From an uncultured Prevotellaceae bacterium (GTDB lineage: Bacteria; Bacteroidota; Bacteroidia; Bacteroidales; Bacteroidaceae), in assembly GCA_947307015.1 (NCBI GenBank), contig CAMZHV010000004.1, forward strand, positions 38,398 to 102,397: DNA of 64,000 bases. Reading direction: 5' to 3'. This document shows, one piece after another, positions 1-64,000 of the stretch. The notes under the pieces are model-generated. The model was not told the DNA's origin. It searched no databases and saw nothing but the letters and a program-made list of their open reading frames with translations. Every line of letters begins with the position of its first letter. The first letter of the stretch is position 1. Made by a program: the position numbers and the translations under genes.

Positions 1-49
1 TTCACGTATAGGACAGGACCTTCTGCATAGGTCTCCTATATCTCTCCAT

Positions 50-91
50 AGTTCGGCGTTGGCAGAACGATTGTTCCGCCAGCGCCGAACT
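50..91. repeat. 19-bp hairpin near left edge
   Basis: AGTTCGGCGTTGGCAGAAC is followed after GATT by its near-perfect reverse complement. Two positions are not Watson-Crick pairs. No T-run follows on either strand, so it is not a textbook terminator. It may end a transcript coming from outside the window. No gene is supported in bases 1-279. Confidence 0.6.
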
Positions 92-190
92 ACGTGCTAA
101 TATATGCTAATATTATTGATAAATATTGATGTTTCGTGTGCTCACTGTAACTTTTATAGGGTTTCGCGCGCGTGTAAAGAAAATTATTCG

Positions 191-198
191 TACCTTTG
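191..198 (+). promoter_or_regulatory. Bacteroidota -7 box (TACCTTTG) before the uronate operon
   Basis: TACCTTTG matches the TAnnTTTG -7 consensus of the Bacteroidota primary sigma factor. It lies about 80 bases before the likely ATG of the first dehydrogenase gene. The -33 element is weak. Confidence 0.55.
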
Positions 199-279
199 CG
201 GGCGTAATCCCAGAGGTGTTCGCAAACGCCCCCTCGGGTGTCAATCGTGAAGAATAAGGTTTTAAAACTTCAGGATATA

Positions 280-1296
280 ATGAAAGCATTACAGATTTCT
301 GACACAAAACAGCTTGATGTCATCGAGCTGTCAGCACCGTCGCCCGCTGCTGGTGAGGTGCTGCTACGCATCAATTACGTGGGCTTCTGCGGTTCCGACC
401 TCAACACCTATCGCGGTCGCAATGCCCTGGCTCTGAAGCCTGTCATCCCTGGCCATGAGATCAGCGCCATCGTGGAGAGGGTCGGGGAGGGCGTGCCCGC
501 TAAGTTTCAGACGGGACAGGTCGTGACCGTAGATCCTTATACCGCTTGTGGCAACTGTCCCAGCTGTCGTCGCCGTCGCTTCAACGCCTGCCAGCACAAC
601 GAGACTTTAGGTGTGCAGCGCCACGGCGCCATGCGCGAGTTCATCAGCGTGCCTTGGCAGAAGGTTATCCCTGCTGAGGGCTTAGCACCTCAGGATGTGG
701 CTTTGATCGAGCCCATGAGTGTCGGCTTCCATGCTGTGGATCGCGGACAGGTGACGGATGCTGACACCGTGTTGGTCATCGGCTGCGGCATGATTGGCGT
801 GGGTACTATCGTACGAGCCAGTCTGCGCGGCGCCACCGTTATCGCCATGGATCTCGACGACGAGAAACTCGCCTTAGCGCGAGAGTTGGGTGCTGCTGCC
901 ACAGTGAACAGTGGCACAGAGGATGTCCACGCACGCCTGCAGGAACTGACCGATGGCGCAGGTCCCGACGTGGTCATCGAAGCCGTGGGTGCAGTTCCCA
1001 CTTACAATACTGCTGTCAACGAGGTTGCCTTCACGGGTCGCATCGTCTGCATCGGCTACGCCCCTGGCGATGTGCCTCTGCCCACCCGCTTCTTCGTGCA
1101 GAAGGAGCTGGACATCCGAGGCTCGCGTAACGCTCTGCCTGATGATTTCCGCGCCGTCATCCGCTATCTGCGTCGCGGCCAGTGCCCCACTGAGAGATTG
1201 ATCTCTGGTATCGTGGCACCCGAGGATGCCGCTGAAGCCATGGCCGACTGGGATGCTGCTCCCGGTAAGGTCTTCAGAATCTTAGTGAAATTTTAA
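280..1296 (+). CDS. Zinc-dependent medium-chain dehydrogenase, L-galactonate 5-dehydrogenase-like
   Basis: 338 residues from ATG 280; the ORF track starts at an upstream GTG (238), but the family begins near MKALQ. GroES-like N-terminal half with catalytic zinc ligands C37, H59 and E60. Structural-zinc cysteines are C90, C93, C96 and C104. The Rossmann glycine motif VIGCGMIGVG lies near residue 165. The C-terminal GSRNALPDDF resembles the GSRNATPEDF I recall from E. coli LgoD, which oxidises L-galactonate to D-tagaturonate. It is followed 37 bases later by tagaturonate reductase and then altronate dehydratase, which fits that substrate. The family is clear; the exact substrate is inferred from context, and another polyol or aldonate is possible. 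Confidence 0.8.
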   Translation: MKALQISDTKQLDVIELSAPSPAAGEVLLRINYVGFCGSDLNTYRGRNALALKPVIPGHEISAIVERVGEGVPAKFQTGQVVTVDPYTACGNCPSCRRRRFNACQHNETLGVQRHGAMREFISVPWQKVIPAEGLAPQDVALIEPMSVGFHAVDRGQVTDADTVLVIGCGMIGVGTIVRASLRGATVIAMDLDDEKLALARELGAAATVNSGTEDVHARLQELTDGAGPDVVIEAVGAVPTYNTAVNEVAFTGRIVCIGYAPGDVPLPTRFFVQKELDIRGSRNALPDDFRAVIRYLRRGQCPTERLISGIVAPEDAAEAMADWDAAPGKVFRILVKF

Positions 1297-1333
1297 TTGT
1301 CGCAATAACGTTATAACGTAATAACGAATAATC

Positions 1334-2812
1334 ATGCAACCCCTTAATTCTACCACCGCTCCCAAGACCCTCCGCCCCGAGCGCATCATACAGTTTGGCG
1401 AAGGGAACTTCCTTCGCGCATTCATCGACTGGATCGTGTGGCAGATGGACCAGCGCACCGACTTCGATGCTTCCGTCGTCATCGTACAGCCCATTGCACA
1501 GGGCATGGCCGACCGCCTGCAGGCACAGGACTGCCTTTACCACGTCAACTTGCAGGGACTCCTCGATGGCCAGTCCGTGAACTCCCTTGAACTCATCGAC
1601 AGCGTCAGCCGTACCGTCAATCCTTACAATGACCATGCCGCCTTCTTGGCGCTGGCTGAGCAAAAGGACATCCGCTTTGTCATCTCCAATACTACCGAAG
1701 CTGGCATCGCCTTCGATCCTGCCTGCCGTTTGAATGACGCGCCGCCCTCTTCCTATCCTGGCAAGCTCACGCAGCTGCTCTATCATCGCTTCCGTGCCTT
1801 CAACGGCGACCCGACAAAGGGCCTTATCATCTTCCCCTGCGAACTCATCTTCCAAAACGGTCATCACCTCGTGGATTGCATCCGTAAGTATATCGAGCTG
1901 TGGAAGGATGACTTCGGCGGTGACTATGAAGCTTTCCAACAATGGTTCGAGCAGGCATGTTTCGTATGCACCACGCTCGTCGACCGCATCGTGCCGGGCT
2001 TCCCGCGCAAGAATATTGATGCTATTCAGCAGAAGGTGGGGTATGCCGATCAGATGGTGGTACAGGCCGAGGCTTTTCACCTCTGGGTCATTGAGACGGC
2101 ACCTAATCTGTCGTTGGAGCAGCTTGCCCGCGAGTTCCCTGCTGATAAGGCTGGCTTACATGTGGTGCTTACGCACGACGAGTCGCCGTACCACGAGCGT
2201 AAAGTGACATTGCTCAATGGCCCTCACACGGTGCTTTCGCCCGTGGCTTTCCTCGCTGGACTGAATATCGTTCGCGATGCCTGTCAGCATGAGGTTATCG
2301 GCCCCTTCATCCGCCGTGTGATGTATGAAGAGCTGTTGCCGACCCTGAACCTCCCCGAGGACGAGCTGCGCCGTTTTGCTGATGATGTGTTGGAACGCTT
2401 CTGCAATCCCTTCGTCGATCACCAGCTCACGAGCATCATGCTCAACAGCCTGCCCAAGTTCCAGACACGCGACCTGCCTGGCTTGAAGACGTACCTCGAA
2501 CGGCGCGGCACACTGCCTAAGGGCATCGTCCTTGGCCTTGCCGCCATTTGCGTCTATTACCGAGGCGGACAGCGCGCCGACGGCACCCCCATCCAGCCCA
2601 ACGATGATCCCCGCATCATGCAGCTGCTCACGGATTTGTGGGCAACGGGCGACCCGAAGCAAGTTTCTGAAGGTGTCCTTGCCGCTCAGGACCTTATTTG
2701 GCACGAGCACGGCGACCTCAACACCATTCCTGGCCTCACCGACCTCCTTGCCGAGTGCATCGCCAGCATCCTCGGACAAGGCATGATGGAGACCGTCAGG
2801 ACTCTGAAATAA
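1334..2812 (+). CDS. uxaB: Tagaturonate reductase (altronate oxidoreductase)
   Basis: 492 residues, close to the E. coli enzyme (about 483). Member of the mannitol dehydrogenase family; the N-terminal nucleotide-binding motif IIQFGEGNFLRAF lies near residues 18-30 and the C-terminal mannitol-dehydrogenase domain follows. It reduces D-tagaturonate to D-altronate with NADH in the cytosol. It sits between the LgoD-like dehydrogenase and altronate dehydratase on the same strand, so the three steps are probably co-transcribed from the box at 191. Uronate isomerase and the KDG kinase/aldolase are not in the window. Confidence 0.9.
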   Translation: MQPLNSTTAPKTLRPERIIQFGEGNFLRAFIDWIVWQMDQRTDFDASVVIVQPIAQGMADRLQAQDCLYHVNLQGLLDGQSVNSLELIDSVSRTVNPYNDHAAFLALAEQKDIRFVISNTTEAGIAFDPACRLNDAPPSSYPGKLTQLLYHRFRAFNGDPTKGLIIFPCELIFQNGHHLVDCIRKYIELWKDDFGGDYEAFQQWFEQACFVCTTLVDRIVPGFPRKNIDAIQQKVGYADQMVVQAEAFHLWVIETAPNLSLEQLAREFPADKAGLHVVLTHDESPYHERKVTLLNGPHTVLSPVAFLAGLNIVRDACQHEVIGPFIRRVMYEELLPTLNLPEDELRRFADDVLERFCNPFVDHQLTSIMLNSLPKFQTRDLPGLKTYLERRGTLPKGIVLGLAAICVYYRGGQRADGTPIQPNDDPRIMQLLTDLWATGDPKQVSEGVLAAQDLIWHEHGDLNTIPGLTDLLAECIASILGQGMMETVRTLK

Positions 2813-2824
2813 AACCTTTTGTCC

Positions 2825-2923
2825 ATGGCTACTTGGTGCAATAATAAGCGCTGGTACATTACTCCCGAAGCGTTGGCACAGTATCTCGAAGAGCGAAGGA
2901 AAGCAAAACAACAGAAGTCATGA
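2825..2923 (+). CDS. Possible 32-residue small protein between uxaB and uxaA
   Basis: ATG at 2825 opens a 32-codon frame ending in TGA at 2921-2923. It overlaps the uxaA start as ATGA, the arrangement typical of translational coupling, and begins 12 bases after the uxaB stop. The product starts MATWCNNKRWY and ends in a basic, charged helix-like tail (EERRKAKQQKS). It is below the ORF-track cutoff. I do not recognise it. It could be a real microprotein, a coupling device for uxaA, or chance; no clear Shine-Dalgarno is visible, which is common in this phylum. Confidence 0.4.
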   Translation: MATWCNNKRWYITPEALAQYLEERRKAKQQKS

Positions 2924-4437
2924 AAGAAGTAATGCAGATTCATCCCGCCGACACCGTGGCGGTGGCCTTGCAAACGCGTCCGGGTATCCCCGCAGGTCAT
3001 AAGTTCGCCCTGCGTGACATCGCCGAAGGCGAGGATGTCATCAAATACGGCTACCCCATCGGTCATGCGCTGCGTCCCATCCGTAAAGGCGAGTTGGTGG
3101 ATCATCATAATCTCGCAACGAATCTCAGCGGGACGGTGGATTATAGTAGCATAAAGCCGGATGCTTCCTCCCTCGCTCGGCTCGAAGAGACGCTTGACCC
3201 TTCAAGAACAGAGAGAGCTGTGGAAGCGTCTCCTACCTTTTTGGGTTACCTCCGTTCCGATGGTCAGGTAGGCATCCGCAACGATATTTGGGTCATCCCT
3301 ACTGTCGGCTGCGTCAATGGGATATGTCGGCAGATTGTGGAAAGGGCCAAGGCAGGGGGAGTGTCTTCTGTTCTCTATTTCCCTCACAACTACGGCTGCT
3401 CACAGCTTGGCGATGACCATGAGAACACGCGAAAGATTCTGCGTGATATGGTACTGCATCCCAATGCGGGCGGCGTACTCGTTGTCGGTCTTGGTTGCGA
3501 GAACAACCAGCCGCGCGACTTTGAGGCTATGCTGGGCAACTACGACCGCCAGCGCATCCGCTTCCTCGTCTGTCAGGAGGTCGAGGGCGATGAGGTTGAG
3601 GCTGGTGTGCAGGTTGTCAAGGAACTCTACGAGCAGGCACAGACTTTTACGCGCGTGCCCGTACCGCTCTCCAAGCTTCGCGTAGGACTGAAGTGCGGTG
3701 GCTCGGATGGTTTCTCAGGTATCACGGCCAACCCGTTGCTTGGCGCCTTCACCGACTTTCTCTGCACGAAGGTTGGCGGTACAGCCATTCTTACTGAAGT
3801 GCCTGAAATGTTTGGTGCCGAGACCATCCTCATGCGCCGCGCTGTCTCTGACGAAGTGCTGCAGGACATCATCCGCCTCATCAACGACTTCAAGGAATAC
3901 TACATCAGCCACGGCCAGCCCGTAGGCGAGAACCCTTCGCCCGGCAACAAAGCCGGGGGTATCTCCACCCTTGAAGAGAAAGCGCTCGGATGTACGCAGA
4001 AAGCCGGCTCCGCACCAGTCGTCGGCGTATTGGGTTATGGAGACCGCCTCAATCCTCCAAAAGCAACCAACTCCTCCCCCTTGGGGGAGGCCGGGAGGGG
4101 GCTTTACCTCCTCTCCGCTCCTGGCAACGACCTTGTGGCCTCTACCGCCCTCGCTGCTGCCGGCTGCCAACTCGTCCTCTTCACCACTGGTCGCGGCACG
4201 CCTTTCTCCACTTTCGTGCCAACGCTGAAGGTCAGCACGAACAGCGACCTCGCCCGTCGCAAGCCGCAGTGGATAGACTTCGATGCTGGTGTCTTGCTCG
4301 AAGATTTGCCGATGGATGAGCTCCTTCAGCGTTTCATCGCCTACATCATCGAAGTCGCTTCGGGGCATCAACAGACCACCGCCGAGCACCACGGCAACGC
4401 TGAGTTTGCCATCTTCAAGACTGGGGTTACATTGTGA
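2920..4437 (+). CDS. uxaA: Altronate dehydratase
   Basis: 505 residues against about 495 in E. coli. Residues 1-75 form the SAF-like N-terminal domain; the rest is the altronate dehydratase domain with the conserved NPSPGNKAGGIST and SAPGNDLVAS segments. It dehydrates D-altronate to 2-keto-3-deoxy-D-gluconate. Between GYGDRLN and LYLLSAPGND there are about 13 extra residues (PPKATNSSPLGEAGRG) not expected in the family. They are encoded by a GC-rich repeat (4071-4105) found elsewhere in the window. The insertion is in frame and sits next to the conserved motif, so the enzyme may still work. Last gene of the uronate operon. Confidence 0.9.
   Translation: MKEVMQIHPADTVAVALQTRPGIPAGHKFALRDIAEGEDVIKYGYPIGHALRPIRKGELVDHHNLATNLSGTVDYSSIKPDASSLARLEETLDPSRTERAVEASPTFLGYLRSDGQVGIRNDIWVIPTVGCVNGICRQIVERAKAGGVSSVLYFPHNYGCSQLGDDHENTRKILRDMVLHPNAGGVLVVGLGCENNQPRDFEAMLGNYDRQRIRFLVCQEVEGDEVEAGVQVVKELYEQAQTFTRVPVPLSKLRVGLKCGGSDGFSGITANPLLGAFTDFLCTKVGGTAILTEVPEMFGAETILMRRAVSDEVLQDIIRLINDFKEYYISHGQPVGENPSPGNKAGGISTLEEKALGCTQKAGSAPVVGVLGYGDRLNPPKATNSSPLGEAGRGLYLLSAPGNDLVASTALAAAGCQLVLFTTGRGTPFSTFVPTLKVSTNSDLARRKPQWIDFDAGVLLEDLPMDELLQRFIAYIIEVASGHQQTTAEHHGNAEFAIFKTGVTL
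4071..4105 (+). repeat. GC-rich element, subfamily A, inside uxaA
   Basis: CTCCTCCCCCTTGGGGGAGG is a near-palindrome followed by another G-rich run and CTTTA. The same pattern recurs at 8489-8520 and, inverted, at 14527-14562. It is translated in frame as part of uxaA. Confidence 0.6.
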
Positions 4438-4446
4438 TGAAGAGTG

Positions 4447-4488
4447 AAAAGTGAACAATGAAAAGTGAAAAATGAAAAGTGAACAATG
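4447..4488 (+). repeat. Three tandem 14-bp repeats ending in the tex start codon
   Basis: AAAAGTGAACAATG occurs at 4447-4460, 4461-4474 (one change) and 4475-4488. The last ATG is the tex start codon. Each unit ends in ATG, but the 14-bp period puts the upstream ATGs in other frames. Confidence 0.8.
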
Positions 4489-6687
4489 GAAAATACAGGA
4501 ACAAGCCTATTTGCTAAGCTCATAGCTGAGCGTCTCGGCCTGCGCGAACGTCAGGTGGAGGGCACGCTCACCCTTCTCGACGACGGCGCTACCATCCCCT
4601 TCATCGCCCGCTACCGCAAGGAACGCACGGGAGCCCTCGACGAGGTGCAGATAGCAGCCATCGCCGAACAGAACGACCGCCTCAAGGAGTTGGCTAAGCG
4701 CAAAGAGACCATCACCAAGACCATCACTGAACAGGAGAAGATGACACCCGAACTTGAGGCACGCATCGCTGCCTGCTGGGACGCTACCGAGCTCGAAGAT
4801 CTCTATCTGCCCTATAAACCCAAGCGTCGCACACGTGCGCAGGCGGCTCGCGAACAGGGTCTCGAACCGTTGGCGCTCATGCTCATACGAGGCGAACAGA
4901 ACCCTGAGCGTGCCGCACAGCGTTTCATCTCTGATGCTGTCGCCACCATCGAGGATGCCTTGCGTGGTGCTCAGGACATCATCGCCGAGATGGTCAGTGA
5001 GGATGAGCGCAGCCGACAGACCGTCCGTGGCACTTTCCGTCGCACAGCATATATCACGTCGAAGGTCGTCAAAGCCAAGGCCGACACCGATGAGGCGCAG
5101 AAGTTCTCCGACTATTTCGACTGGAGCGAGCCCCTCAAGCGTTGCTCCTCCCATCGTCTTCTGGCCATGCGTCGCGGCGAGGCTGAAGGTATTCTCCGCG
5201 TCAGCATCACCGTGGATGACGACGAATGTATAGAGAAGCTGCAAAGGCAGTGGAACACCCGCCCCCAGAGCTCTTCCGCCAGGGAGGGGAGAGGTTGCGC
5301 GATGTTGGTTGCTGAGGCTGTTGCCGACGGTTACAAGCGGTTGCTCTGCCCTTCCATTGAGAATGAGTTTGCGGCCTCCAGCAAAGAGTGCGCCGACGAG
5401 GAAGCCATCCGTGTTTTCGCCGAGAATCTGCGTCAGCTGCTCCTCGGAGCGCCTCTTGGTCAGAAGCGCGTCATGGGCATAGATCCTGGCTTCCGCACGG
5501 GCTGCAAGGTTGTATGCTTGGATGCACAGGGCAATCTCCTTCATCACGAAGCCATCTTCCCGCATCCCCCTGTGCGCAAGCCTGCCGAGGCCGCCGATGC
5601 CCTTGCCTCGATGATTCGTCGCTACAAGATAGAAGCCATTGCCATAGGCAACGGCACCGCCAGCCGCGAGACAAAAGGATTTGTGGAGATGGTCGTGAAG
5701 GAACTTAGCGCAGCCGCTTCCCCCGCTCACAAGGAGGAGCCGGGGGTTGGGCTTTATGTTGTTTCCGAGGACGGCGCATCCGTATATTCCGCCTCCAAGG
5801 TGGCGCGCGACGAGTTTCCCGATGAAGATGTCACCGTGCGTGGCGCCGTCAGCATCGGACGCCGTCTGATGGACCCGCTGGCCGAGCTTGTCAAAATAGA
5901 TCCCAAGAGCATTGGTGTAGGGCAGTACCAGCATGATGTTGATCAGACGAAGCTCAAGCGTAGCCTCGACCAGACCGTAGAGAGCTGTGTCAACAGCGTA
6001 GGCGTGAACCTCAACACCGCTTCCGTACATCTGCTTACCTATGTCAGCGGCCTTGGGCCGACATTGGCCAAGAACATCGTTGATTACCGCCGCGAAAACG
6101 GTGCCTTCACCTCACGTGCCCAGCTCAAGAAGGTGCCGCGCCTCGGGCCTGCCGCCTTCGAGCAATGTGCCGGCTTCCTGCGCATTGCCGATGCCAAGAA
6201 CCCGCTCGACAACAGCGCCGTACACCCCGAGCGCTATGCCCTCGTAGAGCAGATTGCTAAGGATCAAGGCTGCAAGGTCATCGATCTCATCCAACAGAAA
6301 GACATTCGCGCACGCGTAGATATAAAGAGGTATGTCAGTGCCGATGTTGGGCTTCCTACTTTAACCGACATCATGCAAGAATTAGAGAAGCCTGGTCGCG
6401 ACCCGCGTGAGGCGCTCGAGGAGTTTGAGTTCGACAGCCGTGTCACTTCCATCGACGACCTTGTGCCCGGCATGGAGCTCCCCGGCATTGTCACCAACAT
6501 CACCAACTTCGGTGCTTTCGTTGACATCGGCGTGCATCAGGATGGCCTCGTACACATCTCGCAACTTGCCGACAAATACGTCAGCCATCCTACTGACGTC
6601 GTTCATCTTCATCAGCATGTCCGCGTGCGGGTCACCGAAGTCGATCGCTGCCGTTCGCGTATTTCCCTCTCCATGCGTACCGCATGA
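4486..6687 (+). CDS. tex: Tex-family RNA-binding transcription accessory protein
   Basis: 733 residues. N-terminal helical Tex domain (1 to ~190), RNase H-like YqgF domain with GIDPGFRTG near residue 329, helix-hairpin-helix region with VNLNTASVHLL near 505, and a C-terminal S1 domain beginning around residue 662 (GIVTNITNFGAFVDIG). Tex binds nucleic acid and is linked to transcription and RNA handling. Two stretches look inserted relative to the family: NTRPQSSSAREGR in the N-terminal half, and SAAASPAHKEEPGVG after the RNase H-like fold. Both are encoded by GC-rich repeats (5256-5293, 5716-5756). The gene follows uxaA after a 48-base gap made of tandem repeats. Confidence 0.93.
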   Translation: MENTGTSLFAKLIAERLGLRERQVEGTLTLLDDGATIPFIARYRKERTGALDEVQIAAIAEQNDRLKELAKRKETITKTITEQEKMTPELEARIAACWDATELEDLYLPYKPKRRTRAQAAREQGLEPLALMLIRGEQNPERAAQRFISDAVATIEDALRGAQDIIAEMVSEDERSRQTVRGTFRRTAYITSKVVKAKADTDEAQKFSDYFDWSEPLKRCSSHRLLAMRRGEAEGILRVSITVDDDECIEKLQRQWNTRPQSSSAREGRGCAMLVAEAVADGYKRLLCPSIENEFAASSKECADEEAIRVFAENLRQLLLGAPLGQKRVMGIDPGFRTGCKVVCLDAQGNLLHHEAIFPHPPVRKPAEAADALASMIRRYKIEAIAIGNGTASRETKGFVEMVVKELSAAASPAHKEEPGVGLYVVSEDGASVYSASKVARDEFPDEDVTVRGAVSIGRRLMDPLAELVKIDPKSIGVGQYQHDVDQTKLKRSLDQTVESCVNSVGVNLNTASVHLLTYVSGLGPTLAKNIVDYRRENGAFTSRAQLKKVPRLGPAAFEQCAGFLRIADAKNPLDNSAVHPERYALVEQIAKDQGCKVIDLIQQKDIRARVDIKRYVSADVGLPTLTDIMQELEKPGRDPREALEEFEFDSRVTSIDDLVPGMELPGIVTNITNFGAFVDIGVHQDGLVHISQLADKYVSHPTDVVHLHQHVRVRVTEVDRCRSRISLSMRTA
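5256..5293 (-). repeat. GC-rich element, subfamily B, inside tex (first copy)
   Basis: On the minus strand the stretch reads CTCCCCTCCCTGGCGG..., then GGGGG and CGGGT. This matches the intergenic copy at 36418-36454 (CTCCCCTCCCTGACGG...). It is translated in frame. Confidence 0.55.
5716..5756 (+). repeat. GC-rich element, subfamily B, inside tex (second copy)
   Basis: A C-run, AGGAGGA, then CCGGGGGTTGGGCTTTA, the same plan as 36418-36454 (GGTTGGGGGTGGGTCTTT). It is translated in frame between the RNase H-like fold and the conserved VVSEDGAS motif. Confidence 0.5.
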
Positions 6688-6721
6688 CGCTGAGGCTCTG
6701 CGAGCTGTTCCCTTGCAAACA

Positions 6722-9700
6722 TCAGTCACCCATAGCCTTCTGGTATTCTTGCCAGAGGGCATCAATGGTATGACCAGGTCCGAGGGCGTAGGCGACAGCA
6801 CCGTCCCATGACCAAGGGATGACTTCGCGGCAGGAGCGGTTCATCTTGCGGATGAAGTCAGAATCTTTGTTCTCACGTACCCAGTTGAAGAAATAGCCGA
6901 TGTAGCGGTAGCCGTCATGGTAGCTGCCGCCCTTGGGACGGTCTTTCTCGCCATGGAAGCCGCCGCAGGCCACGCGCACGGCATCGGCAGTGCCTTCAAC
7001 CATCTCCCAAACCGCCTTGTTGGAGCCTCCGTAGGGGCCTATGCCCTGCGGTTCGAGCTGGAAGGCGTGTGTCAGCTCATGGAGCAGCACGCCGCGCGTT
7101 TCGAAGTCCACACGGGCGGTGTCGTTGTTCGCGAAGGAGCGCTCGATATGTCCTGTAGTGTAGGTGATGCTTACATTGCCGTCGTCGCCGTCCTTCCACG
7201 AGACACCATCTGCGTTGCGCAGCACATAGTCGAGGTGATGGAGCACGGGCATACTGTCTTCGGGCGTAAAATAGAGGCAACGCATGACTTCGCGCGCCAC
7301 GCTGCGGATGTAAGGATCGGGCTCGGGGATGAGGGCGTGATAGATGGCTGAACCCTTCGTGGAGGACGCTCGGTCGTGGAAGTCGATGGCCAGTAAATGC
7401 TTGTTCCATTGGCGATCCTCGTCGGTGAGATCGGTGCTCATACGTCGTGCGATGGAGGCGCTGGCTGACTGTATCTCGTCGGAGAGTGAGTAAGGCTTTT
7501 CGGCGGGCGCGAGGCCACGGCGCGTGTTGGGCTTCGAAGCCATGTCAAACTCTAACGTACATCCTTGCATGAGCTGGCTGTGGGTGATGTAAAGCTTGGA
7601 ATAGGGCTGTCCGTTGAGGCGTACGGACTTGACGTAACAGTTCTTGTCGCTGACCTTGGGCGCACGGATCTCGATGTTTTTTCCGTTTTCAAGCGTCACC
7701 TTCATGTAAGGAAGATAGGGCGCACCGAGGACGTACTGCTCGGAGCCGGGGCAGACGGGATAAAAGCCCATGGCGGTGAAGATGTACCACGCGGACATCT
7801 GACCACAGTCGTCGTTGCCTCCAAGGCCGCGGATGTGGTTGCGGTACATCTTGTTCATGATGGTGCGCAGCCATTGCTGCGTTTTCCATGGAGTAGATGT
7901 CCAGGCGTAGAGGTAGGGCACGTGGTGGCTGGGCTCGTTGCCGTGGACGTAGCCTCCGACGAGACATTCTGCGGTGATGTCCTCATTATCTTCGTAGTAC
8001 TTCGCAGGCAGGTTCATCTCGAAGAGCTGGTTGAGCTTGTCGAGGAAAGCGCCCTCGCCGCCCATACATTGTATCAATCCGCGTACGTCATGCGGTACAT
8101 GGAAAGAAAAGTTCCAGGCGTTGCCCTCGATGAAGCCCTCGCCGTAGGTCTGGTAGGGGTCGAGGTCGGCTTTGAACTGACCGTTGCGGTAGCGTGGCGA
8201 CGCGAAGCCGCGTGTGGGATCAAAGGTGTTGCGGTAGTTTTGTGCGCGCTCCATGAACTCGCGGGCAATATCGTCGCGATGCAGCTGGCGGGCTGCACGG
8301 TAGATGGTCCAGTCGTCGTAGGCGTATTCAAGGGTATTGGAGGCTGCCGTGCCGTCGTGGTCGTAGGTGCAATAGCCGAAGCGACGGTAGTCGGCAAGCG
8401 TCGGCAGGTAACGGTTGTTGGCTGTGGCCACCATGGCGTCCAGCGCTGCCTTTTCCCATTCTCCTCCCAGATGACCAGCTTCACCAGTCTTCCCCCCTTG
8501 GGGGGATAAGAGGGGGGCTTTAACGATTGCATCGGCCAGCACGCTGACGGCATGGTAGCCCGTCATGCACCATCCTTCGTTGCCCATCAGGCTCCACACA
8601 GGTAGCATACCAACGATATTCTGCTTCTGATGGGCAATCATCGACTGCACCATATTGGTGTTGCGCGAAGGCTTGAGCAGGCCCAACAAAGGATGCTCGG
8701 CGCGGTAGGTGTCCCAAATGGAGAAGACGGTGTAGTTGTCAAAGCCCTCGGCGATGTGTATGTTGCCGTCGAGGCCGCGATAGTGACGGTCCACATCCAT
8801 GTAGATGGAGGGATTGATCATCGTGTGGTAGAGCGAGGTGTAGAGCATAGCTTTCTGGTCGGCGGTGCCTTCGCAGTCGATGACGGCAAGCTCGCGCTCC
8901 CATTCCTGCCTTGTCTTTGCCGCGATTTCATCAAAGCTCTTTCCTGCTGCCTCAGCTGCGAGGTTCAGCTTCGCACCTTCTGTGGAGACGGCGGAGAGCG
9001 CGACTTTGACGGTTAAAGCCTCACCCCCGCTGAACTCGAAATAAGCGACGACATTACGGCCTGCGATGTCGGGGAAATTGTTGTGGATGTCAAACTTACC
9101 CCAGAAGCCACCGTAGGGCTCACGCTTGCGGTCGCGATAGCCATAGTTGGCGACGGGTTGGCTGAAAGAGATGGCGAAATAGGTGTAGTTGGAGCGCGCC
9201 CAACCATCGGTGATGCGATATCCAGTGATGAGCGTGTCGTTCTCCACCCGTAGCGATGACCATAGCACCTTGCCGTCGTAGTTGTATATGCCGTGCGTCA
9301 GGTCCACGATGATACGTTGGCAGTCGGCATCGGAAGGATAAGTATAACAATGTACGCCCACGCGCGGGGTAGCGGTGAGCTGTGCGCGCACGCCATTATC
9401 GGCCAATGTCACCTCATAGTAGCCCGGTCGCGCCTGCTCTGTGTCGTGCGAGAAACGCTGCCGGTAGCCGCCGTCGGGATTGTCGCTGGTGCCGGGGTTC
9501 AGCTGCAATGGCCCCGTCTGCGGCATGATCAGGACGTCTCCGAGATCGGAATGTCCCGTGCCGCTGAGGTGCGTGTGGCTGAAGCCCACAATGGTGTTGT
9601 CTGTGTGCTGGTAGCCGGCGCAGTACTCATAGACTTTCCCTTGATAGTGGCCGTCCACGTTGTGGGGTATGGTGTCGGTGTCGGGCGAGAGCTGCACGAG

Positions 9701-9838
9701 GCCGAAGGGTGCGCAGGCGCCGGGGAAGGTGTGCCCCATGCCTTCCGTGCCGATGAAGGGGTTGACATAGTCGGTTCGGTTGTTCTGTGCGTGGGCGCCC
9801 AATGTCAGCGCCGCCAGCATCACGAGTAGGTTTTTCAT
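6722..9838 (-). CDS. Secreted GH92 alpha-mannosidase fused to a BSP-type metallopeptidase domain
   Basis: 1038 residues from ATG 9838 (MKNLLVMLAALTLGAHAQ signal peptide). The longer ORF start at 9988 lies upstream of the promoter and is unlikely. Residues ~20-770 are GH92, with the NPFIGTEGMGHTFPGA opening, HGNEPSHH and GNDDCGQMSAWY; the family cleaves exo-alpha-mannosyl linkages with calcium. The C-terminal ~230 residues match the plant basic secretory protein (BSP) family, with the zinc signature LLHELTHAF and downstream WEMVEGTAD. The fusion suggests an enzyme for mannosylated glycoproteins. About 20 extra residues (APLLSPQGGKTGEAG...) follow VLADAIVK and come from a GC-rich repeat. It converges with tex. 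Confidence 0.88.
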   Translation of the reverse strand: MKNLLVMLAALTLGAHAQNNRTDYVNPFIGTEGMGHTFPGACAPFGLVQLSPDTDTIPHNVDGHYQGKVYEYCAGYQHTDNTIVGFSHTHLSGTGHSDLGDVLIMPQTGPLQLNPGTSDNPDGGYRQRFSHDTEQARPGYYEVTLADNGVRAQLTATPRVGVHCYTYPSDADCQRIIVDLTHGIYNYDGKVLWSSLRVENDTLITGYRITDGWARSNYTYFAISFSQPVANYGYRDRKREPYGGFWGKFDIHNNFPDIAGRNVVAYFEFSGGEALTVKVALSAVSTEGAKLNLAAEAAGKSFDEIAAKTRQEWERELAVIDCEGTADQKAMLYTSLYHTMINPSIYMDVDRHYRGLDGNIHIAEGFDNYTVFSIWDTYRAEHPLLGLLKPSRNTNMVQSMIAHQKQNIVGMLPVWSLMGNEGWCMTGYHAVSVLADAIVKAPLLSPQGGKTGEAGHLGGEWEKAALDAMVATANNRYLPTLADYRRFGYCTYDHDGTAASNTLEYAYDDWTIYRAARQLHRDDIAREFMERAQNYRNTFDPTRGFASPRYRNGQFKADLDPYQTYGEGFIEGNAWNFSFHVPHDVRGLIQCMGGEGAFLDKLNQLFEMNLPAKYYEDNEDITAECLVGGYVHGNEPSHHVPYLYAWTSTPWKTQQWLRTIMNKMYRNHIRGLGGNDDCGQMSAWYIFTAMGFYPVCPGSEQYVLGAPYLPYMKVTLENGKNIEIRAPKVSDKNCYVKSVRLNGQPYSKLYITHSQLMQGCTLEFDMASKPNTRRGLAPAEKPYSLSDEIQSASASIARRMSTDLTDEDRQWNKHLLAIDFHDRASSTKGSAIYHALIPEPDPYIRSVAREVMRCLYFTPEDSMPVLHHLDYVLRNADGVSWKDGDDGNVSITYTTGHIERSFANNDTARVDFETRGVLLHELTHAFQLEPQGIGPYGGSNKAVWEMVEGTADAVRVACGGFHGEKDRPKGGSYHDGYRYIGYFFNWVRENKDSDFIRKMNRSCREVIPWSWDGAVAYALGPGHTIDALWQEYQKAMGD
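8489..8520 (+). repeat. GC-rich element, subfamily A, inside the GH92 gene
   Basis: CTTCCCCCCTTGGGGGGATA followed by AGAGGGGGGCTT matches the uxaA copy in the same plus orientation, although this gene is on the minus strand. The element is therefore translated in the opposite direction here. Confidence 0.6.
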
Positions 9839-9905
9839 TAGCTGATGTGTATGGTTGTTTAGGCAGACGCCTCGTTCTTTCGGTATTATTGGCTCTTTCT
9901 TGCTG

Positions 9906-9913
9906 CAAAAGTA
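9906..9913 (-). promoter_or_regulatory. -7 box (TACTTTTG) for the GH92 gene
   Basis: The reverse complement reads TACTTTTG, a TAnnTTTG match 68 bases before ATG 9838. This supports 9838 over the upstream ORF start. Confidence 0.5.
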
Positions 9914-10103
9914 CATAAAAATAAACAACAAACCTTCGTTTTGATACGTTTTAGAACAGTATTGCGGGATAAAAAACTCTTTTTTCATGCCATTTATAGA
10001 TTTTTCACGCGCCCGAACCTTATTTAAAAGAGAATTATGTTTAAGTTTGTACTCAAATCGAACTAAAAAAGGTCTTTTAGACCATATTCAAATACCTACT
10101 TAT

Positions 10104-10685
10104 ATGAACTTCCTGGAACAAAAAATACTTAAGGACGGAGTAATCAAGCAAGGCAATGTGCTCAAAATTGATAATTTCCTGAACCATCAGATTGACATCA
10201 ACATCATTCGGCAAATAGCAAGTGAACTGAAGCGTCGTTTCCACGATGTAGAGGTGAACAAGATATTGACCATTGAGGCCAGTGGTATCGCCATCGCAAC
10301 CATGCTGGGCCATCTTTATGATGTGCCTGTGGTGTTCGCCAAGAAAGGACAAACGGCCAATAGCACCGACGACAAATACATGAGCCAAGCTTATTCGTTC
10401 ACGCACAAGCGGATGAACAATGTATTCGTATCTAAACCGTATCTACAGCCCACAGATAAGGTGCTGATTGTTGATGACTTCTTGGCTGATGGTCAGGCGG
10501 CTCTTGCGCTCATCGATATTGTCCATCAAGCAGGTGCCAAGGTGATGGGAATTGGTGTTGCTGTGGAGAAAGGTCAGCAGAAAGGAGGCCGAATCTTGCG
10601 CAACGACGGTTTCCATGTCGAATCCATTGCCATCATCGAGGAAATGAATTATGAGGAACAATCCATCCGTTTTCTCGAACAATAG
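10104..10685 (+). CDS. xpt: Xanthine phosphoribosyltransferase
   Basis: 193 residues from ATG 10104 (MNFLEQKILKDG), matching the ~190-residue family; the ORF-track start at 9987 runs through upstream AT-rich sequence and is rejected. It transfers phosphoribose from PRPP to xanthine for purine salvage. The PRPP-binding loop VLIVDDFLADGQA and the substrate segment AKKGQTANSTDDKY are present. The gene diverges from the GH92 gene. The AT-rich leader has a small hairpin (GGTCT-TTT-AGACC, 10071-10083), but I see no purine-riboswitch signature. Confidence 0.92.
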   Translation: MNFLEQKILKDGVIKQGNVLKIDNFLNHQIDINIIRQIASELKRRFHDVEVNKILTIEASGIAIATMLGHLYDVPVVFAKKGQTANSTDDKYMSQAYSFTHKRMNNVFVSKPYLQPTDKVLIVDDFLADGQAALALIDIVHQAGAKVMGIGVAVEKGQQKGGRILRNDGFHVESIAIIEEMNYEEQSIRFLEQ

Positions 10686-10921
10686 CCCTCCGCTTCATTC
10701 ACCAGTTCCAACGAGTATCGCCGCAAGCAAAAATAATTTTTGTTTGAAATAGACTACAGACTACAGCCGCCTGCCTTTGTTATCTACCATATATTTATAA
10801 CGTTTCGTTGCTGTTGTTATTGTTCGTTAGTCGCTCGACCTTTTCAAAGATAAGGAATCAATTATTTCGGAATAATCAGTAGAACCGTCCCCATGGTTTC
10901 TGAACCATGTAGATTTCCTGC
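10686..10921. other. Intergenic gap between xpt and the DUF1016 gene
   Basis: 236 bases between two converging genes. I see no ORF, RNA gene or clear terminator here. Confidence 0.5.
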
Positions 10922-11986
10922 TCATATTTTCTTCTTATCTAATTCTGCTTCCAATTCCTCAATTGTAGGAAGTGACGATTTCCATTTATCTGCAATTTCC
11001 ACATCAATTGCAGCCTCCCACGATGCGACACCTATTGGTTTGTTGATACTCTCAAGGGAATATTTAACGATGGTCTCGTTTTTACTCTTGACTAAAAGCA
11101 GACCTATGGTCTTTCCATCCGACTCATGGCGTAAAGTATCATCAACAACAGACTGATAGAACGATAACTGTCCCATCATACCAGGGTCGAAAGGAACGGC
11201 TTTTAATTCTACTACGACAAAACACCGTAGCCGTAGATGGTAGAAAAGCATATCTATATAGTAATCATGTCCAGCCAGCTCCAAATGTACCTGACGACCT
11301 ACGAAAGAAAAACCTTGCCCCAATTCAAGCAGGAATTGTGTGATATGAGTGGTTAGGCCATCCTCAATCTCTTTTTCTCTGCTGTTCGCATCAGCACCTG
11401 TAAAATCTAACAAATAGGGGTCTTTGAACATCTGCTGAACCATGTCGGACTGAACATCAGGCAGCGTTTTGTTGAAGTTCGAAGGAATCTTACCCGACCG
11501 TTCCAATGTGTAGTTCTCCAACTGGAGTTCTAAAATGGTTTTGCTCCAACCATGTTCAATGGCGGCCATAGCGTATGCAAGCCGCCGATTGGGTTCCTTC
11601 ACCTTTTCCATTAAGCAGATGTTATGCCGCCAAGGTAATTGTGCAACGCACCGTTGCACAATTTGTTCTTCTGGCCACAACTCAGCAAAGCGGCGCATAT
11701 ACTTCAGATTACGAGGAGAGAAGCCTTGCATCTCAGGGAATGCATATTTCAAGTCAACCGAAAGACGATCTACGACTTTTGTACCCCATCCTTCAGCATC
11801 CTGTCTGCGAAGGATTTCCTTACCAATGCTATAGTACATCATTGACATTTGTACATTGGCGGTCCACATTACCTTTCGCCGTCCATCAGCAACAAGTCTG
11901 CTGATGATATCCAGCATCTCGCCATACCAATCGGGCATAGTAGATGATGCTGGTGGAGCGGGGAAGAACACCCCTCTTTTAAGCAA
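10922..11986 (-). CDS. DUF1016 / YhcG-family PD-(D/E)XK nuclease
   Basis: 354 residues. The N-terminal DUF1016 helical domain (residues ~20-170) contains FSPRNLKYMRRF and LPWRHNICLMEK. The C-terminal nuclease fold has D and ExK spaced as in PD-(D/E)XK enzymes (YYIDMLFYH...VVVELK). YhcG proteins are accessory genes, often near restriction-modification or toxin-like modules; their biological role is unsettled. An internal ATG at 11938 is an alternative start. Its upstream neighbour is the repeat-rich region before tRNA-Pro, which suits a variable locus. Confidence 0.85.
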   Translation of the reverse strand: MLKRGVFFPAPPASSTMPDWYGEMLDIISRLVADGRRKVMWTANVQMSMMYYSIGKEILRRQDAEGWGTKVVDRLSVDLKYAFPEMQGFSPRNLKYMRRFAELWPEEQIVQRCVAQLPWRHNICLMEKVKEPNRRLAYAMAAIEHGWSKTILELQLENYTLERSGKIPSNFNKTLPDVQSDMVQQMFKDPYLLDFTGADANSREKEIEDGLTTHITQFLLELGQGFSFVGRQVHLELAGHDYYIDMLFYHLRLRCFVVVELKAVPFDPGMMGQLSFYQSVVDDTLRHESDGKTIGLLLVKSKNETIVKYSLESINKPIGVASWEAAIDVEIADKWKSSLPTIEELEAELDKKKI

Positions 11987-12111
11987 AATAATTAAGGAAA
12001 TATATCATAATTCAATTGTACCGAATCCGATGCAATTGGATTTTGAGTAGTTATTTTCATTACAATAATATTTACTTCTTTGTAAAACTGTTTGCCAATT
12101 ATTCAGAAAAA

Positions 12112-12223
12112 CAGCCATTTACAAAAAAGGTTTCAGGTTTCAGATTTGCTTGTATCTTACTCACAATCAATGGCTTTCTGGCTGAACCTTTATCGGCGAG
12201 GTTTCAGCAGGTTTCAGCAAGCT
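12112..12223. repeat. R1 outer inverted repeat, left arm
   Basis: The arm starts CAGCCATTTACAAAAAAGG, has GGTTTCAGGTTTCAG and ends in GTTTCAGCAG/GTTTCAGCAA units with a 10-base period. It pairs end to end with 12540-12652; the middle ~35 bases have diverged while both ends are conserved. Confidence 0.85.
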
Positions 12224-12302
12224 TCAGCCTACCCACCCTTCGGGGCATCTCACAAACCAAAAGCGTCCCAAATTATAAGTAATCGAGCAAAAATATTTAA
12301 AT

Positions 12303-12335
12303 AGATTGACGATAAGATTGACGGAGATTGACGGA
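12303..12335. repeat. R1 inner inverted repeat, left arm
   Basis: Three GATTGACG words lie in tandem. The 33 bases match the reverse complement of 12366-12398 at about 28-29 positions by eye, leaving a 30-base AT-rich loop. Confidence 0.85.
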
Positions 12336-12365
12336 GAATATAAACACTTGAATAATTTTGTTTTA

Positions 12366-12398
12366 TCCGTCAATTTCCGTCAATCAAGTCGTCAATCT
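12366..12398. repeat. R1 inner inverted repeat, right arm
   Basis: TCCGTCAATTTCCGTCAATC continues to CGTCAATCT and is the partner of 12303-12335. Confidence 0.85.
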
Positions 12399-12440
12399 TC
12401 GAAAATCAATAATGTAATCTAATTTTGAGTACTTACTTAC

Positions 12441-12520
12441 CGATTTAAATTCCGATACATCAAGATTTAAGGTCAGATTTATGTCAGATTTAAGGTCTAT
12501 AAAAAATACATCCGAAACTT
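12441..12520 (-). repeat. Core segment shared by R1 and R2 (R1 copy)
   Basis: Read on the minus strand, this carries CGGATGTAT, CTTAAATCTGACATAAATCT and then AAATCTTGATGTATCGG. The plus strand at 57556-57630 has the same order of words with scattered substitutions. It includes three AGATTTA-type words spaced 11-12 bases apart. Confidence 0.7.
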
Positions 12521-12539
12521 GAATATTACAATCATCTGA

Positions 12540-12652
12540 ACCTTGCTGAAACCTGCTGAAACCTCAAACGCAAAGGTTCAGCTTGTATGGCTTTGATCAA
12601 CAGAAAGTTAAAACCCTAAGCTGAAACCTGAAACCTTTTTGATAAATGGCTG
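12540..12652. repeat. R1 outer inverted repeat, right arm
   Basis: Contains GCTGAAACCTGCTGAAACCT and CTGAAACCTGAAACC, and ends AAATGGCTG. It is the inverted partner of 12112-12223. Confidence 0.85.
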
Positions 12653-12714
12653 GATTTTTGGGATCTCGCGTCATCCATCATTCGTCATCGCCACACATAT
12701 ATACGTGTGAGGCC

Positions 12715-12774
12715 ATACGTCTATACGTATGTGCCAATACGTCTATACGTATCGCCGTGTCCCATTAATGGGAC
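12715..12774. repeat. Two ATACGTCTATACGTAT words and a palindrome
   Basis: ATACGTCTATACGTAT starts at 12715 and again at 12737, exactly 22 bases apart. GTCCCATTAATGGGAC (12759-12774) is a perfect 16-bp palindrome. Related words plus a longer palindrome follow the right arm in R2. Confidence 0.8.
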
Positions 12775-12776
12775 GC

Positions 12777-12954
12777 GCGAACCCTCCTAAGAGTCTACGC
12801 GAACCCTCCTAAGAGTCTACGCGAACCCTCCTAAGAGACCACGCAAACCCTCCTAAGAGTCTACGCGTAGACTCCTAAGGGTTTTTGCAAATTGCCTATA
12901 GGGTTTTGGCGAATTGTCTATAGTGTTTTGGCAGAAAGCCTAAGGGGTGTTGGC
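12777..12954. repeat. Inverted 4+4 array of 22-bp units
   Basis: Four direct 22-bp units (core AACCCTCCTAAGAGTCTAC) fill 12777-12864. Two bases (GC) follow, then four units in inverted orientation at 12867-12888, 12889-12910, 12911-12932 and 12933-12954, increasingly degenerate with distance. The centre is CTACGCGTAG. The array ends 11 bases before the tRNA terminator hairpin. Confidence 0.85.
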
Positions 12955-12961
12955 AGAAAAG

Positions 12962-12995
12962 AAAAACAGCCGATAATCTTTCGACTATCAGCTGT
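12962..12995 (-). terminator. Intrinsic terminator of tRNA-Pro
   Basis: On the minus strand ACAGCTGATAGTC-GAAA-GATTATCGGCTGT forms a strong stem with a GAAA loop and is followed by TTTTT, just downstream of the tRNA 3' end. Confidence 0.85.
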
Positions 12996-13007
12996 TCTTT
13001 TAAGTTG

Positions 13008-13082
13008 TCGGGATGACTAGATTCGAACTAGCGACCCCACGCCCCCCAGACGCGTACTCTAACCGGACTGAGCTACATCCCG
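13008..13082 (-). tRNA. tRNA-Pro (anticodon GGG)
   Basis: The minus strand folds as a tRNA: acceptor CGGGATG/CATCCCG with discriminator A, D arm GCTC...GAGT, an anticodon stem with two G-U pairs, and loop CTGGGGG giving anticodon GGG. The T loop is TTCGAAT. The 3' CCA is not encoded. A promoter lies just upstream and an intrinsic terminator downstream. Anticodon read by hand. Confidence 0.93.
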
Positions 13083-13134
13083 AAAACTTGGGTGCAAACG
13101 AGCGAGATTTTGTTCTTTTTTCGTTTTGCGGGTG

Positions 13135-13142
13135 CAAAGGTA
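13135..13142 (-). promoter_or_regulatory. tRNA-Pro promoter (-7 TACCTTTG)
   Basis: The minus strand has TTTG (13166-13163), 20 bases, then TACCTTTG. This is a full match to the Bacteroidota promoter pattern, about 50 bases before the tRNA. Confidence 0.75.
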
Positions 13143-13174
13143 GGCGTTTTTTTTGATACGTGCAAACTTTTTGC

Positions 13175-13182
13175 TACTTTTG
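13175..13182 (+). promoter_or_regulatory. aroA promoter (-7 TACTTTTG)
   Basis: TTTG at 13152-13155, 19 bases, then TACTTTTG, 33 bases before the aroA ATG. The -33 region interleaves with that of the divergent tRNA promoter. Confidence 0.7.
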
Positions 13183-13214
13183 TGGCGTTTTTCGACGTAA
13201 TAACTGTTTTTTGT

Positions 13215-14528
13215 ATGAAATATTGTATCAAAACACCTCAGAAACTGAGCTTCGATGTTCGCCTGCCAGCCAGCAAGAGCATCAGCAATCGTGCCCTCAT
13301 GTTGAACGCCCTCAGCGGTGCGCCGATGGGTCTGGTAAGTAATATTTCGGACTGCGACGATACCAATGTGATGATGAGTGCATTGTTCCTGTTGGACACG
13401 GAACGTCGCGAGGGAGCCGCCTGTATGATGCCGCCCGTCGTCAACGTGAAGGCTGCCGGCACAGCCATGCGTTTTCTCACCGCCTTGCTGTCCGTGAGCC
13501 CCGGCACGCACACCATCACCGGCACGGAACGCATGTGTCACCGTCCTATCGGCATCCTTGTGGAGGCGCTACGCACGCTTGGCGCGCAGATCGAATACTT
13601 GGGCGAAGAGGGCTTCCCGCCCCTGAGCATAAAGGGTACACGTCTGGGGGGCGGTGAGCTGGAACTGAAAGGTGATGTGAGCTCGCAGTATATCTCTGCC
13701 CTCTTGATGATTGCCCCCCTGTTGGACAATGGGTTGACACTGAAGCTGAAAGGTGAGATTGTCAGCCGTCCTTATATCGACATGACGCTGGCGATGATGT
13801 GCGAGCACGGCGCTAAGGCACGATGGACCGCCAAGAACACGCTGCGCGTGGAACCCAAGGCATACGTACCGACGCCATACAGCGTGGAGGCCGACTGGAG
13901 CGCGGCATCATACTGGTATGAGATTATGCTTCTTCAAGATCAGCGTAACCTCGCCACATCGCTACGCGGGCTCTTCCCCAAGAGTATACAGGGTGACAGC
14001 GCCGTGCAGGAAATCTTCAGGAAGCTGTCTGTCTTCTCCGCGACACTCGCAATGGATGAGATGACGCCGAAGACTGTCCTCATCCGCAATGGTCGTGTGC
14101 CGAAGCACTTGGAACTTGACTTCACGAAGACGCCCGACCTGGCACAGACGCTCGTCGTTGCCTGTGCGCTGAAGGGTATAACATTCCGTTGCAGCGGTTT
14201 GCAGAGCCTACGCATCAAGGAGACCGACCGTATCGCTGCCCTTCAGAAGGAATTGGCCAAGATTGGTGTGCGTGTCACCATCGAGGGCGACAGCGTGATG
14301 AGCTGGGCAGGCCCCAAGAACCAGCCTGAAGGCGAAATTGCTTACCTGAAGCCACTGCCTGATACGGCCATCGACACCTACGACGACCACCGCATGGCGA
14401 TGGCCTTCGCACCTGCCGCCCTCGTGTTAGGCAGCATCGTCATCAATGACCCCGAAGTGGTCTCCAAGTCCTATCCCAACTTCTGGGAGGACTTGAAAGA
14501 GGCGGGATTCGAAGTGAGCCCCTTGTAG
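13215..14528 (+). CDS. aroA: 3-phosphoshikimate 1-carboxyvinyltransferase (EPSP synthase)
   Basis: 437 residues from ATG 13215, just after the promoter; the ORF-track start at 13092 lies upstream of it. The enzyme joins PEP to shikimate-3-phosphate, the sixth step of chorismate synthesis. Visible motifs: N-terminal ASKSISNRALML, AGTAMRFLTA, the LRIKETDRI signature and C-terminal DDHRMAMAFAPAA. Length is normal (E. coli 427). A GC-rich element overlaps the stop region and may act as a terminator. Confidence 0.95.
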   Translation: MKYCIKTPQKLSFDVRLPASKSISNRALMLNALSGAPMGLVSNISDCDDTNVMMSALFLLDTERREGAACMMPPVVNVKAAGTAMRFLTALLSVSPGTHTITGTERMCHRPIGILVEALRTLGAQIEYLGEEGFPPLSIKGTRLGGGELELKGDVSSQYISALLMIAPLLDNGLTLKLKGEIVSRPYIDMTLAMMCEHGAKARWTAKNTLRVEPKAYVPTPYSVEADWSAASYWYEIMLLQDQRNLATSLRGLFPKSIQGDSAVQEIFRKLSVFSATLAMDEMTPKTVLIRNGRVPKHLELDFTKTPDLAQTLVVACALKGITFRCSGLQSLRIKETDRIAALQKELAKIGVRVTIEGDSVMSWAGPKNQPEGEIAYLKPLPDTAIDTYDDHRMAMAFAPAALVLGSIVINDPEVVSKSYPNFWEDLKEAGFEVSPL

Positions 14529-14562
14529 CCCCTTTAGCCCCCTATAGCCCCCCAAGGGGGCG
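14527..14562 (-). repeat. GC-rich element, subfamily A, after aroA
   Basis: GCCCCCTATAGCCCCCCAAG followed by GGGGGCGCTT is the inverted form of the uxaA/GH92 element. Its first bases are the end of aroA. The CCCCCC/GGGGG palindrome could form a hairpin. Confidence 0.55.
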
Positions 14563-14590
14563 CTTGAAACTTGAAATTTCATTAAGAACA

Positions 14591-14613
14591 ACGAATTACA
14601 CAAATTACACGAA
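14591..14613. repeat. Short tandem ACGAATTACAC-type repeat
   Basis: ACGAATTACACAAATTACAC is followed by GAATTTC. A related CACGAATTACACCAATTCA occurs at about 43478-43497 in another gene gap. Confidence 0.6.
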
Positions 14614-14646
14614 TTTCAGAAACTTTCTGATGTTGAAAAAAACAAG

Positions 14647-14870
14647 AAAAACCCCTCTTCTAATGTCTGAGTCTTTCAGACTTACGTGCTGCAGTCATGG
14701 CGATGCGCCTGAAAGCAGGCTTTCGCGCACGCCCCGCCATCATCACTCGTTTCGTCCCGAAACACAGACATCAGCAGAGGCAAACGCTCGAACTTGTTCG
14801 CTTCTTCGAGTCTCTTCTATGAGACGAGTCTGAAGAACATCGCGCTTCGCGCTAAAAAACAGAGCTACTG
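14647..14870 (+). repeat. 224-bp dispersed repeat, copy 1
   Basis: Aligns without gaps to 57642-57865. I count about 14 mismatches, nearly all in the first 130 bases; from ACAGAGGCAAACGCTCG to CGCTAAAAAA the copies are identical. It contains inverted segments (TTCGAGTCTCTTCTATGAGA..., GCGCTTCGCGC) and an uninterrupted 55-codon frame from ATGTCTGAGTCTTTC (14664) to TGA, also open in copy 2. The surrounding gap (14529-14939) has no other gene. Confidence 0.85.
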
Positions 14871-14939
14871 GCATTAGGACAAGCTTCAGAGGACAATTTT
14901 TTATGTTTTTTTCTTTATCAAATAACTTGCGAAAGTTGA

Positions 14940-15239
14940 ATGAATAATAAAACGACGATTGAAGACTTTGTTTGTTGTGGCCAACATGCTGTCTGCGAGA
15001 AGGAGCTGTTGATGAAGGCCGCTGCAGAGCCCATCGAGTACTTCGACGACGAGGAGCTCGACCGATTCCGTGGACGTGCTGCCGATGCCTACACGCCAGC
15101 GGAGGAAGAGGAGTTCCGTGAGGTGCTTTACACCACGCTGAAGCGTGAGGTCGGCGACTGGCTGCGCAGCCTGCAACTGCGTGGCATAGAGTTGCCGGAA
15201 GGCATCCGCGATGAGGCTTTGATGCTGATGGACGAGTGA
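14940..15239 (+). CDS. Conserved-looking small protein of unknown function
   Basis: 99 residues, start MNNKTTIEDF. A cysteine-containing segment (VCCGQHAVCEKE, three Cys at positions 12-19) is followed by an acidic, mostly helical C-terminal part (FDDEELDRFRGR, TPAEEEEFREVL). No signal peptide or membrane segment. It lies 75 bases before the porW/sprE-like gene on the same strand and may be co-transcribed with it. Codon use and length look like a real gene, but I cannot assign a function. Confidence 0.65.
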   Translation: MNNKTTIEDFVCCGQHAVCEKELLMKAAAEPIEYFDDEELDRFRGRAADAYTPAEEEEFREVLYTTLKREVGDWLRSLQLRGIELPEGIRDEALMLMDE

Positions 15240-15314
15240 AATAATGAGGGTCAAGAGAGAATAATGACGCGAGAAAAACAATAAAACGACGAAGGCAACG
15301 TTATATAATAAGGT

Positions 15315-18245
15315 ATGATGCGCGCGCGTACGATAATACGTCTGTTTCCGCTGCTGATAGCAGGGGTGGTGTTGCTGTCGTGTTCCTCGTTGAAGAACAC
15401 CTCGTTGACACGCTTCTACCATAGTGCCACTTCGCGTTTCAATACGTTGTACAATGGTCGCGTAGCTTTTGAAGAAGGTGTTGAGGCTCAGAACAAAGGA
15501 CATGTGGACAACTACACGGAGCTGCTGCCGATGTTCGTCGTCGCCGACAAGAAGACGGCGGGTTTGGGCAAGGGCAATTTCGAGACTGCTATCGAGAAGA
15601 GCCAGAAAGCCATCAAGAAGCACAGTATCAAGCGCAAGCCCAAGAAGCCTTCGGGCAAGATGACCGAGAAGCAGAAGGCTTTCTACGCCCGCCACGAGTT
15701 CAACCCCTACCTCCACCACGCATGGATGATGATGGCCGATGCGCAGTTCCAGAAGGGCGAGTTCATCGAGGCCGCTGCCAGTTACAACTACATTCTTCGC
15801 CTCTACGCAGACCAGCCCAATATCGCCAGCGTGGCACGTGCCAAGTTGGCTCGCTGCTACGTGCTGCTCGAATGGCCCTACGATGCTGAGGATGTGTTCA
15901 ATAAAATCCGTCGCGACAGCATCTCTCCGCAGGGACAGCGCGAGCTGGACGCCACCCGCGTAGCGTATTACATGGCTACGGGACAGCTCAAGGAAGCCGT
16001 GGCCCCCCTCGAGAACTGCGTGAAGTACACCAAAGGCAAGCTGCCTAAGGCGCGCCGCTACTACCTCCTCGGACAGCTGAACCAGCAGGTGGGCAACAAG
16101 GAAGCGGCGTATAAGGCTTTGAAGAAATGTGTACGCCTGAACCCGCCTTACGAACTGGCCTTCAACGCCCGCATCCTCCAGACGGAAGTCATGGCCGACG
16201 GTCAGGGCAAGGCGATGATCCGCAAGCTGCGCCGCATGGCCAAGAACCCCAACAATGCCAACTACCTCGACCGCATCTACTATGCCATCGGCAATATCTA
16301 TCTCGCCAGCCGCGACACGATGAACACTATCTACGCCTGGAAGAAAGGTATCGAGGAGAGCACGCAGAACGGCTTTGCCAAGGCGGTCGTGCTGCAGCAT
16401 CTCGGAGAACTCTATTGGGAACGCGAGAACTATATCGACGCCACCGACTGCTACGTGCAGCTCGCCGGACTCATGGACAAGGAGCACAACGGCTACGAAG
16501 AGGTGCAGCGGCGTAGCAAGATTCTCTCCGAACTCGAACCGCACCTCTCAACGGTGAAGCTGCAGGACAGCCTGCAGGTGCTGGCCAAACTGCCTGAGAA
16601 AGAATACTTAGCCGTGATCGACCGCGTCATCGACGAGCTGAAGAAGAAAGAGAAGGAGGAGGAGAAACGCTTGGAGAAGCAGGGCGCCAACGCCGCCCGC
16701 ACCAATGCCGCCACAGCAGCCACGGCGGCCAACAAGGGGCAGACGGGTGCCGTGCGTCGCGGCTCGCAGTCGACGACGTTCTATTTCTACAACGCGCAGA
16801 CCGTTAACCAAGGTAAACAGGACTTCCAGCGCAAGTGGGGCAACCGACCCAACGAGGACAACTGGCGCATCAGCAACAAGCAGTCGCTGGGCGGCACTTC
16901 GACTGAGGCCGGTAGTGTTGACATGGCCGCACTCGACAGCCTCGGCACGATGCCCGACCTCTTAGGTGAAGACGGTCAGCAGCTTAGCGAAGAGGAGCAG
17001 CGCCTGAAGGACTCCCTCGAGAACGATCCGCACCATCGCGAGTTCTACATCAAACAGCTGCCGCTGACCGAGGAAATGGTGGAGGCATCCAATGCGATGA
17101 TCCTCGACGGACTTTACAACGGCGGCATTCTCGAGATGGAGAAGTTAGGTAACTACCCGCTCTCAGAGAAAACGCTACTGCGACTCATCCGCGACTTCCC
17201 CGACTTCGATCAGATGGATAATGTCTACTACCATCTCTTCCTCTTGGCCATGCGCCGCGGTGACGAGGAGGATATGGCCCGCTACTTAGGGCTGCTGCAG
17301 GAGTCGTACGCCGAAAGCAAGCTCACGAAGACCATCTCCAACCCGCGCTTCGTGGAGCTGGCGCAGTTCGGTCGTCACCTCGAAGACTCTCTCTATGCCG
17401 AGACCTACGAGGCATACAAGGAAGGGCAATACTGGAAGATTGACGAGAACTGCCGTCAGAGTGCCGAGGACTTCGAAGAGGGCGCTCACCGCGCTAAGTT
17501 CCTGTTTATCCATGCGATGAAGCAGCTCTACACGGGCGAGCGCGATTCCTTCTTCGCCGAGCTCAAGGTGGTGGCGGAGAAATATGGCAGCAACGAGATT
17601 GCCGAGCTGGCCAAGGCTTACGTCAAGGGCATCCAGGAAGGTCGCTTGTTAGCGTCGGACAAATGGGATGTCAGCAATATCTGGGCACAGCACGCCATAG
17701 ATGTCAGCTCCGACAACACCACCGCGGCCGATACCCTCGTGGCCGACCCCGCCGTCCCTTACGTCTTTGTGCTGGCCTATCCGACCGGCGAACTCGACGA
17801 GGACCAGCTGCTCTTCGAGATGGCGCGTTTCAACTTCACCTCCTTCATGGCGCGTAATTTTGACATCGAGATAGTCAAGTCAGGTGCCATCTCACAGCTG
17901 CGTGTCACCGGCTTTGAGAGCTATGACGAGGTGCATGCCTACGCCCAGCAAGTCTATGCCGACCAACACATGCGCGAACGACTCGAAGGCATACGTGCCA
18001 TCCTCATCAGCGAGGCTAATCTCAAACTCCTCGGCACACGTTACAGCTACGATGAGTATGCTGAGTTCTATGATGCAGAGCTCTCGCCGCTTGAAGTGCC
18101 CGAAGACCTCATCCTCGACGAGCCCAAAGATGCCTTCCCCACAGACATCGACGATGTTCCAGAGAGTCAGGAAAAGTCCGATGAAACCGACGATTCTGAA
18201 GAGGAAGACGATGACAGCAATGACGATGAAGACTGGCTGTTCTGA
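15315..18245 (+). CDS. porW: TPR lipoprotein, PorW/SprE-like (type IX secretion)
   Basis: 976 residues with lipoprotein signal AGVVLLSC (Cys23). Residues ~130-420 carry helical tetratricopeptide-type repeats (HAWMMMADAQFQKGEFIEAA, AFNARILQTEVM). An Ala/Lys-rich linker follows near 440-500, then a long helical C-terminal region and an extremely acidic tail (SEEEDDDSNDDEDWLF). PorW/SprE is an outer-membrane-associated lipoprotein needed for type IX secretion and gliding in Bacteroidota. The opening (TRFYHSATSRFNTLYNG) fits that family. PorX is encoded 35 kb away in this window. A generic TPR lipoprotein remains possible. Confidence 0.72.
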   Translation: MMRARTIIRLFPLLIAGVVLLSCSSLKNTSLTRFYHSATSRFNTLYNGRVAFEEGVEAQNKGHVDNYTELLPMFVVADKKTAGLGKGNFETAIEKSQKAIKKHSIKRKPKKPSGKMTEKQKAFYARHEFNPYLHHAWMMMADAQFQKGEFIEAAASYNYILRLYADQPNIASVARAKLARCYVLLEWPYDAEDVFNKIRRDSISPQGQRELDATRVAYYMATGQLKEAVAPLENCVKYTKGKLPKARRYYLLGQLNQQVGNKEAAYKALKKCVRLNPPYELAFNARILQTEVMADGQGKAMIRKLRRMAKNPNNANYLDRIYYAIGNIYLASRDTMNTIYAWKKGIEESTQNGFAKAVVLQHLGELYWERENYIDATDCYVQLAGLMDKEHNGYEEVQRRSKILSELEPHLSTVKLQDSLQVLAKLPEKEYLAVIDRVIDELKKKEKEEEKRLEKQGANAARTNAATAATAANKGQTGAVRRGSQSTTFYFYNAQTVNQGKQDFQRKWGNRPNEDNWRISNKQSLGGTSTEAGSVDMAALDSLGTMPDLLGEDGQQLSEEEQRLKDSLENDPHHREFYIKQLPLTEEMVEASNAMILDGLYNGGILEMEKLGNYPLSEKTLLRLIRDFPDFDQMDNVYYHLFLLAMRRGDEEDMARYLGLLQESYAESKLTKTISNPRFVELAQFGRHLEDSLYAETYEAYKEGQYWKIDENCRQSAEDFEEGAHRAKFLFIHAMKQLYTGERDSFFAELKVVAEKYGSNEIAELAKAYVKGIQEGRLLASDKWDVSNIWAQHAIDVSSDNTTAADTLVADPAVPYVFVLAYPTGELDEDQLLFEMARFNFTSFMARNFDIEIVKSGAISQLRVTGFESYDEVHAYAQQVYADQHMRERLEGIRAILISEANLKLLGTRYSYDEYAEFYDAELSPLEVPEDLILDEPKDAFPTDIDDVPESQEKSDETDDSEEEDDDSNDDEDWLF

Positions 18246-18304
18246 CAGACACTCCCGGCATCGACGCTAACTATTCCAACCCCAAAACCCTAAATAACAG
18301 CTCT

Positions 18305-19159
18305 ATGAAGACCCTGAAACAGATGGCGGTGATTGCCGCCGCAGCGCTGACCGCCGTGTCGTGCGGTCAGAAAGGGGAGGCACAGAAGGTGCTCGTCCTC
18401 TACTATTCACAGACATCCAACACTAAAATCGTTGCCGAGAACATCGCAACACGCTTGGGCGCCGACATCGAAGAGATCGTGCCCGTGAAGCCATACGATG
18501 GTGACTTCCAGGCTACCATCGGACGCTGCATGGAGGAACGCCAACAGGGCATCGTGACAGAGATACAGCCTGTTGCTGCCGACCTCTCGCAGTATGACGT
18601 AATCTTCATCGGCTATCCCATCTGGTTCGGCACCTTCGCGCCGCCCATGGCTACTTTTCTTAGCACGGCCGACTTGAGCGGCAAGAAAATAGTGCCTTTC
18701 TGCACCTTCGGCAGCGGAGGCCTCGAATCCAGCATCAAGGATCTCCAGGCCAAGCAGCCCAATGCAGAGATACTTCCGGGCTACGGCGTGCGTGCCGCCC
18801 GTATGGCAGCTGCTCCCAAGGAAATAGAGACTTTCCTCATGGCTGGCGGCTTCATCGAGGGTGAGTATACGGCTCCCGCCGACTTCCCTGGGCAGCATGA
18901 GGTGAGCGCCGAGGAGGCAGCTATCTTCGATACAGCCGTGGGCGACTATCCGATGATCAACGCGCAGGCACAGACTGTTGCAGTCCGCACAGTTCCCGAA
19001 GGTGTGGAATATATGTTCACCGCCGTCGACAAGCCCCGCATGGAAGGGCATATAGCTGTCAGCGACGACAAGCCCAAACTTCCGCCCGCCGCTTCCATGA
19101 CCATCTACGTGCTGGTGGCTGATGGCGGAACTCCCGAATTCACACGCGTTGTTCGATGA
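18305..19159 (+). CDS. Flavodoxin-domain lipoprotein
   Basis: 284 residues. Lipoprotein signal with lipobox AVSC (Cys20), then a flavodoxin fold: FMN phosphate loop YYSQTSNTKIV, GYPIWFGTFAPPM and CTFGSGGLESS. After about residue 195 a ~90-residue C-terminal extension follows that I do not recognise. A flavodoxin anchored outside the cytosol is unusual; such proteins in Bacteroidota may serve redox chemistry in the periplasm. The gene overlaps the sulfatase start by ATGA, which implies translational coupling. Whether the two work together is unknown. Confidence 0.8.
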   Translation: MKTLKQMAVIAAAALTAVSCGQKGEAQKVLVLYYSQTSNTKIVAENIATRLGADIEEIVPVKPYDGDFQATIGRCMEERQQGIVTEIQPVAADLSQYDVIFIGYPIWFGTFAPPMATFLSTADLSGKKIVPFCTFGSGGLESSIKDLQAKQPNAEILPGYGVRAARMAAAPKEIETFLMAGGFIEGEYTAPADFPGQHEVSAEEAAIFDTAVGDYPMINAQAQTVAVRTVPEGVEYMFTAVDKPRMEGHIAVSDDKPKLPPAASMTIYVLVADGGTPEFTRVVR

Positions 19160-20658
19160 TAAATAGTCTTCGCTATGCACCTGCTGGGCTACTCGCGTTA
19201 GCCGTTCTGCCCATGTCGGCTCGTCAGCGCCCTAACATCCTGTATATCATGTGCGATGACATGGGGTGGGGCGACCTGTCGTGCTATGGGCAGCAGCATT
19301 TCAGCACGCCAAACATCGACCGCCTGGCACAGCAGGGTATGCGCATGACGTCAGCCTACGCCGGCAGTCCCGTGTCGGCTCCCTCGCGTGCCTGCTTCAT
19401 GACGGGCCAACACTCGGGGCACACCCACGTGCGAGGGAATAAGGAATACTGGAGCGGGCGTGTGGAGTACGGGCAAAACGTGGACTACGCTGTCGTGGGA
19501 CAGGAACCCTACGACACCGCTTGTGTCATCCTGCCAGAGATCTTCAAGGCGGCCGGCTATCGCACGGGAATGTTCGGCAAGTGGGCTGGTGGTTATGAGG
19601 GCAGCCCCTCGACACCCGACAAACGCGGCGTAGATGAATTCTACGGCTACATCTGTCAGTTCCAGGCACATCTCTACTTCCCCAACTTCCTCAACCGCTA
19701 CAGCCGTGCGCTTGGCGACACCGCCGTCGTGCGTGAGGTGTTGGAACAGAACATCCAGCACGCCATGTACGGCGACGACTACAACAATCGCCGTCAGTAC
19801 AGCGCCGATCTCATCCACGAACGTGCCTTGTCGTGGCTGCGTCAGCAGGAAGTCGGTAAGCCCTTTTTTGGCATCTTCACCTATACCCTTCCCCACGCCG
19901 AGCTGCGTCAGCCTGACGACTCGCTGTTGCAGTCTTTCCGTGGCAAGCTGTTGCCTGAGCGCACCTATCATGGCGACAATCCTTCGCGCTACAACCCGAC
20001 ACCCGAGGCTCACGCGCAGTTTGCAGCGATGATCACGCGCCTCGATGCACAGGTGGGCGAAATCATGCAACTCCTCGAGGAACGCGGGTTGGCGGACAAT
20101 ACTGTGCTCATCTTCACCTCCGACAACGGGCCTCATGAAGAGGGTGGGGCAGACCCCGACTACTTCAACCACGACGGTAAGTTCCGCGGCTTGAAGCGCA
20201 GCACCTACGAAGGCGGCATCCGCATCCCCTTCATCGTGCGCTGGCCGGGGAAGATCCGTGCAGGCAGCGAGAGCGATCAGCCCTTCGCTTTCTACGATCT
20301 CATGCCGACATTCTGTGAGATGGCTGGGATCAAGAACCTGCGGAAGATAGGCATCACGCAGCTTCAGACCGACGGCATCAGCATTTTGCCCACGCTCACG
20401 GGCAAGGGGCGCCAACGTCAGCACGACCACCTCTATTGGGAGTTCCATGAGACGGATATGCTCGGCGTGCGGCGCGGCGACTGGAAGCTGGTCGTTCAGC
20501 GCGGCAAGCCTATGCTCTACAACCTGGCATCCGATCCCCACGAAGACAACGACCTTGCAGCCCAGCATCCTGACATTGTGCGCCTGCTCCTACGCAAAAT
20601 CCACGAAGACCACACCGACAGCCCCCTCTTCCCCGTCACGCTGCCCCCGTTGGAGTGA
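19156..20658 (+). CDS. Secreted Ser-type sulfatase
   Basis: 500 residues. N-terminal hydrophobic signal (LLALAVLPMSA), then the alkaline-phosphatase-like sulfatase fold starting RPNILYIMCDDMGWGD (metal aspartates 34-35). The formylglycine site reads S74-A-P-S-R, so the residue to be oxidised is Ser, not Cys; maturation would need an anaerobic radical-SAM enzyme (anSME), which is not in the window. FTSDNGPHEEGG supplies further metal ligands. The domain belongs to the arylsulfatase-A-like group, which acts on sulfated glycans. Start codon overlaps the flavodoxin stop (ATGA). Confidence 0.9.
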   Translation: MINSLRYAPAGLLALAVLPMSARQRPNILYIMCDDMGWGDLSCYGQQHFSTPNIDRLAQQGMRMTSAYAGSPVSAPSRACFMTGQHSGHTHVRGNKEYWSGRVEYGQNVDYAVVGQEPYDTACVILPEIFKAAGYRTGMFGKWAGGYEGSPSTPDKRGVDEFYGYICQFQAHLYFPNFLNRYSRALGDTAVVREVLEQNIQHAMYGDDYNNRRQYSADLIHERALSWLRQQEVGKPFFGIFTYTLPHAELRQPDDSLLQSFRGKLLPERTYHGDNPSRYNPTPEAHAQFAAMITRLDAQVGEIMQLLEERGLADNTVLIFTSDNGPHEEGGADPDYFNHDGKFRGLKRSTYEGGIRIPFIVRWPGKIRAGSESDQPFAFYDLMPTFCEMAGIKNLRKIGITQLQTDGISILPTLTGKGRQRQHDHLYWEFHETDMLGVRRGDWKLVVQRGKPMLYNLASDPHEDNDLAAQHPDIVRLLLRKIHEDHTDSPLFPVTLPPLE

Positions 20659-20779
20659 GCGAACTCTTGCAGGTCTTCCAGACCCCGTGCCAACAGGTGT
20701 GAAGCGTGAAAAATGAGGAAATAGCGGTAATTTAACATATATTAGGTAGCAAAAGGCGGTTTATGTGTTCACCTTTTGC

Positions 20780-20787
20780 TACCTTTG
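20780..20787 (+). promoter_or_regulatory. -7 box (TACCTTTG) for the GH13 gene
   Basis: TACCTTTG, 31 bases before ATG 20819. It confirms that the ORF-track start at 20765 is too early. Confidence 0.6.
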
Positions 20788-20818
20788 TCACGTAATAACC
20801 CTTAATCAAGCGAAAACT

Positions 20819-22744
20819 ATGAAGAGAATGATTGTCCTCGCAATGGTGATGGCGGTGGCGACAAGCCTCATGGCAGCACGTCAGCCGATGGTCACACGCA
20901 TCGATCCCACGGATTGGTTCACGGGTCTCAAGGACGGCTCGCTGCAACTCATGGTGTACGGCACTGGCATACGCGACGCTGAGGTGTCGACGACACGCAA
21001 CGATGTGCGCATCGACTCGCTGGTGCGTCTGGACTCCCCTAACTACTTGCTCGTGTACCTTAATACTACGGGCGCGCAGGCGGGCGAGTTGCCGCTGACG
21101 TTCAGCCTCGGCAAGCGCAAGCAGGTGGTGAAGTACCAGCTGCGCGAGCGCGAGAAAGCAGGTGATGAGCGTGAGGGTTTCAGCATCGAGGATGTTCTCT
21201 ATTTGCTCATGCCCGACCGCTTTGCGCAGAGTCCTGACCACGCCCCTCAGATTGCGGGGATGAACACTTACGTTGAGAACCGTAATGAGCCGAGTCTGCG
21301 CCATGGTGGCGACCTCGAAGGTATACGCCAACATCTTGACTACTTCAACGAGCTCGGCGTCACGGCGTTGTGGTTCACGCCTATCCTCGAGAACAACTCG
21401 CCCGACGACCATGGTGCCAGCACCTATCACGGCTATGCCACTACGGACTACTATCGTGTGGATCCACGCTTCGGCACCAACGCCCAGTACCGCCAACTCA
21501 TCGACGATGCCCATGCCCACGGCCTGAAGGTCGTCATGGATATGATCTTTAACCACTGTGGCTTCGACCATCCCTGGGTTAGCGACTTGCCCACCAAGGA
21601 CTGGCTGAACACCGCCACCTGGCTGCCCGGCCATGACCGTCGAGGCGCACAGGGCGAAGTGGTTACAGCCGACGGCTTTCTGCAGACATCGTACAAGATC
21701 ACTCCTGTCTTCGACCCCTATGCCGCTGAGGTGGACTTGAAGGAAACCGTCGACGGATGGTTTGTCTCTTCCATGCCTGACCTTAACCACCGCAACCACC
21801 ACCTGATGACCTACCTTATCCAAAGTTCTATCTGGTGGATAGAGACGGCAGGCATCGATGGCATTCGCATGGACACCTATCCCTACGCCGACGCACGCGG
21901 TATGGCACGATGGATGAAGCGCTTGGACGAAGAATATCCCAACTTCAACGTGGTCGGCGAGACGTGGGTCACGGAGCCGGCTTACACAGCAGCCTGGCAG
22001 AAGGGTAGCCGCATGACACCTTACAACTCCTACCTGAAGACGGTCATGGATTTCAGCTTCTTCGACAAATTAGCCAAGGCCAAGAAGGAGGAGACCGATG
22101 CATGGTGGGACGGCTACAATCGCCTCTACAACAGTTTCCTATACGACTACCTCTATGAAGATCCTTCGCACGTGATGGCATTCGTGGACAACCACGACAC
22201 CGATCGCTTCCTCGAGAACACACAGGATGCCAACCGTCTCCAGTGTGCCCTCGCTCTGTTGCTGACGGCACCCCGCATCCCGCAGCTTTACTACGGCACG
22301 GAAATCCTCATGAACGGCACGAAGGAAATCACCGACGGCCATGTGCGCAAGGATTTCCCCGGCGGTTTCCCCGGCGATTCCCGCAGCGCCTTCACGAAGG
22401 AGGGACGCACCGAGCAGGAACAGGCCATGTTCACGTGGCTGAGCCGCCTGCTGCACTGGCGTCAGGGCAACGAGACTATCATTCGCGGTTATACCACGCA
22501 ATTCACACCGTGGAAGGGCGTTTACGTCATCGCGCGACGCTGGCATCGCGATACGGTCATCACCGTCATCAACGGCACTTCACATGACGCTGTCATGGAA
22601 GTGAGCCGCTTTGCCGAACTCCTTGACACGGAAGGGACTGCAATCAGCCGGCAGGCTGTGGACATCCCCACGGGCCGCCACTTCGATCTTAGCAGCGACG
22701 TGAAGCTCGCTCCTCACGAGGCGCTGGTACTGCAACTGGAATAG
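20819..22744 (+). CDS. GH13 alpha-amylase family enzyme, SusA/neopullulanase-like
   Basis: 641 residues from ATG 20819. Signal peptide (MKRMIVLAMVMAVATSLMA), N-terminal Ig-like cyclomaltodextrinase-type domain (~20-115), then the GH13 barrel. Region I is DMIFNHCGFD. Nucleophile D352 is in GIRMDTYPY, acid/base E381 in VVGETWV, and D460 in FVDNHDTDR, so all three catalytic carboxylates are present. A C-terminal beta domain ends the protein. It resembles SusA of Bacteroides, which degrades starch oligosaccharides in the periplasm. No SusC/D-type genes are nearby, so it is not in a typical PUL here. Confidence 0.88.
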   Translation: MKRMIVLAMVMAVATSLMAARQPMVTRIDPTDWFTGLKDGSLQLMVYGTGIRDAEVSTTRNDVRIDSLVRLDSPNYLLVYLNTTGAQAGELPLTFSLGKRKQVVKYQLREREKAGDEREGFSIEDVLYLLMPDRFAQSPDHAPQIAGMNTYVENRNEPSLRHGGDLEGIRQHLDYFNELGVTALWFTPILENNSPDDHGASTYHGYATTDYYRVDPRFGTNAQYRQLIDDAHAHGLKVVMDMIFNHCGFDHPWVSDLPTKDWLNTATWLPGHDRRGAQGEVVTADGFLQTSYKITPVFDPYAAEVDLKETVDGWFVSSMPDLNHRNHHLMTYLIQSSIWWIETAGIDGIRMDTYPYADARGMARWMKRLDEEYPNFNVVGETWVTEPAYTAAWQKGSRMTPYNSYLKTVMDFSFFDKLAKAKKEETDAWWDGYNRLYNSFLYDYLYEDPSHVMAFVDNHDTDRFLENTQDANRLQCALALLLTAPRIPQLYYGTEILMNGTKEITDGHVRKDFPGGFPGDSRSAFTKEGRTEQEQAMFTWLSRLLHWRQGNETIIRGYTTQFTPWKGVYVIARRWHRDTVITVINGTSHDAVMEVSRFAELLDTEGTAISRQAVDIPTGRHFDLSSDVKLAPHEALVLQLE

Positions 22745-22802
22745 GCCGGATGACAGCATCCAATAGTAATATTCACTTTAGAACCAAAAAGATATAGAAG
22801 AA

Positions 22803-23150
22803 ATGGCACTCAACTGGAACAAGGAGTTGAAGCAGTACTACTCCATCGCTGAAGTGGGTGAGATGTTCAATGTCCCCGTGACGATGCTGCGCTATTGGGA
22901 AAAGGAGTTCCCCACCATCAAACCCAAGAAGGGAGGCAATAATGTGCGCATGTATTCTGCCGCCGACATCGAAGAGATACGTCTCATCTACGACCTTGTG
23001 AAGGTGCGCAACATGAAGCTGGCGGCGGCACGCGAACTCATACACCGCAATCGCGAAGGCGCCAAGAATAGCAGCGATCTGCTGGACCGCCTGACGAACG
23101 TGCGGGAAGAGCTCGTGAGTATCAAGAAAGAGCTGGACGCGCTGGTTTAA
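22803..23150 (+). CDS. MerR-family transcriptional regulator
   Basis: 115 residues. The N-terminal winged helix-turn-helix (YSIAEVGEMFNVPVTMLRYWEKE) is followed by the MerR wing (RMYSAADIEEIRLIYDLV) and a C-terminal coiled coil (LDRLTNVREELVSIKKEL). There are no metal-binding cysteines, so it is not a metal sensor. This short MerR form is common in Bacteroidales. Its stop codon abuts a 20-bp inverted repeat. Target genes are unknown. Confidence 0.85.
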   Translation: MALNWNKELKQYYSIAEVGEMFNVPVTMLRYWEKEFPTIKPKKGGNNVRMYSAADIEEIRLIYDLVKVRNMKLAAARELIHRNREGAKNSSDLLDRLTNVREELVSIKKELDALV

Positions 23151-23347
23151 CCCAAATCGGTCATTAGGATTGATGGCAGATTGGTATTTGTTTCGAGCAG
23201 ATTGGCCATATTGTTATCGAAGGCGTAGCGGGCTACGGCGAGTTGGCAATGTGGACAAGATGCCGAAAGAAATGCTAAGATGACATCAATAGACCGTAAA
23301 AAAGAGCTGAATTATATTATATGTCGGCCTAATGACCGATTTGGGTT
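23149..23347. mobile_element. MITE-like ~200-bp element with perfect 20-bp terminal inverted repeats
   Basis: AACCCAAATCGGTCATTAGG (23149-23168) is repeated as its exact reverse complement at 23328-23347. The arms touch the stop codons of the convergent merR and relA genes. The interior (159 bases) has no long ORF and contains a small hairpin (GTAGCGGGCTAC). A non-autonomous transposable element and a long bidirectional terminator-like hairpin are both possible. No obvious target-site duplication is visible. Confidence 0.6.
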
Positions 23348-25674
23348 TAAGATATGCGCTGCACCTCCTCGATGCCGTCGATCTTCTTGAGATTCTTGAT
23401 GATGGCGTTGAGGTTTTCGGTGTCGAAGACACTCAGCTTGATGTCGCCGTGGAAGAGGCCATCCTCGGTGTCGATGTACAGGCGGCGAACGTTGACATTC
23501 AGCTGTTGTGTGATGACATCGGTGAGGCTACGTAGGATGCCGATGCGATCTATGCCGTTGATGCGGATAGATGCAGGGAAGGTGAGGAGTTTGTGCGTGT
23601 CCCACACAGCTGAGAGAATGTGGTTGCCGTCGCTGGTCTTGAGCTTGTTGGCTACGGGGCACTGGCGCTTGTGGATGGTGATGCGGTTCTGACTGTCGTA
23701 GTAGCCGAGGACTTCATCGCCAGGAATGGGCTGACAATCAGGACAGATGAAGAGGCGCGAGAGGCTTTCTTCATTGAGTATTAAGGGCTTCTTACGGTCA
23801 ATAGGTGGTAGCGGCGGTGCGGCGGTGTCGATGACGGCCGGTGCTTCTGCGCTGTCCTTGGTAGCAGTCTTCAGGAAAGGCACGAAACGCTTCCAACCGT
23901 TCTTGCCAGCTCGTGCCGCAGGGCGTTCCTTGCGCTGTATGGCTTCCAGGTCGGCATCGCTGAGCACGACCTTCTGAGCGCCGATGTCCGCCAGCAGCTC
24001 CTCGCGAGGGATATTGCCGTGTATGCGGCAGAGGCGGTCGAGGAAGTTGCTGTTGTTGTTGAGCTCATGCTCGCGGAACCATTCGTCGAGGATTTCTTCG
24101 CCTTGCTTCTGCTGCTCACGGCGCTGCTTGCGCAGCACGGCTTCAATCTTGTTCTTGGCCTTCGCCGTCGTGGCGATTTCAATCCACGAGGGCTCCACGC
24201 GCACGCCCGTAGAAGTGAGGATCTCTACCTGGTCGCCGCTCTTGAGCTGATAGGTGATGGGGCAGAGCTGGTGGTTAACCTTCGCGCCCATGCAGTGCGT
24301 GCCCACGAAAGTGTGTATGCTGAAGGCGAAGTCGAGAACGGTGCAACCTGAAGGCATCGTCTTGAACTCACCCTTCGGCGTGATGACGAGGATTTCGGAG
24401 GAGTAGAGGTTGAGCTTGATGGTGGAGAGGAAGTCCATGGCCGACGGCTGCGGGTCGTCGAGCAGCTCCTTGATGGTGGCCAGCCACTTGTCCAGCTCAG
24501 TCTCGCTGGCTGTGGTGTCCTTATCGCCCTCCTTGTATTTCCAGTGTGCTGCGAAGCCGCGCTCAGCCATGTCATCCATGCGGCGCGAGCGGATCTGCAG
24601 CTCTATCCATCGTCCCTGGGGGCTCATGAGCGTCGTGTGCAATGCCTGATAGCCGTTGCTCTTTGGATTGGTGAGCCAGTCGCGGAAGCGCTCGGGGTGG
24701 GCGCGGTAGATGGTGGTACACGCTGCGAAGATCTGGAAGCAGTCGTTAATCTCCGTGTCATCGCCCTTGGGGTCGAAGATGATGCGCACGGCCAACAGGT
24801 CGTAGATCTCCTCGAACGTCACGTTCTTGTTCTGCATCTTCATCCAGATGGAGAAGGGACGCTTCACGCGCGCCTTGATGTCGTAATGGAAGCCGAGGGC
24901 GTCCAACTTCTGGCGGATGGGCATGATGAAGGATTTGAAGGCGGTGTCGAGCTCTGGTTGTATGGCTTCGAGCTGCTGGCAGATCTCGGCGTGCTTGTCG
25001 GGCTGCTCGTACTTGAAGCTGAGGTCTTCGAGCTCCTCCTTGATGAGGTTGAGCCCCAGGCGATTGGCTAACGGTGCGTAGATGTAGAGCGTCTCGCCCG
25101 CAATCTTATACTGCTTGTGTGGAGGCTGTGAGCCCAGCGTGCGCATGTTGTGCAGGCGGTCGCTGATCTTGATGAGGATGACGCGAATGTCGTCGCTCAT
25201 CGTCAGCAGCAGTTTCTTGAAGGACTCCGCTTGGGCAGAAGCCTTGTCGCCGAAGATGCCGCCAGAGATCTTCGTGAGGCCGTCCACAATCTGTGCAATC
25301 TTGTCACCGAAGATGTTGCGGATGTCCTCGACGGTGTATTCTGTGTCCTCGACGACATCATGGAGCAGGGCGGCGCAGATGCTCGTCGAGCCCAGACCAA
25401 TCTCGCCGCAGGCAATCTGTGCCACGGCTAAGGGATGCGTGATATAAGGTTCTCCGGAAAGACGGCGCACACCCTTGTGCGCCTGTTTGGCGAAGTTGAA
25501 GGCCTTGGTGATGAGATCTACCTTCTTGCGGTGCGGCGATGCCAGATAGGTCTTCAAGAGACGGTCGAACATACCTTGCACCATCTCTTCGTCGGCGGCC
25601 GAATCCCCGACCATCACCTCGGGCAGAGGCAGCGGAGCGGGATGGGGTTGATTGTTGATGATTTCGTTATCCAT
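23347..25674 (-). CDS. relA: Bifunctional (p)ppGpp synthetase/hydrolase
   Basis: 775 residues. N-terminal HD hydrolase domain with the HD pair intact (AALLHDVVEDTEYT), (p)ppGpp synthetase domain (RVKRPFSIWMKMQ, near residues 260-370), TGS domain (GCTVLDFAFSIHT), a linker, and a C-terminal ACT domain (LTFPASIRINGIDRIGILRS). Since HD motifs are kept, it is probably a Rel/SpoT-type bifunctional enzyme setting the stringent response. It is the last gene of the par-mltD string; ATG lies 12 bases after the mltD-like stop. Confidence 0.95.
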   Translation of the reverse strand: MDNEIINNQPHPAPLPLPEVMVGDSAADEEMVQGMFDRLLKTYLASPHRKKVDLITKAFNFAKQAHKGVRRLSGEPYITHPLAVAQIACGEIGLGSTSICAALLHDVVEDTEYTVEDIRNIFGDKIAQIVDGLTKISGGIFGDKASAQAESFKKLLLTMSDDIRVILIKISDRLHNMRTLGSQPPHKQYKIAGETLYIYAPLANRLGLNLIKEELEDLSFKYEQPDKHAEICQQLEAIQPELDTAFKSFIMPIRQKLDALGFHYDIKARVKRPFSIWMKMQNKNVTFEEIYDLLAVRIIFDPKGDDTEINDCFQIFAACTTIYRAHPERFRDWLTNPKSNGYQALHTTLMSPQGRWIELQIRSRRMDDMAERGFAAHWKYKEGDKDTTASETELDKWLATIKELLDDPQPSAMDFLSTIKLNLYSSEILVITPKGEFKTMPSGCTVLDFAFSIHTFVGTHCMGAKVNHQLCPITYQLKSGDQVEILTSTGVRVEPSWIEIATTAKAKNKIEAVLRKQRREQQKQGEEILDEWFREHELNNNSNFLDRLCRIHGNIPREELLADIGAQKVVLSDADLEAIQRKERPAARAGKNGWKRFVPFLKTATKDSAEAPAVIDTAAPPLPPIDRKKPLILNEESLSRLFICPDCQPIPGDEVLGYYDSQNRITIHKRQCPVANKLKTSDGNHILSAVWDTHKLLTFPASIRINGIDRIGILRSLTDVITQQLNVNVRRLYIDTEDGLFHGDIKLSVFDTENLNAIIKNLKKIDGIEEVQRIS

Positions 25675-25686
25675 AGCTTAGTCTTT

Positions 25687-27021
25687 TTATTTCACTCTCA
25701 GTTTCTGTCCGGCGCGGATGTTACTGCCGCTGATGCCGTTGAGCTTGCGCAGCTTGGCCACGGTGGTGCCGTTGCGGCGTGCGATGGCTCCTAAGTTGTC
25801 GCCGCGGCGCACGGTGACTGTCGTGCCTTTGCTGCTTGAACGCCCTCGGCGCCCTCGGCGTGCCTTGCTCTTGCGCGATGTCGGCTGGTCTTGTGCCACT
25901 TCAATCTCTTCACGGCTTGTTAGCAGTTCCGTGGCACGGTAGCTGTAGATGCTGTCGCCCTGCTCGATGAATGACGTCATGGCTGGCGTCGGCAGGCGCA
26001 GCGTGCAGGCGTGGCTGTCGCCGGGAATGAGCGGCGTGCGGTACTGCGGATTCAGCGCCTTCACTTCTTCGGCAGGCACATCGCAGCGCGCCACGATCTG
26101 GTCGAAATGCAAGTTGCGGCTCACGATGACGGTGTCCGTGGAGGCGGGCAGTTGTGTCGAAGCGGGGCAGATATTGTGGTCGCAGTAGTAGTTCATCACG
26201 TAGTTGGCAGCGATGAAGGCCGGCACATAGCCGCGCGTCTCACGGGGCAGATAGGGGTAGATTTTCCAATAGTCCTTCTCTCCGCCCGCACGTGTGATGG
26301 CTTTGCGCACGTTGTTGGGGCCGCAATTGTACGACGCGATGGCCAGCGTCCAGTCGCCGAAGATGGCGTAGAGGTCGCGCAGGTAGTGGGCAGCGGCAAA
26401 GCTCGACTTGATGGGGTCCTTGCGCTCGTCTATCAGGCTGGTGACCTCCAGACCGTACTGCTTGCCTGTAGTGATCATGAACTGCCAGAGACCTACGGCT
26501 CCCGCACGGCTGACGGCTGTCGGGTTCAGCGCCGATTCGATGACGGGCAGGTACTTCAGCTCCAAGGGCAGCTGATAAGCTTCGAGCGCTTCCTCGAAGA
26601 TGGGTGTATAGAAGTTGCTGGCGCCCAGCATGATGCTCACCGTTCGGCGAAGGCGGCCCGTGTAGTGGTCGATCATCGTACGCACTACGTCGTTGTAGGG
26701 CATCTCGATGACGTTGGGCAGGCGCTGTAGGCGGTGGATATAGGTTTCCTTGTCGAACTCGGGGTTATCGCCCGATGTGCAGTCGCCGTCGGGGATAATA
26801 TAGTTCCTGTTGTTCCACTCCATGAGCAGGCTGTCGAGCTCAGCGCTCATGCCTTCGGGTAGCGTGATATCTTCGTCTTCGCCGAGGTTGGAGTCGAAGA
26901 CTTCAATGTCATCTTCGTCGTCGAAGTCATCCTCGTCGTCGATTTCCACCTGTGCGGACAGGCTCAAGGGAGCGCAGGCGAGCAGCGCGGAGAGTATGGC
27001 AATGGATGTATGTTTCATCAA
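25687..27021 (-). CDS. mltD: MltD-like lytic murein transglycosylase with LysM
   Basis: 444 residues. Signal peptide (MMKHTSIAILSALLACAPLSLSA), an acidic stretch (EIDDEDDFDDEDDIEVFD), then a transglycosylase SLT domain (~125-270) with catalytic-type E in PVIESALNPTAVS, GAVGLWQFM and ASYNCGPNNV. A basic linker rich in R/K/S leads to one C-terminal LysM module (VRRGDNLGAIARRNGTTVAKL). It cleaves peptidoglycan glycan strands in the periplasm. The gene lies between the DUF5683 gene and relA, a conserved Bacteroidales arrangement. Confidence 0.92.
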   Translation of the reverse strand: MMKHTSIAILSALLACAPLSLSAQVEIDDEDDFDDEDDIEVFDSNLGEDEDITLPEGMSAELDSLLMEWNNRNYIIPDGDCTSGDNPEFDKETYIHRLQRLPNVIEMPYNDVVRTMIDHYTGRLRRTVSIMLGASNFYTPIFEEALEAYQLPLELKYLPVIESALNPTAVSRAGAVGLWQFMITTGKQYGLEVTSLIDERKDPIKSSFAAAHYLRDLYAIFGDWTLAIASYNCGPNNVRKAITRAGGEKDYWKIYPYLPRETRGYVPAFIAANYVMNYYCDHNICPASTQLPASTDTVIVSRNLHFDQIVARCDVPAEEVKALNPQYRTPLIPGDSHACTLRLPTPAMTSFIEQGDSIYSYRATELLTSREEIEVAQDQPTSRKSKARRGRRGRSSSKGTTVTVRRGDNLGAIARRNGTTVAKLRKLNGISGSNIRAGQKLRVK

Positions 27022-27065
27022 TAAATCATTTTTGTTGTTTGCGTTTCATTCTTTATGTTTAGAAC

Positions 27066-27851
27066 TTAGAAGTTCAGGCTTAGGGTCATGCCGACACCGC
27101 TCTGGCGGGTAATGTCGGAAGTCTGCATCCGTGAGGTGGTGATGACGGCTGGCCGCACGCGCATCGAGAGATCCTCGGAGATGTCGAAGCTTGACAACTC
27201 GGCATCGACGTAGGCGTCGATGACCGACAACGCATAGACGGCGGCGAAAGCCATGATGCTCATATCCCGGTACTTGCGGTAGTAGTCCTTCTTGTTCTTG
27301 AAGATTTCCTTGAACTGATCTTCGCGACCAGCGATGCTGTAATTGAGCGGTAGCATTTTCTCGTAGGACTTCGTGTCGGGGTCGTTGTCCATGATGTCGA
27401 GGTAGGCTTGCGAGTAGTCGCTGAGCATCTGGTTGTTCCATGTCAGCGCATAGGCGCAACCAAGGAATCCTCCGTAGATGATGGGCAGCTTCCAGTACTT
27501 GTGGTTATAGATCTGACCGATGCCCGGGAGCACCAGAGCGAGCCACAGGGAACGCGTGGGGTCGGGACGGAAGGACGGCTTGAGCAGGTCGTCGATACGT
27601 GTGGCGAGGCTGTCGATGCCGGCCATCTGCGTCGAATCGAGCACGACGGGTATGTCTTCGAGCCGCTTCATTGCGCCGCCGGAGCCACCGGGGCGGGTCA
27701 TCTGTTTATCGAGTCGCGTGGTGAGGCTGTCTGATTGGATGCTGTCCTGTCGGATGCTGTCCGTAGCGGCGGCGCCATGGCAGGGCAAGGCTGCGAACGC
27801 TATCGCTGCCACCACCATCATCCGTCCTATGGCTCTCACCAGTGTGCTCAT
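27066..27851 (-). CDS. DUF5683 domain-containing membrane protein
   Basis: 261 residues from ATG 27851 (MSTLVRAIGRMM), 10 bases after the parB stop; the ORF-track start at 27920 would overlap parB. Signal peptide, then a low-complexity acceptor-like region and the DUF5683 domain with hydrophobic segments (LWLALVLPGIGQIYNHKYWK, IIYGGFLGCAYALTW). Function unknown. Its fixed place between parB and mltD in Bacteroidales hints at an envelope or division role, but that is inference. Confidence 0.85.
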   Translation of the reverse strand: MSTLVRAIGRMMVVAAIAFAALPCHGAAATDSIRQDSIQSDSLTTRLDKQMTRPGGSGGAMKRLEDIPVVLDSTQMAGIDSLATRIDDLLKPSFRPDPTRSLWLALVLPGIGQIYNHKYWKLPIIYGGFLGCAYALTWNNQMLSDYSQAYLDIMDNDPDTKSYEKMLPLNYSIAGREDQFKEIFKNKKDYYRKYRDMSIMAFAAVYALSVIDAYVDAELSSFDISEDLSMRVRPAVITTSRMQTSDITRQSGVGMTLSLNF

Positions 27852-27861
27852 GTCTGCCTGT

Positions 27862-28755
27862 TCAGTGTTTGAGCTTGTCGAGCATCGTGACGATGCGTTC
27901 CAGCTCCTCCTCGTTGGCAAAAGGAATGGTGATCTTACCCTTGCCCTTGTCGGAACAAGTCACCTGCACCTTTGTCTTGAAGCAGTCGGCGAGGTTGTCG
28001 CGCAGCAGGGCGTACTCGCGGCTGAGCTGGGAGCGGCGCGGACGCAACTTCTGGCTGCCTACGCTGACGCTCTCGCCCTCGCTGAGGCGCTTCACCAGCT
28101 CCTCCACCTTACGCACGCTGAGGTGCTCGCTCTGCACTTGGGCGAAGACCTTCAGCTGTAGGGCGGGGTCGTCGAGGGCGAGGAGTGCGCGGGCGTGCCC
28201 CATCTCAATCTGGCGGTTCTGCAGCGCCATTTGCACGGGTGCAGGCAGCTTCAGCAGGCGCAGGTAGTTGGTCACGGTGGCGCGCTTCTTGCCCACACGC
28301 TCGCTTAGGCGATCCTGTGTCATGCCGTATTGTTCGAGCAGGCTTTGGTAGGCGAGGGCGATCTCTAAGGCGTTGAGGTCCTGGCGTTGGATGTTCTCGA
28401 TGAGCGCCATCTCCATCACGTTCTCGTCGTTGGCGGTGCGGATGTATGCAGGGATAGCCCTGAGACCTGCAATCTGCGAGGCACGCCAGCGACGCTCGCC
28501 TGCGATGATCTCATAGGTGCCGTCATCCTGCTTGCGCAGCGTGATGGGCTGCACAATGCCGATCTCCTTGATGCTGTCAGCCAGTTCCTGCAGCGCCTCG
28601 GGGTCAAACTCGTGGCGCGGCTGGTTGGGGTTGGGATGGATCGACGTGAGCTCAATCTCGTTGATGGTCGACGAGCCTTCCGTCTGCACCTCGTCGGTCT
28701 GGATGAGGGCGTCCAAGCCACGGCCTAAAGCGGGATATTTTTTATGCGGTGCCAT
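27862..28755 (-). CDS. parB: Chromosome partitioning protein ParB
   Basis: 297 residues. N-terminal ParB/Spo0J nuclease-like CTPase domain (residues ~30-120) with NPNQPRHEFD and GERRWRASQIAGL, central helix-turn-helix region (~120-200; MTQDRLSERVGKKRATVTNYL), and a C-terminal dimerisation segment. It binds parS and works with ParA to segregate origins. I found no convincing parS in the window. It lies 132 bases after parA; the gap is AT-rich with GAAAAATGAAAGAATG-type repeats. Confidence 0.95.
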   Translation of the reverse strand: MAPHKKYPALGRGLDALIQTDEVQTEGSSTINEIELTSIHPNPNQPRHEFDPEALQELADSIKEIGIVQPITLRKQDDGTYEIIAGERRWRASQIAGLRAIPAYIRTANDENVMEMALIENIQRQDLNALEIALAYQSLLEQYGMTQDRLSERVGKKRATVTNYLRLLKLPAPVQMALQNRQIEMGHARALLALDDPALQLKVFAQVQSEHLSVRKVEELVKRLSEGESVSVGSQKLRPRRSQLSREYALLRDNLADCFKTKVQVTCSDKGKGKITIPFANEEELERIVTMLDKLKH

Positions 28756-28779
28756 TATATTTAATGTGTTATTTTAGTG

Positions 28780-28903
28780 ATAAGAGAAAGAGTGAAAAGT
28801 GAAAAATAGAAATTACCACTGATTATTGAGTTTCTTGCTATCCTTGAAAGGAAACTTATATTTTTCATTCTTTCATTTTTCATTCTTTCATTTTTCGTTC
28901 TTT
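28780..28903. repeat. AT-rich tandem repeats between parA and parB
   Basis: TTCATTCTTTCATTTTT-type units are repeated about three times at 28864-28903. AGTGAAAAGTGAAAAAT lies at about 28790. They resemble the AAAAGTGAACAATG units before tex. The repeat overlaps the last codons and stop of parA. Confidence 0.6.
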
Positions 28904-29655
28904 CCCATGATCTCCTTGGCCAGCTCCAGGTGGTTGCGCGCGCCGGCGCTGTCGGCATCGTAAAGGATGGCGGGGAGGCCGTGACCGGGAGCTTCGGCCA
29001 GCTTCACATTGCGGTTGATGACCGTCGTGAATACCAGCTCCTGGAAGTGGCGCTGCACTTCGTCGCGCACCTGATTGGACAGGCGCAGGCGAGAGTCGAA
29101 CATCGTCAGCAGGAAGCCCTCGATCTCAAGCCGCGGATTGAGCTTCTGCTTGATGATGCGTATCGTGTTGAGCAGTTTGGAGATGCCCTCTAATGCAAAG
29201 TACTCGCACTGCACGGGGATGATCACCGAGTCCGCAGCAGTCAGCGCGTTCACCGTGATGAGCCCTAACGACGGCGAGCAGTCGATGAGGATATAGTCGT
29301 AGTCCTTCAGCAGGGGCTTAAGCAGCGAGGACATGATTTTCTCGCGTTCAGGAAGGTTTAGCATCTCTATCTCAGCACCGACGAGATCGATATGGCTCGG
29401 CACGATGTCCAAGCCCGGCACGTCGCTTTCGTAGATGGCGTCGCGAACGTCAGCCTGACCGATGAGACAATCGTAGATGCTCGTCTCTACCGCCTTCACG
29501 TCAATGCCCAATCCGCTGGAGGCATTCGCCTGAGGATCAGCGTCTACAAGCAGTACGCGCTTCTCCAGCGTAGCAAAGGACGAGGCCAGATTCATGGCTG
29601 TCGTCGTCTTGCCGACACCGCCTTTCTGATTAGCCAAAGCAATAATTTTACCCAT
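28888..29655 (-). CDS. parA: Chromosome partitioning ATPase ParA
   Basis: 255 residues from ATG 29655 (MGKIIALANQKGG); the ORF-track start at 29688 overlaps the -7 box and is rejected. Deviant Walker A KGGVGKTTT, Walker A' DADPQANAS and Walker B DYILIDCSPSLG mark the Soj/ParA family. First gene of the parA-parB-DUF5683-mltD-relA string. The last codons are formed from the AT-rich repeat unit, so the C-terminus (MGKNEK) is repeat-derived. Confidence 0.95.
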   Translation of the reverse strand: MGKIIALANQKGGVGKTTTAMNLASSFATLEKRVLLVDADPQANASSGLGIDVKAVETSIYDCLIGQADVRDAIYESDVPGLDIVPSHIDLVGAEIEMLNLPEREKIMSSLLKPLLKDYDYILIDCSPSLGLITVNALTAADSVIIPVQCEYFALEGISKLLNTIRIIKQKLNPRLEIEGFLLTMFDSRLRLSNQVRDEVQRHFQELVFTTVINRNVKLAEAPGHGLPAILYDADSAGARNHLELAKEIMGKNEK

Positions 29656-29685
29656 AGAATATCTTTTATCTGCGTTTATAGAGTG

Positions 29686-29693
29686 CAAAGGTA
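29686..29693 (-). promoter_or_regulatory. parA promoter -7 box (TACCTTTG)
   Basis: Reverse complement TACCTTTG, 30 bases before ATG 29655. Confidence 0.6.
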
Positions 29694-29808
29694 CGCATTT
29701 TTGGTCGAACAGATGGACTCTTTTAAGCCTTTTTCGCTTTTCGTGCCTTATTTTTCACTTTTCGAGCAAAAACTTTATGCGTTAAACTTTAAACATTAAA
29801 CTTTTCAC

Positions 29809-29816
29809 TATCTTTG
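29809..29816 (+). promoter_or_regulatory. tadA promoter -7 box (TATCTTTG)
   Basis: TATCTTTG, only 12 bases before ATG 29829, which would give a very short leader. Confidence 0.5.
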
Positions 29817-29828
29817 TACACGAAAAAT

Positions 29829-30272
29829 ATGGAAGATTCGCTGAACGATATCACTTTTATGCGCCTCGCCCTCGCGGAGGCACGTCGTGCAGCCACCGAA
29901 GGTGAAATTCCCATCGGCGCTGTCATCGTCAGCCGCGGACGGGTTATTGCCAAAGCCCACAACCTCACTGAGCGCCTCACTGACGTCACGGCCCACGCGG
30001 AGATGCAAGCCATCACCGCCGCAGCCACTGCCCTCGGAGGCAAGTACCTCACCGACTGCACGCTTTACGTCACTGTAGAGCCTTGTGTGATGTGCGCCGG
30101 AGCTATCGCCTGGGCACAGCTCGCACGCCTCGTCTACGGCGCCACCGACGACAAGCGGGGCTACCACCGCTACGCCCCTGCAGCCCTGCATCCCAAAACC
30201 TCCGTCACCGTTGGTGTCCTTGCCGACGAATGTACGGCCCTCATGCAGGACTTCTTTCGGTGCAAGCGCTGA
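29829..30272 (+). CDS. tadA: tRNA adenosine(34) deaminase / nucleoside deaminase
   Basis: 147 residues from ATG 29829 (MEDSLNDITF). Cytidine-deaminase-like zinc fold with AHAEMQAI (His ligand and catalytic Glu) and PCVMCAGAI (two Cys ligands). TadA converts A34 to inosine in tRNA-Arg; guanine deaminases are similar, but the length and the C-terminal phenylalanine-rich end (QDFFRCKR) fit TadA. It converges with rodA, stops two bases apart. Confidence 0.85.
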   Translation: MEDSLNDITFMRLALAEARRAATEGEIPIGAVIVSRGRVIAKAHNLTERLTDVTAHAEMQAITAAATALGGKYLTDCTLYVTVEPCVMCAGAIAWAQLARLVYGATDDKRGYHRYAPAALHPKTSVTVGVLADECTALMQDFFRCKR

Positions 30273-30274
30273 AT

Positions 30275-31984
30275 TTAGTGCTGGTAACGGACACGACCGG
30301 CGTCGATGCCGAGGAAGATGAAAAGGAGAAGGGTGAAGCCCCAAAGTGAGGAGCCGCCGTAGCTGAAGAAGGGTAGGGGTATGCCGATGACAGGCATCAG
30401 ACCGAGCACCATGCCTATGTTGATGAGGACATGGAAAAGGAAGATGGAGAATACACAGTAGCCATAGACGCGTCCGAAAGTGTACGGTTGTCGCTCAGCC
30501 AGATAGATGAGGCGGAGCAGGAGGGCAAGGAAAAGGAGAAGGACAATGGCTGAGCCTATGAAACCTTGCTCTTCGCCCATGGTGCAGAATATGAAGTCCG
30601 TCTCCTGCTCAGGGACATAACGGAGCTTGGTCTGCGTTCCTTGAAGAAAGCCTTTGCCTTCCAACCCACCGGAGCCGATGGCTATCTTGGCTTGTATGAC
30701 GTTGTAACCTACGCCATTGGGATCTTCGCGCAACCCTAAAAGTTCCTGTACACGGGCACGCTGGTGCTCCTTCAAATGGTCGAGCATATAGTTGGCGGAA
30801 TAGAAGATGCCGATGGAGCCGATGGCGAAGACGGCAATGAGGCAGTAGCGGTAGATATGCGACGTGAAGCCAAGCCACAGCAGGCGCAGAATGAGCAATA
30901 CGCAAATGGCAAGGAATAAGGGACCAATGTCGAAGGGCTGAAGGAGGGAGGTGGAAGAATCAGGGGTGATGTCCGCGGAATCAGCGGCGTCTGTCAATGC
31001 GTCTGTTGTGACGGTGGAGGGATCGGGTGTGATGGTGGAAGGATCTGCGGTGACCGTCGAGGGATCAGCGGTGAGGGCAGACAGTTCAGGAGTGATTATT
31101 GACGGGTCTGGTGTGGCAGGCGAGAAGGCAAAATGAGCGATGAGGAGGATGAGCACCATGGTGCCGAGGCCAATTACGGCCGTGCTGATGAGTGCACGGC
31201 GGTAGGTCTGCGAAGCATTGCGTATCTCGCCAATGGCGCTGGCTGCGAGCGTTGAGGGGCGTGTGTAAGAGATGATCATGCCGATGACAAAGACGACAAT
31301 CATTATCATGACGAGGATCAGGCCAAGGCTGGTGCTGCCACCTAAGACCATCTCATCGGCAAAACGTAAGCCCACGACAACGTAAGTGACCGCAGAGAGT
31401 CCGAGAAATAAGATGCTACCGGGCATACCCTCACGGTAGAGCATGAGGAAGAGGCTGAGGTAGACGAGCGCCGAGCCCGTCTCTTTCTGCATGACAATCA
31501 GCACTAAGGGCAAGAACATCAGTAGCATACAGAGACCCAGGTTCTTCCAAGAGCCTTCGAGCTTGAAACCATAGCTGCCCATGAACTTGGCGAGGGCAAG
31601 TGACGTGGCGAACTTGGCGAACTCAGCGCTCTGGAAGCTGAAGGGACCTATCTTGATCCAAGACATGGAGCCTTTGATGTCGTGCGCCAGAAAAGGGGTG
31701 ATGAAGAGCAGAACGACGAGAAGCGCATAGATGAGGTAGGCGAAGGTGTCGAAGAGGCGGTCGTCGAGGAGCAGCACGATGGTACCGAGTATGATAGATG
31801 AACCTATCCACACGAGCTGCATACCTGTGCGGGTGTCGAAGGAGGCCAAGGAAAGAATATCACGTGGCTGGCCATACTCATAGCATGCGCCGCAGATGCT
31901 CATCCAGCCGAGGGCGAGAAGGGCGAGGTAAATCAGGATGGTGAGCCAGTCGAGGCTGGCGAAGACGCTCTTTTGTTTTTCCAT
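30275..31984 (-). CDS. rodA: Rod-shape-determining SEDS glycosyltransferase RodA, with a repeat insertion
   Basis: 569 residues, longer than I expect for this family. SEDS polytopic membrane protein with GSMSWIKIGPFSFQSAEFAK, and GSGGLEGKGFLQGTQTKLRYVPEQETDFIFC near the C-terminus, the RodA hallmark. It polymerises lipid II into glycan strands during elongation. Between two membrane segments, residues ~287-345 form a Pro/Thr/Asp-rich stretch built of ~6-8-residue units (DPSTVTADPSTITP), encoded by tandem GGATC(A/T)G(C/T)GGTGA-like repeats. Start lies one base after the mrdA stop, so coupling is likely. The insertion should be extramembrane; its effect is unknown. Confidence 0.93.
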   Translation of the reverse strand: MEKQKSVFASLDWLTILIYLALLALGWMSICGACYEYGQPRDILSLASFDTRTGMQLVWIGSSIILGTIVLLLDDRLFDTFAYLIYALLVVLLFITPFLAHDIKGSMSWIKIGPFSFQSAEFAKFATSLALAKFMGSYGFKLEGSWKNLGLCMLLMFLPLVLIVMQKETGSALVYLSLFLMLYREGMPGSILFLGLSAVTYVVVGLRFADEMVLGGSTSLGLILVMIMIVVFVIGMIISYTRPSTLAASAIGEIRNASQTYRRALISTAVIGLGTMVLILLIAHFAFSPATPDPSIITPELSALTADPSTVTADPSTITPDPSTVTTDALTDAADSADITPDSSTSLLQPFDIGPLFLAICVLLILRLLWLGFTSHIYRYCLIAVFAIGSIGIFYSANYMLDHLKEHQRARVQELLGLREDPNGVGYNVIQAKIAIGSGGLEGKGFLQGTQTKLRYVPEQETDFIFCTMGEEQGFIGSAIVLLLFLALLLRLIYLAERQPYTFGRVYGYCVFSIFLFHVLINIGMVLGLMPVIGIPLPFFSYGGSSLWGFTLLLFIFLGIDAGRVRYQH

Positions 31985-31985
31985 G

Positions 31986-33833
31986 CTATCTGGCGTAGCC
32001 GCTATAGTCTATGCGCCTGTTGGCGAACGTTTCAACCTTTTGTTTGCTGGCCTCGGAGAGATGGCCATTGATATATTGTTCCATGATGAGGGCACCGAAA
32101 GGCACGCCGTAGGTGGCTCCCCAGCCGCCGTTCTCGACATAGACGGCGACGGCAATCTTGGGATTCTCGCGGGGTGCGAAACCCATGAAGACGGAGTGGT
32201 CATGGCCGCGGTTCTGTGCCGTGCCTGTCTTGCCACAGATGACATACTGAGGCGTATAGGCCGATCGGCAGGTGCCGCCTCGGACTGCATTTTCCATGCC
32301 CTGGCAGATGGTCTCGTAGTGGACGGGTGAGACCATGGTGTAGTTCCGCTTATAGTATATAGAGGAGATGGTGTCATCTTGTACCTCCTTGACAATGTGG
32401 GGTTTGATGTACCATCCGCGGTTGGCAATGGTGGCACCGAGATTGGCAATCTGTAGGGGCGTCAGCGTCACCTCACCCTGTCCGATGGAGATGGAGATGA
32501 CGGTGAGTCCCTTCCATGCGCCTTTGTAGTGCTTGTCGTAGAACTCAGCATTGGGAATCATACCGCGTGCCTCGCTGGGGAGATCCACGCCGAGCTTGTA
32601 GCCGAAACCCATGGACACCATATAATCCCTCCATGTAGACATGGCGACGTGCGTGGACTTGTAGTGGGAGCGGCTGTTGAGCATGTTCAGGAGGCCCCAA
32701 CAGAAATAGCCGTTACACGAGGTGGCGATGGCGGGGACGAGCGGCAGCGGTGAACCATGACCGTGGCAGCCCACGGTGAGACCTCCATAATGAAATCCGC
32801 CAGTGCAGGGATAGGCGGTCTGCGGTGTGATGATTCCTTCTTGCAGGAAGGTCAGCGCCTGCGACGTTTTGAACGTGGAGCCGGGGGGATAGGTGCCCAT
32901 GATGGCACGATTGAGCAGCGGTTTCATGGGGTCGCGCGCCAGCTCCTTGTGCTTCTTGCCACGCTGGCGGCCCACCATCGTGCGGGGGTCATAGGTTGGT
33001 GACGTCACCATGCAGAGAATCTCGCCCGTGGAGGGCTCAATGGCCACAATGCTTCCAAGTTTGCCTTGCATGAGTTTCTCGCCAAGCTTCTGTAATTCAA
33101 GATCTAAGCTGAGCGTGAGGTTTTTGCCTGGGATGGGTTTGATATCATACTTGCCGTTGAGGTAGCGTCCCTTGATGCGTCCGTGTACGTCGCGAAGGAG
33201 AATCTCAGAGCCTTTGATGCCGCGCAACTGCTGCTCATAACTCTTCTCGATGCCCTGCTTGCCGATGTAATCACCGGGACGATAGTAGTCGTCGGCCTCG
33301 ATGTCCGAGGGATTCACTTCACCCACGTCGCCGAGGATATGGGCGGCGTAAGGGTAGGAGTACTGGCGTATGCTGCGCTTCTGGATGTAGAAACCGGGAT
33401 AGTGGAAGAGCTTTTCTTGAAAAACGCTGAACTCCTCGACGGAGAGCTGGCTCATGAAGAGCTGCTGCGTGTAAGGCGAATAGCCTGGGTTGCGATTGCG
33501 ATCCTTGATCTCGAGCATACGACGGCTATACCATGCGGTGTCAATGCCCAGGCTGTTGCAGAGGTCCAAGGTGTCCACACCCACCTGTTCCTGCATGATG
33601 ACCATGATGTCGTAGGCTGGCTGGTTGTAGACAAGCAGCTTGCCGTTGCGGTCGGTGATAGCGCCCCTGGCAGGGTACTGGATGCGACGCATGAGGGCGT
33701 TGGAGTCGGCACGTTGCTTGTAGTCGTCGGACATTAGCTGTAGGGTGAAGAGCCTGACGATGTAGACGACGATAATCAATACCGCCGAGAACCCCAGAAT
33801 GTATTTGCGGTTCGACAACGTGCTGTTAGCCAT
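31986..33833 (-). CDS. mrdA: Penicillin-binding protein 2
   Basis: 615 residues. N-terminal membrane anchor (FSAVLIIVVYIVRLFTLQLM), PBP dimerisation domain (~50-230) and transpeptidase domain. The active-site motifs are S319-TFK in YPPGSTFKTSQ, SCN in ATSCNGYF and KTG in CGKTGTAQN. It crosslinks peptidoglycan during cell elongation together with RodA and MreBCD. It lies between mreD (8 bases) and rodA (1 base). Confidence 0.95.
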   Translation of the reverse strand: MANSTLSNRKYILGFSAVLIIVVYIVRLFTLQLMSDDYKQRADSNALMRRIQYPARGAITDRNGKLLVYNQPAYDIMVIMQEQVGVDTLDLCNSLGIDTAWYSRRMLEIKDRNRNPGYSPYTQQLFMSQLSVEEFSVFQEKLFHYPGFYIQKRSIRQYSYPYAAHILGDVGEVNPSDIEADDYYRPGDYIGKQGIEKSYEQQLRGIKGSEILLRDVHGRIKGRYLNGKYDIKPIPGKNLTLSLDLELQKLGEKLMQGKLGSIVAIEPSTGEILCMVTSPTYDPRTMVGRQRGKKHKELARDPMKPLLNRAIMGTYPPGSTFKTSQALTFLQEGIITPQTAYPCTGGFHYGGLTVGCHGHGSPLPLVPAIATSCNGYFCWGLLNMLNSRSHYKSTHVAMSTWRDYMVSMGFGYKLGVDLPSEARGMIPNAEFYDKHYKGAWKGLTVISISIGQGEVTLTPLQIANLGATIANRGWYIKPHIVKEVQDDTISSIYYKRNYTMVSPVHYETICQGMENAVRGGTCRSAYTPQYVICGKTGTAQNRGHDHSVFMGFAPRENPKIAVAVYVENGGWGATYGVPFGALIMEQYINGHLSEASKQKVETFANRRIDYSGYAR

Positions 33834-33841
33834 AGGAGAAT

Positions 33842-34360
33842 TTAATGCTGTTCTTCGGTTTTATGATCGCGCAAGGCTTCGAAGACGAGGCAGATGATGA
33901 ATGTCAGCAGCCAACTGCTTCCACAGGCTATGCCGAGGTCTGCGATGTGGTTGAAGGTGAAGGACTGTAGGGCAAAATAGGCCAGCGCGAAGAGGGCGGT
34001 GAGGATAGCCGCATAGTTGCAATAGGACCAGAAGCCTAAGGTGGAAAAGGCCGGCCGCATATCCTCAGGCGCATCCTTCGGCGTCATGAGGCGGAGAAGG
34101 ACGGGCTGCACGAAGGCCACGAGAGCCATGGCTGCGGCACCGATGCCGAGGGTCAGCGATGTGATGTCGCAGAGAAGGCCGCATACGAAGGCCCACAAAA
34201 GGATACTCCAACGCGATGTGCCAAGGGGGAACAGCAAGACCAGGTAGACGAAGGGCAGTGGCGTGGCATAACCCAGGATGTGGATGTAATTGAATACCAT
34301 CATCTGTGCGGTGACAAGCACCACCAGCCAAAGCAGTCGTTGTAGGAATTGCGTGATCAT
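33842..34360 (-). CDS. mreD: Rod-shape-determining protein MreD
   Basis: 172 residues, polytopic: about five hydrophobic segments (LLWLVVLVTAQMMVF, LPFVYLVLLFPLG, WAFVCGLLCDITSLTLG, AILTALFALAYFAL, WLLTFIICLVFEAL). MreD is a small inner-membrane partner of MreC in the elongation machine. The family is poorly conserved, so the call rests on topology, length and position between mreC and mrdA. Confidence 0.88.
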   Translation of the reverse strand: MITQFLQRLLWLVVLVTAQMMVFNYIHILGYATPLPFVYLVLLFPLGTSRWSILLWAFVCGLLCDITSLTLGIGAAAMALVAFVQPVLLRLMTPKDAPEDMRPAFSTLGFWSYCNYAAILTALFALAYFALQSFTFNHIADLGIACGSSWLLTFIICLVFEALRDHKTEEQH

Positions 34361-34399
34361 TATTCTAAAGCCCTCGGGAGAACCCTCGGGAACGGTAAC

Positions 34400-35254
34400 T
34401 TATTGATTCATGAGGGAGTCGGCACGCTGTTCGAGGTCGCGGATCTCTGCTTGGAACTCCTGCGCTACGACACAGACATTCTGGAGGCGTGAGAAATCGA
34501 TGCTGAGATGTACGATCAATTTGTAGCTGAGGCCGTCGTCGCTGTTTTCGATGCTGTGGACCTTGCCCATGAAGAGGCCGGCGGGGAAGACGGCGCTGAA
34601 ACCGCTTGTCTCCACAATGTCTCCGACTTTGAAGCGGGCGTGACGAGGAATGTCGTCGAGGACGGCGTAGAGGGGACTGCGACCGTCCCACTTGAGATAG
34701 CCGAAGTACTGCGAGCCACGCAGGCGACAGCTGATGTTGGAATGGCTGTTGAGCAGGGGCATCACGATGGCGTAATGTGGCGCCGTCATGTAGACGATGC
34801 CTACAACGCCCGTACCGCTGACGACGCCCATCTCGGGACGCACGCCGTCGTCGTAGCCGGCATCGATGGTCATCAGGTTGTCGCGACGCATCACGCTATT
34901 TGTGGTGACGCGGGCAGGGATGAGCGTTATGCCTTCGAGGCGGTCGGCCTGCAGGAGCTCGGAGCGCGTGCTGTCGTGCGTCAGTGTCTCGATGTACTCT
35001 GCCAAGGCACGGTTGTTCTGCTCTAACAGCAGGTTGCGCTGTGTCAGCATCTCGTTGACGTCGCCGAGCGTGATGTAACGCAGCGCCCGCTGCTCCCATT
35101 CATTCACCGTACCAACGACGGTGTTGGCCGTGGTGAGCCACACACTGTTCTGATAATGATTGAACTGGAAGAGCAGTACGAAGCTAATCCCTTCCAGCAC
35201 AATAAATATCAGCCAGTGGTAGTACTTGGCGATAAAATCGAGCAGCGCACGCAT
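34400..35254 (-). CDS. mreC: Rod-shape-determining protein MreC
   Basis: 284 residues. One N-terminal membrane helix (HWLIFIVLEGISFVLLFQF), a coiled coil (~70-100; LTQRNLLLEQNNRALAEYIE) and the MreC beta-sandwich domain (VVSGTGVVGIVYM, DIVETSGFSAVFPAGLFMG). It is a periplasmic scaffold linking MreB to PBP2 and RodA. It lies 5 bases after mreB. Confidence 0.93.
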   Translation of the reverse strand: MRALLDFIAKYYHWLIFIVLEGISFVLLFQFNHYQNSVWLTTANTVVGTVNEWEQRALRYITLGDVNEMLTQRNLLLEQNNRALAEYIETLTHDSTRSELLQADRLEGITLIPARVTTNSVMRRDNLMTIDAGYDDGVRPEMGVVSGTGVVGIVYMTAPHYAIVMPLLNSHSNISCRLRGSQYFGYLKWDGRSPLYAVLDDIPRHARFKVGDIVETSGFSAVFPAGLFMGKVHSIENSDDGLSYKLIVHLSIDFSRLQNVCVVAQEFQAEIRDLEQRADSLMNQ

Positions 35255-35259
35255 TTATG

Positions 35260-36279
35260 CTACATCAGGAACGAGAAGTTGTGGATGTTCTTCAATGCCA
35301 CTCCCGTACCCTTGGCGACGCTGTGCAGCGGGTCTTCGGCGATGTGGAAGGGAATATTGATCTTGTCCGTGAGGCGCTTGTCCAAACCGCGCAGCAGGGC
35401 ACCGCCGCCAGTGAGGTAAATGCCGTTCTTGACGATGTCGGCATAGAGCTCGGGCGGTGTTTCCTCAAGGGCAGCGAGGACGGCCGTCTCGATCTTGGCG
35501 ATGGTCTTTTCGAGGCAGTGTGCCACTTCCTGATAACATACGGGCACCTCCATAGGCAGCGCCGTGATGCGGTTAGGACCATGCACGATATAATCCTCGG
35601 GAGCCTGATCGCCAAGGTCGGTGAGGGCAGAACCCACATTGATCTTGATGCGCTCGGCCATACGTTCGCTGACTTTGACGTTGTGCTGACGGCTCATGTA
35701 GTCCTGAATGTCGCGGGTCAGCTCATCGCCAGCAATGCGGAGGCTCTGGTCTGCAACGATACCGCCAAGGTTGATGACGGCAATCTCGGTGGATCCGCCG
35801 CCTATGTCGACGATCATGTTGCCCTCGGAAGCCAACACGTCGAGGCCGATACCGATGGCCGCAGCCATGGGTTCGTAGATGAGGTACACCTCGCGTCCGC
35901 CAGCGTGCTCGGCAGAGTCACGCACAGCGCGCAGTTCCACTTCGGTTGAACCCGAAGGCACGCCGATGACCATACGCAGGGAGGGCGTAAAGAGGCGGCT
36001 GCCCGTGTGAACCATCTTGATGAGGCCGCGGATCATCTGCTCACAGGCGTTGAAGTCAGCGATGACACCGTCGCGCAACGGGCGGATAGTCTTGATGCCG
36101 GCGTGTACCTTCTCGTGCATGAGCTTGGCTTTCTCGCCGACGGCAATCATCTTCTCGCTGTGACGGTCGAGAGCGACCACGGAAGGCTCGTCCACCACAA
36201 TCTTGTCATCACTCATGATGATGGTGTTGGCGGTGCCGAGATCCATGGCTATTTCTTTAGTGAAAGAGAAGAATCCCAT
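35260..36279 (-). CDS. mreB: Actin-like cell-shape protein MreB
   Basis: 339 residues, full length. Actin-fold ATP-binding motifs: DLGTANTII (phosphate 1), VDIGGGSTEIAV (phosphate 2) and GGGALLRGLDKRL near the C-terminus. The amphipathic N-terminus (MGFFSFTKE) is typical for membrane binding. It heads the mreB-mreC-mreD-mrdA-rodA set. The upstream gap to the IMP cyclohydrolase gene holds two GC-rich elements in inverted orientation. Confidence 0.96.
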   Translation of the reverse strand: MGFFSFTKEIAMDLGTANTIIMSDDKIVVDEPSVVALDRHSEKMIAVGEKAKLMHEKVHAGIKTIRPLRDGVIADFNACEQMIRGLIKMVHTGSRLFTPSLRMVIGVPSGSTEVELRAVRDSAEHAGGREVYLIYEPMAAAIGIGLDVLASEGNMIVDIGGGSTEIAVINLGGIVADQSLRIAGDELTRDIQDYMSRQHNVKVSERMAERIKINVGSALTDLGDQAPEDYIVHGPNRITALPMEVPVCYQEVAHCLEKTIAKIETAVLAALEETPPELYADIVKNGIYLTGGGALLRGLDKRLTDKINIPFHIAEDPLHSVAKGTGVALKNIHNFSFLM

Positions 36280-36286
36280 AGTAAAA

Positions 36287-36321
36287 GACCCACCCCCAAC
36301 CCCTCCCGTAAGAGAGGAGAG
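36287..36321 (-). repeat. GC-rich element, subfamily B, before mreB
   Basis: GACCCACCCCCAACCCCTCC, then CGTAAGAGAGGAGAG, starting 8 bases upstream of the mreB ATG. It is the inverted partner of 36418-36454. Confidence 0.7.
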
Positions 36322-36417
36322 TAGCTGGCGCTTGGAGGTCTATAGGGCCATTCTTTTAATGATTAAAATTTGAATAATGATGTAACTTAATAGTTGAAAT
36401 GATTTCCACCCCTTAGG

Positions 36418-36454
36418 CTCCCCTCCCTGACGGGAGGGGTTGGGGGTGGGTCTT
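36418..36454 (+). repeat. GC-rich element, subfamily B, after the IMP cyclohydrolase gene
   Basis: CTCCCCTCCCTGACGGGAGG, then GGTTGGGGGTGGGTCTTTC. The plus strand has four G-runs with 1-2-base loops (GGGAGGGGTTGGGGGTGGG), a canonical G-quadruplex pattern. It lies right at the 3' end of the cyclohydrolase gene. Confidence 0.75.
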
Positions 36455-36457
36455 TCT

Positions 36458-37042
36458 TTACTTCTTGAACCACCCGTGAATGGCCGTGTCGTAATGGCTG
36501 CTGACGCCAAAGGCGGCGGTAGCGAACTGGCGGCGCTGTTCGAGTGTCGTGGCGGCACCTTGTGCGTTGAGGATGTCGAGGAGGGGCTTGTACTGCTCCT
36601 TGGAGGGGATGATGACGACATCGCGGAAGTTCTTGGCGCCGGCGCGGATGAGCGATATGCCGCCGATGTCAATCTTCTCGATGATGTCAGCCTCCGATGC
36701 ACCGCTGGCCACCGTCTGCTCGAAAGGATAGAGGTCCACGATAACAAGGTCGATCTCCGGAATTTCGTACTGTGCCATCTGCTGCTGGTCCTCTTCGAGT
36801 TCGCGACGTCCGAGGATGCCTCCGAAGATTTTGGGATGCAATGTCTTGACACGTCCACCGAGGATGCTGGGGTAAGTGGTCACGTCTTCAACCTTCTGGC
36901 AGGGGTAGCCGAGGCTTTCAATAAAGGCCTGCGTGCCGCCAGTAGAGAGGAACTTAACGCCTTCGGCATTGAGCTTGGCAAGAAGTTCGTCGAGGCCGTC
37001 CTTGTGGAAGACGGAGATGAGGGCGGTAGTTATCTTTTTCAT
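36458..37042 (-). CDS. purH: Stand-alone IMP cyclohydrolase domain (N-terminal half of PurH)
   Basis: 194 residues, exactly the IMP cyclohydrolase (MGS-fold) domain: LLAKLNAEGVKFLSTGGT, GGRVKTLHPKIFGGILGRR, IVDLYPFEQTVASG and IDIGGISLIRAGAKN. Known Bacteroides PurH is about 507 residues and continues after the SSHYDTAI region into the AICAR transformylase domain. Here the frame ends at HGWFKK-stop, immediately before a GC-rich repeat. Either the enzyme is naturally split, with the transformylase elsewhere, or the C-terminal half has been lost. It catalyses FAICAR to IMP, the last step of purine synthesis. ATG is one base from the aminotransferase stop. Confidence 0.85.
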   Translation of the reverse strand: MKKITTALISVFHKDGLDELLAKLNAEGVKFLSTGGTQAFIESLGYPCQKVEDVTTYPSILGGRVKTLHPKIFGGILGRRELEEDQQQMAQYEIPEIDLVIVDLYPFEQTVASGASEADIIEKIDIGGISLIRAGAKNFRDVVIIPSKEQYKPLLDILNAQGAATTLEQRRQFATAAFGVSSHYDTAIHGWFKK

Positions 37043-37043
37043 C

Positions 37044-38237
37044 TTATTTCAGTTTTGCTAAAGTTTCCTTGATTCTCTTCATTGCCTCAACAATATTCTC
37101 GTCGCTGGTGGCATAGCTCATGCGGAAACACTCGGGGGAGCCGAAGGCATCGCCGCCGACGGTGGCAACATGACCAACCTCCAAGAGGTACATGGCGAAA
37201 TCAGTGCTGTTGTTGATGACGCGGTCGCCGTCGCGTTTGCCGAAGTAGCTGCTGCACTTGGGGAAGAGGTAGAAGGCGCCCTGTGGATTGTTGACCTCGA
37301 GGCCAGGGATGTCCTTGGCTAACTTGACGATGAGGTTCTTGCGGCGCTCGAAAGCCTGACGCATATCCTCGACGCACTGCTGCGAACCGGTGTAGGCGGC
37401 CTCGGCAGCCTTCTGGCTCACGGAGCAGGGGCCGCTGGTGTACTGTCCCTGAAGCTTGTTGCAACCTTTGACTACCCATTCGGGAGCGGCTATGAAACCG
37501 ATGCGCCAGCCGGTCATGGCGTAAGCCTTCGACACGCCGTTGATGATGACCACGCGGTCGCGGATGGCCTCGAACTGGGCGATGCTCTCATGTTTGCCGA
37601 TATAGTTGATGTGCTCATAGATCTCGTCGGCCAGGACGATGACGCGCTCATGGCGGGCGATGACCTCAGCCAAGCCTTGCAGTTCCTCCTTGGAGTAAAC
37701 GGAGCCGGTGGGGTTCGAGGGCGAGCAGAGGATGAAGGCGCGTGTCTTGGGCGTGATGGCAGCCTCGAGCTGGGCAGGCGTAATCTTGAAGTCCTGCTCG
37801 ATGGGTGCATCGATATAGGCGGGAGTGCCCTCAGCCAGCAGCACCATCTGCGGATAGCTGACCCAATAGGGAGCGGGGATGATGACCTCGTCGCCAGCGT
37901 TGATCAGCGCCATGACGGCATTGCAAACGCTCTGTTTGGCACCATTGGAGCACAGAATCTGCGAGGAAGCGAACGTCAGGCCGTTCTCGTTCTTCAGCTT
38001 CTCCACGATGGCCTGCTTCAGCGAAGGATAGCCAGGCACGGGTGAGTAGCGGGAGTAGTTCTCCTCCACAGCCTTGATGGCAGCGGCTTTGATATGGTCT
38101 GGGGTATTGAAATCGGGCTCACCGACGCTCATGTTGATGACGTCAACGCCCTGTGCCTTCAGCTCGCTACTGCGCTGACTCATAGCCAGTGTAGCTGACG
38201 GAGCGAGGCGATTAAGTCGGTCGGATAATGTATTCAT
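37044..38237 (-). CDS. aspC: Aspartate aminotransferase, fold-type I
   Basis: 397 residues. PLP-dependent class I/II aminotransferase with Schiff-base lysine K237 in NGVSKAYAMTGWRIGF, the SPSNPTGSVY segment and R-containing C-terminal FRMSYATSDENI. It resembles the aspartate/prephenate aminotransferase Ib subgroup, which makes aspartate or glutamate by transamination. It precedes the cyclohydrolase gene by one base, so these share a transcript. A good promoter box lies at 38264. Confidence 0.88.
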   Translation of the reverse strand: MNTLSDRLNRLAPSATLAMSQRSSELKAQGVDVINMSVGEPDFNTPDHIKAAAIKAVEENYSRYSPVPGYPSLKQAIVEKLKNENGLTFASSQILCSNGAKQSVCNAVMALINAGDEVIIPAPYWVSYPQMVLLAEGTPAYIDAPIEQDFKITPAQLEAAITPKTRAFILCSPSNPTGSVYSKEELQGLAEVIARHERVIVLADEIYEHINYIGKHESIAQFEAIRDRVVIINGVSKAYAMTGWRIGFIAAPEWVVKGCNKLQGQYTSGPCSVSQKAAEAAYTGSQQCVEDMRQAFERRKNLIVKLAKDIPGLEVNNPQGAFYLFPKCSSYFGKRDGDRVINNSTDFAMYLLEVGHVATVGGDAFGSPECFRMSYATSDENIVEAMKRIKETLAKLK

Positions 38238-38263
38238 AGAGAAAGAATCAACGGATTTGGCTG

Positions 38264-38271
38264 CAAAGGTA
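38264..38271 (-). promoter_or_regulatory. -7 box (TACCTTTG) for the aminotransferase gene
   Basis: Reverse complement TACCTTTG, 26 bases before ATG 38237. It could drive aspC, purH and perhaps the mre genes. Confidence 0.6.
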
Positions 38272-38365
38272 GTACAAAAACTTCAAAACCCCACACGAAA
38301 CGCCCCACTATTTTCATCAAAGATGAAGATTTTTGATAAAGGGCAATTGGTTTGAGCGGACGGGT

Positions 38366-39580
38366 TCACTTGTTCAAGTGCAGGAGATGGCCCATGCGCT
38401 GCTGCTTCGTGCGCAGGTAACGCTCGTTGTAGGGATTGGGCTGAATCTCTATCGGCACATTTTCGACAATCTCCAAGCCGTAGGCTTCGAGGCCGACGCG
38501 CTTGACGGGATTGTTGGTCAGGAGGCGTATTTTATGTACGCCCAACTGCCGAAGGATCTGTGCGCCCACGCCATATTCGCGCTCGTCAGGACGGAAACCG
38601 AGGTGCACGTTGGCCTCTACGGTGTCTTCACCCTGCTCCTGTAGCTTGTAGGCTTTCATTTTGTTGAAGAGGCCTATTCCGCGCCCCTCCTGATTCATGT
38701 ATAGCAGTATGCCTTTTCCCTCAGCGTCAATCATCTGCATTGCCCTGTGCAACTGTTCGCCGCAATCGCAGCGCTGGCTGCCGAAGATGTCCCCTGTGGC
38801 GCAGGAACTGTGGACGCGCACAAGGATCGGCTCGTCGGGCTCCCATGAACCTTTGATCAAAGCTACATGTTCGAGGCCGTTGGAAAGCTGGCGGAACGTG
38901 ATGTCGCGGAAATGTCCGTAGGCCGTGGGCAGGTCCACTTCGGGTGCCGCCTCCACCATCTGCTCGCGCTGCAGGCGGTAGGCGATGAGGTCGCGGATGG
39001 TGATGATGCGTATGCCGAACTTTGCAGCCACTGCCTTGAGCTCAGTCATACGGGCCATAGTGCCGTCGGGATTGAGTATCTCGATGAGGGCGGCAGCAGG
39101 TTGCAGACCAGCCAGACGGGCGAGGTCGATGGCTGCCTCGGTGTGACCGGCACGGCGCAGCACGCCACGATCCTGAGCGTAGAGCGGGTTGATATGTCCG
39201 GGTCGACCGAAGTCGGCAGGCTTGGCATCGGGATTAGCGAGGTGAAGGATGGTGGCAGCGCGGTCGGCAGCGCTCACGCCGGTGGTGCAGCCTTCGAGCT
39301 TGTCCACGGTGATCGTGAAAGGTGTGCCCAACATCGAGGTGTTATCTTGCACTTGATGAGGCAGTTCGAGCTGCTCCGCACGGCTGATGGTGATGGGGGC
39401 ACAGAGCACGCCCCTGCCTTCGCGCAGCATGAAGTTAACTTTCTCCGGTGTGATCTTCTCTGCAGCGATGATGAAATCACCTTCGTTCTCGCGATCCTCG
39501 TCGTCGACAACGATGACAAACTTGCCTTCGCGAAAGTCGTTGATAGCGTCTTGTATGGATGATAGTTCTATCATAGTCAA
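38366..39580 (-). CDS. ribBA: Bifunctional DHBP synthase / GTP cyclohydrolase II
   Basis: 404 residues. Residues 1 to ~205 are 3,4-dihydroxy-2-butanone-4-phosphate synthase ([35 protein letters not shown]). The rest is GTP cyclohydrolase II with zinc cysteines in [18 protein letters not shown] and the catalytic [12 protein letters not shown] segment. Both are entry steps of riboflavin synthesis. Start is one base from the lptF/G stop. No FMN riboswitch is visible, as expected for an internal operon gene. Confidence 0.95.
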
Positions 39581-39581
39581 G

Positions 39582-41531
39582 TTATTCTGATTGTTCTGTT
39601 TTGGGAATAGAGGCTTCTGCCGGCACCAGCCCTTCCTTGACGATGCGTTGGCAGATATATTTCACCTGTTTCTGCAACTGTTCCAAGTCATGCCACAGGC
39701 GCAGACGGTAGCGCCAGATGCGCAGCCAGAGCACCAATCCGACAGGGAAGAGGAGCCCGACAATCATGTTGCGACGGGCGTCATAGAAGGGTCGCGTATG
39801 GGCATCAGGCGCCACGATGGGCATAATGTTCAAAGTGGCAATGATATAGGCATCTCTCGAATTGCCGAGTTCGAGGACCATGGCTTCAAGGCGGTCGCAG
39901 AGGTTGATGACCACAGTGTCAGGTTCGTAGTGGAAGAAGACGCGGAAATAGTTTGGCATCTTATACAGATGGCGCTCCTGAACGTAGCGCGCGCAGTCGG
40001 CGCTGAACTCTCGGAGCTTGGGCAGCAGCGCAGCATAGTCGGGATCTTCCATGATGACTTCTTTCATGCTGATGTTGCGGTGCAGGCGCAGACCGAGGAA
40101 CCGACGGAAGAAACGCTGGTAGCCCTCCCAATTGAAGACGGCTGAGTCCTGATTGGACTTCCATGTCAGCCACACGCCAATGGGTGTCAGGGCAAACGTG
40201 CTGAGCCATGCACCAAAAGCCGGATCCCACGTGCTGCTCTTCACCATCATCTCACCGAAGTGGTTGACAATATAATAGAGGATGAAGATGATCACAGACA
40301 CCACGACGGGCAAGCCCAGACCACCCTTGCGGATGATGGCGCCCAAGGGGGCTCCGATGAAGAAGAAGATCAGGCAGGCCAGCGAGAGCGTGTACTTCTT
40401 GTGGCGCTCCATTTGATGTTCACGCAGAACATGGTTGTTGTAGGCACTGAAATCCATCATCATCGCGGTCTGCGACTCTCCGCTATGCACACGATCCAAG
40501 GCGGACTTCGTGACGGAGCCGAGTTCTACTTCAGTGAGGCGCTCATAAATCGTGTCTAAGTTCAGCGGTTTTTGGGCCACACGCGTCACGAGCTGCGCCG
40601 AATCCTTGCGCCCCGTCAATGCGGTGTGCGTCAGGAATCCGTAGCTATACTGGCGGTACTGATCGCGGCCGATGGAATCAAGCGACGTACGCAGGGAATC
40701 AATTCCATGATTGAGTTGCTTCAAGTCCTTCGTCCTGGCATTGTTTTCGAAGAGCGAAGCGTCCATGAGATCCAACGAGTTGTCGAAAGCTATCAGGTCC
40801 ACTTCTTCCTTGAAGGTTTCGCGCATATAGGGCACTGTGGTATGATCCATCGCACTGCCTGTGTTCTGCATATTGCGGAACCGCTGCCCGTCGTAGAGCG
40901 TCAGCTGCAAGTGCTTCTGCTCAGCCGTGCTTTGCAGGCGCCCAGAGTCGGCCAGGACAACTTGCGTGTCGTCAAAACTGCTGCCCTGGTTGTAGATCAT
41001 GATGCCATAGAGCATTCCCTTCTCCGTGTCCTTGCGCTCAACGAACAGGTTATAGCCCGTAATCTCGTTGTAGAAGATGCCCTCGGGAATCTCTAATTCG
41101 GGGGATTTCTGCCGCATCGAATACTGTAGTGCCGCCAGTTGCTTGCAGGACTCGGGCGAGACCACATTTTGGAAATAAAACGACCCGGCAGCTACGAGGA
41201 GCGAGAAGATGACCACGGGACGCAAGATGCGGAGTAGCGGGATGCCTGCCGACTTCATGGCAAGCAGCTCCAAACGCTCGCCCAAATTGCCGAAGCTGAT
41301 GAGCGAAGCCAAGAGCAAGGCCAGCGGGAGCGAACCGGGAACGAGGGTCAGGCCAGCATAGAAGAAGAAACGGGCTATCACATCAAAACTCAGGCCCTTG
41401 CCGATAAGTTCGTCGACCCATTTCCACAGAAACTGCATCATGAAGATGAACAGCACGATGAAAAAGGTGCCAGCGAACAACAGGCAGAACTGCTTCAGGA
41501 TAAATATGTCCAGTTTCTTGATGATTTTCAT
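39582..41531 (-). CDS. LptF/LptG-type permease (YjgP/YjgQ family)
   Basis: 649 residues from ATG 41531 ([15 protein letters not shown]); the ORF-track start at 41543 sits too close to the -7 box. It has N-terminal membrane helices ([19 protein letters not shown]), a large periplasmic beta domain, C-terminal helices ([34 protein letters not shown]), then an unusual cytosolic-like tail of about 150 residues with a further hydrophobic pair near the end. LptF/G extract lipopolysaccharide from the inner membrane with LptB. Bacteroidota members often carry C-terminal extensions. Which of F or G it replaces cannot be told. Confidence 0.85.
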
Positions 41532-41553
41532 CGCTGAGGCCATAAAAGCGGCG

Positions 41554-41561
41554 CAAAGTTA
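41554..41561 (-). promoter_or_regulatory. -7 box (TAACTTTG) for lptF/G
   Basis: Reverse complement TAACTTTG, 22 bases before ATG 41531. Confidence 0.5.
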
Positions 41562-41625
41562 CGCAAAAAATGGCTTAAACCGTGAACAAAGTGATAAAAA
41601 AGAGAATAAACTTCAAACTTTTCCG

Positions 41626-41633
41626 TATCTTTG
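41626..41633 (+). promoter_or_regulatory. -7 box (TATCTTTG) before the nucleotidase-like gene
   Basis: TATCTTTG, 19 bases before a 45-codon ORF and about 165 bases before the lipoprotein gene at 41800. Confidence 0.5.
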
Positions 41634-41652
41634 CGCACAAATTAACATATTA

Positions 41653-41790
41653 ATGACGCCTATGCAACGTTTCTTATCCCTTTTTCTGCTCGTCGCGACA
41701 ATGCCAGGACACCTTATTTATATCAGGCGGCCACGCGCGTGCATGAGAGAGATATGCCAGCGCCGTCACGACGTCTTTTCCATTAAATAA
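41653..41790 (+). CDS. Possible 45-residue leader peptide or gene remnant
   Basis: An ATG 19 bases after a promoter box opens a 45-codon frame with a signal-peptide-like start (MQRFLSLFLLVATMPGHL) followed by a basic, cysteine-containing tail (RRPRACMREICQRR). It ends 9 bases before the nucleotidase-like gene. It may be a leader, the broken start of an older secreted protein, or chance. I see no homologous family. Confidence 0.3.
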   Translation: MTPMQRFLSLFLLVATMPGHLIYIRRPRACMREICQRRHDVFSIK

Positions 41791-41799
41791 CTCTGCATC

Positions 41800-43425
41800 A
41801 TGAAACGCATCGCTTCCTTCCTCTTCCCCGCCTCCCTCACCCTCCTTGCCCTCTCGGCCTGCAAGAGCACACCCTACGGTCTCCTGAGCGTTACACCTCA
41901 CCGCATTGAGGTCACCAAAGCCCTCGACGCCAACCCTCTGCCGCAGGCCAAGGCTTTCCTTCTGCCCTACCGTGCAGGTGTCGATAGCCTCGAAGCGCCC
42001 TACATCGGACAGAGCGCCATCTATATGCCAGCCAAGCGTCCCGAGAGCCTGCTCAGCAACTGGGTGGCTGATGCCCTTGCCGATGCTGCCGAGAAGATGG
42101 GCTATCAGGCTGACTTCGGGCTCTGTAACATCGGTGGCCTGCGTGCCGCGATGCCTAAGGACACCGTACGTCGTGGCGACATCTTCGCCATCTCGCCTTT
42201 CGAGAACTTCTTTACCATCGTGAAGCTGAAGGGCAGCGATATGCTGGAACTGATGAATAACATTGCTGCCGTCAACGGCGAGGGCGTCAGCAGTACGGTG
42301 CGCATCGTCATCACCAAGGATCGCCAGCTCAAGAGCGCCACCATAGGCGGTGAGCCCATAGACCCCGAGCGCATCTACACCATTGCCACCCTCGACTACC
42401 TCTCCGAAGGCAACGACAAACTCTTTGCCCTCAAGAAATCTACCGAACGCATCGTCACCAAACAGACGATACGCGAGACGATGATGAAACGCCTGCAGGA
42501 GCTGGACGCACAGGGCAAGAAGGCGGAAGCTCAGATCGAAGGGCGCGTCGTCGTGGAAGGCTCTGAAACACAGGTTGCTCAAACAAAAGCTTCTACGCCT
42601 AAATCTGCGTCCAAGGCGCTGACGGTGAAGGCCACACCCGCGAAGAAGACCAAGGAGCTGCTGATCGTACACACCAACGACACACATTCCTGCATAGAGC
42701 CCCTAAGCCCCAACCTCGCAGATACCGCACAGGCCGACAAGGGCGGCTACATACGCCGTGCCACGCTGATGCGCGACCTCCGCTCCCGCGACCCAGAGCT
42801 GCTTCTGGTTGATGCTGGCGACTTTTCGCAGGGCTCCACCTTCTACAACCTCTACCACGGCGACGTGGAGATAGGCTTGATGAATGTGATGAAGTATGAC
42901 GCCGCCACCATCGGCAACCATGAGTTCGACTTTGGCCTCGACAATATGGCGCGCATCTTCCGCATGGCCAACTTCCCCATCGTCTGCTGCAACTACGACT
43001 TCACGGGCACACCCGTCGAAGGGCTCGTCAAGCCTTATGTCATCGTCAAGCGCAACGGATTGAAAATCGGTATCTTCGGCTTGTCGCCACAAACCGAGGG
43101 CCTCGTGGCAGCCCATAACTGCGAGGGCGTCCGTTTCATCGATCCCGTCAAGGCCGCACAGCCCGTAGCCGACTACCTGAAGAACGAGGCGAAATGCGAC
43201 CTCGTCGTCTGCCTCTCACATCTTGGCTGGAATATCGCTGGCCTCAGCGACGAGGAACTCATCCCCGCCACCCGCAACATTGACGTCGTCATCGGCGGCC
43301 ACTCCCACACCTATTTCGCCAACCCCGAACTCCTCCAGAATCTCGACGGCACAACCGTGCCCGACAACCAGATGGGTAAAAACGCCCGCTATGTCGGCAC
43401 GCTGCGCCTGCTGATGGGGAAATAA
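41800..43425 (+). CDS. 5'-nucleotidase-like lipoprotein with domains in reversed order
   Basis: 541 residues with lipoprotein signal LALSAC (Cys21). Residues ~30-235 match the 5'-nucleotidase C-terminal substrate-binding domain (SNWVADALADAAEKMG, NIGGLRA, GDIFAISPFENFF). A Lys/Ala/Thr-rich linker (~250-285) follows, then a calcineurin-like metallophosphatase domain with VHTNDTHS, DAGDF, GNHEFDFG and GGHSHTYF. Classical UshA-type enzymes have the metallophosphatase first. In Bacteroidales the two halves are usually adjacent separate genes in this order, so this looks like a fusion of such a pair. Probable role: periplasmic nucleotide dephosphorylation. Confidence 0.85.
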   Translation: MKRIASFLFPASLTLLALSACKSTPYGLLSVTPHRIEVTKALDANPLPQAKAFLLPYRAGVDSLEAPYIGQSAIYMPAKRPESLLSNWVADALADAAEKMGYQADFGLCNIGGLRAAMPKDTVRRGDIFAISPFENFFTIVKLKGSDMLELMNNIAAVNGEGVSSTVRIVITKDRQLKSATIGGEPIDPERIYTIATLDYLSEGNDKLFALKKSTERIVTKQTIRETMMKRLQELDAQGKKAEAQIEGRVVVEGSETQVAQTKASTPKSASKALTVKATPAKKTKELLIVHTNDTHSCIEPLSPNLADTAQADKGGYIRRATLMRDLRSRDPELLLVDAGDFSQGSTFYNLYHGDVEIGLMNVMKYDAATIGNHEFDFGLDNMARIFRMANFPIVCCNYDFTGTPVEGLVKPYVIVKRNGLKIGIFGLSPQTEGLVAAHNCEGVRFIDPVKAAQPVADYLKNEAKCDLVVCLSHLGWNIAGLSDEELIPATRNIDVVIGGHSHTYFANPELLQNLDGTTVPDNQMGKNARYVGTLRLLMGK

Positions 43426-43494
43426 GGAGGTCAACGATATGAATACAATGAGTTACAAAGGCTATTGTTTTCACCACGAATTACACCAATTCAT

Positions 43495-46026
43495 TTAGAA
43501 GGGATAGCCGACAGCGATATGGAAGCCGAGGGAATCCCAGAAGCGGCGCATATTGTAGTAGGAGGAGCGGCCGGTGTCGTACGGCGCGTGTATGCCTACA
43601 CCTATGTCAAAGCGCAGCACGAGGAAGTCGAGGTCGTAGCGGAGGCCAGCACCTGTGCCCAGCGCGATGTCCTCGCCAAAATGGCGCGCATCGATGGCTC
43701 CGCCCGGACGGTCCTCGTCGGGGTGCATGAGCCATACATTACCTGCATCGAGGAAGACGGCACCTTCGAGATTGCCGACAACGGGGAAGCGGTATTCGAC
43801 GTTAGCTTCTAATTTCAAGTCGCCGACCTGATCCACGTAGCTCCAGCTGGAATTAGCAGGATGGTAGCGACCGGGACCTATGCTACGCACAGCGAAAGCG
43901 CGTATACTGTTGGCACCTCCGACATTGAAGAGGTCGGCGTATGGTGCCATGGTGCTGTTGCCATAGCTCCAAACGGCACCCATGAAAAGACGGGCTGCAA
44001 TACATGAACGGGCTGTGATGGGGAAGGTCTCGCGCCACTCGCCGGAGAGCTTGACGAATTGTGCAAAGGGCACGCCGAGCAGCTTCTTGTTCTGCTCTGT
44101 GGTGCGGCGGCCAGCGAGCGCGTAGATGCCGTTGGTGATATTACCGGCTTCCTTGACCATAGCGATGAGGGTGCGCTGACGCTTGCTGTTGGGCCAGCGG
44201 CGACTGTAAGTGAGGTTGTAGCCCATGGAGGGCACGAGTTGGTTGCGCATCGACACGTTGAGCGCCTGGTTGGCATTGAGGATGGAGTCAAAACGCTCGG
44301 ATTTGGCCATGAGCATCGTGTAGTCCAAGCGCAGCGGCGTGAACTCATGTCGCAAGCGACGCTGACGGCGATAGGTGTACGTGAGCCTGGCTCCAAGATT
44401 CAGCATCCGGAAGTAGCCCGAACGATTCATCCAATCGATGTCGACGCGGTAGTTGGTGCTTCCCTCGGCGCGGCGGTTGAGCTTGCTGGCAAGTCCGAAG
44501 AAACGGATGCGTGGATAGGTGAGTGACATGGATGCTCCCAGCTCGAAGGAGTTGAGGAGGCTGCGGTTCGCGCTGCCTTCGGTGACGGACGAACCCGTCT
44601 GCCACTCATAGCTGCCATAGACCTTGAAGTTGACTGTCTCAGCGCCTCGGAAGGCATTGCGCTTGGTCATGCCCCAGGCCACACCGGGTCCCAACAGGCC
44701 GTTGCTCTTGTTGGTGACCTTGGCTTCGAACTCGCTGTCCCATGGTTTGTCGAGGATGGCGATGATGTTGACATCGAGGGTGTCGCAGGTGGCCGACGTG
44801 TCGCGCGGCGTGTAATTCACCTGGATATTCGAGAAGACACCCATGCCCGCGAGCTTGCTCTGAATGAGCTCATGGACGCGCTGACGATAGAGCGAGCCAG
44901 GCTCGTAGAAGAGGTAATGTCGGATGGCGCCGAAACGGATGGGCGGTTTCTCGGTGGCGCCTCCCCAACGCAGGTTGAAGGTGCGGTAGCCTATGCTGTC
45001 GGTGATGGCGCGGGCACCCGGAGGCAGCACGGTGATCTGTGTGCGCCCCATATAGAAGCGATTGGCAGCCTGCGGCGGCATATCGGCACGCGGTCGCACC
45101 TGCAGGTGTGCGATGTTAGGTGTCTGAAGCGTGTCGGCGCGATAGCTGATGTACTCGGGGCGGTAGTAGTAGAAACCGTTGTTGCGGAAGAGTTCGCTCA
45201 GGCGTGTACGCTCGGCATCGAGGTCAGGTGCGCTGAAGGGCGCTCCCTCACGCAGTAGGCTCTTGGAGGCCGTGGCGCGTATGAGGCTGTCGGTGATGGC
45301 ACCAAAGTTTTGATATTCAATCGTTCCGAAACGGGACAGCGGCCCAGGATAGACGCTGTAGGCGATCTTCGCCTTGCGACCGTCCTTGCCGTAGGGATAG
45401 ACGTCATAGTCCACGGAACCGTGGAAGAATCCATAGGCGCGCAAGGTCTGTCGTGCCACCTGTGAGCGCAGGTGCGGATTGGCCATCGTGATGGTGCGCG
45501 GCTGGGCGGCAAAGCTGTTGAAGAGCCATTTGCCGACAGCGGTCTTGGAGTCGACGAACTGATTGTAGAACCAGAGCCCCAAAGGTAAAGGCCAGCGCAC
45601 CGACGAGCTACCGAAGAGACTGCCGTTGGGAGCATAGGCGAGGGCTGCATTCACCTCCTCGCGGACGGTGGACGTGGCGCTGTCGACGACGGCAATCTCG
45701 CGCCGCAGGGAGTCACGCTCGGCAGGCGTGAAGAGGCTGTCGGCCGCCTGCAGGCGCTGCAACTTGGTGCGGGCGTCGACATTGCCGGACAGGAGGTCAT
45801 CGATGGTGTAGACGGCCGTGGCCACGGCGGTGATGACGCCCGTGGAGTCTTTCTTTGCCTTCCGCTCCTTCGGGTTCGCCGCCTTATGCCCGTAGGCAAT
45901 CTCCGAGATGCCCGTGTAGAGCAGCTCGTCCTCGGGGAGGTGGAGGGTAGCACACCCTTCCATCATCATTATCGAAATGATGATGAATGTACAATGTACA
46001 ATGTATAATGTATAATTGCTGCGCAT
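43495..46026 (-). CDS. tamA: TamA/BamA-like Omp85 outer-membrane lipoprotein
   Basis: 843 residues. N-terminal hydrophobic segment (IVHCTFIIISIMMM) and lipobox MEGC, so a lipid-anchored start (Cys25); POTRA-type repeats (~170-420), then a C-terminal 16-strand barrel with surface-antigen motifs (VGGANSIRAFAVRSIGPGRY) and terminal aromatic residue. Omp85 proteins insert or export outer-membrane proteins. It lies 41 bases after tamB on the same strand, supporting TamA rather than BamA. The first ~15 codons are built from a 7-bp tandem repeat (45986-46013), so the N-terminus could be unstable. Confidence 0.88.
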   Translation of the reverse strand: MRSNYTLYIVHCTFIIISIMMMEGCATLHLPEDELLYTGISEIAYGHKAANPKERKAKKDSTGVITAVATAVYTIDDLLSGNVDARTKLQRLQAADSLFTPAERDSLRREIAVVDSATSTVREEVNAALAYAPNGSLFGSSSVRWPLPLGLWFYNQFVDSKTAVGKWLFNSFAAQPRTITMANPHLRSQVARQTLRAYGFFHGSVDYDVYPYGKDGRKAKIAYSVYPGPLSRFGTIEYQNFGAITDSLIRATASKSLLREGAPFSAPDLDAERTRLSELFRNNGFYYYRPEYISYRADTLQTPNIAHLQVRPRADMPPQAANRFYMGRTQITVLPPGARAITDSIGYRTFNLRWGGATEKPPIRFGAIRHYLFYEPGSLYRQRVHELIQSKLAGMGVFSNIQVNYTPRDTSATCDTLDVNIIAILDKPWDSEFEAKVTNKSNGLLGPGVAWGMTKRNAFRGAETVNFKVYGSYEWQTGSSVTEGSANRSLLNSFELGASMSLTYPRIRFFGLASKLNRRAEGSTNYRVDIDWMNRSGYFRMLNLGARLTYTYRRQRRLRHEFTPLRLDYTMLMAKSERFDSILNANQALNVSMRNQLVPSMGYNLTYSRRWPNSKRQRTLIAMVKEAGNITNGIYALAGRRTTEQNKKLLGVPFAQFVKLSGEWRETFPITARSCIAARLFMGAVWSYGNSTMAPYADLFNVGGANSIRAFAVRSIGPGRYHPANSSWSYVDQVGDLKLEANVEYRFPVVGNLEGAVFLDAGNVWLMHPDEDRPGGAIDARHFGEDIALGTGAGLRYDLDFLVLRFDIGVGIHAPYDTGRSSYYNMRRFWDSLGFHIAVGYPF
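45986..46013. repeat. Four tandem 7-bp repeats in the 5' end of tamA
   Basis: AATGTAC, AATGTAC, AATGTAT, AATGTAT in a row, then AATTG. The repeat encodes part of the proposed signal peptide. A change of one unit would shift the reading frame. Confidence 0.8.
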
Positions 46027-46070
46027 GGGAGGCGTGAGGAGGGGGTATTCGGGTTGGGGGTGGGTCTTTA
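46026..46070 (+). repeat. GC-rich element, subfamily B, between tamB and tamA
   Basis: GGAGGGGGTATTCGGGTTGGGGGTGGGTCTTT on the plus strand, in two pieces GGAGGGGGTATTCGGG and TTGGGGGTGGGTCTTT. Four G-runs; close to 36418-36454. It overlaps the tamB stop. Confidence 0.65.
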
Positions 46071-49000
46071 TTCTTTTTTCCTGAACAGGAACAGTTCGCC
46101 AAGCTTGTTTGTTTTCCTTCGGAGCACGAGGCCAGCACCCATTTCGGTGACTTCGCCGTCGAGCAGGGACTCGTAGTTCTTGTCGTAGAAGAGGTTGACG
46201 TAGCGGGTGGCGCTGTTGTCGAGGCGATACTCAATGCTGACGTTGTCGATGAGCGACTGCCCCGTGTTCTCGGCATCGGAGCCCGTGCTGACCTTACCGC
46301 CCACGATGACGCTGATGCGGTTGCCCCAGAAGCGCTTGGCGAAGCGGAAACTATAGTCCGTCGTTGTGCCGCCCGTGGCCCCCGTACCCTGCTCCATGCC
46401 GACGGAGAGATCGATGCTCTTCAGCGCCTTGCTGGTGATGTTGGAAATCTGCCCTTGCAGGAAGGCGTTGAGGGCATTCTGTCCCGTCACGCCGCCGCTG
46501 GTGTTGGCACCGGCATCGTTGATATACATTCCCGTGGCGAGCATCGTGACGGCCAAACGTCCGCGCTGCTCAGTGCTCATCGTGCTGAGCTCATTTTGGA
46601 TAGTCATATCCTCAGGAGCCGCGAGGGTGAACTCAAGTCCCATATTCTCAAGCGTCTGCGTAACGTTCAGACCGACGTCGAAATTGACGCTGCGGGGATG
46701 GTCGTTCTCCGTGACGGTGGTGCGTACGCGCTCCGTGGCCGTGATGTCAAGCGTCGGGCTCATCAGCGGGCCGCGGAACTCCACGTAGCTGCCGCTCTTG
46801 ATATGGAACTCCTTGAGCGGAATCACCATCATCGTGTATTTGATCGTGCCGCTGTTCACGGTGTAACGTCCGTTGAGCTGCAAGTCTTTCTCGGGGGAAT
46901 AGGTCAGCATGAGGCTGCCACCGCCCTCGATATCCACATAGCTCGACCCGTCGGGGCTGAGCAGGCAGTGGACGAGTGCAGCATCATCAATCTCGATGCT
47001 CATGGTCAGGCTGATATGCTGCGGCTTGGCCCGCTCGACCGGTGCCACGTAGAGCGTGTCGGTGAAGTCCACGAACTCGACGAGATCGGCCAGCTGATCC
47101 TCGACGGTCAGCGGCGAGTCGGCGAGGACGTACGTCAGGTCTGTGTTGCCCAAGACATTCAGACGGCCGAACATACGCAGGTTGTCGAGTGTGCCCTGCA
47201 CACTGGCGTTGACATCCACGAAAGCCTTGCCGTAGGCGATGGCCTTGGATGTCTTCTTGGCATTGATGAGTTCGAAATTCTTGGCCGACATCTTCGCATC
47301 GAGGGTGATACGGTCGAGGTCTGCGAAATTGACATGTCCGTTGAGTACAAAGGGATTGGCACCCGTGGAGTAGACGCTGACGCTGTCGAGACGGAGGTCG
47401 CTGGCGTTGATGCGCAGAGCGTTGTCGGCAAAGCGGAAGTTGAGGCTGTAGGGGTCGGAGACGCATTTGAGGTCTATGGTGTTCACCGTGCCATCAACCA
47501 CAGGCTTCGCCGTTGTGCCGCCAACGTGGATATCCCCAACAGCGACACCCTCGAAGCGCGCCAAGCCGTTAGGGATGAAGCCATTGAGGAGCGTGAAGGG
47601 CAGGCGGTCGAGCGTAGCGATGACGTCAAGCAGCCCCTGTTCACCCTTCTGTGCATAGGAACCCGTGAACGTGGCCACGGGCATACCTGTGTGCAGGAGG
47701 CTGCCGTCGACGAAATGGCTGCCGTCGGCGTTAGGCAGGTAGACGGCCTGCAAGCCCACCTGTCCGAGACTGGCATTCTCGTACCAGAGGTCGTTGACCG
47801 CTATGTCGGCGGCCACGCTCAGGTGTTCGGCGCTCTGGATGAGATGCGCGTCGCCTTGGAGGAAGCCAGCCAAGCGCGGCGCGTAAGGGATGACATTAGT
47901 CAGCTCGCCGAGGTTCAAACGGTTGACGCTCACCGTGAGGTCTTGCAGTGCATCATCGTTGGGCGAGGAGTAGACGTGCAGCCCCGTGCCGTCGTCGGCA
48001 AGCAGGTCTACGTCGGCCTCGATGCGATTGCCCTTGCCGAGCATAACGTAGTTGTTCTCGTTGAGGTGGAATGTGCGGTAGGCAATCATCGGGGACAGCG
48101 GGTCGAGGTGGAGCCGGAAGCCCTCAGGCGTCATCGTGGTCGTCAGCCCCAGGTCTACGCCCTTTTTTCCACGGTCGTCATAATATAATAGGTTCGCGCC
48201 CGCGTAGCCTTCGGCATTGAGGAAGGCGTTCAAGCGCGCCTGGAAGGTGAACTGAGGGTTGCGGCGGTTGTTATGCACGCGGGCGTCGAGGCGCACGTCG
48301 GTGGAATCCTGATAGATGTGCAGGCCTATGGTGTCAAGAAGTATGGCTCCGGTGTTGAGGGCATAGACGCGTCCACCGCCGTTGATGCCCTTATGCGGGT
48401 CGAGGGTAAGTCCGATGCGCACCCCTTCGAAGTCATAACCCATCGAGGCCGCGATATCATGCAGGGGGTTGTGCTGCCCCGAAGTGACGCGCAGGTCTAC
48501 CTGCGGCAGGCGGCGCGTGAGGGCTTGCTGGTCAATGCGGCGATCCGCGAGCTGACGGCTCAGCTCGTCGATGAAATGCGTGAGCTGAGTGAGCAGCTTG
48601 TCATAGCCCACATGCCCCCGCAGACGCAGGTCGAGGTCGCCACTGGTGATGTGTGCATTGGTGGAATCGCGCTGCAAGAGAATGTTCATCGTCACGTCTT
48701 CGGGATAGAAGATGCTATCGTAGGGCATGAGCATGATATCGGCGATCGAACCTTCGAGGCGATGGTTGTGCTTCAGGTCTGTGGAGCCACGGACGTGCAG
48801 CTTCATCGCCGTCCTCAGCGGATGGTCCACGAGGCCGAGGCCGTGGAGATCGGCACGGCTGATGTCGGCGACGAAGGTCAGGTCTGTGATGCGGTTGAGC
48901 TGCGCCTCGACGTCGGCCTGCATCGTCAGCAGCGCATTGTCGGCAGTCAGATGAGCCTTGCCGCGACCGCGAGCCAGCTGCGCCGTGAGGGTTGTGCCGC

Positions 49001-50381
49001 GCAGGTCGAGGCTGTCGTAGGTCAGCGCCTGCACAGCCACACGAGCATCGAGGCGCGAGCTGTGGTCGAGGAAGTCGGTGCCTGCACCACGAACGGCGGC
49101 TGTGGCGGAGAACGGTCCCACAGGCAGCGAGGGCATGAAATGACGAGGGTTCAGATGGAGGACGGAGAGGTCGGCGGAGTAGGACAGCGCGCCGCGCGTG
49201 TCGACCGTGCCATCAAGCTTCACAAGGCCGTCAGCCTCGCGCAGCTCGGCCTTCGCGCTGTAGCGGCAGCCCTCGAAGGACGCTTTGCCGCCAAGCCGCA
49301 TCTTTGGCAGACGAATGTCGTCAAGAGCGCCATCAGCCAAGGGACGTATCCAATCTATGCTGGCCGTCTGGACGTTGAAATCAATAGAACCGCGCCGCGC
49401 CAAGGAATCTGTCAGCGCCGTCACGCGACCGCGGGCATCGCACGAGAAGCTGCCAGGCAGGGAGGCCTCGACACGCTGCAATGCCAGCGAATCGATATTG
49501 CCACTGAGCGTGAGGTGCAGGGCCAAGCGCCTGTCGGGATAAGCCTGTGCGAAGCCCTTGGGCAACCACGGCTGGGCGATGCCGACGATGTCAGCCTTGG
49601 ACAAAGATGTTCGGACGTCGATGTCGAGACCGCCACCAGCACCGGATTCCAACGCCTTGAAATCCATCGCCACTGCGGCATTAACCTCTGACGACGGCGT
49701 GCGCAGCCTCACGGAAGGCACTGTCAGGCGCTCCGTACCCAAGTCGAGTGCGATGCTGTCGGCGGCTAAGGCGAGGGAGTCGAGGCGGAAGCATGTGCTG
49801 TCGGCCATCGTCAGCCGCACATGGGCATCGTCGATGGCGGCACGATGGATGCAGATGGTCCAATCCAAGGGAGCCGATTCGGTGGTGTCCTCAACAACGG
49901 TGTCGCGCAGCAGGACGTCAGCATCAAGGCCGCGCGCTGCCACTTCATCCAACGTGAGGCGGTGGCGCAGGAGATCTATTTCGTCGTGTACCTTGATCTC
50001 ATCCAGCCGTCCCTGCACTACGACGGAGGCAATCATCTCCTTGGTGTTGACGGCGGCATCGGTGAGCGTCAGCCCTTCGAGACCTAAGCGCTGATCCATG
50101 ATGTCCGCGAAATCCAAGTCGAGAACTACGCTGCGGGCGGCTATGAGCGTGTCGCCATCGCCGTCGCATACCACAAGGCCCCGTACGTCGACATCCAACA
50201 GGGGTGTGATGCGCAGCCGACCCACGCCGATGTCATAGCCCGTCTGCTCAGAGGCATAAGCCGTCAGCCGCGGGACCACGAAGTCCTGCACCGGCGGTAG
50301 ATAGAAGAGAAGGATGAGCAGTGCGACCAACAAGAACGGTATCGACAGCACTATCATCACCCATTTCAGCAGACGTTTCAT
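46068..50381 (-). CDS. tamB: TamB-family inner-membrane translocation/assembly protein (DUF490)
   Basis: 1437 residues from ATG 50381 (MKRLLKWVMIVLSIPFLLVA), just after the -7 box at 50406; the ORF-track start at 50429 lies upstream of it. One N-terminal membrane helix, then a very long repetitive beta-rich AsmA/TamB-like region, and a C-terminal DUF490 domain (~1000-1437) with GTIKYTMMVIPLKEF and LDITATERVRTTV. TamB proteins bridge the periplasm and move lipids or assist barrel assembly with TamA. It precedes the TamA-like gene, the common order in Bacteroidota. Confidence 0.92.
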   Translation of the reverse strand: MKRLLKWVMIVLSIPFLLVALLILLFYLPPVQDFVVPRLTAYASEQTGYDIGVGRLRITPLLDVDVRGLVVCDGDGDTLIAARSVVLDLDFADIMDQRLGLEGLTLTDAAVNTKEMIASVVVQGRLDEIKVHDEIDLLRHRLTLDEVAARGLDADVLLRDTVVEDTTESAPLDWTICIHRAAIDDAHVRLTMADSTCFRLDSLALAADSIALDLGTERLTVPSVRLRTPSSEVNAAVAMDFKALESGAGGGLDIDVRTSLSKADIVGIAQPWLPKGFAQAYPDRRLALHLTLSGNIDSLALQRVEASLPGSFSCDARGRVTALTDSLARRGSIDFNVQTASIDWIRPLADGALDDIRLPKMRLGGKASFEGCRYSAKAELREADGLVKLDGTVDTRGALSYSADLSVLHLNPRHFMPSLPVGPFSATAAVRGAGTDFLDHSSRLDARVAVQALTYDSLDLRGTTLTAQLARGRGKAHLTADNALLTMQADVEAQLNRITDLTFVADISRADLHGLGLVDHPLRTAMKLHVRGSTDLKHNHRLEGSIADIMLMPYDSIFYPEDVTMNILLQRDSTNAHITSGDLDLRLRGHVGYDKLLTQLTHFIDELSRQLADRRIDQQALTRRLPQVDLRVTSGQHNPLHDIAASMGYDFEGVRIGLTLDPHKGINGGGRVYALNTGAILLDTIGLHIYQDSTDVRLDARVHNNRRNPQFTFQARLNAFLNAEGYAGANLLYYDDRGKKGVDLGLTTTMTPEGFRLHLDPLSPMIAYRTFHLNENNYVMLGKGNRIEADVDLLADDGTGLHVYSSPNDDALQDLTVSVNRLNLGELTNVIPYAPRLAGFLQGDAHLIQSAEHLSVAADIAVNDLWYENASLGQVGLQAVYLPNADGSHFVDGSLLHTGMPVATFTGSYAQKGEQGLLDVIATLDRLPFTLLNGFIPNGLARFEGVAVGDIHVGGTTAKPVVDGTVNTIDLKCVSDPYSLNFRFADNALRINASDLRLDSVSVYSTGANPFVLNGHVNFADLDRITLDAKMSAKNFELINAKKTSKAIAYGKAFVDVNASVQGTLDNLRMFGRLNVLGNTDLTYVLADSPLTVEDQLADLVEFVDFTDTLYVAPVERAKPQHISLTMSIEIDDAALVHCLLSPDGSSYVDIEGGGSLMLTYSPEKDLQLNGRYTVNSGTIKYTMMVIPLKEFHIKSGSYVEFRGPLMSPTLDITATERVRTTVTENDHPRSVNFDVGLNVTQTLENMGLEFTLAAPEDMTIQNELSTMSTEQRGRLAVTMLATGMYINDAGANTSGGVTGQNALNAFLQGQISNITSKALKSIDLSVGMEQGTGATGGTTTDYSFRFAKRFWGNRISVIVGGKVSTGSDAENTGQSLIDNVSIEYRLDNSATRYVNLFYDKNYESLLDGEVTEMGAGLVLRRKTNKLGELFLFRKKE

Positions 50382-50405
50382 CAGGCCCTTATTCAAATTT
50401 CGGGG

Positions 50406-50413
50406 CAAAGTTA
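50406..50413 (-). promoter_or_regulatory. tamB promoter -7 box (TAACTTTG)
   Basis: Reverse complement TAACTTTG, 24 bases before ATG 50381. Confidence 0.55.
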
Positions 50414-50487
50414 GCAATTTTTGCCGCAAACACGGCCACTCTCAATAAAAAAAAGAACTTTTCTGCACGTTTTTCACCAAAAAACAC

Positions 50488-50495
50488 TACCTTTG
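50488..50495 (+). promoter_or_regulatory. corA promoter -7 box (TACCTTTG) and long leader
   Basis: TACCTTTG, 157 bases before the corA ATG. The leader (about 50503-50652) is long enough for a regulatory RNA, but I recognise no M-box or other known magnesium-responsive fold. Confidence 0.55.
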
Positions 50496-50652
50496 CGCCC
50501 GTTAAACCATCCTTTATCCCGTAAATGGACGATTATCATCAACGTAACAACGATTAAGGGACGGGGGTTCGCATAGCATGAGCGGCCTCTCGTGCCTGCC
50601 AAACGTGAATGGCTAAAAGCTCAACGTGTAACGCTAAACGATTTTTTCGACT

Positions 50653-51579
50653 ATGCGAACCTATTGGAACACACTTCACGGTCTGCACACACTGGAACAG
50701 TGGCAGCCCAATTGCTGGGTGCAGGTGACCTGCCCCACGAAAGACGACGCGGACTTTCTGCAAAAGACATTAGGCATCCCCGACTACTTCCTCGACGACA
50801 TCGCCGATACGGAAGAGCGCGCCCGCTATGACTACGACGACGGCTGGATCCTCATCATCCTGCGCATCCCGTATGTCAAGGAAGTCAAGTCGCGCACGCC
50901 TTACACCACGATTCCCTTAGGCATCATCCTCAAGGACAACGTCTGCATCACCGTCTGCAACTTCGAGACGAACCTGATGATCGATTTCGTGACCTATCAG
51001 CAGAAGCGAGGCATTGGTTTCACCGACTCGGTGGACATGGTTTTCCGCCTGTTCCTCTCAACGGCCGTCTGGTTCCTGAAGCGCCTGAAGCAGATCAACG
51101 CCCGCATCGAAGGCGCCAAGCAGCACCTTGACCGCAAGGTGGACAATGCGGATCTCATCGCCCTGTCCCGCCTGCAGGACTCGCTGACATACTTTGCCAC
51201 CTCCATCCGAGGCAACGAAACGCTGCTGTCGAAGCTGAAGTTCAAGTTGCCCATCGACGAACTCGACGCAGACCTCATCGAGGATGTCAGTATCGAGATG
51301 AACCAGGCGCGCGAGATGACAGGCATCTACTCCAACATCCTCGAATCGACGATGGACACCTACGCGAACATTATCAATAATAATATGTCCACGGTGATGA
51401 AGACGCTGACGCTCGTGTCAATGTTCCTCATGGTGCCGACCCTGGTCGCCAGCTTGTTCGGCATGAACCTCCTCAACGGCATGGAGACGCGTCCATGGGG
51501 TTTCCTCTTCGCCATCATCATTTCCATCATTCTGACCCTCTTCTTCTGGTGGTATGCCCACCGCAAGACGTGGATTTGA
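50653..51579 (+). CDS. corA: CorA-family divalent metal transporter
   Basis: 308 residues. N-terminal cytosolic funnel domain with long helices, then two C-terminal membrane helices; the signature GMN is present (SLFGMNLLNGME), followed by a final helix FLFAIIISIILTLFFWWYA and a basic tail. CorA channels import magnesium or cobalt; some members export zinc, and Bacteroidota substrates are less certain. It diverges from tamB. Length is typical. Confidence 0.92.
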   Translation: MRTYWNTLHGLHTLEQWQPNCWVQVTCPTKDDADFLQKTLGIPDYFLDDIADTEERARYDYDDGWILIILRIPYVKEVKSRTPYTTIPLGIILKDNVCITVCNFETNLMIDFVTYQQKRGIGFTDSVDMVFRLFLSTAVWFLKRLKQINARIEGAKQHLDRKVDNADLIALSRLQDSLTYFATSIRGNETLLSKLKFKLPIDELDADLIEDVSIEMNQAREMTGIYSNILESTMDTYANIINNNMSTVMKTLTLVSMFLMVPTLVASLFGMNLLNGMETRPWGFLFAIIISIILTLFFWWYAHRKTWI

Positions 51580-51723
51580 GGGCGTTTGAGGGCATTTGAG
51601 GCATATTTCGCACCTCAATCTCCTTTTTTCGGCCTCATTTTTTGGCCGTTCCGAATAAATTGCTTTAATTTGCAAGCCTTTTTGGCATTAACAACCAATA
51701 TTAGCTACTAAACCGTAAGCAAA

Positions 51724-53673
51724 ATGACTGAAACCAACGAGCTGCAGCCCACCCCCGAAGTGAACGCAGCAGAAGCACAAGTGACGCCGGCGCCCGCAGA
51801 AGAGACGCAGGCTGTAGAGAGTACCAACCAAGAAGAAATCGCAGAGGAGCCCGCAGCCGCCGAGGAACCCGCCCCCGCAGAAGAACCCGCCCCCGCTGAG
51901 GAGCACACCGCTCCCCTCTATGAGACCAAGGAGCAGGTCGTAGACCGCCTCAAGGAGATTGAGGAGGAGAACAACGGTGGCGACAAGAATGAGCTCGACC
52001 TCCTCAAGCAAGTGTTTTACAAGATTCACCGCGCCGCACAAGCTGCCGCCAGAGCTACGTTCATCGAGCAGGGCGGAGCACCCGAGAACTGGCGCGCAGA
52101 AATAGACAGCGCCGAGGAGAACTTCAAGGCCATCATGGCCAATATCCGTCAGCGCCGCGCTGAGATGGCCGAAGAGGTGGAGAAGCAGAAAGCCGACAAC
52201 CTCGCCCGTAAACTCGCCATCATCGAGCGCATCAAGGAGATGGCCACATCACCCGAAGAGGCCAACGCACACTTCGACGAGTTCAAGAAGCTGCAAGCCG
52301 AATGGCGCGAACTCGGAGCCGTGCCCGCTGAAAAGGCCACGGAGACATGGAAGAACTACCAGCTCTACGTGGAGCAGTTCTACGACCTCCTCAAGCTCAA
52401 CAGCGAAGCCCGCGAATATGACTTCAAGAAGAACCTCAGCGCCAAGGAGCGCCTCATCGAACTGGCAGAACAGTTGGCCGACGAAGAAGACGTGATTGTA
52501 GCCTTCAACAAGCTGCAGGGACTCCACGCTGAATACAAGGAGATAGGCCCCGTGGCCAAGGAACTCCGCGACCAGGTGTGGGAGCGCTTCAAGGCTGCCA
52601 GCACCGTCATCAACAAGCGCCATCAGGAGCACTTCGAGGCCATCAAGGCACGCGAGGAGGAGAACCTCCAGAAGAAGACTGCCCTCTGCGAGAAGATTGA
52701 GGACATCAAGCTCGACGAGATCAAGTCCTACAACGAGTGGGAGGAGAAGACGAAGGAAGTCATCGCCGTGCAGGCTGAATGGAAGACCATCGGCTACGCC
52801 AGCCACAAGCAGAACAACTTGATCTTCGACCGATTCCGCGCCGCCTGCGACCGCTTCTTCACCGCGAAAGCCGAATACTATCGTTCCGTCAAGGACGAGC
52901 AGAGCGAGAACCTCGAAAAGAAGCGTCACCTCGTCGAAGAGGCTGAAGCCCTGCAAGACAGCACCGAATGGCGCAAGACGTCCGACAAGCTCATCGAGCT
53001 GCAGAAGCAATGGAAGACCATCGGCGCCGTGCCACGCAAGTACAGCGAACAGCTCTGGAAACGTTTCACCTCTGCCTGCGACCATTTCTTCGAGGCCAAG
53101 AACGCCGCCACCGCCGACCAGCGCGCCGAAGAGAAAGAGAACCTCGCAGCCAAGAAGGATATCATCGAGCAGCTCAAGGTGCTTGCATCCGACACCGCCA
53201 ATGCCACCATTGACACCGTCCGCGACCTGCAGGCCAAATGGAACGAGATCGGCCACGTGCCTTTCCGCGACAAGGACAAGCTCTACAAAGAATACCGCGC
53301 CCTCGCCGACGAACTCTACAAGCAGTTCGGTGCCAGCCAGGCACGCCGCCGTCTCGAAGGTTTCCAGAAGAGCGTGCGCCAGGCCGTTGCCAAGGGCGAG
53401 AGCACACTCGCACGCGAGCGCGAACGCCTCCTCCGCATCTTCGAGACACGCAAGGCCGAGGTGCAGACTTATGAGAACAACCTCACCTTCCTCAACGCTA
53501 CATCCAAGAGCGGCAACACCCTCGTCGCTGAGATGAACAAGAAGGTGGAGAAACTCCGTGAAGAGCTCGACCTGCTGACCAGCAAGATTAAGACTATCGA
53601 GGCTGAGATGCGCGCACCCAAGAGCGAGGATGCCCCCGCAGCTGAGGAGTCCGCTCCCGAAAGCGAGGCATAA
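51724..53673 (+). CDS. DUF349 domain-containing coiled-coil protein
   Basis: 649 residues, highly charged. Residues 1-60 are a low-complexity Ala/Pro/Glu segment with repeated EEPAPA units; the rest has several DUF349 repeats (QAEWRELGAVP, HAEYKEIGPVA, QAEWKTIGYAS, QKQWKTIGAVP, QAKWNEIGHVP), each in a helical hairpin, and a C-terminal coiled coil. No signal peptide or membrane helix. The role is not established. It lies 111 bases before porX on the same strand, with a stem-loop in the gap. Confidence 0.88.
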   Translation: MTETNELQPTPEVNAAEAQVTPAPAEETQAVESTNQEEIAEEPAAAEEPAPAEEPAPAEEHTAPLYETKEQVVDRLKEIEEENNGGDKNELDLLKQVFYKIHRAAQAAARATFIEQGGAPENWRAEIDSAEENFKAIMANIRQRRAEMAEEVEKQKADNLARKLAIIERIKEMATSPEEANAHFDEFKKLQAEWRELGAVPAEKATETWKNYQLYVEQFYDLLKLNSEAREYDFKKNLSAKERLIELAEQLADEEDVIVAFNKLQGLHAEYKEIGPVAKELRDQVWERFKAASTVINKRHQEHFEAIKAREEENLQKKTALCEKIEDIKLDEIKSYNEWEEKTKEVIAVQAEWKTIGYASHKQNNLIFDRFRAACDRFFTAKAEYYRSVKDEQSENLEKKRHLVEEAEALQDSTEWRKTSDKLIELQKQWKTIGAVPRKYSEQLWKRFTSACDHFFEAKNAATADQRAEEKENLAAKKDIIEQLKVLASDTANATIDTVRDLQAKWNEIGHVPFRDKDKLYKEYRALADELYKQFGASQARRRLEGFQKSVRQAVAKGESTLARERERLLRIFETRKAEVQTYENNLTFLNATSKSGNTLVAEMNKKVEKLREELDLLTSKIKTIEAEMRAPKSEDAPAAEESAPESEA

Positions 53674-53693
53674 CAAACCGCTAACTCCTACGT

Positions 53694-53751
53694 TTACCCC
53701 TTTTCACCTGCCGTCTGAACGCTATCACAGGCGACCGCTGAGAAGGGGTAA
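53694..53751 (+). promoter_or_regulatory. Stem-loop in the porX leader
   Basis: TTACCCCTTTTC (53694-53705) pairs with GAGAAGGGGTAA (53740-53751) over 12 bases with one G-T pair. An inner CCTG/CAGG pair strengthens it. No T-run follows, so it is not a standard terminator. It ends 33 bases before the porX ATG. Confidence 0.55.
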
Positions 53752-53784
53752 CGTCGTAAAAAACACGAAGCTTGCACAAAGACT

Positions 53785-55347
53785 ATGACGAATGGAAGAT
53801 TACTTTGGGTAGACGACGAGATCGAGCTGCTGAAGGCGCACATCATGTTCTTGGAGAACAAGGGCTACGAGGTGTTCACCGTCAGCAACGGCTACGATGC
53901 CCTCGACCGCTGCCGTGAGCAGACCTACGACCTCATCCTCTTAGACGAGAACATGCCTGGCCTGAATGGCCTCGAAACGCTGGCGCGCATCAAGGACATC
54001 TCGCCGACAACACCCGTGGTGATGGTCACGAAGAGCGAGGAAGAGAACATCATGGATCAGGCCATTGGAAGCAAGATTGCCGACTACCTCATCAAACCCG
54101 TCAACCCGACACAAATCCTGCTGACGCTGAAGAAAAACATTCACCAGCGCGAGATTGTCACCGAACACACACAGACAGCCTACCAGCAGGACTTCGGCAA
54201 GATGGGGCAGCTCATCGACGACGCCTCCACCATCGACGACTGGAAGGACGTGTACCGCCGCCTCGTCAGCTGGGAGCTGCAACTCTCCGAGACGGACAGC
54301 GCCATGAAGGAGATGCTGGCCATGCAGAAGAGCGAGGCCAACGCCCGCTTCGCCCGTTTCATCGAAAAGAACTACCTCACGTGGATCAACAACGCCGAGG
54401 CTCCGGGACGTCCGGACACGATGAGTCCCGACATCTTCAAGCGCCGCGTGTTCCCGCTGTTGGATGCTGGCGAGAAAGTCTTTCTCATTGTCATCGACAA
54501 CTTCCGCTTCGACCAGTGGCGCATCCTCATGGACGAGATTGCCGACCTGTTCCTCATCGACGAGCAGCTCTACTGTAGCATTCTGCCTACGGCGACACAA
54601 TATGCTCGCAATGCCATCTTTTCGGGTCTGATGCCCAACGTCATCGCGGAGATGTTTCCTGACCTGTGGGTCGACGAGGACTCAGAGGAGGGCAAGAACC
54701 TCAACGAGGCACCGCTCATTCAGACGCTCTTTCAGCGCTACCGCCGCCAGCACACCTTCACCTACAACAAGATCAACGACTCTGCCGCAGCAGAGCGCTT
54801 GGTGCAGAAGCTACCGCAGCTGACGAAAAACGATGTCAACGTCTGCGTGCTCAACTTCATCGACATGCTCAGCCACGCCCGCACCGAGAGCCGCATGGTA
54901 CGCGAGCTGGCTTCCAACGAAGCCGCCTACCGCAGCATCACGCTCAGCTGGTTCCGCCATTCGGCTGTCGGCGACCTCTTCCGTGCCCTGGCACAGAGCG
55001 ACTACCACATCATTCTCACCACCGACCACGGTAGCATCCGTTGCCAGAACCCCATCCGCGTGAAGGGCGACAAGAACACGAATACCAACCTGCGCTACAA
55101 GCTCGGCAAGAATCTGGACTACAACGCCAAAGAGGTCTACGAGATTGCCGACCCTCATCGCGCTATGCTTCCCTCCCCAAACCTCTCAACGCGCTACATC
55201 TTCGCCCGCAGCAACAGTTTCTTCGCCTATCCCAACAACTACAACTACTACGTCAGCTACTACCGCGACACCTTCCAGCACGGCGGCATCTCCATGGAAG
55301 AAATGCTCATCCCGCTCATCGGGCTGACGCCGAAGAAAAAGGGATAA
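53785..55347 (+). CDS. porX: PorX: response regulator with PglZ domain (type IX secretion control)
   Basis: 520 residues. Receiver domain (1 to ~120) with acidic pocket D10/D11, phospho-acceptor D54 (LILLDENMPG), T/S switch VTKSEEE and lysine YLIKP. A helical linker leads to an alkaline-phosphatase-like PglZ domain (~210-520) with VIDNFRFDQW, SILPTATQYARNAIFSG and LTTDHGS, which supply metal ligands. PorX acts with the histidine kinase PorY in regulating type IX secretion; the PglZ domain has phosphodiesterase activity in studied homologues. It is followed 18 bases later by tsaE. Confidence 0.93.
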   Translation: MTNGRLLWVDDEIELLKAHIMFLENKGYEVFTVSNGYDALDRCREQTYDLILLDENMPGLNGLETLARIKDISPTTPVVMVTKSEEENIMDQAIGSKIADYLIKPVNPTQILLTLKKNIHQREIVTEHTQTAYQQDFGKMGQLIDDASTIDDWKDVYRRLVSWELQLSETDSAMKEMLAMQKSEANARFARFIEKNYLTWINNAEAPGRPDTMSPDIFKRRVFPLLDAGEKVFLIVIDNFRFDQWRILMDEIADLFLIDEQLYCSILPTATQYARNAIFSGLMPNVIAEMFPDLWVDEDSEEGKNLNEAPLIQTLFQRYRRQHTFTYNKINDSAAAERLVQKLPQLTKNDVNVCVLNFIDMLSHARTESRMVRELASNEAAYRSITLSWFRHSAVGDLFRALAQSDYHIILTTDHGSIRCQNPIRVKGDKNTNTNLRYKLGKNLDYNAKEVYEIADPHRAMLPSPNLSTRYIFARSNSFFAYPNNYNYYVSYYRDTFQHGGISMEEMLIPLIGLTPKKKG

Positions 55348-55365
55348 CAGATATACTACGATAAA

Positions 55366-55776
55366 ATGGAAATAGAAATTAAGAATATAGAAGAGATGGG
55401 CGCGAAGGCGCGAGAATTTGTCGAGGCTATCGGCGACCGCCGCGTCATTGCGTTCTATGGCCAAATGGGTGCCGGCAAGACAACCTTCATCCGCGCTATC
55501 TGCGAAGCCCTCGGCGTGCAGGAACCAGTCACATCGCCGACCTTCGCCATCGTGAACGAGTATGCAGGACGAGACGAGACCCGCATCTATCACTTTGATT
55601 TCTATCGTCTTCGCCGCATCGAAGAAGCCTACGACATTGGTTTTGAAGACTATCTCTACAGCGGCCACCTCTGCCTCATCGAATGGCCGGAGCTCATCGA
55701 AGACCTCCTGCCCGAAGACACCATCGCCGTACATATCACCGTCGCCGACGACGGCACCCGCACCTTCGCATGGTAG
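55366..55776 (+). CDS. tsaE: tRNA threonylcarbamoyladenosine synthesis ATPase TsaE
   Basis: 136 residues, normal length. P-loop FYGQMGAGKTTFIRAI, the TSPTFAIVNEY segment, and HFDFYRL, all hallmarks of TsaE/YjeE. It works with TsaB and TsaD to form t6A37 in ANN-decoding tRNAs. It is the gene downstream of porX, a pairing found in other Bacteroidota. Confidence 0.95.
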   Translation: MEIEIKNIEEMGAKAREFVEAIGDRRVIAFYGQMGAGKTTFIRAICEALGVQEPVTSPTFAIVNEYAGRDETRIYHFDFYRLRRIEEAYDIGFEDYLYSGHLCLIEWPELIEDLLPEDTIAVHITVADDGTRTFAW

Positions 55777-55805
55777 TAGCTCCCTCCCTCACAAAACAGC
55801 CCCCT

Positions 55806-55866
55806 AATCCAAAAAAGTCCTAACTATTTCGGATTATAATCCAAAAAAGTCAGGAATATTTTGGAT
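55806..55866. promoter_or_regulatory. Repeated AATCCAAAAAAGTC sites before the DUF4143 ATPase gene
   Basis: AATCCAAAAAAGTC occurs at 55806-55819 and 55838-55851. GGATTATAATCC (55831-55842) is a perfect palindrome, and an inverted TTGGATT (55861-55867) overlaps the promoter -33. This arrangement suggests operator sites, possibly autoregulatory. Confidence 0.5.
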
Positions 55867-55883
55867 TTATATGTTTTTTGCAC

Positions 55884-55891
55884 TACCTTTG
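55884..55891 (+). promoter_or_regulatory. -7 box (TACCTTTG) of the DUF4143 ATPase gene
   Basis: TTTG (55860-55863), 20 bases, then TACCTTTG, 30 bases before ATG 55921. A full match to the phylum promoter. Confidence 0.75.
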
Positions 55892-55920
55892 CGGCGTCAT
55901 TAACTGATTTACCCCATCAA

Positions 55921-57045
55921 ATGATTACCCGTAAGTTGCAAGCAAAGATAGAGCAAAAGCTCTTCAAGGGAAAGACCATTGTTGTCGTGGGAGCCCGTCA
56001 GGTGGGCAAAACCACGCTTTTCAATGAAATCCTCCGTGGACGCACGGAAAAGACGCTTCGCCTGAATTTAGACGAAGCGGAGGCCCGCGAGCTGCTCACG
56101 CATCCCACTATGGCCGACTTGCAGCAGCTGATAGCCGACAACGCCATTGTGATGATTGACGAGGCACAACGTGCTACGGACATTGGGCTGACCCTGAAGC
56201 GCATTCAAGATAACTTTCCCCATGTACAACTCATGGTGACCGGTTCTTCTTCCTTAGACCTGCGTGCACGAATCAACGAACCAATGACGGGCCGCAAGTG
56301 GGAATATATGCTCTATCCTTTGTCTACGGGTGAGATTCTTCATTCCAACGGTATTCTCTCGGTCAAGCAGTCCTTAGACAGTCGACTCATCTATGGTTCC
56401 TATCCTGATGTCCTCAACTATCAGACAGAGGCACGGGAAACGCTGACGAACCTGACTGGCAGTTATTTATACAAAGACCTACTTGAAATAGAAGGCATCC
56501 GTAAGCCTGCATTGTTGGAGAAACTGTTAGTGGCTTTGGCCTTGCAATTAGGCAGTGAAGTGTCATATAATGAGCTCGCACAAACCGTAGGCTCTGACAG
56601 CAAGACCGTGGAAAAGTACGTGGACCTATTAGAGAAGTGCTTTATTGTCTTCCGACTTCCGGCTTTCAGCCGCAACCTACGTAACGAGCTGAAGAAGAGC
56701 CGCAAGATCTATTTCTTCGACAACGGTGTGCGCAATGCGGTCCTGCAGAATTTCACTCCTTTGGCATTGCGCGGTGATCCAGGTGCGCTATGGGAGAACT
56801 TCTTCATTAGCGAGCGGCTGAAAGCGAACCATTACGCCGGGCATTACGCCAAGAGCTACTTCTGGCGCACCAAGTCGCAGCAGGAAATAGACTATATCGA
56901 GGAGTCCGACGGCACTTTCCATGCCTTTGAACTGAAATGGAATCCCAAACGTGCCACCACGACCCTTCCCGCCAGTTTCACCCAGACCTATCCTGTGACC
57001 GAGGCGACAGTCATCACTCCTGAGAACTACCTTGATTATTTGTAA
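55921..57045 (+). CDS. AAA_14/DUF4143 ATPase
   Basis: 374 residues from ATG 55921 (MITRKLQAKIEQKLF); the ORF-track start at 55861 precedes the promoter. Walker A VVGARQVGKTTLFNEIL, Walker B IVMIDEAQR, and a sensor segment MVTGSSSLDLR. The C-terminal DUF4143 domain has a nuclease-like end (WRTKSQQEIDYIEE...HAFELKW) with the D/ExK pattern of PD-(D/E)XK folds. These are common, often multicopy accessory genes in Bacteroidota whose job is unclear. Its promoter is flanked by repeated AATCCAA sites. The next 1.3 kb contains gene remnants. Confidence 0.88.
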   Translation: MITRKLQAKIEQKLFKGKTIVVVGARQVGKTTLFNEILRGRTEKTLRLNLDEAEARELLTHPTMADLQQLIADNAIVMIDEAQRATDIGLTLKRIQDNFPHVQLMVTGSSSLDLRARINEPMTGRKWEYMLYPLSTGEILHSNGILSVKQSLDSRLIYGSYPDVLNYQTEARETLTNLTGSYLYKDLLEIEGIRKPALLEKLLVALALQLGSEVSYNELAQTVGSDSKTVEKYVDLLEKCFIVFRLPAFSRNLRNELKKSRKIYFFDNGVRNAVLQNFTPLALRGDPGALWENFFISERLKANHYAGHYAKSYFWRTKSQQEIDYIEESDGTFHAFELKWNPKRATTTLPASFTQTYPVTEATVITPENYLDYL

Positions 57046-57062
57046 GAAGAAACACTATTTCC

Positions 57063-57140
57063 CTATAGCAGCGTCTTTTCCACAATCATGCCATCGAGGA
57101 GGTTGATGGTGCGCTGCGATAGAGCGGCCTTCGGCACTAT
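57063..57140 (-). pseudogene. Possible 3' remnant of an ABC transporter ATPase gene
   Basis: The minus-strand frame ends ...SQRTINLLDGMIVEKTLL-stop, which resembles the C-terminal end of LolD/MacB-type ATP-binding subunits (typically R-x-I-x-L-x-DG-x-I). Nothing upstream continues the gene. Only about 20 residues are visible, so the call is weak. Confidence 0.35.
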
Positions 57141-57176
57141 CCGCTTGTTTTGACCTCCTTCTCAACCGTTTCTTGA

Positions 57177-57338
57177 AGAGAGGCGCTGTATGCTCTACTT
57201 TTGAGAGAAGTTGATAAGGGTAACGTTATACACCTCAAAGCTGGTATGTATGTTATACCAGAGGAACTTGCCAAACCGATGGTGGATATAAACAGATTTG
57301 TCCCCATGGAGTGCAGGCTGATGCCTAACATTTGGTAG
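57177..57338 (+). pseudogene. Possible remnant of an AbiEi-type antitoxin/regulator gene
   Basis: An open stretch without a start codon reads EALYALLLREVDKGNVI, then HLKAGMYVIPEELAKP and MVDINRFVP before diverging and stopping. It resembles the N-terminal winged-helix domain of AbiEi-like antitoxins (helix, then a K/R-G-x-Y-V-x-P turn). It is cut at both ends. Judged from memory of the family, so tentative. Confidence 0.4.
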
Positions 57339-57370
57339 ATAGTTGCCACCCAATCCTCTTATTGCGCGTA

Positions 57371-57487
57371 TACGCGCGCACGTGAAAGGCCTAAAAATCT
57401 CGTCACATCGTCACAGATTGACTTATCTGTCTGTTATACAGCTTGATATATCGTGACTTTTGGTGTGACAGAGCGTGACAAGGTGAC
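57371..57487. repeat. R2 outer inverted repeat, left arm
   Basis: TACGCGCGCACG..., TCGTCACATCGTCACA, then spaced GTGAC words ending AAGGTGAC. It pairs end to end with 58084-58202; the central ~30 bases are diverged, as in R1. Confidence 0.8.
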
Positions 57488-57555
57488 GAAATCGAGGAAA
57501 ACGCGACGAAAAACATACTGAAATCAGGAAGAAAATAGGTTTAAACAGGACTCCT

Positions 57556-57630
57556 GTTGCGGATGTATGATTGTATTTCAGAACTTAAATCCAACATAAA
57601 TCTAAACCTAAATCATGAAGTTTCGGTATT
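57556..57630 (+). repeat. Core segment shared by R1 and R2 (R2 copy)
   Basis: GCGGATGTAT, CTTAAATCCAACATAAATCT and AAATCATGAAGTTTCGG occur in the same order as on the minus strand at 12441-12520. Confidence 0.7.
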
Positions 57631-57641
57631 AAAAAAACATT

Positions 57642-57865
57642 AAAAACACCTCTTCTGATGTCTGAGTCTTTCAGACTTGCGTGCTGCTGTCGTGACGATG
57701 CGCCTAAAAGCAAGCTTTTGCGCACGCTACGCCATCATCCCTCGTTTCGTCCCGAAACACAGACATCAACAGAGGCAAACGCTCGAACTTGTTCGCTTCT
57801 TCGAGTCTCTTCTATGAGACGAGTCTGAAGAACATCGCGCTTCGCGCTAAAAAAAAGAGCTACTG
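57642..57865 (+). repeat. 224-bp dispersed repeat, copy 2
   Basis: Same length as copy 1 at 14647-14870, about 14 mismatches by eye. It sits in the R2 loop directly after the shared core, which makes the R2 loop longer than that of R1. The 55-codon frame (ATG 57659) is open here too. Confidence 0.85.
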
Positions 57866-57896
57866 ACGATCATTTTGATTTCATAATGTGGCATCA

Positions 57897-58025
57897 ATGA
57901 AAAGATTGAATATCGTTTCAGCAGATGACTTCGCCGCGCTCAACGAATGCAATATAGACTTACCTAATCGCAAAAGTCACGGATTCTGTGCAAGAGGACA
58001 TGCTTTTTTATGTTCCAGAACCTAA
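57897..58025 (+). pseudogene. 42-codon fragment, possibly a broken coding sequence
   Basis: ATG 57897 opens MKRLNIVSADDFAALNECNI..., ending at 58025. The +1 frame beyond the middle reads TDSVQEDMLFYVPEPKNTSF-stop, which also looks coding. This suggests a frameshifted gene fragment. Family not recognised. Confidence 0.3.
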
Positions 58026-58083
58026 AAATACATCATTTTGAATGTTAATATCATTTAATTTCAGGGTGAAAATGAGCCGTTTT

Positions 58084-58202
58084 GTCACCAAATCACGCCT
58101 CGTCACAGGCTTTGTCACGGCATAGTTACCTGTTTATCAGATATATAACCATACAATGTGACGATGTGACGACATTTTGATAGCCTCTCGTGCGCGCGCG
58201 TA
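58084..58202. repeat. R2 outer inverted repeat, right arm
   Basis: GTCACC...GTCACAGG...GTCACGG, then TGTGACGATGTGACGA and CGTGCGCGCGCGTA. Inverted partner of 57371-57487. Confidence 0.8.
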
Positions 58203-58253
58203 GGTCGCGCCCATCATCTTTGCACAGCGTGACTTCATACTCGCATCAGTCAA

Positions 58254-58326
58254 CACGTCTATACGTTTTAGCCGATACGTATAGACAAATAGACTGTTCG
58301 ACACGTGTCGAACAGTCTATTCGTCT
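58254..58326. repeat. ACGTCTATACGT word and a 34-bp perfect palindrome
   Basis: ACACGTCTATACGT, then an inverted ATACGTATAGAC. AATAGACTGTTCGACAC and its exact reverse complement form 58288-58321, centred on CACGTG; one mismatch further out it extends to 58283-58326. It lies downstream of the last lipoprotein gene (minus strand), but no T-run follows on that strand. Confidence 0.8.
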
Positions 58327-58378
58327 CTTCTGCCCAAAGGCATTTATATATTTGGTAACCAGAAAGTGATGTACTGAC

Positions 58379-58921
58379 TTATTTGATGTTGCCGTTGGCG
58401 TCGACAGTGAAGAAGAAGGTGTCAACGAACTTCTCGTTATCGGCAGCAACAGCTTTCACGTCAAGCTGCGGGTAATTCACGGTGCCGTTCTTGCCCAAAA
58501 CGTCGAGGTATTCGCCATCAGTGTTCGAGGGCTTACCATTGACAACGTATTCATAAACAATGTCGAACAATTCACCATCGCCGATAGCAGAGAGGTCAGC
58601 CTTGGGGGCTGCGGTGACGCGAACGCCGAACTTGCCGGGGAACTGGGTGATGTTGAAGCTGTTGTTCCACTCAGCATTGCCGTACTTCAGGGGTTCTACA
58701 CTGACGAGGTTGCCCGTCTGGTCGTAGTACTCGATGGTGAAGGTGAAAGCCTTCTGAATTGACGTCTTGGTGGCATCGCTAATCTTGATGCGGTAGTTCA
58801 CTTCCACCGTTTTGACCTTTGTGGCATCTTCGGATATCTTGTCGTCATCCTTGTTGCACGAAGTCATTACAGCGCCGCAGAATAGGATGGCGGCCATCAT
58901 CCATAAAAGATTCTTTTTCAT
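58379..58921 (-). CDS. Hypothetical lipoprotein (second after the LRR gene)
   Basis: 180 residues. Lipoprotein signal MKKNLLWMMAAILFCGAVMTSC (Cys22), an Asp/Lys-rich tether, then a predicted beta-rich globular region with no family I recognise (VEVNYRIKISDATKTS, FTIEYYDQTGNLVSVEPL, FGVRVTAAPKADL). Its layout is like the 203-residue lipoprotein upstream: an early strand, a YYD/YYI-x-D/G-N/G turn, and a later KFGVRV/QAGFSV motif. The two are probably paralogues. It is the last gene of the LRR-lipoprotein cluster. Confidence 0.75.
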   Translation of the reverse strand: MKKNLLWMMAAILFCGAVMTSCNKDDDKISEDATKVKTVEVNYRIKISDATKTSIQKAFTFTIEYYDQTGNLVSVEPLKYGNAEWNNSFNITQFPGKFGVRVTAAPKADLSAIGDGELFDIVYEYVVNGKPSNTDGEYLDVLGKNGTVNYPQLDVKAVAADNEKFVDTFFFTVDANGNIK

Positions 58922-59025
58922 TGTTTTGATAAAATAAAATTAATAGATAGGGGTTGATATTAAGTAGGTATTCAAAATACATAAAACTAATTTTGAACAC
59001 TTACTTTAATTGTTGTTCGTTGGCA

Positions 59026-59637
59026 TCAATTACTTCTTGTTGTGCCTGTTGCGCCGTCGGTGGTGACTTCCGTGTTGCGGTTGGGGTCATCGTTGTCGGC
59101 ATTGCCGCCCCATGTGATGGTGGTGGCGGTGACGGTGCCGTCGGCAGCGATGGCCTTAGCCTCATACACACGGCTACTGATGCGCGTCATGAACTGACCC
59201 AGGAAGCCGGGGCCGAGCTGGCCCTGTGCCTGCTTCAATTCACTCTTGATGGGTTCGCCCAGTGTAGCGCCCTTCTGGTCGAGCACGGTGATGATCATCT
59301 GCCCCATTGCCTCGATGATGTATTTCTCTTGCGTGGGCTCGCCCTTCAAGGTTGGCTGCACACTGAAGCCCGCCTGTGTGGGCAGTTTGGCGAAGGCTAC
59401 GCTCTTCTTCCATGGGCTTGTGGTGACAACCTCTTGTGCCTGTTCTCCGTTACCATCTATATAATATATCGTAATGGTGGCGGCGTTGAGCAAGTCCTGG
59501 CTCAGGTTCACTACATACTCGGCCTTTGCACCCGTGGCCTTCAGCACCTCAGGCTCGTCCTTTCCACACGAAGAAAGGCAGCTGAGGGCCAGCAGGCCTC
59601 CAAGTAGCACGCTCATAATTTTTAAATTCTTCATCAT
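59026..59637 (-). CDS. Hypothetical lipoprotein (first after the LRR gene)
   Basis: 203 residues. Signal with lipobox CLSSC (start at the first or second Met), then a beta-rich region (AEYVVNLSQDLLNAATITIY, ITVLDQKGATLGEPIKSEL) and a Thr/Asp/Asn-rich tail (NADNDDPNRNTEVTTDG). No family recognised. It starts 52 bases after the LRR gene stop and 104 bases before the similar 180-residue lipoprotein, so the three are probably one transcript. A surface partner of the LRR protein is a reasonable guess only. Confidence 0.75.
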   Translation of the reverse strand: MMKNLKIMSVLLGGLLALSCLSSCGKDEPEVLKATGAKAEYVVNLSQDLLNAATITIYYIDGNGEQAQEVVTTSPWKKSVAFAKLPTQAGFSVQPTLKGEPTQEKYIIEAMGQMIITVLDQKGATLGEPIKSELKQAQGQLGPGFLGQFMTRISSRVYEAKAIAADGTVTATTITWGGNADNDDPNRNTEVTTDGATGTTRSN

Positions 59638-59689
59638 AGTTATTTACAATTTGACAATTAGACAATTTACGATTTATTGAGCTATTGAA

Positions 59690-62600
59690 TTATTTGTGAA
59701 TGTATTTCTTTCCGTTTCTGATCACGACGCCCCTTGTGTGTTCGTTCACGCGGCGGCCGCTCAGGTCGTAGATGCGCTCGGTGCCGTCGGCATCGATGGT
59801 GCGCAGCTGTTCTATGCCGTTGGCGTCCTCCAGCGTCATGCCGATGTTGGAGCGTGTGCCACCTTGACGGCTTTGCAGCAGGTAGCAGCGGAAGGCAGGG
59901 ATGGTGACGGCTTTATGGGCCTCGGTGTCAGAGAGCACGGGGTGCCACTTGCTGTCGTCGTTCATCACGTAGGCACCCAGCTCCACAGCATCGTCGTTAT
60001 CGATGCCATTCAGTGTTCCGCGCATCACAAACCCTGGCGACTGCTGCTGGCGACCGTAGGTGGCGCCGCCGCAGGCGGGCAAAAGTACATCACCACTGGT
60101 ATTCAATAAGGCGTCTTCTTGTTCGGCCCATACCAGATAAGGCTGCATGGCCTCCATCCTGCCTGTGTGCTGGGCAAATATCAGCTCATTGTCGCTACGT
60201 CCGGACAGACGGTACACCTTCGCATTGACAGGAACGTCGAGTTCGTATGGCAGGCAGACGGTATAAGGCGCATTGCTCTTTGCCAGCGTACGGGTGTTCT
60301 CCACGTTGTCAGCCGTGATGGGCATAGGAACATAGTAGTCTTCGTTGTCGTAGAGGCGGAAATTCTTCGCGCGGAAGCCACCGGTGCTGTCGCCTACTGC
60401 CACGTTCACCTCGTCGGTCTCACCATACTCTTTAGGCATATAGCAAATTGCAACCTCTGAGAGTCCGATACGTCGCAGTCCGCCGTCCTTCAGGCTGTTC
60501 ATCAGCTCGAGCGAGTCGCTCAGCTGGAAATCGGCATAGTGCAGTTTCCACGCGTAGGTGAAGGCCGAATCGCCCACCATGACCAGTTTCATTGGCATGG
60601 CGATGCGCTCCAAATTGGTCAGTGGCTGCATGTCGGCGGTATGCAAGCTGTCAACGAGCGTGTAGCGCAGCGGTGTCAGGTCGGTGACGTCGGGATTCTC
60701 CTTGAACCATCCCTTCACGCTGGTCACGTCGGCAAGGTCGTCCTCGGTAGCAGCGGCGTGGGCGGCAAAGCTTGCAAACGTAGCATCGTCCGTGAACACA
60801 CCTGTCGATACGTTGTTGGTACGCTGCCAGCTGTTACCCACATAGGCGTTGTCGCTGATATAGTCGTCATATAGTGACGGACGCACATAGAAGGCATCGA
60901 ACGTCGGGTTGTAGTTGTTACACAGGTTGCGCCATACCCAGTTGTCGGCATCCATCTCGGGCTTTTTCTTAGCCAGCAAATACATGCGTGTGAGCGACAC
61001 GTCGTCGTCGAAGGCACTCCAGTTCAGCGTCTCGATGCTGTCGCCGATGACTACGGTCTCGAGGCTCTCACACTGCATGATGGCACGTGAACGGATTTCC
61101 TTCAGCGATTTCGGCAGGATGAGTGTCTTCAGCTGATAGCACTGTAGGAAGGCATAGGCCGGCAGTACATCGTTCGCCCAGACATAATCGTCACGGGTGG
61201 TCAGTTTGTCCTGGGCGAAGTGCCAATCGCTCGTCACCAGTTGGGCATCATAGAGGTCGATATATTCCAATTGTCCTGCCAGGTTGGGCTTGTCACTCCA
61301 TGCGCAGTAACCGGCCAAATAGCGCAGCAAGGCAAGGTCGCCACCCGAGATGGGGCCACTGACCTTCAGCTTCGTGATGTAATTGTAATCGCCCTTAACG
61401 CCTACAACTTTTGTGCCAGTACCAGTCAGACCATATGCTTTAGTATACACCGTCAGTCCCAGTGCGGCACCCAACGTGTTAGCAGCATCAACGTTCACCT
61501 TGATGATGTCGTCGGTGTTGAAGTCGTTGCCCGCGATGTGGTCGGCATACTCGGGCCATGCATCACGATAGCGCTTGGCATGGGTCTTGGGCACATAGAT
61601 GCGGAAGTCGGAGGGCAAGTCGCGGAAGGCTCCATCTTCCAGCGTGGGCACGCTGTCAACATTGATGGTGATGGAGCGCAGGCTCTTGCATCCTTGGAAG
61701 GCACTGTAGCCCATGTAGCGCAGTGAGTCAGGCAACGAGACACGCTCCAATGCCTCACAGCCATTGAAAGCCGAACCGAGATCAGTTACTCGTATGAAAC
61801 GCTCGAACTCGTCGAAGCTCTTGACACGGTCGTTCAGGATGCCGTCAATGTTAGTCAGTTGTCTGTATTCCGAGGGGAAGAAGTGTCCCTTGCGGGTGAA
61901 CGCGCTCATGGCCTCGTTGTCCTTGAAAGCTGCCACCACAAGCTGGCAACTGCTGGTAATCTCATTGCGGCCCAGGAATTGACCCACTTTGTCTCCTAAT
62001 ACATAGACGGTTTCAGCACCGGGCGACCAACACATCTTGTCGTAGCTGGTGCATACATTGCCGAGGAATACAAGTTCCTCGAGAGGCGCTTTGTTGTTCT
62101 CGAACAGCTCGTTGTCTGCTTCTACAGTCTCGTCGCCGACGGCCAAGTGTTTCAGGCCGTGGGCCTCTTCAAATACGTTTTCACCAATTTTCTTGGCGGT
62201 CTTCGGCAGGATAATGGTTTGGAGCTTGTCGCAGTAGGTGAACATGAAATCGCCCACCATGTTGTCCTCCTCCAGATAATCGTTGCTACCCCAGCATTGG
62301 TAGGGATGTTCGGTATCCTTCTTGAGTTCTGCACCGTAGAGGTTCAGGTATCGCAGACGTCCAGCCGTAGGTTCGCTGTTATTTACATCGGCGCCACCGA
62401 GGATACGGAGTACACCCACGTCGACACCGTTCAACGGACCTTCGACTACGAGGGAGTCAAACTGCTGGTACTGTCCGATGAGTCCCTTCAGATAGTTGCC
62501 GTCCATGATGGTCTGCAGGCCTAACTTCTCAGCAAGCTCGCCCACCTTGGTCGTCTTCACGTAGTGGATAACGGGTCTCTCAGTGTCGCTGACAATGTAC

Positions 62601-64000
62601 TGGGCATAGCTGGGCCATGCCTTCTTGTAGGCATCGACAGCCTCGGCAGGCACATAGATGCGGAAGCCGTCGTAGTTGCTGAGGTCGAACACGCTGTAGT
62701 CCAACTTGGCTGGCGTGGTGCCCTCGCAGCGTACGGTCTTCAGGCCGCTGTACTGGAAGGCGCAGGCATCAATGGTCTCTACGGCAGCAGGGATGGTGAT
62801 TTCCTTCAGGCTCCTACAGCCGTAGAAGGCCCAGCCACCGATGTGCTTCACGGTCGAGGGCAGCTCGATGTTGCGCAGGTTGCTGCAGCTCACGAACCAT
62901 GAGCCGCCGACATAGTCGAGGCCTGCCGTCTCGAATATCTTGAACTCGGGGAACTCCTCGATGCCGGTTTTCGCGAACTTACCGTTCAGCCAGCTGAATC
63001 CTTTCTCCTTCAGTCGCAAGGCATCGATGATGTCCCATGTATTGTTGTATTCGCTGCAGTGCAGCGTGTAGCGCAGGTCGCTCAGCAGGCTCTTCACCTT
63101 GCTGTCAACAGGTTTGAACAGGCAGGGCGCGAACTTGTCCTTGTAGCTGGCCCAAGTGGAGTCGGCCAAGAAAGCCTCCATCTGCTGGGGCATCATCTTT
63201 AGGATGAGCTTCGGCGTATCGTCGAAGACGCGATCACCTAAGCGCAGCGTGTTGGGCGTCAGCGGCTTCACAGAGCCACGCGTCGTGGTGGCGTGCGACA
63301 GATAGATAAGTCCCATGGATTCCAGGTTCTTGCAATTCATGAAGCTCTCGTCCTGCAGCGTGATGTCAATATCGGCATAGCTCTCACCGAAGATGTTGAA
63401 ACCGTTGACGTTCCAAAACGACACTTCCTTCAGTTTCTGATTGTTGCGGAAGGCACCCTTCTTCACATAGTCCAGATGGTAGTTGTTCCAATTACCAATG
63501 TCATTGAACAGGCCTATTGCACCGTCTTTCAAGCTGAGGATGTCGTCGTCAGCCTCGTAGGCATAGAGGTGTTCTACCTCATGCCCCATGCTGTAGGTAA
63601 TGTGTCGCGTTGAGTTCTTGTCGTAGGCGTAGGCATACTTTACACCATAGCCGCTGGTGGCTTCTTTCTCGGTCAGCTTGCCGGTGGTGAGATAGCGCTT
63701 GTACTTCGCCCATGAGTTATTGTCGAGGAAGTCCTGATAGCGGTCCTCGCCCACGATGATTCGCAGCTGAGTGGAGTCGCAACCTGCAAAGATGCTGTCG
63801 CCGCAGAGGATGAAGTTTTCGGGACCGAGGGCGGTTTCACTGCCGCGGGCAGTCTGGTAGCGCAGGTCGATCTCCTTCAGACCAGTACATCCGGCAAAGG
63901 CCGAGTCAGGGATGGTGAATAGCAGTGAGGCATAGCTGTCGAAGCTGCTGCTGCGGCTCTCGGCAAACTTGATGCGCTGCACCTTGGTATTGCCCTGGAA
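59690..64000 (-). CDS. BspA-like leucine-rich-repeat surface protein (5' end outside window)
   Basis: At least 1436 residues; the frame stays open to the window edge (residues FQGNTKV before the ORF-track GTG), so the true start lies outside. Repeated LRR_5/BspA units: SFMNCKNLESM, AFYGCRSLKEITIPAAVETI, AFQGCKSLRSITI, with YVP-x-x-x-x-x-x-Y-x-x-x-W-P stretches (FRIYVPAEAVDAYKKAWPSY). The C-terminus reads IYDLSGRRVNE...GVVIRNGKKYIHK, the short sorting-like tail common on secreted Prevotella proteins and compatible with type IX export. BspA proteins bind host matrix and other bacteria. Two lipoprotein genes follow. Confidence 0.88.
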   Translation of the reverse strand, partial: FQGNTKVQRIKFAESRSSSFDSYASLLFTIPDSAFAGCTGLKEIDLRYQTARGSETALGPENFILCGDSIFAGCDSTQLRIIVGEDRYQDFLDNNSWAKYKRYLTTGKLTEKEATSGYGVKYAYAYDKNSTRHITYSMGHEVEHLYAYEADDDILSLKDGAIGLFNDIGNWNNYHLDYVKKGAFRNNQKLKEVSFWNVNGFNIFGESYADIDITLQDESFMNCKNLESMGLIYLSHATTTRGSVKPLTPNTLRLGDRVFDDTPKLILKMMPQQMEAFLADSTWASYKDKFAPCLFKPVDSKVKSLLSDLRYTLHCSEYNNTWDIIDALRLKEKGFSWLNGKFAKTGIEEFPEFKIFETAGLDYVGGSWFVSCSNLRNIELPSTVKHIGGWAFYGCRSLKEITIPAAVETIDACAFQYSGLKTVRCEGTTPAKLDYSVFDLSNYDGFRIYVPAEAVDAYKKAWPSYAQYIVSDTERPVIHYVKTTKVGELAEKLGLQTIMDGNYLKGLIGQYQQFDSLVVEGPLNGVDVGVLRILGGADVNNSEPTAGRLRYLNLYGAELKKDTEHPYQCWGSNDYLEEDNMVGDFMFTYCDKLQTIILPKTAKKIGENVFEEAHGLKHLAVGDETVEADNELFENNKAPLEELVFLGNVCTSYDKMCWSPGAETVYVLGDKVGQFLGRNEITSSCQLVVAAFKDNEAMSAFTRKGHFFPSEYRQLTNIDGILNDRVKSFDEFERFIRVTDLGSAFNGCEALERVSLPDSLRYMGYSAFQGCKSLRSITINVDSVPTLEDGAFRDLPSDFRIYVPKTHAKRYRDAWPEYADHIAGNDFNTDDIIKVNVDAANTLGAALGLTVYTKAYGLTGTGTKVVGVKGDYNYITKLKVSGPISGGDLALLRYLAGYCAWSDKPNLAGQLEYIDLYDAQLVTSDWHFAQDKLTTRDDYVWANDVLPAYAFLQCYQLKTLILPKSLKEIRSRAIMQCESLETVVIGDSIETLNWSAFDDDVSLTRMYLLAKKKPEMDADNWVWRNLCNNYNPTFDAFYVRPSLYDDYISDNAYVGNSWQRTNNVSTGVFTDDATFASFAAHAAATEDDLADVTSVKGWFKENPDVTDLTPLRYTLVDSLHTADMQPLTNLERIAMPMKLVMVGDSAFTYAWKLHYADFQLSDSLELMNSLKDGGLRRIGLSEVAICYMPKEYGETDEVNVAVGDSTGGFRAKNFRLYDNEDYYVPMPITADNVENTRTLAKSNAPYTVCLPYELDVPVNAKVYRLSGRSDNELIFAQHTGRMEAMQPYLVWAEQEDALLNTSGDVLLPACGGATYGRQQQSPGFVMRGTLNGIDNDDAVELGAYVMNDDSKWHPVLSDTEAHKAVTIPAFRCYLLQSRQGGTRSNIGMTLEDANGIEQLRTIDADGTERIYDLSGRRVNEHTRGVVIRNGKKYIHK

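Follow-up and report, generated by a model that had tools for sequence, protein, structure and literature searches.

A dispersed inverted-repeat element of a rumen Prevotella-like bacterium, probably a gene-less offshoot of primase-helicase elements that carry mirrored word arrays

The element R2 lies between two convergent genes in the 64,000-nucleotide stretch of contig CAMZHV010000004.1 analysed here (the window), which belongs to an uncultured Prevotellaceae bacterium with an incomplete genome (86% complete, 2.99 Mb, 94 contigs). An earlier note on this DNA described inverted arms rich in GTCAC/GTGAC, a loop, a further word and a palindrome, all of which are present in the sequence. Judging from where the similarity between its genomic copies stops, R2 extends from about 57366 to 58318, approximately the limits given in that note. 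When the 64-kb window is searched against itself, the two arms (57371-57491 with 58080-58202) align over 124 columns at about 70% complementarity (E 1.3e-5), leaving a loop of 588 nt between them. GTGAC/GTCAC, which has a background of 1.6 per kb in the window, occurs six and five times within 95 bp of the two arms, and these are its densest clusters, all other 95-bp stretches of the window being lower. A search of the window against Rfam yielded a tRNA as the sole match.

The left arm of R2 starts with a GC-rich outer end of 20 nt (TACGCGCGCACG, 57371-57390), which is 80% complementary to its mirror at the outer end of the right arm (CTCGTGCGCGCGCGTA, 58183-58202); this type of end is also present in other copies and in the gene-bearing element L131 described below. 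Next come two inverted GTCAC words on the minus strand (57402-57406 and 57410-57414, together 57402-57414), which are 8 bp apart and (near-)invariant in the arm alignment, an AT-rich spacer (57415-57452), and four GTGAC words on the plus strand at 57453, 57465, 57475 and 57483, spaced by 12, 10 and 8 bp (57453-57487). The right arm mirrors the left one, with four inverted words on the minus strand at 58084, 58092 (ATCAC), 58102 and 58114, spaced by 8, 10 and 12 bp (58084-58118), and two GTGAC words 8 bp apart on the plus strand (58158-58170). This layout (a word pair at 8 bp, some 40 bp of AT-rich DNA, then four words at 12, 10 and 8 bp) is fixed; 18 arm units align end to end, the invariant columns fall mostly inside the words, and the spacers have a mean AT content of 67% vs 47% in the word regions. 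Scored against a spacing template, the left arm reaches 33/36 and the right arm 32/36, with a maximum of 28 for shuffled DNA. Beyond the right arm, a tail (58203-58282) carries the word ACGTCTATACGT (58255-58266) and its partner CGTATAGAC and is conserved in copies C1, C11, C10 and C7. The right limit of R2 is formed by a palindrome (AGACAAATAGACTGTTCGACACGTGTCGAACAGTCTATTCGTCT, 58283-58326), which is 95% complementary and measures 44 bp instead of the 34 bp first reported.

At least five more two-armed copies (C1, C7, C10, C11 and C17) were identified when the source genome was searched with R2, together with single arms on C60 (twice), C63 and C22. The C63 arm unit was considered as a possible autonomous copy and rejected, as the adjoining gene reads as a host topoisomerase subunit. 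R2 and C11 are alike from about 57371 to about 58318 and have unrelated flanks; C1 and C17 have a further 186 bp in common on their left side, belonging to a different dispersed repeat, and C7 and C10 share some of the right flank. An empty site was sought via the repeat upstream of C1 and C17, and an uninterrupted counterpart was not found; nor was a target-site duplication evident at the ends of R2, and no recombinase was found, so that it is the dispersal of the copies that points to movement. Genome G066, which has the most gene-less copies, contains at least eight double-armed elements that show the whole plan in G066's own sequence: 12-bp words form an inner layer, ACGTA-type words make up the tail, and the final palindrome is present in those elements that were read far enough. 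The idea of a shared plan with changing sequence is borne out; even in G066 the plan is kept, with words specific to its species.

The loop of R2 carries two nested repeats. Its "core" (57556-57615), previously described as homologous to a second element of the window, R1 (window 12107-12659), is the left arm of a repeat, D, with words CTTAAATC and CATAAATC about 11 bp apart, as recognized from solo genome copies and copy comparison; the right arm of D is deleted in R2 and present in C17. Inside D sits repeat E, of the GAAAAAAACA...TGTTTTTTTC type (57631-57865), which also occurs alone at window 14636-14870 with 93% identity to the R2 stretch, and further in the genome. Because D and E each occur alone elsewhere in the genome, and the loops of C7 and C10 (about 100 bp) lack D, the core is not part of the basic element. 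The sharing with R1 is genuine, but what is shared is an arm of an independent dispersed repeat. As a separate repeat, the core occurs without the inverted arms at many sites, so the refuting observation named in the earlier note applies to the core. On contig C40, a D repeat directly adjoins the downstream arm of one of the gene-bearing (BT4734-VapE) elements treated below (L088, 4393-4702).

R1 and R2 are members of different word families, and the arms of R1 do not fit the R2 spacing template. R1 has the word GGTTTCAG, ends AAAATCCAGCCATTT and at least 13 copies in the genome, usually with a loop of 70-110 bp and a tail of ACGTNTATACGT and CCTCCTAAGAG words always on the same side, and its family is almost absent from the rest of the genus. 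A primase-helicase partner for the word GGTTTCAG was not found; the array of this word is restricted to the source genome and two relatives. R1 also contains a nested repeat (window 12275-12439) with the word ATTGACGG, three words being inverted on each side; it has many solo copies in the genome, and the 100% identity of the C68 copy over 163 bp suggests that it moved recently.

An arm model, from which all arms with a known gene beside them had been left out, was searched in 139 genomes of the genus and matched in 40 of them, with a maximum of 25 matches in one genome. Among the matches listed, ten arms at seven loci lie beside BT4734-VapE genes, while a simple calculation that assumes about 3 genes per 3 Mb and counts 3 kb on each side gives a chance expectation below one. 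Inverted arms on both sides of the gene were found at L131 (G019:C38), L130 (G048:C131) and L133 (G148:C32), where the opposed arms are separated by 2.5-2.9 kb and have a single gene of about 2.2 kb between them. Its product contains BT4734-like_N (PF08800) and VapE-like (PF05272) domains according to Pfam and so joins a primase of the BT4734-like family to a VapE-like helicase of the SaPI-Rep type, and no transposase was found between the arm pairs read. The protein profile matches the solved vapE protein 7pds (E 4.5e-9), the sole PDB sequence match; the structure model is poor (pLDDT 61.8) and gave no significant structural match. PF08800 is present in 104 of the 139 genomes. In one clade (L092, L133, L207, L211 and L217), a second small ORF of about 150-180 aa is located between the upstream arm and the vapE-like gene. 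As well, opposed A-type arms 1.6 kb apart occur at L132 (G148:C81, 1991-3881) with no BT4734 gene between them, and the stretch that they enclose is full of smaller nested inverted repeats.

Six BT4734 genes were found in R2's genome, three of which are flanked by long inverted repeats made of other words. The exact R1 and R2 words were not found near these six genes, because each element has its own word, and a comparison of inverted repeats then revealed the arms. Likewise, GTGACG words are absent at all six BT4734 genes found in this incomplete genome and at the one BT4734 gene read of the two in G066, also incomplete. A cognate gene with R2's word was thus not found in the same genome, which is 86% complete; the parent may be lost or unassembled, and such a gene is not strictly defining. 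The flanking inverted repeats of 13 of the 47 complete BT4734-VapE genes exceed those of all 34 control genes. Moreover, when the spacing template (8 // 11-13, 10-11, 8) was applied to 79 genes (158 flanks) and 383 control flanks, scores of at least 30/36 were reached by 27/158 vs 2/383 flanks, and scores of at least 32/36 by 17 vs 0. Therefore, the arrays at these genes are not due to chance.

The words vary among the elements (GTGAC, GTGAA, GTGTA, GTGCT, GTGCA, and GGTGAC in G019), while the spacing recurs, and in the protein tree most of the elements with high template scores fall into one supported clade of 10 proteins with differing words. Short palindromes are four times commoner upstream of BT4734-VapE genes than of controls (1.50 vs 0.36 per 600 bp), and palindromic tails precede the gene in related elements, including L131, whose tail has a palindrome core, GACTGTTTGACCCGGGTCAGACAGTC, similar to that of R2. 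Many BT4734-VapE genes have weak arrays or none. Among these is a group found in many species just upstream of an lpxD-like start, MEFTAQQIA... (L219, L224, L229, L235 and L216), which has a fixed site and weak arrays and is possibly domesticated.

By sequence, the arms, ends and tail of R2 clearly match those of gene-bearing elements in related genomes; its arms are homologous to the gene-flanking ones, keep the same word spacing and are mirrored at both ends, and the tail palindrome is held in common with L131, in line with the general upstream enrichment. R2, C1, C7, C10, C11 and C17 have the appearance of MITEs, being multiple dispersed gene-less copies with terminal inverted repeats; their ends, however, match BT4734-VapE elements and, in the arm pairs read, not a transposase-encoding element. 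R2 is real and dispersed and resembles a MITE, but its parent would be a primase-helicase element carrying mirrored, iteron-like arrays and not a transposase element. We regard it as probable that R2 descends, in miniature and without the gene, from a single-gene element encoding a BT4734-like primase fused to a VapE-like helicase. The arms are most likely iteron origins bound by the element's protein, as in the replication modules of SaPI and SCCmec. Each arm might then represent a complete iteron origin, its short words forming two opposed sets on either side of an AT-rich stretch; the primase-helicase, perhaps supplied in trans, would bind the words, open the DNA and prime copying from both ends. 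Gene-less copies could spread in this way and become a landing ground for repeats such as D and E. Copying of the gene-less elements in trans is suggested by their number and dispersal.

One alternative is that R2 is an ordinary MITE, moved by a DDE transposase recognizing the GC-rich arm ends, with the primase-helicase as a passenger. Dispersed gene-less copies with inverted ends do look like MITEs, and Porphyromonas has MITEs that contain internal repeats (PMC4596501). We nevertheless consider it unlikely, as the genes read between arm pairs are BT4734-VapE and not transposases, the conservation resides in word arrays at fixed spacing and not in the ends, and no target-site duplication was evident at the R2 ends. 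The BrickBuilt/PgRS MITEs of Porphyromonas gingivalis resemble R2 in being intergenic, gene-less elements of Bacteroidales with inverted ends and internal iterated repeats, but they have tandem repeats of 23 or 41 bp, IS5-like ends and no primase-helicase parent.

The words could also be operators, through which the protein itself or a host regulator controls the vapE-like gene, the R2 copies being inert or regulatory fragments. One array does occupy the promoter region of the gene. A second, mirror-image array past the stop codon would be unneeded for autoregulation, though, and the gene-less double-armed copies retain both arrays; we regard this explanation as quite improbable.

R2 could further be a repeat of the REP/BIME or terminator kind, under selection for a long hairpin or cruciform (the selection proposed in the earlier note). 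This possibility draws on its position between convergent genes and on folding, as the fold of the whole element (956 nt) is much more stable than that of shuffled DNA (z -10.7) and the tail palindromes fold with z -7.3. Single arms, on the other hand, fold no better than shuffled DNA (z about 0), and the two arms of one element do not match each other better than arms taken from different elements, as 682 of 720 re-pairings gave an equally good fit. In addition, arm conservation is concentrated in the word columns (about 0.85 identity, vs about 0.55 for the rest), and in the ATGTAGGC group (L179, L180 and L183) the two word sets stand in direct instead of inverted order, an arrangement that protein sites would allow. 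A selected hairpin is therefore not supported. REPs are tied to RAYT, a tyrosine transposase. R2 is similar to REP/BIME in being a dispersed palindromic intergenic repeat with arms single or in inverted pairs; unlike REPs, which are hairpins of 20-40 bp, it consists of word arrays of about 120 bp tied to a primase-helicase, and we hold that it very probably does not belong there. Finally, that the loop is a segment flipped by recombination between the arms, as was proposed from the opposite core orientation in R1 and R2, can practically be dismissed, because R1 keeps the right arm of repeat D and R2 the left arm, the arms of R1 and R2 are of different families, and the orientation of loop vs tail is identical in 4/4 core-bearing R2-type copies. 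No known IS or phage end matching the arms was found; in sequence and layout they correspond to the ends of the primase-helicase element.

Origins of SaPIs have opposed iteron sets around an AT-rich region, and the gene-bearing relatives of R2 show this layout, with opposed iteron-like sets around an AT-rich stretch beside an initiator-helicase gene. SaPI Rep uses its C-terminal domain to recognize the origin. The helicases of SaPI and SCCmec bind short iterons beside their own gene, which are AAGTG in SCCmec (PMC7581432). Like the SaPI Rep and SCCmec Cch2 proteins of Staphylococcus, the protein of the R2-type elements would be a self-loading initiator helicase with a primase domain or partner and short iterons by its gene. 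In contrast, the staphylococcal systems belong to large islands that also carry integrase or recombinase genes, whereas R2-type elements have one gene between two mirror-image arrays, and many gene-less copies. The protein encoded between the arms is the BT4734-like primase (PF08800) with VirE/VapE helicase; in the passages of PMC5862659 considered, BT4734 is placed among the archaeo-eukaryotic primases with no clade assigned, VirE/PF05272 is predicted to be a helicase of mobile elements, and neither element ends nor arrays of words nor miniature copies were found for the BT4734 family. Elements of the BT4734/VapE kind whose ends are iterated were not found in the literature searched, which was mostly open-access, nor was a role for BT4734-like primases.

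R2 represents a little-described kind of DNA unit of rumen Prevotella-like bacteria, which is apparently spreading. More tentatively, it may belong to a Bacteroidales class of mobile DNA that spreads by replication and not by a transposase, comprising a primase-helicase gene between mirrored iteron origins, whose word varies among lineages while the spacing is kept, and gene-less passengers with two origins; we place this somewhat short of an even chance. The arms would give the BT4734-like primases, carried by 104 of the 139 genomes of this rumen genus, a defined partner in the DNA, with a word that the sequence itself reveals, and would supply this orphan family of primase-helicases with an origin against which it can be tested as an initiator. 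The differing words would form a natural series of changes useful for recognition studies, and a layer of intergenic repeats that has so far lacked an explanation in these genomes may consist of offshoots of a primase-helicase family.
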